Positions 1 through 36,831 of a stretch of DNA of 36,831 nucleotides are shown here, one piece after another. Numbering within the stretch: the stretch's first letter is position 1; each line of letters starts with the position of its first letter. The stretch spans positions 1 to 36,831 of the forward strand of contig JAFXVN010000019.1 in the NCBI GenBank assembly GCA_017524545.1, read 5' to 3'. The translations under genes and the position numbers were made by a program. This DNA comes from Bacteroidaceae bacterium. Lineage in GTDB: Bacteria > Bacteroidota > Bacteroidia > Bacteroidales > Bacteroidaceae. The notes under the pieces were generated by a model that saw nothing but the letters and a program-made list of their open reading frames with translations, was not told the DNA's origin and made no database searches.

Positions 1-2
1 AT

Positions 3-86
3 TGCAAGAACAAGTTACTCCATGTCGTCACCGCCATGGTCAAGAACAAGCAAGTTTACAATCCGAAATATAGATTATCAGCATAA
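3..86 (+). CDS. C-terminal end of a probable IS110-type transposase (partial)
   Basis: The frame is open from the window edge and ends with TAA at 84-86, giving 27 residues. The piece contains KLLHVVTAMVKNK followed by VYNPKYR. A basic-L-L-hydrophobic stretch followed by a short polar tail is how IS110/IS116 (Transposase_20) proteins commonly end, so I read this as the last residues of such a transposase entering from the left. The other two forward frames also stay open for a while and the fragment is very short, so the family assignment is an inference. The following bases up to about 218 are AT-rich and show no gene; only a doubled AGAAAGC heptamer near 125-138 is visible there. Confidence 0.4.
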   Translation, partial: CKNKLLHVVTAMVKNKQVYNPKYRLSA

Positions 87-218
87 TATTAAAAATAATG
101 GTCAAAATATTTGGAATTTAACATAGAAAGCAGAAAGCACAGAAATTTTCAAACATCTAAAGATGCGAAAGACACGAATAAAGAATCATCAAAATGATTA
201 TCTGCAAGGATGCCAGCA

Positions 219-342
219 AGACGGTGAAACCGTCTCCTTTCAGTAACCGTAGGTCGGGACGACCTTGACATCATTGCCCACTTGTCCGCAGGTGCGCCTG
301 TCAGCGTACCTGCGGTTATTGAGCGATGACGCCTTCAGCGTC
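219..342. repeat. Cluster of four short perfect hairpins downstream of the SusE/F-like gene
   Basis: Four perfect stems lie in a row: AGACGG/CCGTCT with loop TGAAA (219-235), AGGTCG/CGACCT with loop GGA (251-265), CCGCAGGT/ACCTGCGG (286-315) and GACGC/GCGTC with loop CTTCA (328-342). They follow the stop codon of the minus-strand gene ending at 379, so they would form the 3' end of that mRNA. They could act as a terminator or RNA stabiliser, although no U tract follows, or they could be a composite intergenic repeat. The stems are seen directly; the role is unknown. Confidence 0.6.
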
Positions 343-378
343 TTGGCGGTACGATTGCGAATTGGAGAATTGGTGTTG

Positions 379-1287
379 TCACTTGACGAGTATCTTCTTG
401 CCGTCCTTGATGTAAAGTCCTTTGGGCAGTTTGCCATTTGTGATTTGGCGGCCGCTGAGGTCGAAACATTTACCATTTAACCATTTACCATTTACCAATT
501 GACGGTTTGTGGTTTCGTGGATGGCTGTCGCTTGTTGGCCGTCGTCCGTTGCCTCTTGCCCGAGGTATTCTGCCCAGACGGTTTCGCGGAAGACATCGAC
601 GCGGATGTGGTAGTAGCCTTCTTTGGTGACGCTCCATTTGTTGTCGCCGCTGCCGCCCGTGAGCAGCTGGGTGCTCCCCAGGATGTCTTCGTCTTGCGTG
701 AAGGGATGCAGCACCTTGGGCTCCCAGGCGTTCTGCCCCTCGAACTTGAAGCGGCGCGGCTCGCCGAACTCCTGACGCTCTCGCAGCTCGCCCGTCCAGT
801 CCCATGTGCAGACCTCGCTTTCGTCTCTGGTGAAAGGCAGGAAGGTGTATGTCACCCAGCCGCATTCCGTGGCTCCGCCCACGATGAAGAGCTCGTTCCA
901 CGGACGGAACAGCTCGCCCGTTAGCGTCTTGGCGTTGAGGTCGATGGTGATGCGGTAGATGTCTTCGGTCAGAGGCACCGTCCAGAGACATGCCGAAGAG
1001 TCGCGGGCAGAAACAAGCGTGAAGGGTGTGGCGTTTGTGACGGCGTATGCGTCCTCGTAGGTGGGTTTGAGATAGCGCACGAGACTTGCTGTCGCTGCCT
1101 CCTTGTTGCGGAAGGATAGCGTGCCGCCCTCGATGAGACGGCCTGTGTATTTGTACTGCTTGTTGGGGAAGGGCGTCAGCTCCTGAATGCCGCCAGGTAC
1201 GGCAGTGCCTACTGCCCAGTAGCGGTCTTGGGCAAAAAAGTGAAAAGTGAAAAGTGAAAAATAAAAAATGAGCAAGAGGCGTTTCAT
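379..1287 (-). CDS. SusE/SusF-like secreted carbohydrate-binding protein
   Basis: Encodes 302 residues. Residues 1-19 form a signal peptide (MKRLLLIFYF, then a Phe-rich core ending FFAQ). The body shows two beta-rich stretches; the second (LFIVGGATECGWV, later FKFEGQNAW and YYHIRVDVF) resembles the domain pattern of SusE/SusF outer-membrane starch-binding proteins. The tail, LSGR then KGLYIKDGKKILVK, is the short C-terminal signature often seen on secreted Prevotella proteins. The start codon overlaps the stop of the upstream GH31 gene as ATGA (1284-1287), so translation is probably coupled. The signal peptide is partly encoded by three perfect GTGAAAA heptamers (1240-1260, plus-strand reading), and residues near the C-terminus by ACCATTT heptamers (465-500). 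Binding target is unknown; an alpha-glycan fits the GH31 neighbour. Confidence 0.7.
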   Translation of the reverse strand: MKRLLLIFYFSLFTFHFFAQDRYWAVGTAVPGGIQELTPFPNKQYKYTGRLIEGGTLSFRNKEAATASLVRYLKPTYEDAYAVTNATPFTLVSARDSSACLWTVPLTEDIYRITIDLNAKTLTGELFRPWNELFIVGGATECGWVTYTFLPFTRDESEVCTWDWTGELRERQEFGEPRRFKFEGQNAWEPKVLHPFTQDEDILGSTQLLTGGSGDNKWSVTKEGYYHIRVDVFRETVWAEYLGQEATDDGQQATAIHETTNRQLVNGKWLNGKCFDLSGRQITNGKLPKGLYIKDGKKILVK

Positions 1288-3710
1288 GGCTTGACAGGAT
1301 TAAGGGTTTTCTTTCCGTTCTGAATACGCACGCCCGTTGTGGAGCGAAAAGCCTTGCGGCCACTTAGGTCATATACTGCCTTTTCCCCCTCTCTTTTGGA
1401 GAGGGTTGGGGTGAGGCTGTCCTCTTCTTCTTCCACATTAATGATGGTGGCTTCGGAGCAGGGACGGGCGGGGACATCGACAAAGAGGCGGCAGAGCTGC
1501 TCGTCGTAGGTCCAGCCGTTTGTCTCTTCTCCATTGATGCTGACATGGCTCGGCTTGTCCACCAAGAAGAACACGACTTGCCAGGCTCGCTCGTTCGGCA
1601 TCCCCTCGTAGCTGCCTTCGCGGGGGCTGATGGTGAGCGTGGTGCCGCCGGTGGCATGAGTCTGCGTGAAAAGCGTCGTGGCATACTCGCCATCCTTGTA
1701 CGCCTCGCTGTCGCCGTGGTCTTCGTAGAGCGTGCCTTTGCCGTCGGCACCGGGAATGACCCAAAGCACGAGCGACGACGGCTCGCTCTTCAGATGCGAG
1801 ACGGGAGGGTTGCAGGGAATGATGCTGCCAAGGCGGATGAAGTAGGGAATTTCGGAGAGGCCGTACTGGTCGGTGACGGTTCGGTTCCCTCGGAGCATAC
1901 GGTTGCGGCATACGTCGTACCAGTGGCCTTCGGGGAGCCATGTCTTGCGCTCGCTGGTGCCGTCGCTGCTTGTGGGGGTTGAGACGGGCGACACCAGGAT
2001 GTCGTTGCCAAAGAGGTATTCGTCCTCGACCGTGTAGGCTTTGTTCTGCTCCGGCCACTCGTAATAGAGCGGGCGGCAGATGGAGACCCCCGTGTCGTAT
2101 GCCTGTCGCGCCGCAGTATAGATATAAGGTACGAGCGTGTAGCGAAGCTGGAAGGCCTCGCGCTGGAGGTCGAAGTTCGAGAACTTCCAGATGCGGCGCT
2201 CGCATCCGCTTTGGCTGGAGCCGTGGGTGCGGAAGATGGGTTGGAAGACGCAGAACTGCATCCATCGCAGCACAAGCTCGGGGTCGGTGGCGATGTTGTT
2301 GGGTTGCAGATAGCCGCCGCCGTCGTGTCCCCAATAGCCGAAGCAGACATTGGCGGCTGTGGCGGTGAAGTAGCTCTCGAACTGCAATGTGCCGAAGGTC
2401 GCGAAGGTGTCGCCGGAGAAGCCGATAGGGTAGCGGTGGCTGCCCATTCCGCCCCAGCGGTGGAAGATGACGGGGCGGCGGTCGGTGCGGTTCAGCCGCA
2501 TGTCGTTGTAGAAGACATGGTTGAGCCAGAAGGTCTGCCCGAGGCCGGCAACATATTGGCTTGTGAGGTCTTGCTGCCAGTCGAGCCACCAGAAATCGAC
2601 GCCCTGCTTCTCGCGAACGCGCATGAGGTTTTTGAAGAAGGTGCGGTAGAAGGTGGAGTCTTCGAGCTGCCAGGGCACGGTGGTGGCGCTTGCGTCAAGC
2701 CCCATGTCGCTGCGAATCTTGGAGAAGTTGTCGTCGCTCTGCCCAATGCCGTCGGCGGGATGGAGGTTGAGGGCGGTCTTCGTGTTGTGGGTGTGCATCC
2801 AGTTCAGGAGCGATGTCGGGTTGGGGAAGAGCGACTTGTTCCACGTCCATCCCGTCCACGAGTTCTGGTGCCAGTCGCAGTCTATCATCAGCACATCGTG
2901 CGGCACGTCCCTGTTCTCCATGTCGCGCACCAGCTGCTGGAGTTCGCTCTGGGAATAAGCCTGATACTTGCTGTACCAATAGCCGAACATGTATTTCGGC
3001 GGAAGAGGCTGGCGGCCTGCTATGCGGACATAGTCGCCAAGCGCGTCCTTGTACTGATGCCCATAGCCGAAGAAATACCAGTCGATGGCATTGGCATCTA
3101 TGGGAGTGCCGAGCCAGGGGATGCCATCTACCTCGCCTTCAAAGGGGAAGGAGCGGCTTCCGTCGCCGCGCAGAGTGCTTGGCGATTCGTCGAGGACAGC
3201 CCATCCGTCGCGCGATAGCAGGCCTTTCTCGAGGGAGACACGATGGGTGTCGCCAATGTTGCCGTCGAGGGTGCGCTGCGTGCCAAGCAGGTTGAGGGCA
3301 TCGTCCTTCCCCGGGTACCAGAGAATCTGCCGTCCGTTCATCTGGAAGGTGATGCCCAGCACGGTGCTGTTCTTGTGCTGCCTGTTGATTTTGGAGCCGA
3401 CCTTGTAGCGCAAGGTGAGCGAGTCGGTGCGGATGACGAGGTAGCCGTCTTCTGTCGTGCAGGTGAAAGCAGGCACAGGCAGTCGGCGGTTGACGACGGC
3501 AAACGTGGCCCTGTCCTCGAAGAGCTTGTTGGTGCTGTACTGTATGCGGATAAGCCTGGGGGTCAGGATGGTGAAGCGTGCGCTTCCGCTCGTCACGACG
3601 GCTTCCTCCTGCGCCACAGGATTCCATTCCTCCCTCGCGCTGGCAGGTAGGGCAAAAAAGAGGAATAGGGAATAGAGAATTGGGATTAGCAAAAGCTGCG
3701 GACTTTTCAT
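1284..3710 (-). CDS. Glycoside hydrolase family 31 enzyme (alpha-glycosidase), secreted
   Basis: Encodes 808 residues with an N-terminal signal peptide (LLLIPILYSLFLFFALPASA). An N-terminal beta domain is followed by a TIM barrel from about residue 230 (PPKYMFGYWYSKYQAYS). The catalytic nucleophile is probably Asp377 in WWLDWQQ, and the acid/base Asp434 in the HRYPIGFSGD segment, both where GH31 enzymes carry them. Beta domains follow, with a C-terminal tail (VYDLSGRK, NGKK). GH31 enzymes remove alpha-linked sugars; the WWLDWQQ context and the DCDWHQNSWTGWTWN motif differ from classic alpha-glucosidases, so glucosidase, xylosidase, galactosidase or N-acetylgalactosaminidase activity cannot be decided here. 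A palindromic repeat (1378-1417) is translated into residues just before the tail. The gene lies 53 bp after the DUF1573 gene and is coupled to the SusE/F-like gene. Confidence 0.88.
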   Translation of the reverse strand: MKSPQLLLIPILYSLFLFFALPASAREEWNPVAQEEAVVTSGSARFTILTPRLIRIQYSTNKLFEDRATFAVVNRRLPVPAFTCTTEDGYLVIRTDSLTLRYKVGSKINRQHKNSTVLGITFQMNGRQILWYPGKDDALNLLGTQRTLDGNIGDTHRVSLEKGLLSRDGWAVLDESPSTLRGDGSRSFPFEGEVDGIPWLGTPIDANAIDWYFFGYGHQYKDALGDYVRIAGRQPLPPKYMFGYWYSKYQAYSQSELQQLVRDMENRDVPHDVLMIDCDWHQNSWTGWTWNKSLFPNPTSLLNWMHTHNTKTALNLHPADGIGQSDDNFSKIRSDMGLDASATTVPWQLEDSTFYRTFFKNLMRVREKQGVDFWWLDWQQDLTSQYVAGLGQTFWLNHVFYNDMRLNRTDRRPVIFHRWGGMGSHRYPIGFSGDTFATFGTLQFESYFTATAANVCFGYWGHDGGGYLQPNNIATDPELVLRWMQFCVFQPIFRTHGSSQSGCERRIWKFSNFDLQREAFQLRYTLVPYIYTAARQAYDTGVSICRPLYYEWPEQNKAYTVEDEYLFGNDILVSPVSTPTSSDGTSERKTWLPEGHWYDVCRNRMLRGNRTVTDQYGLSEIPYFIRLGSIIPCNPPVSHLKSEPSSLVLWVIPGADGKGTLYEDHGDSEAYKDGEYATTLFTQTHATGGTTLTISPREGSYEGMPNERAWQVVFFLVDKPSHVSINGEETNGWTYDEQLCRLFVDVPARPCSEATIINVEEEEDSLTPTLSKREGEKAVYDLSGRKAFRSTTGVRIQNGKKTLNPVKP
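1378..1417. repeat. GC-rich palindromic element, translated within GH31
   Basis: A 40-bp element runs from GCC to GAGGC with a perfect inner stem CCCTCTC/GAGAGGG around a TTTTG loop (1387-1405). Read on the minus strand it is in frame and gives the peptide SLTPTLSKREGE near the C-terminus of the GH31 protein. It matches the simple single-hairpin form of the elements at 6488, 11212 and 24665. Confidence 0.75.
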
Positions 3711-3758
3711 CTCGTTACAAACAATTCCTAATCCCTATTCCCTAATCTCTAATCTCTA
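3662..3758. repeat. Inverted pair of 7-bp tandem repeat arrays at the GH31 start
   Basis: The left array has four 7-bp units (GGAATAG, GGAATAG, AGAATTG, GGATTAG; 3662-3689). The right array has five units of the reverse-complement type (ATTCCTA, ATCCCTA, TTCCCTA, ATCTCTA, ATCTCTA; 3724-3758). The left array lies inside the GH31 signal-peptide codons, the right one between GH31 and the DUF1573 stop. The spacer holds the GH31 start codon, so the arms can fold into a hairpin enclosing it. Confidence 0.75.
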
Positions 3759-3763
3759 ATCAA

Positions 3764-4204
3764 TCACTCCATCAACCCTTCGATGGTGAGGCGCACCACT
3801 TCGTTGATGGCATTGGAACGGATGGTGATGGTCTTCGAGAAACGCCCGGGGAACTTGTCGGTGCCGTCGTAGGTCACTTCGATTGTGCCTTTCTCGCCCG
3901 GCTTGATGGGTTCCTTGGTGTAGGTGGGGATGGTGCAGCCGCAGCTGGCAAAAGCCTGATGGATGATGAGCGGTGCCGTGCCGGTATTGGTGAAGGGGAA
4001 GGAGCAGCGCACCACAGGCTCGTCCTTCGAGAATGTGCCGAAGTTGTAGCGGAGCGTGTCGAATGTTATTTCAGCGTAGTTCTCGGCCTTTGTTGTGGCA
4101 ACAGCCTGAATCTCGCTGACGTTCACCTTTTGCTTCTGTGTCTGTGCCGAGGCCTGCAAAGCAAAGATTGCGGCGACAGCAATTAGGAGTATCTTTTTCA
4201 TCAT
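3764..4204 (-). CDS. DUF1573 family secreted protein
   Basis: Encodes 146 residues. A signal peptide (MMKKILLIAVAAIFALQASAQ) is followed by a single Ig-like beta domain with the DUF1573 hallmarks: DTLRYNFGTFSKDEP, FPFTNTGTAPLII, then the ASCGCTIP loop and a PGEKGTIEVTYD strand. The family is abundant in Bacteroidota and is thought to be exported; its biochemical role is not established. It is the first gene of the minus-strand group and has its own -7 box upstream at 4233-4240. GH31 starts 53 bp after its stop, with a heptamer array between, so co-transcription is plausible. Confidence 0.85.
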   Translation of the reverse strand: MMKKILLIAVAAIFALQASAQTQKQKVNVSEIQAVATTKAENYAEITFDTLRYNFGTFSKDEPVVRCSFPFTNTGTAPLIIHQAFASCGCTIPTYTKEPIKPGEKGTIEVTYDGTDKFPGRFSKTITIRSNAINEVVRLTIEGLME

Positions 4205-4232
4205 TCTAATGTTTTGTTCACATTTTGCTTTG

Positions 4233-4240
4233 CAAAGGTA
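4233..4240 (-). promoter_or_regulatory. -7 promoter box for the DUF1573 gene
   Basis: On the minus strand this reads TACCTTTG, a perfect match to the Bacteroidota -7 consensus TAnnTTTG, about 28 bp before the start codon. No convincing -33 TTG was found at the usual spacing. Confidence 0.6.
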
Positions 4241-4248
4241 CGAAATAA

Positions 4249-4409
4249 TTCACAATTCATAATTCATAATTCATAATTCTTTGCGCATTCATGTCTTTTT
4301 TGACATTTATTCATATTTAATAATCCTTAATCCTTAATTTCTTTGTACTTTTGCACTCGACAAGGACCGATTCATTATGAATTGTGAATTAAGAATTATG
4401 AATTTATAA
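4249..4409. repeat. Inverted 7-bp arrays flanking the ruvC promoter region
   Basis: The left array is TTCACAA followed by three TTCATAA units (4249-4276). The right array is TTATGAA, TTGTGAA, TTAAGAA, TTATGAA, TTTATAA (4375-4409), ending 6 bp before the ruvC start. A minor pair of AATCCTT units lies at 4322-4335. The roughly 98-bp spacer carries the ruvC -7 box, so the right array would sit in the ruvC 5' leader. Confidence 0.75.
4346..4353 (+). promoter_or_regulatory. -7 promoter box for ruvC
   Basis: TACTTTTG matches TAnnTTTG and lies about 60 bp before the GTG start of ruvC, predicting a leader of roughly 55 nt that contains the right-hand heptamer array. No clear -33 TTG is present at about 20 bp. 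Confidence 0.5.
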
Positions 4410-4415
4410 AAGACG

Positions 4416-4973
4416 GTGGAACGCATCATTCTTGGCATAGACCCCGGGACGAGCATCATGGGCTACGGCGTGTTGCGCGTGGAGGACAAGAAGGCAGAAA
4501 TGCTTGCCTTGGGCGTCATCGACCTGCGCAAGTTTTCCGACCCCTACCTGAAGCTCGGCCACATCTACGAGCGCGTTTGCAGCATCATCGAGGGCTATCT
4601 GCCCGACTGCATGGCAATCGAGGCACCTTTCTTCGGCAAGAACATCCAGAGTATGCTCAAGCTGGGACGTGCGCAGGGCGTAGCCATCGCCGCCGCCATC
4701 CAAAGGCAGGTGCCCATCACCGAGTACGCGCCCTCGAAGATTAAGATGGCCATCACGGGCAACGGCAATGCCAGCAAGGAGCAGGTGGCGGACATGCTCA
4801 GGCGTATGCTGCATGTCGAGAAGGAGGAGATGGGCAAGTTCCTCGATGCCACCGATGCCCTCGGTGCCGCCTATTGCCATTTCCTGCAAATGGGCAAGCC
4901 CGAAACCGACCACAAGTATCGCGGCTGGGCAGACTTCGTGAAGAAGAACAAGGAGAGAGTAAAAAACGCATGA
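4416..4973 (+). CDS. ruvC: Crossover junction endodeoxyribonuclease RuvC
   Basis: Encodes 185 residues, usual for RuvC. It resolves Holliday junctions made during recombination, working with RuvAB. The four acidic active-site residues expected of the RNase-H-like fold are present: Asp9 (GIDPGT), Glu69 (AIEAPFFG), Asp144 and Asp147 (LDATDALGAA). The start is GTG; the only nearby upstream ATG (4398) opens a three-codon frame that stops at 4407-4409. The stop codon overlaps the start of the following nuclease gene as ATGA (4970-4973), so the two are probably translated together. Confidence 0.95.
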   Translation: MERIILGIDPGTSIMGYGVLRVEDKKAEMLALGVIDLRKFSDPYLKLGHIYERVCSIIEGYLPDCMAIEAPFFGKNIQSMLKLGRAQGVAIAAAIQRQVPITEYAPSKIKMAITGNGNASKEQVADMLRRMLHVEKEEMGKFLDATDALGAAYCHFLQMGKPETDHKYRGWADFVKKNKERVKNA

Positions 4974-6118
4974 ACGAGATACAAGAAACGAAAAGAGTAG
5001 AGGCGTTGTTCGAGCGGATATCATCCCTCATTGAGCAAGGCCGACAGCGTGTAGTCACAGCTGTTAACATTGCCGAAGTATATACCAAATATGCCATCGG
5101 CCAATACATAGTGGAGGACGAGCAAAAAGGAGAAAGCCGTGCTGAATATGGGAAACATATCTTAAAAAGTGTATCAGAAAAGCTGACGGAAAGATATGGC
5201 AAGGGTTGGGGATTAGAAAACTTACGCCTTATCAGGAACTTCTATTTAGTTTACTCTTCAAAAATCCAAAACAGTGTTTTGGGAATTTCTGGTAAAACCC
5301 CAAACACTGTTTTGGAAAAAGCCAAGCATGATTTAACCCTTTCAAGTGACAATTTGAATTGGGGCAACGACATCGCCCCAACACAACAATTGAAATTCAC
5401 GCTTTCGTGGAGTCACTATCTTATCCTGATGCGGATAGATAATCCTGATGCTCGCAGTTTCTATGAAATTGAATGCGCCCAGCAACAATGGAGTGTACGC
5501 CAACTCAGTCGGCAAGTGGGCAGCAGTCTTTATGAAAGATTGGCTTTGAGTCGAGACAAGGACGAGGTGATGCGTTTGGCTCGTGAGGGACAAACCATAG
5601 AGAAACCTTCCGACATCATCAAGAATCCGCTTACATTGGAGTTTTTGGGGCTGAAGCCGGAAGCGGCCTATACAGAAAGCAAACTGGAGAATGCCATCAT
5701 AGCTAAGTTGCAGCAATTCCTGTTGGAACTTGGCAAAGGCTTTCTTTTCGAGGCAAGACAGAAGCGATTCACTTTCGAAGAGCGCAATTTCTATGTAGAT
5801 CTTGTGTTCTACAATCGTTTGCTTCAATGCTATGTGCTAATCGACCTCAAGACTGGCGACCTGACTCATCAAGATTTGGGACAGATGCAAATGTACGTTA
5901 ACTATTACGACCGCCATGTGAAGCAGGATTTCGAGAAACCAACCATTGGCGTTCTGCTCTGTCAGGAGAAGAGCGACGCCCTCGTGGAATTGACCTTACC
6001 GAAAGATGCTAATATCTATGCAACAGCATACCAACTCTATCTTCCCGATAAGGCTTTGTTGCAACGAAAGCTAAAGGAATGGATTGATGAGTTTAACGAA
6101 ATAACCGCCAATGGCTGA
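4970..6118 (+). CDS. YhcG/DUF1016 family PD-(D/E)xK nuclease
   Basis: Encodes 382 residues from the ATG that overlaps the ruvC stop. An upstream in-frame ATG exists inside ruvC, but the peptide it adds (residues like MPFPANGQ) does not look like the family. The N-terminal half (EVYTKYAIGQYIVEDEQ, YGKGWGLENLRLIRNFY) matches the DUF1016 N-terminal region, and the C-terminal half has a PD-(D/E)xK nuclease core: Asp277 in FYVDLVFYN, then Asp292 and Lys294 in LIDLKTG, followed by DLGQMQMYVNYYD. These proteins are widespread, often on mobile DNA or near restriction systems, and their cellular role is unsettled. The gene is visibly more AT-rich than its neighbours, suggesting recent acquisition between ruvC and the ABC ATPase gene. 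Confidence 0.88.
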   Translation: MNEIQETKRVEALFERISSLIEQGRQRVVTAVNIAEVYTKYAIGQYIVEDEQKGESRAEYGKHILKSVSEKLTERYGKGWGLENLRLIRNFYLVYSSKIQNSVLGISGKTPNTVLEKAKHDLTLSSDNLNWGNDIAPTQQLKFTLSWSHYLILMRIDNPDARSFYEIECAQQQWSVRQLSRQVGSSLYERLALSRDKDEVMRLAREGQTIEKPSDIIKNPLTLEFLGLKPEAAYTESKLENAIIAKLQQFLLELGKGFLFEARQKRFTFEERNFYVDLVFYNRLLQCYVLIDLKTGDLTHQDLGQMQMYVNYYDRHVKQDFEKPTIGVLLCQEKSDALVELTLPKDANIYATAYQLYLPDKALLQRKLKEWIDEFNEITANG

Positions 6119-6156
6119 AAGGTGTCTTGTGTTAATGATATGTAAATGTAGCATCA

Positions 6157-7608
6157 ATGATTAAGATAGTGAACGGCGTAGCGCGGCATCCGCTTTGGCG
6201 GATGGCCGAGCCTATCAATCTGGAGATAAACAGAGGCGAGCAGATTGCTATTGTGGGCGATAATGCTGCCGGCAAGTCGCGGCTCGTTGAGGTGCTGACG
6301 GGGCATTATCCCTTGCTCCTCAACGAGGTGCAATACGACTTCCCGCCCGGCAGCTCGCGTCTCGTCAGCGAGAACCTGAAATACATTTCCTTCCGCGATT
6401 CCTATGGGGAGCAGGACGGCACCTACTACTACCAGCAACGCTGGAACCAGCACGACATCCCCGAGGACATGCCAACAGTAAGGGAAAGCCTCCCCCGACC
6501 CCTCCCAGGGAGGGGTGAATGGCTGAAGCTGTTTTCCCCTCTTTTGGAGGGGTTGGGGGAGGCTCGCATCATCTCCCTGAGCAGCGGCGAGCTGCGTAAG
6601 TTCCAGATGGCAAAAGCTCTTGCCACCAATCCCCGTGTCTTGATTCTGGACAATCCCTTCATCGGCCTTGATGCTCAGACGCGAAAGGACTTCCGCGACC
6701 TGCTTGAGACGTTGACGCGCGAGACGGGTCTTCTCGTCATCCTTGTCCTGAGCAAGCGCGACGACATACCAGACTTCATCACGCACGTCCTGCCTGTCGA
6801 GGGTTTGCGTCTGCTGCCCAAGATGACGCTTGCCGAGTACCGCAGGCAATATGCCGCTGTGCCGAAACCTGTGCTGGACGACGAGGTGAGCCGCTGGATA
6901 ACCGAGCTGCCTGTCCGCGACCTCTCGGCTTCCGACTTCTACCCTCGCGAAGGGGGCGAGATACTGCGCTTCCGCAACGTCAGCATCCGCTATGGGGAGC
7001 GTACCATCTTGAAACCCCTCGACTGGACGGTGCATGAAGGGGAGCGATGGGCATTGAGCGGACGTAACGGCTCTGGCAAGAGCACCCTTCTCAGCCTTGT
7101 CTGTGCCGACAATCCGCAAGCCTACGCCTGCAACATCGAGCTGTTCGGACATCGGCGGGGCACGGGCGAGAGCATTTGGCAGATAAAGCGGCACATCGGT
7201 TACGTCAGCCCCGAGATGCACCGCGCCTACCTGAAAGACATCCCGGCCATCGATGTGGTGGCAAGCGGATTGAGCGACTCCGTGGGACTCTATGTGCGGC
7301 CACGTCCTGAGCAGAAGCAGATATGCCTCGACTGGATGCGCGTCTTTGGCGTGGAGGCTTTGGCCGACAGGTCGTTCCTGCAACTCAGCAGCGGAGAGCA
7401 GAGGCTGTGCCTCTTGGCACGCGCCTTCGTGAAAGACCCCGAACTGCTCATCCTCGACGAACCTCTGCACGGCCTCGACGACCGCAACCGCTGCCTCGTG
7501 CGTCAGATAATAGAGCTGTTCTGCAAACGCCCGCACAAAACACTCGTCATGGTGACGCATTATCAGGAGGAACTTCCCCCTTGCATCACCCATAGCCTTA
7601 TGCTATAG
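6157..7608 (+). CDS. Double-domain ABC ATPase, ModF/PhrA-like
   Basis: Encodes 483 residues with two ABC ATPase domains and no membrane segments. Domain 1 has Walker A GDNAAGKS (about residue 34), signature LSSGE (about 141) and Walker B LILDNP (about 163), where Asn replaces the usual catalytic Glu. Domain 2 has Walker A GRNGSGKS (about 306), signature LSSGEQ (about 410) and Walker B LLILDEP (about 430). This layout matches ModF/PhrA-like ATPases, whose role (molybdate transport or stress) is poorly defined; no permease gene is adjacent. Between the Q-loop region and signature of domain 1 a palindromic repeat (6488-6563) is translated in frame as about 26 residues (LPRPLPGRGE then SPLLEGLGE). 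The start is ATG, 38 bp after the nuclease stop. Confidence 0.85.
   Translation: MIKIVNGVARHPLWRMAEPINLEINRGEQIAIVGDNAAGKSRLVEVLTGHYPLLLNEVQYDFPPGSSRLVSENLKYISFRDSYGEQDGTYYYQQRWNQHDIPEDMPTVRESLPRPLPGRGEWLKLFSPLLEGLGEARIISLSSGELRKFQMAKALATNPRVLILDNPFIGLDAQTRKDFRDLLETLTRETGLLVILVLSKRDDIPDFITHVLPVEGLRLLPKMTLAEYRRQYAAVPKPVLDDEVSRWITELPVRDLSASDFYPREGGEILRFRNVSIRYGERTILKPLDWTVHEGERWALSGRNGSGKSTLLSLVCADNPQAYACNIELFGHRRGTGESIWQIKRHIGYVSPEMHRAYLKDIPAIDVVASGLSDSVGLYVRPRPEQKQICLDWMRVFGVEALADRSFLQLSSGEQRLCLLARAFVKDPELLILDEPLHGLDDRNRCLVRQIIELFCKRPHKTLVMVTHYQEELPPCITHSLML
6488..6563. repeat. GC-rich palindromic element inside the double ABC ATPase gene
   Basis: A 76-bp element bounded by perfect 9-bp inverted ends GCCTCCCCC (6488-6496) and GGGGGAGGC (6555-6563). 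Inside are two further hairpins: CCCCTCCC/GGGAGGGG (6499-6515, loop A) and CCCCTC/GAGGGG (6536-6552). It is read in frame by the host gene. The same architecture occurs at 11212-11297, and in reduced form at 1378 and 24665. Confidence 0.85.
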
Positions 7609-7659
7609 CCCCTTTTGCACGAATTTTATTCTTTTGTGCAAAAAATGTTACCAATATGC

Positions 7660-7690
7660 TTGCAACATACCGAAATTTGACATACCTTTG
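7660..7690 (+). promoter_or_regulatory. Promoter of the acyl-CoA ligase gene
   Basis: TTG at 7660-7662, a 20-bp spacer and TACCTTTG at 7683-7690 match the Bacteroidota -33/-7 promoter. Transcription should begin near 7696, which places the start codon of the ligase at 7715 rather than at the upstream in-frame ATG at 7634. Confidence 0.8.
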
Positions 7691-7714
7691 CACAAAAATA
7701 ACAAAATTGTGCAA

Positions 7715-9391
7715 ATGGAAATGACGAAAGTACCCTCATATAATGAGATGATACGGCAGAGTATTCAGGAACATTGGTTCATGGATTCGATGTCAGATTA
7801 CGGACTTTTCACCTTTCAATATAAAGATGTAGCGCGCATAATAGAGAAGCTCCACATCCTGTTCGAGCAGGCAGGCATCCAGTCTGGCGACAAGATAGCC
7901 CTCTGCGGACGCAACCTGAGCCGATGGGGTGCAGCCTTCTTCAGCGTCCTGACCTACGGAGCAGTGGCAGTCCCTGTCCTGCACGAGTTCCACCCCTCGC
8001 AGGTGCACGACATCATTAACCACTCCGAGTCGAAACTGCTTTTTGTGGGCGACAAGGTGTGGCCTAATCTCAATGCCGACGAGATGCCCGGACTCCAGGG
8101 CATCATCTCTCTGGCCGACTATAGTCTTCTGGTAAGCCGCAGCGACAAGCTGACATACGCCCGCGAGAATCTCAACCGTCTCTTCGGTGAGAAGTTTCCC
8201 AACCGTTTTCTGCCAGAATGCCTCAGCTACTATCACGACCAGCCCGACGAAATGGCTGTGCTCAACTACACCAGCGGCACGACCAGCAATTCAAAGGGTG
8301 TGATGATTCCCTATCGTGCCCTCTGGAGCAACTGCAATTTCGCATACAAGGTGCTGGGGGATGAAATCAAGCCGGGCGACAAGGTGCTCAGTATGCTGCC
8401 GATGGCACACATGTATGGTATGGCGTTTGAGTTTACCTTCGAGTTTATGAAGGGCGTTCACGTCAACTTCCTTACCAAAATAGCTTCTCCAACTATCCTG
8501 ATGCGCGCCCTCGCAGAGGTGAAGCCCCGCATCCTCATCGTTGTACCTCTCATCATTGAGAAACTGGTACGCAAGGCTGTCCTGCCCAGAATACAAGACC
8601 CCAAGGTGAGGATGCTGCTGAATGTCCCCATCATCGGCGACCGCATACGAAAGCAGATTTGTGAGGGTCTGACGCAGGCTTTGGGCGGCAACTTCTACGA
8701 GCTTATTGTCGGAGGTGCTGCAATCAATCAGGAGATAGAGCAGTTGCTTCACGACATAGGCTTCCGCTACTGTGTCGGCTATGGGGCAACAGAGTGCGCT
8801 CCCATCATTACCTACAACGACTGGAAAGACCATGAGGTGGGCAGTTGCGGCAGAAACGTCGTGCATCAGGAACTCCGCATCGACAGCCCAGACCCAGAGC
8901 ACATCCCGGGCGAAATTCTGACGCGCGGACTGAACGTCATGCTCGGTTACTACAAAAACGAAGAGGCTACGAAAGCTGCCATCGATGCCGACGGCTGGTA
9001 CCATACAGGCGACCTCGGTGTAATGAACAGCCGGGGCAACCTCTTCATCAAGGGACGCAGCAAGAACATGCTGCTCGGTGCCAACGGACAAAACATCTAC
9101 CCCGAGGAGATAGAGGACAAGCTGGCAGGCATGTCGCTTGTGGGCGAATGCCTCGTTGTACAGAAAGGAGACAAGCTCGTCGGTCTCGTCTATCCCGACC
9201 AAGAGCAGGTGAAGAAGCTTCGTCTCTCTCGGTCTGATATTGAGAGCATCATGGAGCAGAACCGCAAAGACATCAATCCCAACCTCCCTGCATACGCCCA
9301 GCTCTTCAACATCAAGGTTATGGACGTCGAGTTCGAGAAGACGCCCAAGAAGAGCATCAAGCGCTTCCTCTACCAAAACATCGAACTGTAG
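7715..9391 (+). CDS. AMP-dependent synthetase / long-chain fatty acid-CoA ligase
   Basis: Encodes 558 residues from ATG 7715; an ATG two codons later is also possible. It should activate a carboxylic acid, probably a fatty acid, as an acyl-adenylate and transfer it to CoA. Adenylating-enzyme motifs are in order: LNYTSGTTSNSKGVM (about residue 183), YGATECAP (about 355), DGWYHTGDLG (about 427) and IKGRSKNML followed by NIYPEEIE (about 447). An in-frame extension back to 7634 exists but lies upstream of the predicted transcription start, so I excluded it. There is no signal peptide, so it is cytosolic or membrane-associated. It is a single-gene unit, convergent with priA; the 126-bp palindromic repeat lies between them. 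The exact acyl substrate cannot be read from the sequence. Confidence 0.88.
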   Translation: MEMTKVPSYNEMIRQSIQEHWFMDSMSDYGLFTFQYKDVARIIEKLHILFEQAGIQSGDKIALCGRNLSRWGAAFFSVLTYGAVAVPVLHEFHPSQVHDIINHSESKLLFVGDKVWPNLNADEMPGLQGIISLADYSLLVSRSDKLTYARENLNRLFGEKFPNRFLPECLSYYHDQPDEMAVLNYTSGTTSNSKGVMIPYRALWSNCNFAYKVLGDEIKPGDKVLSMLPMAHMYGMAFEFTFEFMKGVHVNFLTKIASPTILMRALAEVKPRILIVVPLIIEKLVRKAVLPRIQDPKVRMLLNVPIIGDRIRKQICEGLTQALGGNFYELIVGGAAINQEIEQLLHDIGFRYCVGYGATECAPIITYNDWKDHEVGSCGRNVVHQELRIDSPDPEHIPGEILTRGLNVMLGYYKNEEATKAAIDADGWYHTGDLGVMNSRGNLFIKGRSKNMLLGANGQNIYPEEIEDKLAGMSLVGECLVVQKGDKLVGLVYPDQEQVKKLRLSRSDIESIMEQNRKDINPNLPAYAQLFNIKVMDVEFEKTPKKSIKRFLYQNIEL

Positions 9392-9407
9392 TCTTACACG
9401 CTCTCCG

Positions 9408-9533
9408 AGGCACGTTGTATAATTATTTTCAAGGTTTGATAATATATTTTCAAACCGTGAAAATATATTTCCAAAGCTTGATAATATATTTTCAAGCCTT
9501 GAAAATAGTTTGTAGGCTCGCTGCGCAGACTTT
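9408..9533. repeat. 126-bp palindromic-array element, copy 1
   Basis: After AGGCACGTT come four tandem units of about 21 bp, each an imperfect palindrome around TTTTCAAGCCTTGAAAA, followed by a conserved tail of about 26 bp containing GCTCGCTGCGCAGACTTT. An equal-length copy with the same ends lies at 32877-33002; flanking sequence is unrelated. Here it sits between convergent genes. The internal CTGCGCAG is a perfect 8-bp palindrome. The 64 bp from 9534 to the priA stop show nothing else. Confidence 0.85.
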
Positions 9534-9596
9534 TATAGGCAGCGGCAAAGGGTTTGTAGCCAAGGAGTGTTTGCTTTTCCAGAATAAAGCGGGGAG

Positions 9597-11615
9597 TCAA
9601 TCGACATCATAATATATCTGCGCAGAGCGGTACTGGGGCATTGCGAGGATTTGGCTTTGGAGTGCGACGAGACGCTGCCGGACGGCGGACATGGGGACAG
9701 CGGGTTCCACTTTCAGTATCAGCTTGCGGATGTGCATGAGCTGCACGCGGCTCACGGGCGGCGTGTCGGGTCCCAGCACACGTTCGCCGAAGACTTGCCG
9801 GAGCAAACTGGCAAAATCCGTGGCAAGGCTCTCGACCACCTGCTCATTGCGATGCTTGAGGTAGAGGAAGACGACACGGCAGAAAGGCGGATAGCGGAAG
9901 AGTTCCCGCTCCTGGGACTGCTGGGCGTACATGCCTTCGTAGTTGTGCGCCACCACCTGCCGGACGATGTCGTTTCCGGCATCGCGGGTCTGGAGCACCA
10001 CATGGCCGACGGCTCCCTTCCTGCCTGCCCTGCCTGCCACCTGCTCCATCAGTTGGAAGGCACGCTCGTAGCTGCGGAAATCAGGCTGCGAGAGCATGGA
10101 GTCGGCGGAGAGGATGCCAACGAGACTGACACGGTCGAAGTCCAGTCCCTTCGTCACCATCTGAGTGCCGATGAGGATGTCGGTGTTCCCTTGCTCGAAG
10201 TCGTGGAGAATCTGCTCATAGTTCTGGCGGGAGCGTGTGGTGTCGAGGTCCATGCGGGCGATACGCGCCTCCGGGAGGATGCGTTGCAGCTGTTCTTCAA
10301 TGCGCTCCGTCCCATAGCCGCGAGAGGAGAGTTCGCGCTCCTCGCAGTTGGGGCAGACGGATGGGATGCTGTAGCTTTTGCCGCAATAGTGGCAGACCAT
10401 TTGTCTGAAGCCGCGATGGACGGTGAGGCTAACGTCGCAGCTTTGGCAGCGCGGTGTCCAGCCGCAAACGCGGCATTCCATTACAGGCGCATAGCCCCGG
10501 CGGTTTTGGAAGAGGATGACCTGCTTCCTTTCGTCCAGAGCCTTCCGTATGTGGGCGAGCAATTGCGGCGAGAAGATGCCTGTCATCATCTTCTTCCGCT
10601 GCATCTCCTGCACATCGACAACCTCGATGGTGGGGAGGCTGAGGCCGGCATAGCGTGTCTTCAGCATGACGAGTCCGTACTTGCCGATGAGGGCATTGTG
10701 GTACGACTCCAGGCTTGGCGTGGCAGAGCCCAGCAGTGCCTTTGCTCCTGCCCTTGCTGCCAGCACAAGGGCGACGTTGCGGGCATGGTAGCGGGGCGCA
10801 GGGTCCTGTTGCTTGAAGGATGTCTCGTGCTCCTCGTCGATGATGAGCAGGCCGAGGCGTTGGAATGGCAGGAAGATGCTGCTGCGCACACCCACCACGA
10901 TGTCGTAAGGCTCGTCGGACAGCATTTTCCGATACAGCTCCATGCGCTCGCGGTCGGAGTTGCGCGAGTGATAGACACCCAGACGGGAGCCAAAGACGCG
11001 CCGCAGACGTTCGGTGAGCTGGGTGGTCAGCACTATCTCCGGCAGCATGAAGAGCACCTGCTTGCCCTCTTTGATGGCGCGTTGCATGAGGTGTATGTAG
11101 ATTTCCGTCTTGCCGCTGCTTGTCACGCCGTGCAAAAGGCAGATGCTATGTGTCCGCCACTTGTCGATGATGCTGTCCATGGCCTGTTGCTGGACATCGC
11201 TCAAAGGGGCCGCCTCTCCAGCTCCATTCTCAATGGGAGTGGGGAACACTCCCACACTCTTGCCTTTCCTTCCTCCTTTTGAGGGGGTGGGGGAGGCTTT
11301 CAGTGCAGCAGGCAAGGCCGCCTTGAAGACTTCTCCCATAGAGCACAGGTAGTAGTCGGCAATCCATTGCCACAGGCTCAACTGCTCGGGCAACACGACT
11401 GGTGCGGCGTCGAGCACTTCAGAAACGGTTTTGGTCGGGTAGGGCGGTGTCTCGCTGTGCAGGCGCACCACAATGGCCGTGTAGGTTTTTCTGCTGCCAA
11501 ACGGCACAATGACGCGGCACCCCACCTGCGGCAGCACATCGCTTTGGAGGGGAAGTGCGTAGGTGAACGATTCCTGCAAGGGCAGGGGCAGTATGACGTC
11601 GGCGTATTTTGGCAT
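9597..11615 (-). CDS. priA: Primosomal helicase PriA, apparently lacking the winged-helix domain
   Basis: Encodes 672 residues. PriA reloads the replicative helicase at stalled forks. Visible parts: the 3'-DNA-binding domain (residues 1 to about 105, with VIVPFGSRKTYTAIVV), Walker A GVTSSGKT (163-170), the DEEH box (IIDEEHETSFKQQ), four Cys pairs for two zinc ions (CRVCG, CQSC, CHYC, CPNC), TQMVTKGLDF, QVAGRAGRKG and a C-terminal domain ending YYDVD. Between ALPAALK (about 105) and LSDVQQQA (about 138) only about 32 residues are present, mostly encoded by a palindromic element (11212-11297); in other PriA proteins a winged-helix domain sits here. The reading frame is intact. The start codon lies only 8 bp after a perfect -7 box, suggesting a nearly leaderless mRNA. 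Confidence 0.95.
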   Translation of the reverse strand: MPKYADVILPLPLQESFTYALPLQSDVLPQVGCRVIVPFGSRKTYTAIVVRLHSETPPYPTKTVSEVLDAAPVVLPEQLSLWQWIADYYLCSMGEVFKAALPAALKASPTPSKGGRKGKSVGVFPTPIENGAGEAAPLSDVQQQAMDSIIDKWRTHSICLLHGVTSSGKTEIYIHLMQRAIKEGKQVLFMLPEIVLTTQLTERLRRVFGSRLGVYHSRNSDRERMELYRKMLSDEPYDIVVGVRSSIFLPFQRLGLLIIDEEHETSFKQQDPAPRYHARNVALVLAARAGAKALLGSATPSLESYHNALIGKYGLVMLKTRYAGLSLPTIEVVDVQEMQRKKMMTGIFSPQLLAHIRKALDERKQVILFQNRRGYAPVMECRVCGWTPRCQSCDVSLTVHRGFRQMVCHYCGKSYSIPSVCPNCEERELSSRGYGTERIEEQLQRILPEARIARMDLDTTRSRQNYEQILHDFEQGNTDILIGTQMVTKGLDFDRVSLVGILSADSMLSQPDFRSYERAFQLMEQVAGRAGRKGAVGHVVLQTRDAGNDIVRQVVAHNYEGMYAQQSQERELFRYPPFCRVVFLYLKHRNEQVVESLATDFASLLRQVFGERVLGPDTPPVSRVQLMHIRKLILKVEPAVPMSAVRQRLVALQSQILAMPQYRSAQIYYDVD
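11212..11297. repeat. GC-rich palindromic element inside priA
   Basis: An 86-bp element bounded by GCCTCTCC (11212-11219) and GGGGGAGGC (11289-11297), an imperfect inverted pair. Inside is a perfect 7-bp stem GGGAGTG/CACTCCC around GGGAA, plus weaker stems (CTCCATT/AATGGGAG and CTCCTTTTGAGG). On the minus strand it is translated in frame as about 30 residues rich in Pro, Gly and Lys (SPTPSKGG, then VFPTPIENGAGE). Confidence 0.8.
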
Positions 11616-11623
11616 AGTGCCTA

Positions 11624-11631
11624 CAAAGGTA
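11624..11631 (-). promoter_or_regulatory. -7 promoter box for priA
   Basis: Minus-strand TACCTTTG, a perfect consensus match, ends 8 bp before the priA ATG (11615-11613). Initiation at the usual distance would leave only a few nucleotides of 5' leader. Confidence 0.6.
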
Positions 11632-11641
11632 CGAAAAAGAA

Positions 11642-11837
11642 TGAAGAATAAAGAATGAAGAATGAAGAATTATTTCGGAGATGCAATAAAAGCATCAGAC
11701 GGGGGTGCCTACACATTATTATATATGTAGGGGGAAGGCTACGGGACATTGGCTTTGTCGGCATTGCACAGGGAGCATGATTTGTGCACAAAAAAAGTTA
11801 AAATGTGCATAATTGGGCATGTTTTTGTCCTCAGAAG
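11642..11837. other. priA-acpP intergenic region, upstream part
   Basis: No gene is seen. It begins with four AAGAAT-type heptamers (AAGAATA, AAGAATG, AAGAATG, AAGAATT; about 11642-11670). A short inverted repeat, CCTACA with TGTAGG, lies near 11708-11731. The rest up to the acpP promoter shows nothing recognisable. Confidence 0.4.
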
Positions 11838-11868
11838 TTGCAAAATTGCACAAAATGTCGTTACTTTG
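11838..11868 (+). promoter_or_regulatory. Promoter of acpP-fabF-rnc
   Basis: TTG at 11838-11840, a 20-bp spacer and TTACTTTG at 11861-11868, one mismatch from TAnnTTTG. This predicts a leader of about 90 nt before acpP, whose end is an AT-rich tract of roughly 7-8-bp repeats (GTAAATC, GTTAAATC, GTAAATT). Confidence 0.6.
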
Positions 11869-11963
11869 CACCGCGAAACAGAAAAGCATCGCAGAAAAAG
11901 CCATTTTAACCAAAAGGCAACAAACAGATAAAAGTAAATCGTTAAATCGTAAATTGATAAATT

Positions 11964-12197
11964 ATGTCAGAAATTGAAGCAAAAGTAAAAGAGATTATTG
12001 TTGACAAGTTGGGTGTTGATGAAGCAGACGTAACTCCCGAAGCATCTTTCACCAACGACCTTGGTGCTGATTCTTTGGACACCGTGGAACTGATTATGGA
12101 GTTCGAGAAGGCATTCGAGATTACTATTCCCGACGACAAGGCAGAGAAGATTTCTACCGTTGCTGATGCAATCGCATTCATCGAAGCAAACAAGTAA
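11964..12197 (+). CDS. acpP: Acyl carrier protein
   Basis: Encodes 77 residues, the standard size. It carries growing acyl chains on 4'-phosphopantetheine during fatty acid synthesis. The attachment site is Ser37 in [15 protein letters not shown]; the protein is acidic and helical as expected. It is first in the conserved acpP-fabF-rnc cluster. A 90-bp inverted heptamer element separates it from fabF and may fold as a strong hairpin in the mRNA, which could set the ratio of ACP to FabF, since ACP is normally needed in much larger amounts. Confidence 0.97.
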
Positions 12198-12205
12198 GAT
12201 AATAA

Positions 12206-12295
12206 TTCACAGTTCATAGTTCATAGTGCATAGTTGGGCTTACGTTTTATGGTAAGCGAGACAATAACTATGAATTATGAACTATGAACTATGAA
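12206..12295. repeat. Inverted 4+4 heptamer element between acpP and fabF
   Basis: Left array: TTCACAG, TTCATAG, TTCATAG, TGCATAG (12206-12233). Core of 34 bp with a small stem GCTTAC/GTAAGC. Right array: CTATGAA, TTATGAA, CTATGAA, CTATGAA (12268-12295). The arms are reverse complements, so the whole element can fold as one long hairpin. Elements of the same layout with a 35-bp core lie at 28354-28444 and 34959-35080. Confidence 0.85.
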
Positions 12296-12305
12296 CTAAG
12301 TTTAC

Positions 12306-13571
12306 ATGGAACTGAAAAGAGTTGTAGTGACAGGCATCGGTGCTGTCACTCCCTTGGGCAATACTGCTGCCGAGACGTGGCAGAATATGCTCGCGGGCGT
12401 GAGCGGGGCTGCTCCTATCACGCATTTCGATGCCTCTAAGTTCAAGACGCAGTTCGCCTGCGAGGTCAAGAACTTCAATCCGGAGCAATTCATCGACCGC
12501 AAGGAAGCCCGCAAGATGGATCCCTATTGCCAGTATGCATTTGCCGCAGCCACGATGGCTGTTGAGGACAGTGCACTCGATATGGAGACCGTCAACAAGA
12601 ACCGCGTTGGTGTGGTTTTTGGCGTGGGAATCGGCGGCATGAAGACCTACGAGGAGGAAGTGACGGCATACGCCAAGACAGGTGAGACGCTGGGTCCCAA
12701 GTTCAACCCCTTCTTTGTGCCCAAGATGATTGCCGACATTTGTGCCGGTCACATTAGCATCAAGTACGGGTTCCACGGCCCCAACTACATCACCTCCAGC
12801 GCCTGTGCCTCTTCTACCAACGCACTGGCCGATGCTTTCAACCTCATCCGTCTGGGTAAGGCTGATGTCATCGTCAGTGGTGGAGCCGAGGCTGCCATCA
12901 CGTCAGCCGGAGTGGGTGGCTTTACAGCCATGCACGCCCTGAGCACGCGCAACGATGAGCCCGAAAAGGCAAGCCGCCCCTTCAGTGCCAGTCGCGATGG
13001 TTTCGTGATGGCAGAGGGCAGCGCCGTCCTCGTGCTCGAGGAACTGGAACACGCAAAGGCCCGTGGCGCGAAGATATATGCAGAGATGGCCGGTGCAGGC
13101 ATGAGTGCCGACGCGCACCACATCACCGCATCCCATCCCGAAGGGCTTGGCGCAAAGCTTGTCATGGAGAATGCGCTCGAGGACGCTGGCATGAAGCCCG
13201 AGGACATCGACTACATCAATGTGCACGGCACATCTACACCTGTGGGTGACATTAGCGAGTGCAAGGCCATCCTGACAGTCTTCGGCGAACATGCCTACGA
13301 ACTCAACATCAGCAGCACCAAGTCCATGACCGGACATCTGCTGGGGGCAGCCGGTGCCATCGAAGCATTGGCAAGCGTGATGGCTGTCAAGGAGGACATC
13401 GTTCCCCCGACTATCAACCATGAGGAAGGCGACGAAGACCCGGAGATTGACTACAAGTTGAACTTTACCTTCGGCCAGGCTCAGAAGCGCACCGTAAGGG
13501 CAGCCCTGAGCAACACCTTTGGCTTTGGTGGTCATAATGCCTGCGCTATTTTCAAGAAATACGCAGAATAG
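12306..13571 (+). CDS. fabF: Beta-ketoacyl-ACP synthase II
   Basis: Encodes 421 residues of the thiolase fold. It condenses acyl-ACP with malonyl-ACP in fatty acid elongation. The active-site Cys167 lies in ITSSACASSTNAL; the two catalytic histidines are in NVHGTSTPVGD and KSMTGHLLGAAGAIE; GFGGHNAC near the C-terminus is the usual closing motif. The ATG lies 10 bp after the inverted heptamer element and 108 bp after acpP. rnc follows 4 bp after the stop. Confidence 0.97.
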   Translation: MELKRVVVTGIGAVTPLGNTAAETWQNMLAGVSGAAPITHFDASKFKTQFACEVKNFNPEQFIDRKEARKMDPYCQYAFAAATMAVEDSALDMETVNKNRVGVVFGVGIGGMKTYEEEVTAYAKTGETLGPKFNPFFVPKMIADICAGHISIKYGFHGPNYITSSACASSTNALADAFNLIRLGKADVIVSGGAEAAITSAGVGGFTAMHALSTRNDEPEKASRPFSASRDGFVMAEGSAVLVLEELEHAKARGAKIYAEMAGAGMSADAHHITASHPEGLGAKLVMENALEDAGMKPEDIDYINVHGTSTPVGDISECKAILTVFGEHAYELNISSTKSMTGHLLGAAGAIEALASVMAVKEDIVPPTINHEEGDEDPEIDYKLNFTFGQAQKRTVRAALSNTFGFGGHNACAIFKKYAE

Positions 13572-13575
13572 AGTT

Positions 13576-14352
13576 GTGTCTGCCATAAACCTGATAGACG
13601 CGATAAAGCTTCCTTTCCGTAAGGAAAAGATGCTTTGTCGCGCTATTCGTAATATGCTGGGCTTCTATCCGCACAACATCAGTCTCTACCAGGAGGCACT
13701 GATGCACAAGTCCATGCTCGCACATGCCAAGAGCGGTACGCCGATAAACAACGAGCGGCTGGAGTTCCTGGGCGATGCTGTGCTGGATGCTGTGGTGGGT
13801 GAAATCGTCTATCATCATTTCCCCCGCAAGCACGAGGGCTTCCTGACGAATACTCGCAGCAAAATTGTGCAGCGTGAGTCGCTTGGCAGGCTGGCTGCAG
13901 AGATAGGACTCGACAAGCTTATTAAGCGCAACGAGCACAACCAGATGCACAACAGCTATCTTGCAGGCAATGCTTTCGAGGCACTCATCGGTGCCATCTA
14001 CTTGGACAGAGGATACGCCTACTGCAAGAGCTTTATGACAGAAAAGATTCTGCATCGGTTCATCGACATAGACAAGCTTGCCTATCAGGAGGTGAACTTC
14101 AAGAGCAAGCTGTTGGAGTGGTGCCAGAAGCACAAGGCCGTGCTTGAATATGTCCTGCTCGACGAGACCAAGACAGAGGACGGCTCGCCGCTTTTCAATT
14201 CAAAGGTTGTCATCAACGGTCAGGAGTGTGGCAGAGGGAAAGGCTACTCCAAGAAGGAGAGCCACCAGAAGGCAAGCAGGAACGCTTTGCACCGCCTCAA
14301 GCACGACAGGAGGCTGCATGATGAGTTGGCAAGTAATCGAGTTGGCAAGTAA
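13576..14352 (+). CDS. rnc: Ribonuclease III
   Basis: Encodes 258 residues from a GTG at 13576; it cleaves double-stranded RNA, including rRNA precursors. The signature ERLEFLGDAVL is at about residue 60-70, the second metal-binding helix (AFEALIGAIYLD) near 135, and a C-terminal double-stranded RNA-binding domain (VNFKSKLLEWCQKHK ... GYSKKESHQKASRNAL) follows. I chose the GTG because the peptide after it (INLIDAIKLPFRKEK) fits the N-terminus typical of Bacteroidales RNase III; an ATG at 13630 would remove it, and longer frames run into fabF. It probably shares the fabF transcript. Confidence 0.93.
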   Translation: MSAINLIDAIKLPFRKEKMLCRAIRNMLGFYPHNISLYQEALMHKSMLAHAKSGTPINNERLEFLGDAVLDAVVGEIVYHHFPRKHEGFLTNTRSKIVQRESLGRLAAEIGLDKLIKRNEHNQMHNSYLAGNAFEALIGAIYLDRGYAYCKSFMTEKILHRFIDIDKLAYQEVNFKSKLLEWCQKHKAVLEYVLLDETKTEDGSPLFNSKVVINGQECGRGKGYSKKESHQKASRNALHRLKHDRRLHDELASNRVGK

Positions 14353-14375
14353 ACAAGTTGAAACATTTTTGAATT

Positions 14376-15890
14376 TTGAGTTTAACTAACATCATACGTC
14401 CCATCTTCACTCCGCGCCGTCGCAAGCTCGACCTTTATGCCACGGAGGCAGAGGCTTTGCAGCGGAAAGTTCTGGAGCGGCTGCTGGGGAAGGCTGCGCA
14501 GACGGAGTGGGGCAGTGCACACGGCTATGGCAGTGTACATGGCTATGAAGCCTTTGCCCGACAGACCCCGCTCAGCACCTATGAGGAGCTGAAGGGCTTC
14601 ATCGACCGTATGCGACACGGCGAGAAGGATGTCCTATGGCCGGGAAGGGTGAAGTGGTACGCAAAGTCCAGCGGCACGACGAACGACAAGAGCAAGTTCA
14701 TTCCCGTCAGCCGCGATGGGCTGCACGACACGCACTATGCCGGTGGGACGGATGCTGTTGTCTGGTATCTGAGGAACAATCCGAAGAGCCGCGTATTCGA
14801 CGGCAAGGCATTGATTCTTGGCGGCAGCCACGCTTCGAACTACAATCTGCCAGGCAGTCTGGTGGGTGACCTCAGTGCCATTCTCATCGAAAACATCAAC
14901 CCGCTGGTCAATCTGGTGCGTGTGCCGAAGAAGGCGACCGCTTTGCTGAGCGACTTCGAGATAAAGCGCGACCGCATTGCCCGTGAGGCTATAAAGCAGA
15001 ACGTCACGAACCTGAGCGGTGTCCCCTCTTGGATGCTCTCTGTCCTGACGCGGGTGATGGAATTGAGCGGCAAGCAGTATCTGAGCGAAGTGTGGCCCAA
15101 TCTGGAGGTCTTCTTTCACGGAGGTGTCGCTTTCACCCCTTATCGCGGTCAGTATCAGAATCTCATCGCGTCGCCCGATATGCACTATATGGAGACGTAC
15201 AATGCCTCCGAGGGCTTCTTCGGCTTGCAGGACGACCCTGCCGACCCAGCCATGAGCCTGATGGTTGACTATGGCATCTTCTACGAGTTCATCCCAATGG
15301 ACGAGTTCGACAAACCAGAGCCGACGGTCGTTCCGCTGTGGGGCATAGAGACGGGGCGCAACTATGCAATGGTCATTTCTACCTCCAGTGGTTTGTGGCG
15401 CTATATCATCGGCGACATGATTCGTTTTACCAGCCGCAATCCCTATAAGTTCATCATCACGGGGCGCACGAAGTCCTTCATCAATGCCTTTGGCGAGGAG
15501 CTGATAGTCGATAATGCCGAGAAGGGACTGGCTGAAGCCTGTCGGCAGACGGGAGCTGAAGTGCTGGAATACACCGCTGCGCCTGTCTTCATGGATGCCG
15601 ATGGCAAGTGCCGCCACCAGTGGGTTGTGGAGTTCAGCCGTGAGCCGGACGACATTGCCGCTTTTGCCCGCATCCTCGACGAGAGCCTGCAGCAAATCAA
15701 TTCCGACTACGAGGCCAAGCGCTACAAGGACATCACCCTCCAGCGGCTCGAACTCATCAAAGCCCGCCCCGGTGTCTTCAACGACTGGCTCAAGCAGAAA
15801 GGCAAACTCGGCGGCCAGCACAAAGTCCCCCGCCTCTCCAACAACCGCAACATCATCGAGCAGGTCCTGGCACTGAACAGTTGCCTGTAA
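14376..15890 (+). CDS. GH3-type (auxin-responsive family) adenylate-forming enzyme
   Basis: Encodes 504 residues from a TTG start (SLTNIIRP follows, as expected for the family; the next Met is far inside). The family is named after plant GH3 proteins, which adenylate acids such as jasmonate or auxin and conjugate them to amino acids. ATP-binding motifs are visible: YAKSSGTTNDKSKFIPVS (about residue 91), the YNASEGFFGLQ loop (about 276), and LWRYIIGDMIRF (about 342). In Bacteroidota its substrate and role are unknown. The gene follows rnc by 23 bp and could be the last gene of the acpP transcript, hinting at a link to acyl metabolism, but that is inference. Confidence 0.82.
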   Translation: MSLTNIIRPIFTPRRRKLDLYATEAEALQRKVLERLLGKAAQTEWGSAHGYGSVHGYEAFARQTPLSTYEELKGFIDRMRHGEKDVLWPGRVKWYAKSSGTTNDKSKFIPVSRDGLHDTHYAGGTDAVVWYLRNNPKSRVFDGKALILGGSHASNYNLPGSLVGDLSAILIENINPLVNLVRVPKKATALLSDFEIKRDRIAREAIKQNVTNLSGVPSWMLSVLTRVMELSGKQYLSEVWPNLEVFFHGGVAFTPYRGQYQNLIASPDMHYMETYNASEGFFGLQDDPADPAMSLMVDYGIFYEFIPMDEFDKPEPTVVPLWGIETGRNYAMVISTSSGLWRYIIGDMIRFTSRNPYKFIITGRTKSFINAFGEELIVDNAEKGLAEACRQTGAEVLEYTAAPVFMDADGKCRHQWVVEFSREPDDIAAFARILDESLQQINSDYEAKRYKDITLQRLELIKARPGVFNDWLKQKGKLGGQHKVPRLSNNRNIIEQVLALNSCL

Positions 15891-15922
15891 ACAGGATTAA
15901 AGTACAATAAGATAATTTTTCG

Positions 15923-15930
15923 TACCTTTG
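15923..15930 (+). promoter_or_regulatory. -7 promoter box for the Ig-like lipoprotein gene
   Basis: TACCTTTG is a perfect TAnnTTTG match, 27 bp before the GTG start. No -33 TTG is found at the usual spacing. The leader carries GTGAAAAG-type short repeats (about 15938-15968) and a three-codon ATG frame (15934-15945). Confidence 0.5.
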
Positions 15931-15957
15931 CAAATGAAAAGTTGAAAAAGTGAAAAG

Positions 15958-17913
15958 GTGAAAAGCGTGAAGTCGAAACACATATTTGCAGGTTTTGCGT
16001 TGCTCCTTATGGCGGCTTGCGCGAGCATTGGCGCTCCCGACGGCGGTATCTACGACGAGATTCCGCCAAAGGTGGTGTCCAGCTCTCCCGCTGACCGTTC
16101 TACTGGTAGCAACGACCGCAAGATACGCATTCGCTTCGATGAATTCATTAAGCTGGAGAATGCCAACGAGAAGGTCATCGTCTCTCCGCCGCAGTTGGAG
16201 CCTGCCAACATCCGTGCCGACGGTAAGAGCGTGAAGATAACGCTATACGACACGCTGCAGGAAAACACGACCTATACCATCGACTTCAGCGATGCCATCG
16301 TTGACAACAACGAGGGCAATCCGATGGGACACTACACCTACAGCTTCAGCACGGGCGAGGAAATCGACACGATGGAGGTGTCCGGCACGGTGCTTGCCGC
16401 AGAAAATCTGGAGCCGGTGAAGGGAATCCTCGTCGGCCTCTATCCCTGCGATTCCCTCTTCAACGATTCTGTTTTCAGGACACAGGCCTTCAGTCGCGTC
16501 TCGCGCACCAACGGCTCCGGGAAATTCTGCATCAAGGGTGTCAAGCCCGGTACATACCGTGCCTTCGCCCTCGAGGACAAGGACGGCAACTTCCTCTTTT
16601 CCCAGAAGAGCGAGCGCATCGCCTTCCTGACAGATTCGTTCACCACCTCTTGCCATCGGGACGTGCGTATGGATACCGTGTGGCGCGACTCGTCGGAGAT
16701 TGACACTATCCTCGCCGTTCCCATTGTCCGTTACCTCCCCGACGATTTGGTGCTCAATGCCTTCCTCGAAGCCGGTCAGGACCAGCATTTGCTCAAGCTG
16801 GAGCGTCCGGACCCAGACATGATGAAGCTTTTCTTCACGGCGCCTGCCGACTCGCTGCCCATCATCCGTGGCCTGAACTTCGACGAGAAGTGCCTTGTGG
16901 TGGACGCATCGCTCCACAACGACACTATCATCTATTGGGTGACGGACACCGCCTTCACGCATAGCGAGGACACCATCAAGTTCGAGCTTACCTTCATGGA
17001 GACGGATTCGCTGGGCATCCTGCAGCCGCACACCGAGGTGCAGGAGTTGGCGCCGAAGTTGACTTGGCAGAAAATTTACAAGGAGCAGCAGAAGAAGATA
17101 CAGGAATGGAACAAGCAGCGTGAGAAGCGCGTGAAGAAGTCCAAGGAGCCTCTGCCTCCGGAGGAGAACCCGTTCGAGAAGACGTTCCTTGACCTCTCGG
17201 CAAAGCCCAGTGGTGGACTTGACCCGAACCAGAATGTCCACTACATTGCCAAGCAGCCCATAGCCAGTGCAGACACGACGCGGATGCACCTTTACATAAA
17301 GAAGGACACTGCATGGCTGCCAGAGCCTTTCCTCTTCCTGCCAGACCGCGACTTGAAGTCCTACACCCTCTATGCGGAGTGGGAACAGAAGCGCCAGTAT
17401 CGCTTCACCATCGACAGTGCGGCTGTCGTGGGCATCATGGGCGAGCATTGCAAACCCATAAAGAACGAATTCTCCGTGAGGGGAGAGGAAGCTTTCGGAG
17501 CGCTCTTCGTGCATGTCATAATGCCGGACACAAACAGGATTTTCGTGCAGCTGCTGAACAAGAGCGACAAGACTGTGGCGGAACTTCCTGCGGACAAGGA
17601 CGGCCGCGCCGACTTCTTTTTCCTGAAGCCCAACAACTATTATCTGCGCTGCTATGTCGATCTCAATGCCAACGGCGTTTGGGACACGGGAGAGTACGAC
17701 AGCGGGCTGCAGCCCGAGCCTGTGTATTATTTCCCCCAGCCCATCCAGGTCAAGGCGAAATGGGACATAGAGCAGGACTGGGCTCCTTTGGAGATTCCTC
17801 GGCTGTCGCAGAAGCCATTGGAAATTACCAAGCAGAAGCCCGACAAGGAGAAGGACATAAAGCAGCGCAACAAGGAGCGTGAGCGGCAGAAGCGCGAGGA
17901 GAAAGGGTATTAA
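15958..17913 (+). CDS. Lipoprotein with an N-terminal Ig-like (Big_5) domain
   Basis: Encodes 651 residues from GTG 15958; a second GTG at 15967 is equally possible. The signal peptide ends in LLLMAAC, making Cys21 the lipidation site, followed by ASIGAPDGGIYDEIPP, a conserved start in Bacteroidales proteins of this type. Residues 35 to about 130 form a bacterial Ig-like domain (PPKVVSSSPADRSTG ... YTYSFSTGEE); a carboxypeptidase-regulatory-like segment (GTYRAFALEDKDGNFLFSQ) follows. A basic, coiled stretch is near residue 365-395 and a highly charged Lys/Arg/Glu tail closes the protein. The residues after the Cys are not acidic, so surface export is uncertain. Function unknown; a neighbouring DUF3108 gene suggests an envelope role. 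Confidence 0.78.
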   Translation: MKSVKSKHIFAGFALLLMAACASIGAPDGGIYDEIPPKVVSSSPADRSTGSNDRKIRIRFDEFIKLENANEKVIVSPPQLEPANIRADGKSVKITLYDTLQENTTYTIDFSDAIVDNNEGNPMGHYTYSFSTGEEIDTMEVSGTVLAAENLEPVKGILVGLYPCDSLFNDSVFRTQAFSRVSRTNGSGKFCIKGVKPGTYRAFALEDKDGNFLFSQKSERIAFLTDSFTTSCHRDVRMDTVWRDSSEIDTILAVPIVRYLPDDLVLNAFLEAGQDQHLLKLERPDPDMMKLFFTAPADSLPIIRGLNFDEKCLVVDASLHNDTIIYWVTDTAFTHSEDTIKFELTFMETDSLGILQPHTEVQELAPKLTWQKIYKEQQKKIQEWNKQREKRVKKSKEPLPPEENPFEKTFLDLSAKPSGGLDPNQNVHYIAKQPIASADTTRMHLYIKKDTAWLPEPFLFLPDRDLKSYTLYAEWEQKRQYRFTIDSAAVVGIMGEHCKPIKNEFSVRGEEAFGALFVHVIMPDTNRIFVQLLNKSDKTVAELPADKDGRADFFFLKPNNYYLRCYVDLNANGVWDTGEYDSGLQPEPVYYFPQPIQVKAKWDIEQDWAPLEIPRLSQKPLEITKQKPDKEKDIKQRNKERERQKREEKGY

Positions 17914-17946
17914 CTAAGATTGTTGAAAACTAAAAAATGAAGGCCG

Positions 17947-18819
17947 ATGTGTTCAAGGATATTTGATAGTGTTAGATTCGTTAAGGGACATTGCCACCGG
18001 GTTATAGCCCGATTGCAGTCCGTAAACCGCGTGTGTCTCTTTCTTATTTTCTCCATTTCTTTTTTTCTTCATTCTCCTTTATGCCATGCCCAGTGCACAG
18101 CTGAGAACACCGCTTTCAAGGCAGGCGAGGAGCTGACCTACGACCTTTACTTCAACTGGAAGTTCATCTGGCTCAGTGCCGGCACCGCCAGCATGGACAT
18201 CGCACATACGAAGTGGGAGGGCAAGCCAGCCTATAAGGCGCATCTCATCACCCGCACCAGCCAGCGGCTCGACCGCTTCTTTATGATGCGCGACACCATA
18301 CAGTGCATCATCACAGACGACATGCAGCCTCGTTACTATAAGAAGGGTGCCAACGAGGGCGGACGCTACTATGTGGATGAAGTGTGGTATTCCTACGCGG
18401 ACGGCAAGACCCATCTTCGCCAACGCTACCAGAACCGTGAGGGCGCTGTGACGGAGAGAACCTACGACAGCTCCAAGTGCATCTATGATATGATGAGCAT
18501 GTTACTTCGGGCACGCTCCTTCCGGGTGGACAATATGCGCAAGGGCGAGAAGCTGCACTTCCCGATGGCCGACGGCCACAAGGTGGAGGACATCACACTC
18601 ATATATCGGGGGCGCGATGAGTTCCGTATGAAATCGACGGGCGTCACCTATCGCTGTCTGGTCTTTTCGTTTGTGGAATATCCGAATGGAAAGGAGAAGG
18701 AGGTCATCACCTTCTATATCTCCGACGACGAGAACCATATCCCCGTCCGTCTCGACCTTTTCCTCCGCTTCGGCGTTGCCAAAGCATACCTCAACAAAAG
18801 CAAAGGGCTGAGGAATTGA
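17947..18819 (+). CDS. DUF3108 domain protein, secreted
   Basis: Encodes up to 290 residues. A hydrophobic segment (VCLFLIFSISFFL, ending LCHAQ at about residue 49) is a signal peptide, preceded by an unusually long 28-residue basic N-region, so the true start may lie further in. The remainder matches the DUF3108 pattern: FKAGEELTYDLYFNWKFIWLSAGTASM, then a beta-rich domain with KCIYDMMSMLLRARSF and a C-terminal DDENHIPVRLDLFLRFG. The family is probably periplasmic or outer-membrane associated; no activity is established. It starts 33 bp after the lipoprotein gene. A purine-rich run of GTGAAAAG-like repeats follows the stop (18820-18870). Confidence 0.8.
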   Translation: MCSRIFDSVRFVKGHCHRVIARLQSVNRVCLFLIFSISFFLHSPLCHAQCTAENTAFKAGEELTYDLYFNWKFIWLSAGTASMDIAHTKWEGKPAYKAHLITRTSQRLDRFFMMRDTIQCIITDDMQPRYYKKGANEGGRYYVDEVWYSYADGKTHLRQRYQNREGAVTERTYDSSKCIYDMMSMLLRARSFRVDNMRKGEKLHFPMADGHKVEDITLIYRGRDEFRMKSTGVTYRCLVFSFVEYPNGKEKEVITFYISDDENHIPVRLDLFLRFGVAKAYLNKSKGLRN

Positions 18820-18882
18820 AAAAAGGTGAAAAGGAAAAAAGTGAAAGGGGGAAAAGGGGAAACCTTGTAAGGTGAAAAATTG

Positions 18883-18955
18883 TCGGATAGAGGCGACTCG
18901 AACGCCCGACCCCTACGTCCCGAACGTAGTGCGCTACCAACTGCGCTACTATCCG
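18883..18955 (-). tRNA. tRNA-Pro (anticodon CGG)
   Basis: A 73-nt cloverleaf on the minus strand. Acceptor arms CGGATAG and CTATCCG pair fully with discriminator A; the anticodon stem CTACG/CGTAG encloses the loop TTCGGGA, giving anticodon CGG; the T arm contains GTTCGAGTC. The CCA end is not encoded. It is divergent from tRNA-Phe. Confidence 0.95.
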
Positions 18956-18974
18956 AATGGTTTGAAAACCGATG

Positions 18975-18982
18975 CAAAGGTA
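18975..18982 (-). promoter_or_regulatory. -7 promoter box for tRNA-Pro
   Basis: Minus-strand TACCTTTG, a perfect match, 19 bp upstream of the tRNA 5' end. No clear -33 TTG is seen. Confidence 0.6.
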
Positions 18983-19074
18983 CGACATTTAATTGATATT
19001 TGAAAATCGAAAGCCGAAAAAAGCGGCGAACAACAAGAAAATTCTGTATTTCCCCCATTTTTTCGGTGAAATGC

Positions 19075-19105
19075 TTGCACAGTTTGGGAAAAAGCCGTAC
19101 CTTTG
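19075..19105 (+). promoter_or_regulatory. Promoter of tRNA-Phe
   Basis: TTG at 19075-19077, a 20-bp spacer and TACCTTTG at 19098-19105. The tRNA begins 19 bp later, the distance expected for a short processed leader. Confidence 0.8.
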
Positions 19106-19124
19106 CACTCGCAAAACAAAAAAC

Positions 19125-19197
19125 GGTGCCATAGCTCAGTTGGTAGAGCAAAGGACTGAAAATCCTTGTGTCCCCGGTTCGATTCCTGGTGGCACCA
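19125..19197 (+). tRNA. tRNA-Phe (anticodon GAA)
   Basis: A 73-nt cloverleaf: acceptor GGTGCCA pairs with TGGCACC, discriminator A; D arm GCTCAGTTGGTAGAGC; anticodon stem AAGGA/TCCTT with loop CTGAAAA, giving GAA; T arm GGTTCGATTCC. CCA is not encoded. It has its own promoter and terminator. Confidence 0.97.
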
Positions 19198-19207
19198 CTG
19201 AAAGAAG

Positions 19208-19241
19208 AGCGTCAGACGATATTTGTCCGACGCTTTTTTTG
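19208..19241 (+). terminator. Intrinsic terminator after tRNA-Phe
   Basis: A stem AGCGTC-GAC with GTC-GACGCT encloses a short AT loop and is followed by a run of seven T. It lies 10 bp after the tRNA. Confidence 0.85.
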
Positions 19242-19371
19242 TTTCATCCCAAACATGCCGGTTGGTGCCGTACTGCCGTGGTTCGCTGTAAAACATTGCA
19301 GGCTGCGTGGGGAATTGTATGCAAGTGTGCTGGTCGAGTGGTGTTAAAGAAACTTAATAAATGCGCAGTTG

Positions 19372-19404
19372 TTGTCCGAATTATATAAAAAAATTGTACT
19401 TTTG
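19372..19404 (+). promoter_or_regulatory. Promoter of the dockerin protein gene
   Basis: TACTTTTG at 19397-19404 fits TAnnTTTG; a TTG at 19372-19374 is 22 bp upstream, slightly long. The predicted leader is about 80 nt. The 130 bp between the tRNA-Phe terminator and this promoter show no feature. Confidence 0.55.
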
Positions 19405-19491
19405 TGACGCAAGTGTGGGCTTTTAACATCATTCTCGCAAAAAACATACATACATACATTATATATTTATTAACCCTAAAAAGAAAAAGCA

Positions 19492-22400
19492 ATGAGAAAG
19501 TTTACCTCTCTCGCCATCTTCGGCCTTATGTGGTTCGTAGGTTCGGCGGCATTTGCCGACGAGCATGAGTACAGGAATGGTATCTGTACGATGCACGACG
19601 AATGCGACGAACACTTCGAGCGTCCCGTACAGGATGCAGATGGCTTCTACATGCTCTGCAATGTGGGCAATGTGGAATGGATTTCGCAGCAGGTCGCTGA
19701 CAACAACATCGACCTGGACTGTAAGTTGATGAACGACATCGACTTCGAGAATGTTGTCAACCTGCACAGCCCCATCGGTCCCAGCAACGGGCGTAAGTAC
19801 AACGCCACGTTCGACGGTCAGGGCTTCCGCATCAAGAACATGATTATCGACCGCCCGGACAGCGAGATGCAGGGCTTCTTCGGTTCTCTTCGCGGCAATC
19901 CCAACAACCGCAACGAAGGTACCGTCATCAAGAACCTCATCATCGACAAGAGCTGCTCCATCACTGGAGCTTTGCGTACTGGCGGTATTACAGGAACTGG
20001 TCAGAACAACGCGATGGAGATTAACATCATCAACTGCGTGAATGAAGCCAGCGTCACCACTACAACCAAGAATGCAGGCGGTATCACTGGTGGCAGTAGC
20101 AGCACACATCCCATCTGGAAGCTGACGAACTGCGTTAACACGGGTACTATTACGGCTATGGGCAACAGCGCAGACGAAAAAGAGTCTGCCGGCATTTCCG
20201 GCTGGTTGGGTGACAATGCCAACACTCGCGTCACGAACTGTTTTAACCTTGGTATCGTGGATGGTATAGATGCCAGCGGTCGCGGCGTGTTCCGTCAGTC
20301 GAACAGCAATGTGGGCATCAACTGCTACGACCTCAGCTTCAACGAACTTTCCACACAGTACATCGACCATGACTTCACTGCCGAAGACATCCTCAACGGT
20401 AGGGTGGCATACATCATCAACCAGAAGGCTGGTTCTCTTGTCTTTTATCAGACCCTTGGCGAGGACGAATACCCTGTGCCATTCAATACCAGCAAGGTTG
20501 TCTATCTGCAGGGCGAACTGCTTTGCGACGGCACACCCATCGAGGGCGGCACTTACACAAACGACCCCGTAGAGCCTGTGCGTCCGCCTCACGAATATGA
20601 TGAGGGCGACTTCCATTGCATCAATTGCGGTGCCATCAGCGATGACTTCTGCGAAAAAGACGCAGAAGGTTTCTATCAGCTGAACAACGAGCTGGATGTA
20701 TGCTGGTTCGCCGAGTTCGTGAAGGCTGGCAATGTTGAGGTGAATGCCAAGCTGAACAGCGACCTCGACTTCACCGACTATCCCGACTTCGCAGGTATTG
20801 CCGACCGCAACAATGGCTTCAAGGGCATCTTCGACGGCGGTTTCCACACCATCAGCAACATGGACATGAGCTGGCGTGTGGATGAGGACTGGGTTGGCTT
20901 CATCAACTTCCTCAACGGCGGTGCCACCGTCCGCAACCTTCGCGGCGACGCCACCTGCTTCATCTGCGCCCACGGCAATGCCGGTCTCATTGGCGGTTCC
21001 ACCGCTCCCGGCGACATCTATTTAGAGAACCTCGGCTTCGAGGGCGACGTCAGCTGCACAAGGGCAGGTGCCGGCGGCATCCTGGGCTGCAACACAGGCT
21101 CGCAGGCACACATCTATATGACCAATTGCTACTCCACAGGCTTTATTTCCGGCTCGGAGGTGATGGAGAACGGTGCGCTGAGTGCTTGGCTCGGCAGCAG
21201 CGGTGCTGTAATCACAAACTGCTGGTCGAGTGCAACGGTGAGCGGTGTGCAGAACGACGACAAGTACCTCGCCCGCTTCGACAACGCCACCTTCACCAAC
21301 TGCTACAGCGTGAACGGCACGCCGCTTCAGGCCACCATCGTTGACTACGACGATGTGGAGAGCGGTGCACTCTGCTACAAGCTCAACGGCAATCAGGATA
21401 ATATCGCTTGGTTCCAGACACTTGGCGAGGATGAGTTCCCCACCTTCATGCCCGGTCACAAGCAGGTTTATGCTGTCGTTGAGATGCGTTGCGACGGATG
21501 GTTCGATCCTGCCAATGCATCCTATTCCAATTCGAGCAGCACAGTCAAGCCCGACCATAAGTTTGCGGATGGCTTCTGCTCTGTCTGCCACCAGCAGGAT
21601 CCCAACTTCCCCTTCCTCGAGGTATTTGCAAATGCCGACCACGACACGGTGGAGGGTTACACCACCAACAACTCGGGCGACGGCAGCGGCCTTGCCATCA
21701 ACAACAGCGTGGCCGAGCACTGGAACATGAAGTGGTTTGAGACCTACCAGACCATCAAGGGCCTGGAACCCGGTATGTACCGTCTGCGTGTACAGGGTCT
21801 GACCCGTGCCGAGGCATGGAGTGAAAACCCGGGTGCGGCTTACGAGTCTGGCGAACTCAGCGATGCGTTTGCTCCTCTCTACCACAGCAGCCAGTACTTT
21901 GCGGAGGTGGGCGGCAAGAGAATTGCAAGTCGCTTCATGGACATTGCAAAGGAAGCACAGGAAGAGCGCGTAGGCGAGACAGAGAACCAGAGTTCAAACA
22001 CAGGCCTATGGGTGCCCAACTCACTCGCTGCCTGCAACAAGTACTTTGGTCGCGGTCTCTACTGGAACGAGCCTCTCTACTTCGTCGTCGAGAATGCAGA
22101 GGACAGCGTCAACATCGGTGTCGAGAACAACATGTATCTCTATGGCAACTGGACCGTATGGGACAGCTGGCGTTTGGACAAGCTGACCGACGGCGACATC
22201 GACCTCATCCGCAAGCAGCAGGTTGATGCCATCCAGGAAGAACTAGAATCCCTCGAACCTCAGGCTTCCCTCATGGAAGCATACAATGATGCAAAGGATG
22301 CCATCGAGAGTGCAACGACACTCGAAGAGATTTTGACTCTCAGCGATGTCCTGTCGCGCACGCCCAACCTCATCCGTAGCAGCCACCTTGCCTACGAAGC

Positions 22401-24660
22401 CTACAAGCAGGCCATTGCGGCTCTTGCCGAAGAGCGTGCCGGTCGCGACGACCTCTATGGCGCAGCCACCGACCTCCTCGACAAGTACCTTACCGAAGAC
22501 GAGGAGGCAGACGAGGAGTTGCCCAACGGCACCTATCTCAACATCATCGACACCCGCACCCTCAACGAAGAGGAACTGACAGCAGAAATCGCCTTTGCAA
22601 GGTATCTGTTCGAGCAAGCCATCATGAGTAGCATCAACGAAGGCTCCGACGTCAGCAACATCATCAAGAATGCTGCCTTCGACGAGGACGGTAGCTTCAA
22701 GGATTGGGAGACCGAAAGGACATACGAAAGCCCCAGCGGTTCCAACTTCAGCTCTAATACCGGCTTCACCGACATATATCCTGTAGCCGGCACTTGGAAT
22801 ACCGCCTTCACCGTTTCACAGTACATCGTGGCCGACATTCCCGACGGCATCTACGAGCTGGAGGCTCCCGCCTTCTATCGTCCCGGCGGCAATGGCACTG
22901 GTGATATGGAGGGCAACGACTATGTTCCTGCCGACCTATTCATCAACGACTTCTACACACCCGTCATGAACATTTATGCTGGTCGTGTGCTCTACGAAGA
23001 TGCCATCAACGGCGTGAACTGCCGCTACGATGCAAGTGGCGACCCCGATGCTCCTCATAACGGCGAATCCACCTCTTCGCAGGACTTCGACACGGGCGAC
23101 GGCTATGTGCCTGAACAGCGTCAGGCAGTCAGCTTCGCATTCGCTGGAGGCCGCTATATAAATAAAGTATATGGCTTCGTGCAGGGCGGCGAGCTTCGTA
23201 TTGGCATCCGCAACACTGGCAAGCCCTGGTACGAGAGCGGCATGACCATGTGGGGCAAGTTCAAGCTCACCTATCGCGGTTACAGCGAGGAGGCCATCAG
23301 CGCAATGATGGAGAACTACAGCAAGCGCCTCCAGGCACTCAAGTATGCCCGCGAAGACCAATGGATAATGTACTATAGCCAAAGCCATATCGTGAACCTT
23401 GATGCATACATGGACGATGTGGATGCTGCCACCACGTTGGAGGAAAAGATGGCTGCCATCAAGAGGCTCAACGATGAGTTCAACACCATCCTCGACAGCT
23501 ACGATGCATACCAGGAACTCTATAACCTCTATGTCTATTGCACCGACAAGGCCGACGAGAATGTGGAGAGCAATCCCGCACTGAGCGATGCCTTTGCCGA
23601 GGTGGCAAGTGAAATCGAGGACCACTACATGGAAGGCGACCTCACCGACGAGGAGGCCCGCAACTATCGCCAGAGAATCCTCAATGATCCCGACCTTGGC
23701 GGCGGCTTCTATGTACAAGGTGACTTGCTCGATGAGGAAGGTGGCAACCTCGACTACAACACCCGCTCCACTGTTTATCCCATGACTCCTCAGGTGGACG
23801 GCACCTTCGTTGCTACCGTCAAGGTGCAGAACCGTGCCAACCGCGCCAACAGCGATGCCCGTGCCGGTATCTTTATCAGCCGCATGGACGAGCGTTACGA
23901 GTGCACCTCCTCTTCACGTCGCTTCATCACGCCTGCCAACAACACCTTCAAGGCAGTTCTTGACAACAACGACGCTCATCAGGACTTCCAGACCATAGGC
24001 GGCGAGTACAAGATTACCTTCAACCCCGCAGACAGCACTATCGTCTTCGACCTCGTCAGTGAATATCCCTGGCACAACAACGTCTATGTTGTCGGGTCTA
24101 TCATCAACGTCAACGGCGAACAGCACCGCTGGAAGAACGACGAGATGGCTCCTCTTGCTCATAAGGGCAATGGGGTGTATGAAGGCGTTGTCAGCTTCTT
24201 CCAAGACCCGAATGAGAACCTGTATCCCAACTTCACCATCATGTCCTGCCGCTCCAACACGGGCGCCATCGAACACTCCACAGCTACCCGCAGCGGCTGG
24301 AACGAGGGTCGCTATGGCAGCGAAGAGAATAAGCTTCTCCTTGAGGACGGTGTCGTAGTGGGCGACCTGATTCGTGGCTCCGACCGCAAGTGGTACATGA
24401 ACTGGGACGAGCAGAACACTGCCGAGACACAGGAGTATCGCATCACTTTCGACATGAACCAGGGTACTGTGATGACTCGAATAATGAAGGGCATCGACGG
24501 CGACCTCAACGGTGACGGTAAGGTTGACATTGCCGATGCAGTCTCTATCCTCGACATCATGGCTGCCGGAGGCTTCGATGCAGCAGCCGACCTGAATGGC
24601 GACGGTAAGGTTGACATCGCCGACTTCGTAGCTGTGCTCGACATCATGGCACTGCAATAA
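19492..24660 (+). CDS. Giant secreted modular protein with a C-terminal dockerin
   Basis: Encodes 1722 residues with a signal peptide (MRKFTSLAIFGLMWFVGSAAFA). Residues 24 to about 340 and 366 to about 650 are two similar modules with GLUG-like repeats (ITGTGQNN, GGITGGSS, LIGGSTAP). Each module begins with an HEY...C..C motif and a DA-GFY segment and ends around FYQTLGEDEYP or WFQTLGEDEFP. A third HKFADGFCSVC motif (about 687) precedes a beta-rich carbohydrate-binding-like region (to about 900), then an alpha-helical segment (about 905-1030), a second beta-rich region (about 1065-1265) and a second helical segment (to about 1400). A beta domain follows, then two Ca-binding repeats of pattern DxNxDGxxDxxD at the extreme C-terminus, a type I dockerin. 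No catalytic domain is recognised. It is probably surface-exposed and may assemble through a cohesin elsewhere in the genome. Confidence 0.8.
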   Translation: MRKFTSLAIFGLMWFVGSAAFADEHEYRNGICTMHDECDEHFERPVQDADGFYMLCNVGNVEWISQQVADNNIDLDCKLMNDIDFENVVNLHSPIGPSNGRKYNATFDGQGFRIKNMIIDRPDSEMQGFFGSLRGNPNNRNEGTVIKNLIIDKSCSITGALRTGGITGTGQNNAMEINIINCVNEASVTTTTKNAGGITGGSSSTHPIWKLTNCVNTGTITAMGNSADEKESAGISGWLGDNANTRVTNCFNLGIVDGIDASGRGVFRQSNSNVGINCYDLSFNELSTQYIDHDFTAEDILNGRVAYIINQKAGSLVFYQTLGEDEYPVPFNTSKVVYLQGELLCDGTPIEGGTYTNDPVEPVRPPHEYDEGDFHCINCGAISDDFCEKDAEGFYQLNNELDVCWFAEFVKAGNVEVNAKLNSDLDFTDYPDFAGIADRNNGFKGIFDGGFHTISNMDMSWRVDEDWVGFINFLNGGATVRNLRGDATCFICAHGNAGLIGGSTAPGDIYLENLGFEGDVSCTRAGAGGILGCNTGSQAHIYMTNCYSTGFISGSEVMENGALSAWLGSSGAVITNCWSSATVSGVQNDDKYLARFDNATFTNCYSVNGTPLQATIVDYDDVESGALCYKLNGNQDNIAWFQTLGEDEFPTFMPGHKQVYAVVEMRCDGWFDPANASYSNSSSTVKPDHKFADGFCSVCHQQDPNFPFLEVFANADHDTVEGYTTNNSGDGSGLAINNSVAEHWNMKWFETYQTIKGLEPGMYRLRVQGLTRAEAWSENPGAAYESGELSDAFAPLYHSSQYFAEVGGKRIASRFMDIAKEAQEERVGETENQSSNTGLWVPNSLAACNKYFGRGLYWNEPLYFVVENAEDSVNIGVENNMYLYGNWTVWDSWRLDKLTDGDIDLIRKQQVDAIQEELESLEPQASLMEAYNDAKDAIESATTLEEILTLSDVLSRTPNLIRSSHLAYEAYKQAIAALAEERAGRDDLYGAATDLLDKYLTEDEEADEELPNGTYLNIIDTRTLNEEELTAEIAFARYLFEQAIMSSINEGSDVSNIIKNAAFDEDGSFKDWETERTYESPSGSNFSSNTGFTDIYPVAGTWNTAFTVSQYIVADIPDGIYELEAPAFYRPGGNGTGDMEGNDYVPADLFINDFYTPVMNIYAGRVLYEDAINGVNCRYDASGDPDAPHNGESTSSQDFDTGDGYVPEQRQAVSFAFAGGRYINKVYGFVQGGELRIGIRNTGKPWYESGMTMWGKFKLTYRGYSEEAISAMMENYSKRLQALKYAREDQWIMYYSQSHIVNLDAYMDDVDAATTLEEKMAAIKRLNDEFNTILDSYDAYQELYNLYVYCTDKADENVESNPALSDAFAEVASEIEDHYMEGDLTDEEARNYRQRILNDPDLGGGFYVQGDLLDEEGGNLDYNTRSTVYPMTPQVDGTFVATVKVQNRANRANSDARAGIFISRMDERYECTSSSRRFITPANNTFKAVLDNNDAHQDFQTIGGEYKITFNPADSTIVFDLVSEYPWHNNVYVVGSIINVNGEQHRWKNDEMAPLAHKGNGVYEGVVSFFQDPNENLYPNFTIMSCRSNTGAIEHSTATRSGWNEGRYGSEENKLLLEDGVVVGDLIRGSDRKWYMNWDEQNTAETQEYRITFDMNQGTVMTRIMKGIDGDLNGDGKVDIADAVSILDIMAAGGFDAAADLNGDGKVDIADFVAVLDIMALQ

Positions 24661-24664
24661 AAAA

Positions 24665-24710
24665 GCCTCTCCCTAACCCTCCCCAAAGGGGAGGGGAACA
24701 CAACGAGAGG
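24665..24710. repeat. GC-rich palindromic element after the dockerin gene
   Basis: Outer inverted ends CCTCTC (24666-24671) and GAGAGG (24705-24710) enclose a perfect 8-bp stem CCCTCCCC/GGGGAGGG around AAA (24677-24695). It is the intergenic form of the elements read inside GH31, the double ABC ATPase and PriA, and could also help terminate transcription. Confidence 0.75.
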
Positions 24711-24724
24711 ATGTAATAATTAAC

Positions 24725-24790
24725 AACAACGGATTGCGGATTTTATCTGTGCTGACAACCAGCAAACAAGATAATCCGCAATCCGTTGTT
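24725..24790. terminator. Long hairpin upstream of the MNT/HEPN pair
   Basis: Near-perfect inverted arms of 22-24 bp (24725-24748 and 24769-24790) surround a 20-bp loop. Each arm contains a doubled heptamer (CGGATTG, CGGATTT on the left; AATCCGC, AATCCGT on the right). A T-rich stretch follows, so it could terminate the dockerin gene; it also resembles a short member of the heptamer inverted arrays. Confidence 0.65.
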
Positions 24791-24822
24791 TTGTGTATGT
24801 GGTGAACTTTCTCTCTAATAAT

Positions 24823-24853
24823 TTGGTGGGATGAGATAAAAGTCGTATTTTTG
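24823..24853 (+). promoter_or_regulatory. Promoter of the MNT/HEPN pair
   Basis: TTG at 24823-24825, a 20-bp spacer and TATTTTTG at 24846-24853. The start codon follows 19 bp after the -7 box. Confidence 0.75.
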
Positions 24854-24872
24854 CAACAGCAAACGCCATTAT

Positions 24873-25196
24873 ATGGAACGGAATCTAACAACAAAAGACT
24901 TGACCAATGCTGCTCGCATGACAATGCCGACAGGCAGTACCGTTTGGTTGTATGGTTCGAGGGCAAGAGGGGATGCAAAGCCAGATTCGGATTGGGACTT
25001 GCTTCTGCTTTTAGACAAAGATAAAATCGAAGACGATGATTTCAGGAGGTTCTGCTATCCTCTTATAGAATTTGGATGGACTTTTGGTGCTGATTTGAGT
25101 CCTCAAATGTACACAAAGAAAGAGTGGAAGGAAATGAGCATTTTGCCATATTGCCAGAATGTGGAACGAGACAAACAGATAGTATATGAGTCTTAG
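24873..25196 (+). CDS. MNT-type nucleotidyltransferase (putative antitoxin)
   Basis: Encodes 107 residues, a minimal nucleotidyltransferase. The active-site pattern GSx10DxD is exact: Gly28-Ser29, then Asp40 and Asp42 in SDWDLLLLLD. Such MNT proteins pair with HEPN proteins; in the studied MntA/HepT systems the MNT partner modifies the HEPN protein with AMP groups and neutralises it. The gene overlaps the HEPN start by 11 bp in a different frame, implying coupled translation and balanced amounts. It is AT-richer than its neighbours and has its own promoter, suggesting an acquired cassette between the dockerin gene and recG. Confidence 0.85.
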   Translation: MERNLTTKDLTNAARMTMPTGSTVWLYGSRARGDAKPDSDWDLLLLLDKDKIEDDDFRRFCYPLIEFGWTFGADLSPQMYTKKEWKEMSILPYCQNVERDKQIVYES

Positions 25197-25596
25197 TGCA
25201 GAACAGCGTGCAACGCTTGTCAAGTTATACTTGGATAAAGCTTGGCTAACATATCAGGAAGCAATTATTGCAGCAGAGAAAGAAAGCTGGAGCATGGCTG
25301 CCAACAGGTTGTATTATGCTTTGTTTCATGCGACATCGGCCTTGTTTGTTAACGACGGATTGGAAGTCAGGTCCCATCGGGGAATCAAGGCGAAATTAGG
25401 CCAATACTACATTCTTACGGGCAAGCTCTCCTCAGACTATTCATATTTTCTGGCAAAGATGGAAACGCTTCGAGACAAGGCCGACTATAATGTCCAGTTT
25501 GTGGCTACAGACAAGGATGTCATTCCCAATCTTCCTTTAGCAAAAGACTTTATTGAGACATTAGAGAAAATGATAGGAAGCGGAGCTGTTTCCTAA
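25186..25596 (+). CDS. HEPN domain protein (putative RNase toxin)
   Basis: Encodes 136 residues, mostly helical. The HEPN RNase motif Rx4-6H appears as Arg41 to His48 in RLYYALFHATSALF, with adjacent tyrosines 43 and 44 that could be modification targets. The stretch GLEVRSHRGIKAKLGQYYILTG and the closing LPLAKDFIETLEKM are common in this HEPN group. The family acts as ribonuclease toxins or as accessory domains; the pairing with an MNT gene supports the former. The stop lies 14 bp before the convergent recG stop. Confidence 0.85.
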   Translation: MSLSAEQRATLVKLYLDKAWLTYQEAIIAAEKESWSMAANRLYYALFHATSALFVNDGLEVRSHRGIKAKLGQYYILTGKLSSDYSYFLAKMETLRDKADYNVQFVATDKDVIPNLPLAKDFIETLEKMIGSGAVS

Positions 25597-25612
25597 CTGT
25601 ATTCACCATTCT

Positions 25613-27721
25613 TTACGAGATTTGGCTCCAGTCCTTGTGTTCTTTCTTGAGTTCTTGCAGGTGGCGGCGGAGCAGGGCATTGTCTTTTGCCTGTAGTTCG
25701 GGGTCGGCATCAAGCACAAAGGCAGCCGTGTCGCGAGCCAGCTGCACGAGCTGACCGTCGCGCCCTAGATTGGCAAGCTTTAGGTTGAAGGCGATGCCGC
25801 TTTGCTGTGTCCCTTCGAGGTCGCCCGGGCCGCGAAGCTTCAGGTCAGCTTCCGCAATCTCGAAGCCGTCGTTGGTCTCTGTCATTATTTGCAGTCGCTT
25901 GCGCGTCTCGGCAGAGAGCTTGAAGTTCGACACAAGGATGCAGTAGGACTGTTCTGCGCCGCGACCCACCCTGCCGCGCAGCTGGTGCAGCTGCGAGAGG
26001 CCGAACCTCTCGGCATTCTGGATTATCATAACTGAGGCGTTGGGCACGTTCACACCCACCTCTATGACGGTAGTGGCGACGAGTATTTGTGTCTCGCCCG
26101 AGACGAATTTCTGCATCTCTGCGTCCTTCTCCGAGGGTTTCATCTTGCCGTGCACCATGCTTATCTTGTATTGTGGAAAGACCTCCTTCAGGTGGACGAA
26201 CTCGTCCTGCACGTTCTTTAGGTCGAGCTTCTCGCTCTCCTTCACCAGTGGGAAGACGAAATAAACCTGATGCCCTGCCTCTATCTCGCGGACGACGCCG
26301 CGATAGAGCTGCTCCGGCTGGTTGTCGTAGATGTGCAGGGTGCGGACAGGCTTGCGTCCGGGCGGCAGTTCGTCGATGACAGAGACATCGAGGTCGCCGT
26401 AGAGCGTCATGGCAAGGGTGCGTGGAATGGGCGTGGCGGTCATGACGAGGACATGGGGGGCAGAGGGGGTCTTTTCCCACAGCTTCGCCCTTTGCGCTAC
26501 GCCGAAGCGGTGCTGCTCGTCGATGATGACAAGGCCGATGTTACGGAACTGCACATTGTCCTCGATGACGGCGTGTGTGCCTATCAGGATGTGGACGCTG
26601 CCGTCGCGCAAGCCTTCCTCAATGGCGGTGCGGCGTTTACCTTTGACGTTGCCTGTCAATAGTTCGACGCGGATGGGCATGTCCTTCAAGAAGTTGCGGA
26701 ATGTCTGCAGGTGCTGCTCCGCCAGAATCTCCGTAGGGGCCATGATGCAGGTCTGGCAGCCGTTGTCGATGGCAATGAGCATCACCATCAGTGCTACAAG
26801 CGTCTTGCCGCTGCCTACGTCGCCTTGCAGCAGACGGTTCATCTGATGTCCGCTCTTCATGTCGGTATGCATCTCGCGGATGACACGCTTCTGCGCCTCC
26901 GTCAGTGGAAACGGAAGGTAGTGGTGGAAGAAAGTGTTGAAGAGTTCGCCCACACGGGTGAACCGTCTGCCCATACGCTCCTGCTGCCGCTTGCGGGCGT
27001 AGGACATGATGACGAGCTGGATGAAGAACAGCTCCTCGAACTTCAGCCGCATGTTAGCCTGTGAGAGTTCGTCGGCAGTTGCGGGGTAGTGGGCGGCACG
27101 CACGGCTTTGTCGAGCGGCATGAGGTGGAGCCTGTCGATGAGATAGCCGGGCAACGTCTCGGGCAGTGTCCAGGTGATTTTGCTGAAGAGGCTGCTTGTG
27201 AAGCGTTCCAGCGTACGCGAGGTCATGCCAGCCTTCTTCATGCGCTCCGTCGTGGAGTAGTAGGGCTGCATACTCATCTTGCTGAGCGTCATCGACTCTG
27301 GGCTGTCGATGTCGGGATGGTTGACGCAAAGGCGGCCTCCATAGACGCTTGGGCGACCGAAGAGGATATAGTCTTTCCTTACCTTTACGTTTTGCTTGAT
27401 GTAGCGTATGCCCTGGAACCATGTGACATCAAGGAACATCTCGCCGTCCCAAAAGTGTCCCGTCAGTCGATGCTTGCGACCTTCTCCTGCCTCCTCGAAG
27501 CTGCGGAACTGCCCCAGCACTTGGACGAAAGGCATCTCCGTGGTCAGTTCCCGTATTTTGTAGAGGCGGCTGCGGTCGATATGCTTGTAGGGGAAGGTGT
27601 ATAGCAGGTCGTGCCAGGTCTTGATGCCCAGCTCCGCCTCCAATAGCTTCGCCCTCTGCGGCCCGATGCCGGGAAGGTAGGTGACGGCTGTGTCTAATTC
27701 ATAGTTTAAAGGTAAGGTCAC
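25613..27721 (-). CDS. recG: ATP-dependent DNA helicase RecG
   Basis: Encodes 702 residues. RecG remodels stalled replication forks and branch-migrates Holliday junctions. The N-terminal region ([19 protein letters not shown], then [15 protein letters not shown]) and OB-fold wedge precede the helicase core: [10 protein letters not shown] (Walker A), [25 protein letters not shown] (motif II), [39 protein letters not shown] and [11 protein letters not shown]. The start overlaps the end of ispD by 23 bp, so the two are probably co-transcribed. With ruvC and priA it is the third fork-repair gene of the window, though in a separate unit. Confidence 0.96.
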
Positions 27722-28358
27722 TTGGTGTGGTTATCTTGATGTTTTCCCTGTTGCCTTCGACCATCGTAATCTCTCTGCCCATTGCTTCCACAACGGAGGC
27801 ATCGTCGGTGAATGCTTCGGAGTAAGGCTGCCGATAGGCTTCTTTCAGCAGGGCAAGCGGGAATGTCTGTGGTGTCTGCACCAATCGGTATTCGTCGCGG
27901 GGGCGCGTCACGCTGCTGCCGTCGGGGAGTATTTGCCGAACCGTCTCAACGACTGGCACGACTGGCACGACCGCCTTTCCCTCGCTTGCCGTTGCATAGC
28001 ATCGCCGTATGGTTTCGGCAGAGACAAAAGGACGCACGCCATCGTGAATGCCGACAACCGCCTCTGCATCGTCGGGAAGAAGATTCAAACCGTTCCTGAC
28101 GCTGTGGAAGCGTGTCTCTCCGCCATTGGCAATCCGTTCTGGCGAGCGGAAGTTGTACTCCTTGCAAAGCTTCTGCCAATAGTCATGCTGTGCGGCAGGC
28201 AGGACAAGCACAATCTCTATGACTTCCATCGCCCTTCGGAAAGCCTCAATCGTATGCATCAGGATAGGCTTCCCGCTGATGGGCAGGAACTGCTTCGGTA
28301 TGTCTCCGCCCATGCGAAGTCCTTTGCCGCCAGCCACGATAATAATATATGAGTTCAT
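27699..28358 (-). CDS. ispD: 2-C-methyl-D-erythritol 4-phosphate cytidylyltransferase
   Basis: Encodes 219 residues. It couples CTP to methylerythritol phosphate in the non-mevalonate isoprenoid pathway. The nucleotide-binding loop [21 protein letters not shown] is at the N-terminus; [29 protein letters not shown] and [12 protein letters not shown] are conserved IspD segments. The ATG lies inside a heptamer repeat unit (TTCATAG as read on the plus strand, 28354-28360), so the repeat supplies the start codon. recG overlaps its 3' end. Confidence 0.95.
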
Positions 28359-28444
28359 AGTTCATAGTTATGAGTTCATAGTTAATTCTTTTGCTCAGTT
28401 GCAGGGCTTTGCCCAACTATGAACTATGAATTATGCACTATGAA
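28354..28444. repeat. Inverted 4+4 heptamer element between DJ-1-like gene and ispD
   Basis: Left array: TTCATAG, TTCATAG, TTATGAG, TTCATAG (28354-28381). Core of 35 bp with a GGGC/GCCC stem. Right array: CTATGAA, CTATGAA, TTATGCA, CTATGAA (28417-28444). The element provides the ispD start codon at one end and the stop plus last residues of the DJ-1-like protein at the other. Confidence 0.85.
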
Positions 28445-28991
28445 CTAACTCTTTGTATATCATCCCCTGGCGCAGAGGCATTGATGCTCCTTCGCCCAGG
28501 AAGAAATCGACGATGGTATAGCCGAACTCAAAAGCGGCAGCGGGGCCTTTGCCTGTGATGATGTTGCCATCCTGTTCTACGATTGCGGCTGTATAGCTGG
28601 CACCTTTCAGCTCGCCTTCGACACCGGGATAGCAGGTGGCGCGGCGACCTTGAAGCAAACCAAGATGACCGAACACCAGTGGTGCAGCGCAGATGGCAGC
28701 AATGGCGCCACCTGTCTCGAAGTGGCGCTTGATGGCTTCTGTCAAAGGTTTGCAGGCATCCAGATTGGTAGAGCCTGGCAGACCTCCGGGCAGCACGAGC
28801 ATCTCTGCCTGCGAGAAGTCAACTTCGGGCAGCAGCATGTCGGCTGTGATGCCAACGCCATGAGCACTTGTCACAACATTCTCTCCGGTAATGGAAACGG
28901 TCTGCACCTGCAGGCCTGCACGTCGCATGATATCGACCGGTGCAATGGCTTCGATATCCTCGAAACCTGTAGCTAAAAAGACGTAAATCAT
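28431..28991 (-). CDS. DJ-1/PfpI family protein
   Basis: Encodes 186 residues of the DJ-1/ThiJ/PfpI fold, small cytosolic proteins linked to protein or nucleotide deglycation and stress response. The nucleophilic Cys101 lies in AAICAAPLVFG, with Glu14 near it in GFEDIEAIAPVD, as in DJ-1. The last four residues (VHSA) and the stop codon are encoded by the heptamer repeat at 28354-28444, so the natural C-terminus may once have been different. Promoter -7 box at 29055-29062 on the minus strand; the leader contains five AATTAAG-type heptamers (29003-29037). Confidence 0.9.
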   Translation of the reverse strand: MIYVFLATGFEDIEAIAPVDIMRRAGLQVQTVSITGENVVTSAHGVGITADMLLPEVDFSQAEMLVLPGGLPGSTNLDACKPLTEAIKRHFETGGAIAAICAAPLVFGHLGLLQGRRATCYPGVEGELKGASYTAAIVEQDGNIITGKGPAAAFEFGYTIVDFFLGEGASMPLRQGMIYKELVHSA

Positions 28992-29002
28992 ATCTTTTAT
29001 AT

Positions 29003-29037
29003 AATTAAGAGTTAAGAATTAAGAGTTAAGAATTAAG
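29003..29037. repeat. Five heptamers in the DJ-1 leader
   Basis: AATTAAG, AGTTAAG, AATTAAG, AGTTAAG, AATTAAG run without interruption over 35 bp between the DJ-1-like start codon and its promoter. No inverted partner array is present nearby. Confidence 0.8.
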
Positions 29038-29051
29038 ATTTGACTTTTGTT

Positions 29052-29082
29052 TTGCAAAGTTAGGAAAAAATCCTTAACTTTG
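29052..29082. promoter_or_regulatory. Overlapping divergent promoters of the DJ-1-like gene and nadK
   Basis: For nadK (plus): TTG 29052-29054, a 20-bp spacer and TAACTTTG 29075-29082. For the DJ-1-like gene (minus): TAACTTTG at 29062-29055, with no clear -33 box. The two -7 boxes are arms of a near-perfect inverted repeat (CAAAGTTA-GGA / TCC-TTAACTTTG) only 12 bp apart, so polymerase could not occupy both at once. Confidence 0.7.
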
Positions 29083-29104
29083 CCAGCCAAAAGAGAAATT
29101 ATTT

Positions 29105-29998
29105 ATGGAAAAGGCTAAAAGATGTGCAATCTTTGGGAATACCTACCAGCCCAAAAAGTGCGAAGCCGTGCAGAAACTCTTCGATGCGCTGGCCGCTTCC
29201 GGCATCGTCCCTCTCATAGACAGTCCGTTCTATGATTACCTCAGGGAAGAGATGCACGTTTCCATACCGGCATATCAGCTTATTACCGACGATGCCTTCG
29301 ATGCCGACGTTGCTGTCAGCATGGGCGGCGATGGCACTTTCCTTACGACAGCGATGAGGGTGGGGAAGAAGCAGATTCCCATTCTCGGCATCAATACCGG
29401 GCGGCTTGGCTTCCTTGCCGACTTCTCTCTCGATGACATCACGCAGACGCTGAGTGATTTTCAGGCAGGTTTGCTGCGTACGGAGCAGTGCAACGTGCTT
29501 CAGGTGGAGTGCTCCGACGGAGAGATGCAGGGCTATCCCTTTGCACTCAATGAAGTGGCGGTGCTCAAACGTGACAACAGCAGCATGATAAGCATCCGCG
29601 TTGACCTTGGCGGGGAGTACCTCACAACCTATCAGGCAGATGGGCTTGTCGTCAACACGCCCACAGGCAGCACAGCTTACGCCCTTAGCGTGGGCGGCCC
29701 GGTGATGTTGCCAGGCTGTCAGAACATCGGCCTTGTCCCGGTTGCCCCGCACGGACTTACCGTTCGCCCGTTGACTTTGCCCGATAACCTCGAGATAAAG
29801 CTCACCATAGAGAGCCGCAGCCACAACTTCCTGGTGGCTATCGACGGACGCAGCGAGTCGTGCCAAGACACGACACGGCTCACCATCCGCAAGGCTCCCT
29901 ATCAGGTCTTTGTGTTGAAACGCCCGGAGACAACTTTCCTGCGTACCTTACGCAGCAAGCTCCTTTGGGGCAGTGACGCGAGAACCATTGAACATTGA
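29105..29998 (+). CDS. nadK: NAD kinase
   Basis: Encodes 297 residues. It phosphorylates NAD to NADP using ATP. Diagnostic motifs: the GGDGTF loop (about residue 74), NTGRLGFLADF (about 97), NEVAVLKRD (about 153) and the DGLVVNTPTGSTAYALSVGG segment (about 178). Length is usual for the family. It is transcribed from the divergent promoter region shared with the DJ-1-like gene. The ABC exporter gene begins 15 bp after its stop. Confidence 0.96.
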   Translation: MEKAKRCAIFGNTYQPKKCEAVQKLFDALAASGIVPLIDSPFYDYLREEMHVSIPAYQLITDDAFDADVAVSMGGDGTFLTTAMRVGKKQIPILGINTGRLGFLADFSLDDITQTLSDFQAGLLRTEQCNVLQVECSDGEMQGYPFALNEVAVLKRDNSSMISIRVDLGGEYLTTYQADGLVVNTPTGSTAYALSVGGPVMLPGCQNIGLVPVAPHGLTVRPLTLPDNLEIKLTIESRSHNFLVAIDGRSESCQDTTRLTIRKAPYQVFVLKRPETTFLRTLRSKLLWGSDARTIEH

Positions 29999-30013
29999 AG
30001 AAGATGTCAAATC

Positions 30014-31663
30014 GTGAAATTGTCAAATCGTAAAATAGTAGGTTGGCTTTGGCATGCCTCGCGGGGCTTGCGGCTGCAGGCGGTGCTTAATGCTGTCATT
30101 GGCATCAGTTCTGTCATCCTGGACTTTGCCTTCATCTATGCCACAAAGTGGACGATAGACATCGCAACGTATCGTGCGGAAGGCAGCTTGCGGGTGGCGG
30201 CATACGCGCTGGTGGCCATCATGGTCAGCAAGATACTGCTTGGCTTTTGCCGCAAATGGGTCAGCGCCCTGCTTGGCGTGCGTTCGCAGAACATCCTGCA
30301 GCAGCGTCTGTTTGCCCATTTGCTTCGGAGCGAGTGGAACGGAAAGGAAGGCCGTCACAGCGGCGACACCCTGAACCGCATTGAACAGGATGTGCGCGAC
30401 CTGACAGCCTGCATCACCGAGACATTCCCTGCTTTGCTTGAAGTGTCGTTCCGCCTTGTCGGTGCCTTCCTCTACCTCTTCCACATGGATGCGCGTCTGG
30501 CTTGCCTGCTTATTTGCATCGTACCATGTTTCCTTGTCCTGAGCAAAGTCTATGTGCGCAAGATGCGAACCATTACCCGCGACATCCGTTCCACGGAGAG
30601 CCGTGTGCAGAGCATCCTTCAGGAGAGCATACAGCACCGCGCCATCCTCAAGACGCTGGAGCGCACAGGCACGATGATTGAAAAGTTGAAGCAGACGCAG
30701 AGGCAGCTTCGAGGTCATGTCCGCCATCGTGCCGTCTTCAGCAGCACGTCTTCCACTTTGATTAGCTTTGGCTTTGGCACAGGCTATCTCGTCACATTCC
30801 TCTGGGGTGTTGACAGCCTTCAGGCAGGCACCATCACCTACGGCATGATGATTTCCTTCATCCAGCTTGTCGGACAGATACAGGGTCCTTTCCGCGACAT
30901 GACGCGCTTCGTGCCTGTCCTTATCAGCACGCTGACCGCCAGCGAGCGTCTAATGGAGCTGGAGGAGGTGCCTCTTGAAGACGATGCCAACCCCATTGCC
31001 TTTGCCGCAGGTGCAGGCGTTCGCCTTACCGACGTCAGCTTCAAGTATAAGGAAGGAGGTCGCACCATCCTTTCCCGCTTCTCGTGCGACTTTCCCAAAG
31101 GCTCTACCACAGCCATACTTGGTGAGACGGGCGCAGGCAAGACCACGCTTATCCGTCTCATTCTGGCTTTGCTCAAACCCACGGAAGGACATATAGAGAT
31201 GTACGACGAGACGCGGACAGTAAGCATTTCGCCCCGCACGCGCAACAACCTGGTTTATGTGCCGCAGGGCAACACGCTTTTCAGCGGCACCATACGCGAC
31301 AACCTCCTCCTCGGCAATCCCGATGCCACGGAGGCGGACATGCGCGAGGCTCTCGAAACGGCATGTGCGGGCTTTGTCATGGATCGTCCCGACGGACTGG
31401 ATGCTGTCTGTGGAGAGCTTGGCGCAGGCCTCAGCGAAGGGCAGGCACAGCGCATTGCCATTGCCCGTGCCCTGTTGCGCAAGGGGTCTGTCCTTCTTCT
31501 CGACGAGGCGACCAGTGCCCTCGACATGCAGACAGAGCAACAACTCCTGAAGAACCTCAATGACCGCGAGGCAGGGCAGACAATCATTTGCGTCACGCAT
31601 CGCCCCGCCGTCATCGCCTACTGCTCCCAAGTGGTAGAGATGAAGCGTGCCTCTGCTTCCTGA
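30014..31663 (+). CDS. ABC exporter, fused membrane and ATPase domains
   Basis: Encodes 549 residues from GTG 30014; a TTG two codons later is an alternative. The only nearby upstream ATG (30004) opens a nine-codon frame ending at 30033. Residues 1 to about 290 form the type IV exporter membrane domain with hydrophobic helices (VIGISSVILDFAFIYA, LVGAFLYLF, ACLLICIVPCFLVLS). The ATPase domain has Walker A GETGAGKT (about 370), Q-loop YVPQGN, signature LSEGQAQR (about 472), Walker B VLLLDEATSALD (about 493) and switch THRPAV (about 528). The signature has LSEGQ rather than LSGGQ. The exported substrate is unknown; lipid or drug export fits the MsbA-like family. Purine-rich GTCAAATC/GTGAAATT 8-bp repeats lie over the start. 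Confidence 0.88.
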   Translation: MKLSNRKIVGWLWHASRGLRLQAVLNAVIGISSVILDFAFIYATKWTIDIATYRAEGSLRVAAYALVAIMVSKILLGFCRKWVSALLGVRSQNILQQRLFAHLLRSEWNGKEGRHSGDTLNRIEQDVRDLTACITETFPALLEVSFRLVGAFLYLFHMDARLACLLICIVPCFLVLSKVYVRKMRTITRDIRSTESRVQSILQESIQHRAILKTLERTGTMIEKLKQTQRQLRGHVRHRAVFSSTSSTLISFGFGTGYLVTFLWGVDSLQAGTITYGMMISFIQLVGQIQGPFRDMTRFVPVLISTLTASERLMELEEVPLEDDANPIAFAAGAGVRLTDVSFKYKEGGRTILSRFSCDFPKGSTTAILGETGAGKTTLIRLILALLKPTEGHIEMYDETRTVSISPRTRNNLVYVPQGNTLFSGTIRDNLLLGNPDATEADMREALETACAGFVMDRPDGLDAVCGELGAGLSEGQAQRIAIARALLRKGSVLLLDEATSALDMQTEQQLLKNLNDREAGQTIICVTHRPAVIAYCSQVVEMKRASAS

Positions 31664-31836
31664 TTTTTATGTTTGCGGCATGAAGTTTTAGCTGTGTGTT
31701 TTTTGCGCTCATTTAGCCGAAGCTCGTTTAGAGACGAAAATACCTCTATAGTTGACAGAAAAGGGCTTCTTTACTTGTGCTTTTAGTACTTTTTAAGCTT
31801 CATTTGCCCTTCAATGTTAATTTTTTCTTAAAATGT
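31664..31836. other. Intergenic region before the barrel-protein promoter
   Basis: AT-rich sequence without open frames of note or a strong terminator. I see no recognisable feature in it. Confidence 0.4.
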
Positions 31837-31867
31837 TTGGTGGTTTTAATAAATATGGATATATTTG
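31837..31867 (+). promoter_or_regulatory. Promoter of the outer-membrane barrel gene
   Basis: TTG at 31837-31839, a 20-bp spacer and TATATTTG at 31860-31867. The predicted transcription start near 31873 lies downstream of an in-frame ATG at 31865, which supports the start codon at 31904. Confidence 0.75.
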
Positions 31868-31903
31868 CATGATGAATTAACAAAAACTAATACATATACA
31901 CCT

Positions 31904-32782
31904 ATGAAATCAATGAAACTACTGTTCCCTGCGTTGCTCCTGAGCCTAAGTCTCGGTGCATTTGCCCAAGATGATGACGAACTGTTGGATGCTGCGGCAG
32001 AGGAAGAATCTACGGAAGTCTTTGTTCCTAAGAACCGTTGGGATAAACCCATCTTCCACCGTGTGCAGCTTGGCTTTGTGGGAACCTTCGCAAAGTACAC
32101 AAATAATTCCGCAGTCCACGATCCTATTGTTCCTTATGAAGAAAGTTATTTCCTCAAAGGCGTAAGCTTAGGATGGCTGGCTGATATCGTACTGACAAAG
32201 AACAGGAATATCCCGCTCTACATAGAGCTGGGTGGCGTCCTTGATTGGAGAACAGGTACATCCGATTGGGTCAGGGAACTTAATCACGGAAGCTTTGAAC
32301 ATGATTGTAAGGTCAACACGCTTGGGCTTACCATTCCTGTAGGCCTCACTTATCAGTTCAAGGATTTCCTCGGCAAGGAAGGTCTTACGCTGTCTCCGCT
32401 TCTTGGTGTATATGCACGTTTCAACCTCTTGGCACAGCGCAAGCAGACCAGGCTCGATACCGAGACGGGTGAAGTTGTGGAAGAAACCAAGAGTCTGATG
32501 AAAATCGAAGACGATGGCGGTTGGATGCAAGGCAGAAAACATAAGGGCAAGCTTTTGCAGGTAGGTGCCCAGGCTGGTGTGAATGTCTTCTACAAACGCT
32601 ATTCCTTTGGTCTCGCCTATATGTATGACATTATCCCATTTGCCCAGCATTCCAGCGAGCTTGGAATCACCAAGGTTAAAAAGAGCGCAGGCGAGGGTGT
32701 CGATAACCAAAGCGGTACGGGTTGCGACATAGAGATTTCCACACGCCACAACTTCTCCGTTACCTTTGGTTACATCTTCTAA
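31904..32782 (+). CDS. Outer-membrane beta-barrel protein
   Basis: Encodes 292 residues from ATG 31904. A signal peptide (MKSMKLLFPALLLSLSLGAFA, cut before QDDDELL) is followed by an acidic linker and then alternating amphipathic strands such as VQLGFVGTFAKYTN, VSLGWLADIVL, IPLYIELGGVLDW, LGLTIPVGLTYQF and LLQVGAQAGVNVFY, ending in FSVTFGYIF, the aromatic terminus typical of OMP barrels. Function unknown; it resembles small porin-like barrels of Bacteroidota. It is a single-gene unit with a good promoter and a strong terminator (32827-32865). Confidence 0.82.
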   Translation: MKSMKLLFPALLLSLSLGAFAQDDDELLDAAAEEESTEVFVPKNRWDKPIFHRVQLGFVGTFAKYTNNSAVHDPIVPYEESYFLKGVSLGWLADIVLTKNRNIPLYIELGGVLDWRTGTSDWVRELNHGSFEHDCKVNTLGLTIPVGLTYQFKDFLGKEGLTLSPLLGVYARFNLLAQRKQTRLDTETGEVVEETKSLMKIEDDGGWMQGRKHKGKLLQVGAQAGVNVFYKRYSFGLAYMYDIIPFAQHSSELGITKVKKSAGEGVDNQSGTGCDIEISTRHNFSVTFGYIF

Positions 32783-32826
32783 AGGCCGATAAAGCATACA
32801 TTATTATATTATATTAAATAGGAAAC

Positions 32827-32865
32827 AAGGCATGGAGTGTTCATAAAACGCTTCATGCCTTTTTC
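32827..32865 (+). terminator. Intrinsic terminator of the barrel gene
   Basis: AAGGCATG pairs with CATGCCTT, extended by AGTGTT/AACGCT through one mismatch, and a T run follows. Confidence 0.85.
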
Positions 32866-32876
32866 ATAATCCTTTT

Positions 32877-33002
32877 AGGCACGTTACATAATTATTTTCA
32901 AGCCTTGAAAATATATTATCAAGCTTTGAAAATATATTATCACGCCTTGAAAATATATTTCCAAGCCTTGAAAATAGTTTGTAAGCTCGCTGCGCAGACT
33001 TT
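32877..33002. repeat. 126-bp palindromic-array element, copy 2
   Basis: Same length and ends as the copy at 9408-9533: AGGCACGTT, four palindromic units of about 21 bp around TTTTCAAGCCTTGAAAA, then the tail GCTCGCTGCGCAGACTTT. It lies between the barrel gene terminator and lepA. The 137 bp after it, up to the lepA -7 box, show nothing recognisable. Confidence 0.85.
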
Positions 33003-33139
33003 GTTGGCTTGGCATGAAAGGTTATGTGGCGCGGCAGGATGATTTTCTGTTAAGGGCTGCAACTGCACGCCGCCATGCTATTTTTGCTGCTTTGCCGTAT
33101 TTTCTTGGCTTGAAATTCCTTATTCTTAATAATTTTATG

Positions 33140-33147
33140 TATCTTTG
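33140..33147 (+). promoter_or_regulatory. -7 promoter box for lepA
   Basis: TATCTTTG matches TAnnTTTG and is 24 bp before the lepA ATG. No -33 TTG at the expected spacing was found. Confidence 0.55.
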
Positions 33148-33171
33148 CAAAGCAAATTATAGGCTTTATTC

Positions 33172-34953
33172 ATGCAAAACATCAGAAACTTCTGCATCAT
33201 TGCCCACATCGACCACGGGAAGAGCACCTTGGCAGACCGTCTTTTGGAATACACCAAGACCATCACCGTGACGAAGGGGCAGATGCTCGACGATATGGAC
33301 CTCGAGCAGGAGCGCGGCATCACCATCAAGAGCCATGCGATTCAGATGGAGTACACGCTCGACGGACAGAAATACATCCTGAACCTCATCGACACTCCGG
33401 GGCATGTGGATTTCAGCTACGAGGTGAGCCGCAGCATCGCTGCCTGCGAGGGGGCGCTGCTCGTCGTGGATGCCACTCAGGGCGTTCAGGCGCAGACCAT
33501 CAGCAACCTCTACATGGCCATCGACCACGACCTGGAGATTATCCCCGTCATCAACAAATGCGACATGCCCAATGCCATGCCCGAGGAAGTGGAAGACGAA
33601 ATCGTTGACCTGCTGGGCTGCAAGCACGAGGAAATCATCCGTGCCAGCGGCAAAACAGGCATGGGTGTGGAGGACATACTCCGAGCTGTCGTGGAGCGCA
33701 TCCCCTGTCCGAAGGGCGACGCGAAGGCACCGCTGCAAGCGCTCATCTTCGACTCCGTCTTCAACAGCTTCCGTGGCATCATCGCCTACTTCAAGATTGT
33801 GAACGGCACGATGAAGAGCGGCGACATGGTGCAGTTCATCAACACCGGCAAGGAGTACAAGGCCGACGAGATAGGCGTGCTGAAGATGGACATGGTGCCG
33901 AGGCAGGAGCTGAAGTGCGGCGACGTGGGCTACATCGTTTCGGGCATCAAGACGGCAACAGAGGTCAAGGTGGGCGACACCATCACCACCGTTGACAATC
34001 CTTGCAAGGAAGCCATTTCGGGCTTCGAGGAAGTGAAGCCGATGGTCTTCGCCGGTGTCTATCCCATCGAGACGGAGGACTTCGAGAACCTGCGTGCTTC
34101 GCTCGAGAAGTTACAGCTCAACGATGCCAGCCTCACCTTCACGCCCGAGAGCTCCGTGGCACTGGGCTTCGGCTTCCGCTGCGGCTTCCTCGGCCTCCTG
34201 CACATGGAAATCATTCAGGAGAGGCTCGACCGCGAGTTCAACATGGACGTTATCACCACCGTCCCCAACGTCTCGTACCTTGTCTATGACAAGCAGGGCA
34301 ACATGCAGGAAGTGCACAACCCCAGCGGAATGCCCGACCAGACGCTCATCGACCACATCGAGGAGCCATACATACACGCCTCCGTCATCACGACCGCCAA
34401 CTACATCGGCCCCATCATGACGCTCTGCCTTGGCAAGCGCGGCGAACTGCTGAAGCAGGAATACATCAGCGGCAACCGCGTGGAGCTGCAATACGCGATG
34501 CCGCTGGGCGAGATAGTGATTGACTTCTACGACAAGCTGAAGAGCATCTCGAAGGGCTATGCCTCGTTCGACTATCATCAGGACGGCTACCGCCCCAGCA
34601 AGCTTGTGAAGATGGACATCCTGCTCAACGGCGAGCCTGTCGATGCCCTCTCCACGCTGACCCACTTCGACAACGCAGAGACCTTCGGCCGCCGTATGTG
34701 CGAGAAGCTGAAGGAACTCCTGCCCCGCCAGCAGTTCGACATCGCTATCCAAGCCGCCATCGGTGCCAAGATAATCGCCCGCGAGACGGTGAAGCAGGTG
34801 CGTAAGGATGTGCTGGCCAAGTGCTACGGCGGCGACGTGAGCCGCAAGCGCAAGCTCCTCGAAAAACAGAAGCGCGGCAAGAAACGCATGAAGCAGATAG
34901 GCAATGTGCAAGTGCCGCAGAAAGCCTTCCTTGCCGTGCTGAAGCTGGATTAA
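33172..34953 (+). CDS. lepA: Elongation factor 4 (LepA) GTPase
   Basis: Encodes 593 residues, the usual size. This ribosome-associated GTPase helps back-translocation or ribosome assembly under stress. GTP-binding motifs: AHIDHGKST near residue 10, the switch region with [16 protein letters not shown] at about 74 and NKCD at about 128. The C-terminal domain includes [14 protein letters not shown] and the LepA tail ([27 protein letters not shown], in part [15 protein letters not shown]). A heptamer inverted element begins 5 bp after the stop, before the Crp-like gene. Confidence 0.97.
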
Positions 34954-34958
34954 GTTAA

Positions 34959-35080
34959 TTCATAGTTCATGGTTCATTGTTATGAGTCCATAATTAGGCT
35001 ACGCCATGCCAACTAAGCGAACAAACAACTATGAACTATGAACTGAAAACAACTATGAATTATGAACTATGAACTATGAA
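34959..35080. repeat. Inverted heptamer element between lepA and the Crp/Fnr gene
   Basis: Left array: TTCATAG, TTCATGG, TTCATTG, TTATGAG, TCCATAA (34959-34993). Core of 35 bp with GGC/GCC stem and CTAAGCGAACAA, similar to the core at 12234-12267. Right side: CTATGAA twice, CTGAAAA, then CTATGAA, TTATGAA, CTATGAA, CTATGAA (35029-35080). The final unit contains the ATG of the next gene. Confidence 0.85.
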
Positions 35081-35669
35081 CTGTAAAGACATTGCACGGG
35101 AAATATCCCGTATCTATTGCCCCATGACTCCTTCAGGCATCGAGGCCCTGAGCAGTATCCTCGTACCCATGAAGTTCCAGAAGGGTGACACCATCTTGGA
35201 GGAAGGTAAAGTGTGCCGTGCCCTCTATTTCGTAGAGAAAGGCATGGTCCGGCAGTACTATTACAAGAACAATAAGGATGTCACCGAACATTTCTCTTTC
35301 GAAGGCAGAATAGTCTTCTGCATAGAAAGCTTCCTCAAGCAGGAACCCAGCCGGCTCATCGTCGAAGCGCTGGAGAATACCACGCTCTATGCCATCCCCT
35401 ACGATGGCTTGCAGGAGCTCTGTGTGCGCGAGAGGGAGATAGAAATCCTCTGCCTCAAGATACTGGAACATGTGGCCATCAGCAGCCAGCAACATGCCGA
35501 CAGCCAGCGCTTCGAGAATGCTGCGGAACGCTACGACCGCCTGCTCCGCGAGAAACCGGAAATCATCCTGCGAGCCCCGATGGTACATATCGCCAGCTTC
35601 CTGCAGATGACCCCCGAGACGCTCAGCCGTGTCCGAGCTGCAGCCTTATCCCATCCAACCGAGAAATAA
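35076..35669 (+). CDS. Crp/Fnr family transcriptional regulator
   Basis: Encodes 197 residues. The N-terminal cyclic-nucleotide-binding-type domain (FQKGDTILEEGKVCRALYFV, then EKGMVRQYYYKNNKDVTEHF) precedes a dimerisation helix and a C-terminal helix-turn-helix (HIASFLQMTPETLSRVRA). No Fnr-type cysteine cluster is seen at the N-terminus, and the effector is unknown. Its start codon lies inside the last unit of a heptamer array. No own promoter was found, so it may be read from lepA through the inverted element; hpt follows 9 bp after its stop. Confidence 0.88.
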   Translation: MNCKDIAREISRIYCPMTPSGIEALSSILVPMKFQKGDTILEEGKVCRALYFVEKGMVRQYYYKNNKDVTEHFSFEGRIVFCIESFLKQEPSRLIVEALENTTLYAIPYDGLQELCVREREIEILCLKILEHVAISSQQHADSQRFENAAERYDRLLREKPEIILRAPMVHIASFLQMTPETLSRVRAAALSHPTEK

Positions 35670-35678
35670 ATCCATACT

Positions 35679-36224
35679 ATGCACGAGCAGAAAATCATTC
35701 AGGTAAAAGACAAGACCTTTGCCGTCTCCATCCCCGAGTCAGAACTGAAGCAGCAGATAAAGCGTGTGGCTGACCAGATAAGCAGCGACTATGCAGGCCA
35801 GGAGCCTGTCTTCCTCGCCGTCCTCAACGGTTCCTTCGTCTTCGCCGCCGACTTGCTTCGCGAGATTGACCTGCCATGCGAGATTTCCTTCGTCAAGCTT
35901 GCTTCCTATCAAGGCACAAGCACGACGGGCACCATCCGGGAAGTGATTGGACTCAACTTTGACATCACCGGTCGTCCGGTCATCATCATCGAGGACATCG
36001 TTGATACAGGTCTGACGATGGCCCACATGCTCGATACGCTGAAAGGCCACAACCCGGCAAGCATCGACATCTGTACCCTCCTGCTCAAACCCACCAAGCT
36101 GCAGGTCAAGCTCGATGTACGCTATTGCTGCAAGCAGATTCCCGATGACTTCGTGGTAGGCTTCGGCCTCGACTACGACGGCTTCGGCAGGAACACAAAA
36201 GATATTTATACGATTATTCGCTGA
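35679..36224 (+). CDS. hpt: Hypoxanthine phosphoribosyltransferase
   Basis: Encodes 181 residues. It salvages hypoxanthine (and guanine) to IMP or GMP using PRPP. The PRPP-binding motif IIIEDIVDTGLTM is at about residue 102-114; the flexible loop region SYQGTSTTG and the base-binding VVGFGLDYD are in place. The gene order hpt-adk fits joint purine metabolism. A pair of inverted 13-bp arrays follows directly and separates it from adk. Confidence 0.95.
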   Translation: MHEQKIIQVKDKTFAVSIPESELKQQIKRVADQISSDYAGQEPVFLAVLNGSFVFAADLLREIDLPCEISFVKLASYQGTSTTGTIREVIGLNFDITGRPVIIIEDIVDTGLTMAHMLDTLKGHNPASIDICTLLLKPTKLQVKLDVRYCCKQIPDDFVVGFGLDYDGFGRNTKDIYTIIR

Positions 36225-36376
36225 AGTTATGAAGAGGAGTTAAGATAAGGAGTTATGAAGAGGAGTTATGAAGGGCCAAATGTTTTGGCTGCTTGATTCT
36301 CTTATCGAATAGTAGTAATGGCTCATTATAACTCCTTATTATAACTCCCTATTATAACTTCTAATTATAACTCCTG
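36225..36376. repeat. Inverted 4+4 array of 13-bp units between hpt and adk
   Basis: Left: four 13-bp units of AGTTATGAAGAGG type (36225-36276), beginning at the last base of hpt. Right: four 13-bp units of ATTATAACTCCTT type (36325-36376). The 48-bp core contains a small stem of GCCAAA with TTTTGGC at its left edge. Same layout as the heptamer elements with a longer unit. Confidence 0.8.
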
Positions 36377-36407
36377 AAATAATTCAAAATCAGTAAATAC
36401 AAAAAGA

Positions 36408-36831
36408 ATGAAGAACATTATCATCTTCGGTGCTCCTGGCTCAGGCAAAGGCACCTACAGCGACGAGATTGTTAACAGGTATGGCATGGGACACATCAGC
36501 ACAGGCGATGTGCTGCGTGCAGAAATCAAGAACGGCACGGAGCTGGGTAAGATTGCCCAGGGCTACATCTCCAACGGTCAGCTCATCCCCGATGACCTGA
36601 TGATAGAGATTTTGGCAAAGACCTATGATGCCCAGCCTGCCGGCAAGGGCGTCATCTTCGATGGCTTCCCCCGCACCATTGCTCAAGCCGAGGCTCTGAA
36701 GAAGATGCTCGAAGAGCGTGGCCACGAGCTCGGCATCATGATTGAACTTGTCGTCGAAGAGGACATCCTCATGTTCCGCCTGCTTCGCCGCGCCAAGGAA
36801 CAAGGTCGCGAGGACGACAACGAAGAGACCA
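36408..36831 (+). CDS. adk: Adenylate kinase (partial, runs off the window)
   Basis: The first 141 codons are present. It interconverts AMP, ADP and ATP. The P-loop is GAPGSGKGT at residues 8-16, followed by ISTGDVLRAEIKNGTELG and FDGFPRTIAQAEAL, and the end of the visible part is in the LID-preceding region (GREDDNEE). Tyr follows GKGT where Gln is common. No promoter is seen upstream, so it is probably co-transcribed with hpt. Confidence 0.95.
   Translation, partial: MKNIIIFGAPGSGKGTYSDEIVNRYGMGHISTGDVLRAEIKNGTELGKIAQGYISNGQLIPDDLMIEILAKTYDAQPAGKGVIFDGFPRTIAQAEALKKMLEERGHELGIMIELVVEEDILMFRLLRRAKEQGREDDNEET

Follow-up and report, generated by a model that had tools for sequence, protein, structure and literature searches.

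Tandem arrays of many different heptamers at candidate promoters and as inverted pairs between genes of a Bacteroidaceae genome

The gap between acpP and fabF in a Bacteroidaceae genome is filled by an inverted pair of tandem 7-bp arrays with AACTATG as unit (12202..12298, forward strand; arms 12202-12235 and 12266-12298; arrays by Tandem Repeats Finder, genes by Pfam). It raises the question of what such arrays are, how they came to lie there, and whether their layout or their sequence is kept. The pair lies in a window of 36,831 nt, by which we mean the whole stretch of DNA analyzed. The genome is a 3.6-Mb draft of 85 contigs, and the FabF of the window is up to 95% identical to that of Bacteroidaceae and Prevotellaceae assemblies, several of them ruminant-derived. 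To our knowledge, reports of heptamer repeats in bacteria go back decades, and their role is little understood; heptanucleotide repeats termed STRRs were reportedly described by Mazel in 1990. An earlier note on this DNA had seen in the window a recurring element, in which about four units, a core and about four inverted units stand at gene boundaries, and had suggested that the layout is what is maintained. Apart from two tRNAs, Rfam at gathering thresholds returned no hit in the window.

The answer that we favor has two layers, and as a whole we consider it about evenly balanced between right and wrong. In the first layer, the lineage would repeatedly make tandem repeats of 7 bp, with slippage during replication in steps of 7 nt as their most likely source, and the arrays would be held mostly at 3-5 units (~21-38 bp) by selection or structure. 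They would be kept at sites where a short AT-rich stretch of low information content does no harm or is of use, as in the −33/spacer region of a promoter, in the 10-20 nt ahead of a start codon, in signal peptides and C-terminal linkers, and in the arms of hairpins. In promoters, the −33 TTG would be replaced by an array whose phase relative to the −7 box is fixed. In the second layer, the paired elements would be small dispersed inverted-repeat DNA elements, REP/MITE-like and gained at gene junctions, whose arms turn over through the first layer; the hairpin shape would stay, as would the core GGCTACGCC in some of the copies.

The dominance of a single period is the broadest evidence for the first layer. 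At a threshold of at least four copies and 85%, a sample of 430,600 bases (the window and 20 stretches of the same genome) contained 76 arrays of period 7 and 0-3 of any other period between 4 and 12, and five local shuffles of the sample averaged 0.0 arrays of period 7. A laxer threshold yielded 123 arrays in 38 unit classes, versus 0-2 per shuffle. With three copies, period 21 gave 13 arrays, a signal that stems partly from a separate 21-bp family, and period 14 gave 5. Across the genome, (TTCATAG)x3 with up to two mismatches matched 169 times, and its letter-reversed control did not match at all. The arrays named in the earlier note were recovered at their positions by Tandem Repeats Finder and in the sequences themselves.

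A larger set of 61 sources of the same genome (1,179,274 bases) held 357 arrays in 61 unit classes; it was partly picked around TTCATAG sites (stretches L131-L170), so the TTCATAG family is over-weighted in it, and stretches L031-L050 are contig runs picked for containing such sites. Arrays of 3, 4, 5, 6 and 7 units numbered 125, 129, 129, 19 and 7, with one each of 8 and 12. Both the diversity of units and the narrow size range speak for the two-layer reading, although such a size cap is unusual for free slippage and counts against it. The GC content of the units averages 26%, and the commonest units are AACTATG, AATTATG, AAATCGT and AAAAGTG. Stop codons in all frames, as a reason for the 7-bp step, find a small excess: 97% of units contain a stop codon versus 89% of shuffled units. 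The pattern extends to relatives, where the earlier note had proposed to look. The TTCATAG version occurs in 20 of 201 genomes of the family, eight of which (our own included) have at least 25 matches and twelve one or two, and heptamer arrays are present at orthologous sites. Array density is lowest in G012, with 0 in 60,000 bases, and highest in G020, at 33 per 100 kb from only 15 kb of sequence; our own sample has 28.6 per 100 kb. In 1.37 Mb around fabF from 80 relatives, period 7 accounts for 64 arrays, period 8 for 19, and each of the other periods from 5 to 12 for at most 8, N-run artefacts included.

Many unpaired arrays stand directly beside a candidate promoter. Unpaired arrays gave 538 strand views, in 51 of which a TAnnTTTG box begins within 12 bases of the array end, mostly 3-5 bases from it, compared with 2.6% of random intergenic positions that have a box at that distance. 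Conversely, an array covers the upstream region of 49 of 180 candidate promoters. Among these sequence-based candidates, TTG is found in the −33 region of 1 of the 49 array promoters versus 56% of the 131 others, where the array set was selected on the −7 box and the non-array set may include false boxes; as background, TTG occurs in 22% of windows drawn at random from intergenic DNA and in 11% of those taken within arrays. Across 13 heptamer classes, the T-rich part of the unit stands in one phase to the −7 box (n = 35, R 0.67), also when each class contributes one value (R 0.54, p 0.02). Arrays thus abut the −7 box, without TTG and in one phase over 13 classes, which argues for the two-layer reading. 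They would appear to stand in for the −33 TTG element at these promoters, whose activity we infer.

Three such arrays lie in the window. The DUF1573 gene has an AATTATG array at 4245-4279 with a −7 box at 4233-4240 (4233..4279, reverse strand). On the other side, a short TAATCCT array (4321-4338) with a −7 box at 4346-4353 lies upstream of ruvC (4321..4353, forward strand), and the predicted 5′ leader of the same gene contains an AATTATG array (4374..4404, forward strand). What the earlier note had taken for an inverted-pair element at 4249 is instead a promoter array and a 5′-leader array (4249/4374) flanking a divergent promoter region. The third belongs to priA (assigned by Pfam), with AAGAATG at 11637-11674 (11637-11670 in Tandem Repeats Finder) and a −7 box at 11624-11631 (11624..11674, reverse strand). 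In relatives, the promoter left of ruvC carries arrays in 5 of the 12 closest loci (AATTATG three times, AACTATG and AATCTCT) and the priA promoter in 4 of the 11 closest (AAGAATG once, AAAATTG three times), these 11 and 12 loci having been chosen by eye as comparable from 30 each, and the left-hand neighbor of ruvC in relatives being presumed to correspond. The remaining loci at both promoters have no array, and several have TTTTG instead. At both promoters, corresponding to the arrays at 4249 and 11642, different species therefore carry different heptamers at the same place, a further point in favor of the two-layer reading.

Arrays also occur just before start codons and inside genes. Of 55 arrays of the AAATNGT type, 50 are in sense orientation to the closest gene downstream and 44 lie within 25 nt of its start, which again supports the two-layer reading. 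In the window, an AATTAAG/AGTTAAG array occupies the 5′ leader of a DJ-1/PfpI-like gene, 12 nt upstream of its start (29003..29038, reverse strand). Sixty-six arrays lie inside called genes, 23 of them at most 45 residues from the C-terminus, 9 at most 30 residues from the N-terminus and 34 elsewhere, and some may be gene-caller errors. Genes were called with a codon-bias caller that placed some starts wrongly (for example in G005, with an acpP-fabF gap of 194 nt, and in G012, with a lepA gap of 174 nt). One called gene of the window contains two arrays, both of which the earlier note (at 465 and 1240) had grouped with the elements at gene boundaries: an AAAAGTG array encoding the signal-peptide-like stretch LIFYFSLFTFHFF (1233..1271, reverse strand; Tandem Repeats Finder 1236-1271) and an AAATGGT array ~31 residues from the C-terminus (467..503, reverse strand; Tandem Repeats Finder 467-497). 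Where a heptamer array is read through in frame, the protein gains a seven-residue repeat, for instance FSLFTFH in N-termini that resemble signal peptides and VNGKWLNGK close to C-termini. These coding arrays may mark signal-peptide and C-terminal sorting-domain regions.

Paired arrays are a separate class. Of 90 neighboring array pairs, 44 pass our hairpin cut; among those 44, the loop measures 21-39 bp in 31, and 30 stand between tandem genes. The cut-offs and shuffles used here are not identical to those of the convergent-gap survey and the masked-arm clustering described below. Pairs often start near a stop codon and finish near the next start codon. Besides the acpP-fabF pair, two AACTATG-armed pairs are found in the window. 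The one between the DJ-1/PfpI-like gene and ispD (28352..28447, reverse strand; arms 28352-28383 and 28415-28447) encloses the degenerate core GGGCAAAGCCC and provides the stop codon of the former gene and the start region of the latter. The other, between lepA and a gene for a cNMP-binding (Crp-like) protein (34956..35088, forward strand; arrays 34959-34981 and 35027-35082 by Tandem Repeats Finder), has the core GGCTACGCC and a second right-hand array, and provides the start region of the crp-like gene. As RNA, the acpP-fabF pair folds at z −9.5 and the other two at −7.4 and −6.1. A fourth pair, with GGAATAG and AATCCCT as units, lies between the DUF1573 gene and a glycosyl hydrolase family 31 gene (3662..3761, reverse strand; arms 3662-3689 and 3723-3761; z −4.2). 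None of the acpP-fabF, PfpI-ispD and lepA-crp gaps was found to contain a −7 box, so transcription of the downstream gene probably passes through the hairpin.

The core is conserved in part of the copies. The motif GGCTACGCC has 16 extragenic occurrences in the sample, 15 of which adjoin an array, and it is present in 11 of 36 tandem 7-bp hairpins, oriented along transcription in 10 of the 11 (p 0.012). Among the AACTATG pairs of the window, only the one at 34959 has it exactly; those at 12206 and 28354 are degenerate. Related motifs occur with other arms, namely AACATTG/AATGGTC and a 9-bp unit. A narrower core pattern matched four sites in the genome, and the core was therefore assessed by GGCTACGCC. 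With the arrays masked, most AACTATG-type hairpins remained unclustered at E<1e-3 (two clusters, of 4 and 2 members, and many singletons), so that a common origin rests mainly on this 9-bp motif in 11 of 36 hairpins. The association of GGCTACGCC with arrays favors the two-layer reading, and the failure of most masked hairpins to cluster weighs against it.

Two further readings of the pairs were rejected. Intrinsic termination does not fit, because a T-run (at least 6 T in 8 nt) follows the stem in only 3 of 36 tandem 7-bp hairpins. Hairpins of any kind are present in 32 of 35 convergent gaps and 7-bp arrays in 3 of 35. Mirror copying between arms was likewise dismissed, as the own partner of an arm matched it no better than other partners within its subfamily (p 0.83, 0.82 and 0.81). 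Across 27 mixed elements, the C/T subtype was concordant between both arms (p 0.0003).

In comparisons between species, congeners mostly lack the elements of the window at the same junctions or carry another hairpin there. At the junction of the PfpI-like gene and ispD, 7 of 8 comparisons lack the element, the two genes overlapping by 4 bases (five comparisons) or being separated by 5 or 15 bases; the eighth (G319) has a different hairpin. The lepA-crp pair is present in 0 of 5 comparisons, with array-like remnants in G232 and G265, and the element with 13-bp units described below in 0 of 4. Among 30 loci each of lepA and ispD in relatives, a few have other arrays. Downstream of lepA, one congener (L214) carries a very long TTCATAG/TCCATAG array of more than 20 units in 190 bases. 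At acpP-fabF, four of eight congener comparisons have hairpins made of other units and four have none. Absence of window elements at tight orthologous junctions speaks for the two-layer reading, and inverted arms together with absences at three junctions provide the inverted ends and the filled and empty sites expected of a MITE. The idea that the layout is maintained while the unit changes is supported at some sites (acpP-fabF and the two promoters), but in part of the copies a sequence, GGCTACGCC, is kept as well.

A mobilizer was looked for among Y1 transposases only, and a parent transposon was not found. The Y1_Tnp search of the genome gave four hits, three above the cut-off, with only weak three-copy matches and no paired heptamer arrays in their flanks; an origin from a REP/RAYT system was rejected on these grounds. 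In one of these regions (L261), the flanks of the RAYT-like gene repeat the palindromic GCACTAAAGTGCG and then GAACGGGAC, which are REP-like and unrelated in sequence to the heptamer arrays. No target-site duplication was seen by eye in the compared junction gaps. That neither a mobilizer nor a target duplication was found counts against the two-layer reading, in which copying at the DNA level would spread the pairs.

Other repeat families share the window. A hairpin between a phosphoribosyltransferase gene and an adenylate kinase gene (36213..36383, forward strand) has arms of 13-bp units (36225-36273 and 36325-36375) and is one of 9 clustered in the sample; it belongs to a different dispersed family and is not, as the earlier note had it, a 13-bp version of the heptamer element. 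Arrays of 21-bp palindromic units (TTTTCAAGGCTTGAAAATA type) lie at 9419-9507 and 32893-32976, the former between convergent genes and in one cluster with three comparable hairpins from other convergent gaps of the genome. A third family, of 9-bp hairpins (ACGGATTNN), has 30 clustered members in 1.18 Mb, many of them between convergent genes (L133, L151, L160 and others), and its arms covary (20 elements, 82.5% versus 54.6%, 0 of 5,000 permutations as high). The single element type into which the arrays had been grouped thus dissolves, the arrays being present, into dispersed pairs, promoter arrays, leader arrays, in-gene arrays and the 13-bp family.

The acpP-fabF junction bears on an explanation that we consider rather unlikely for the pairs, namely that they are selected RNA hairpins: a stem-loop in the mRNA between co-transcribed genes would tune both, for example as a 3′-end stabilizer or attenuator after acpP, and any sequence that folds would serve. 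From 111 loci, two without acpP within 700 bases were dropped; the remaining 109 include duplicates between collections and our own locus twice, and gaps are called distinct here after removal of identical ones only. Of the 109 gaps, 41 are shorter than 50 nt, 63 measure 50-250 nt and 5 are longer. Among 56 distinct gaps of 50-250 nt, 49 pass the hairpin cut and 55 fold at z ≤ −3, with unrelated sequences: the arms consist of AACTATG, AATTATG, GGATTAA, GAAGAGT, 8-bp units, an 11-bp unit or no repeat. The 8-bp-unit hairpins (GAGTTGAC type) occur at L070, L072, L073, L080, L082, L085, L086 and L104. A long acpP-fabF gap is nearly always a hairpin, and its sequence is of little account. Stem mismatches at this junction are 73 G·U versus 46 A·C (p 0.017, with related species not independent), which, like the orientation of GGCTACGCC along transcription, tells against the two-layer reading and for a role of the RNA; the covarying arms of the separate 9-bp family and the probable read-through in three window gaps point the same way. 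The gaps under 50 nt, however, have no strong fold (those folded reach −3.4 kcal/mol at best, with no such hairpin), T-runs are rare, and our own genome has no excess of G·U over A·C: on the transcribed strand, the 36 tandem 7-bp hairpins have 28 G·U versus 48 A·C (p 0.03, opposite to what RNA selection would give), a first hairpin set has 25 versus 28, and all tandem hairpins pooled have 91 versus 107. Together with arms that are unmatched within a subfamily, this gives no support, in this genome, to the earlier suggestion that RNA hairpins may be what is maintained, and the lack of a G·U excess and the scarcity of T-runs in 7-bp pairs favor the two-layer reading. In our view, the 7-bp pairs mainly reflect events at the level of DNA; an RNA function at some junctions is possible.

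It is also conceivable, though unlikely, that every pair arose where it stands, by slippage and template switching into a palindrome and with no mobile element involved. The 61 unit classes, the many singletons after masking and the existence of hairpins with 7-, 8-, 11- and 13-bp units would all be expected of such an origin, and one array promoter (L301) offers a possible seed, AAGTTCATGGTTC; yet many loci share GGCTACGCC or belong to the 9-bp or 13-bp hairpin family, and partners within a subfamily are not mirror copies of each other. Chance, AT-rich composition or an assembly artefact we regard as vanishingly improbable. Such doubts could arise from a draft genome in 85 contigs and from named relatives that are mostly metagenome assemblies, but the shuffles (0-2 arrays) and the reversed control (0 versus 169) refute them, and the pattern recurs in independent assemblies, including the complete-genome record of Prevotella communis E15-14 (L107), where a hairpin of this kind lies at acpP-fabF.

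The two-layer reading leads to a wider proposal that we put forward tentatively, as possible rather than probable. Genome-wide making of 7-bp repeats would supply interchangeable modules, mostly of 3-5 units, that replace functional DNA by their shape and not by their sequence: phase-locked arrays of about a dozen heptamers would serve as the upstream half of promoters instead of the −33 element, and the same arrays as arms of junction hairpins. If this is true, promoters would tolerate slippage, since the units of an array are alike and the gain or loss of one leaves the sequence beside the −7 box unchanged. Many unrelated heptamers in the same kinds of position within one genome, and orthologous sites that differ in heptamer between species, make two questions testable, namely why the step is 7 bp and how Bacteroidetes promoters work with a weak −33 element. 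They also carry a warning that long intergenic hairpins in these bacteria can be recent gains and not conserved RNA.

Several known systems share features with these arrays. Long simple sequence repeats (Mrazek 2007, as cited in PMC4679880 and PMC4692102) and STRRs also show an excess of 7-nt units, comparable to the 76 versus 0-3 found here, and polymerase slippage has been proposed for them; unlike for the arrays here, layout, phase and unit exchange are not described in those passages. In the passages of MacGregor 2015 (PMC4679880), TAACTGA repeats of marine Beggiatoaceae, some Cyanobacteria and five Bacteroidetes lie just upstream of start codons, as do the AAATNGT arrays, but they involve a single heptamer, one inverted repeat in its genome and no promoter arrays. 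The absence of a Bacteroidales precedent, as supposed in the earlier note, is not contradicted for inverted pairs, none having been found in the open-licence literature searched, but is qualified by the TAACTGA heptamers of five Bacteroidetes. In the parts of that literature covered, there was no account of many interchangeable heptamers, of a phase lock to promoters or of unit exchange at orthologous sites.

REP/RAYT systems (excerpts of PMC3733652) likewise consist of dispersed extragenic palindromes; theirs are short and GTAG/CGTC-tagged, whereas the pairs here have no link to the RAYT-like genes of the genome. The BrickBuilt MITE of Porphyromonas gingivalis, also of the Bacteroidales, is described in the sections of PMC4596501 consulted as an intergenic inverted-repeat element of tandem units with promoter elements, but its 23-nt units lie between a leader and a tail end, unlike the pairs here with a core enclosed by 7-bp arms. 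The Bacteroidetes sigma-ABfr promoter combines a −7 TAnnTTTG with a −33 TTTG (per the excerpt of PMC7366714), and the −33 motif is much less evident in F. johnsoniae (per that of PMC6847099); the −7 box here is the same, and the array promoters differ in lacking the −33 TTG in all but 1 of 49. The closest parallel is found in Xanthomonas, from which paired inverted heptamer arrays as such are already known. According to the passages of Rehm et al. 2015 (PMC4692102), its dispersed GGGAATC arrays are mostly intergenic, the majority have four units, and 70 (Xcc) and 75 (Xac) inverted pairs are able to form stem-loops. As there, two inverted arrays of the same class lie close together here and can form a stem-loop. 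The Xanthomonas arrays represent one G-rich family whose unit can form G-quadruplexes, a property that does not extend to the AT-rich units here, of which a single genome has 61 classes; the phase lock to promoters and the different units at orthologous sites further set the present arrays apart.
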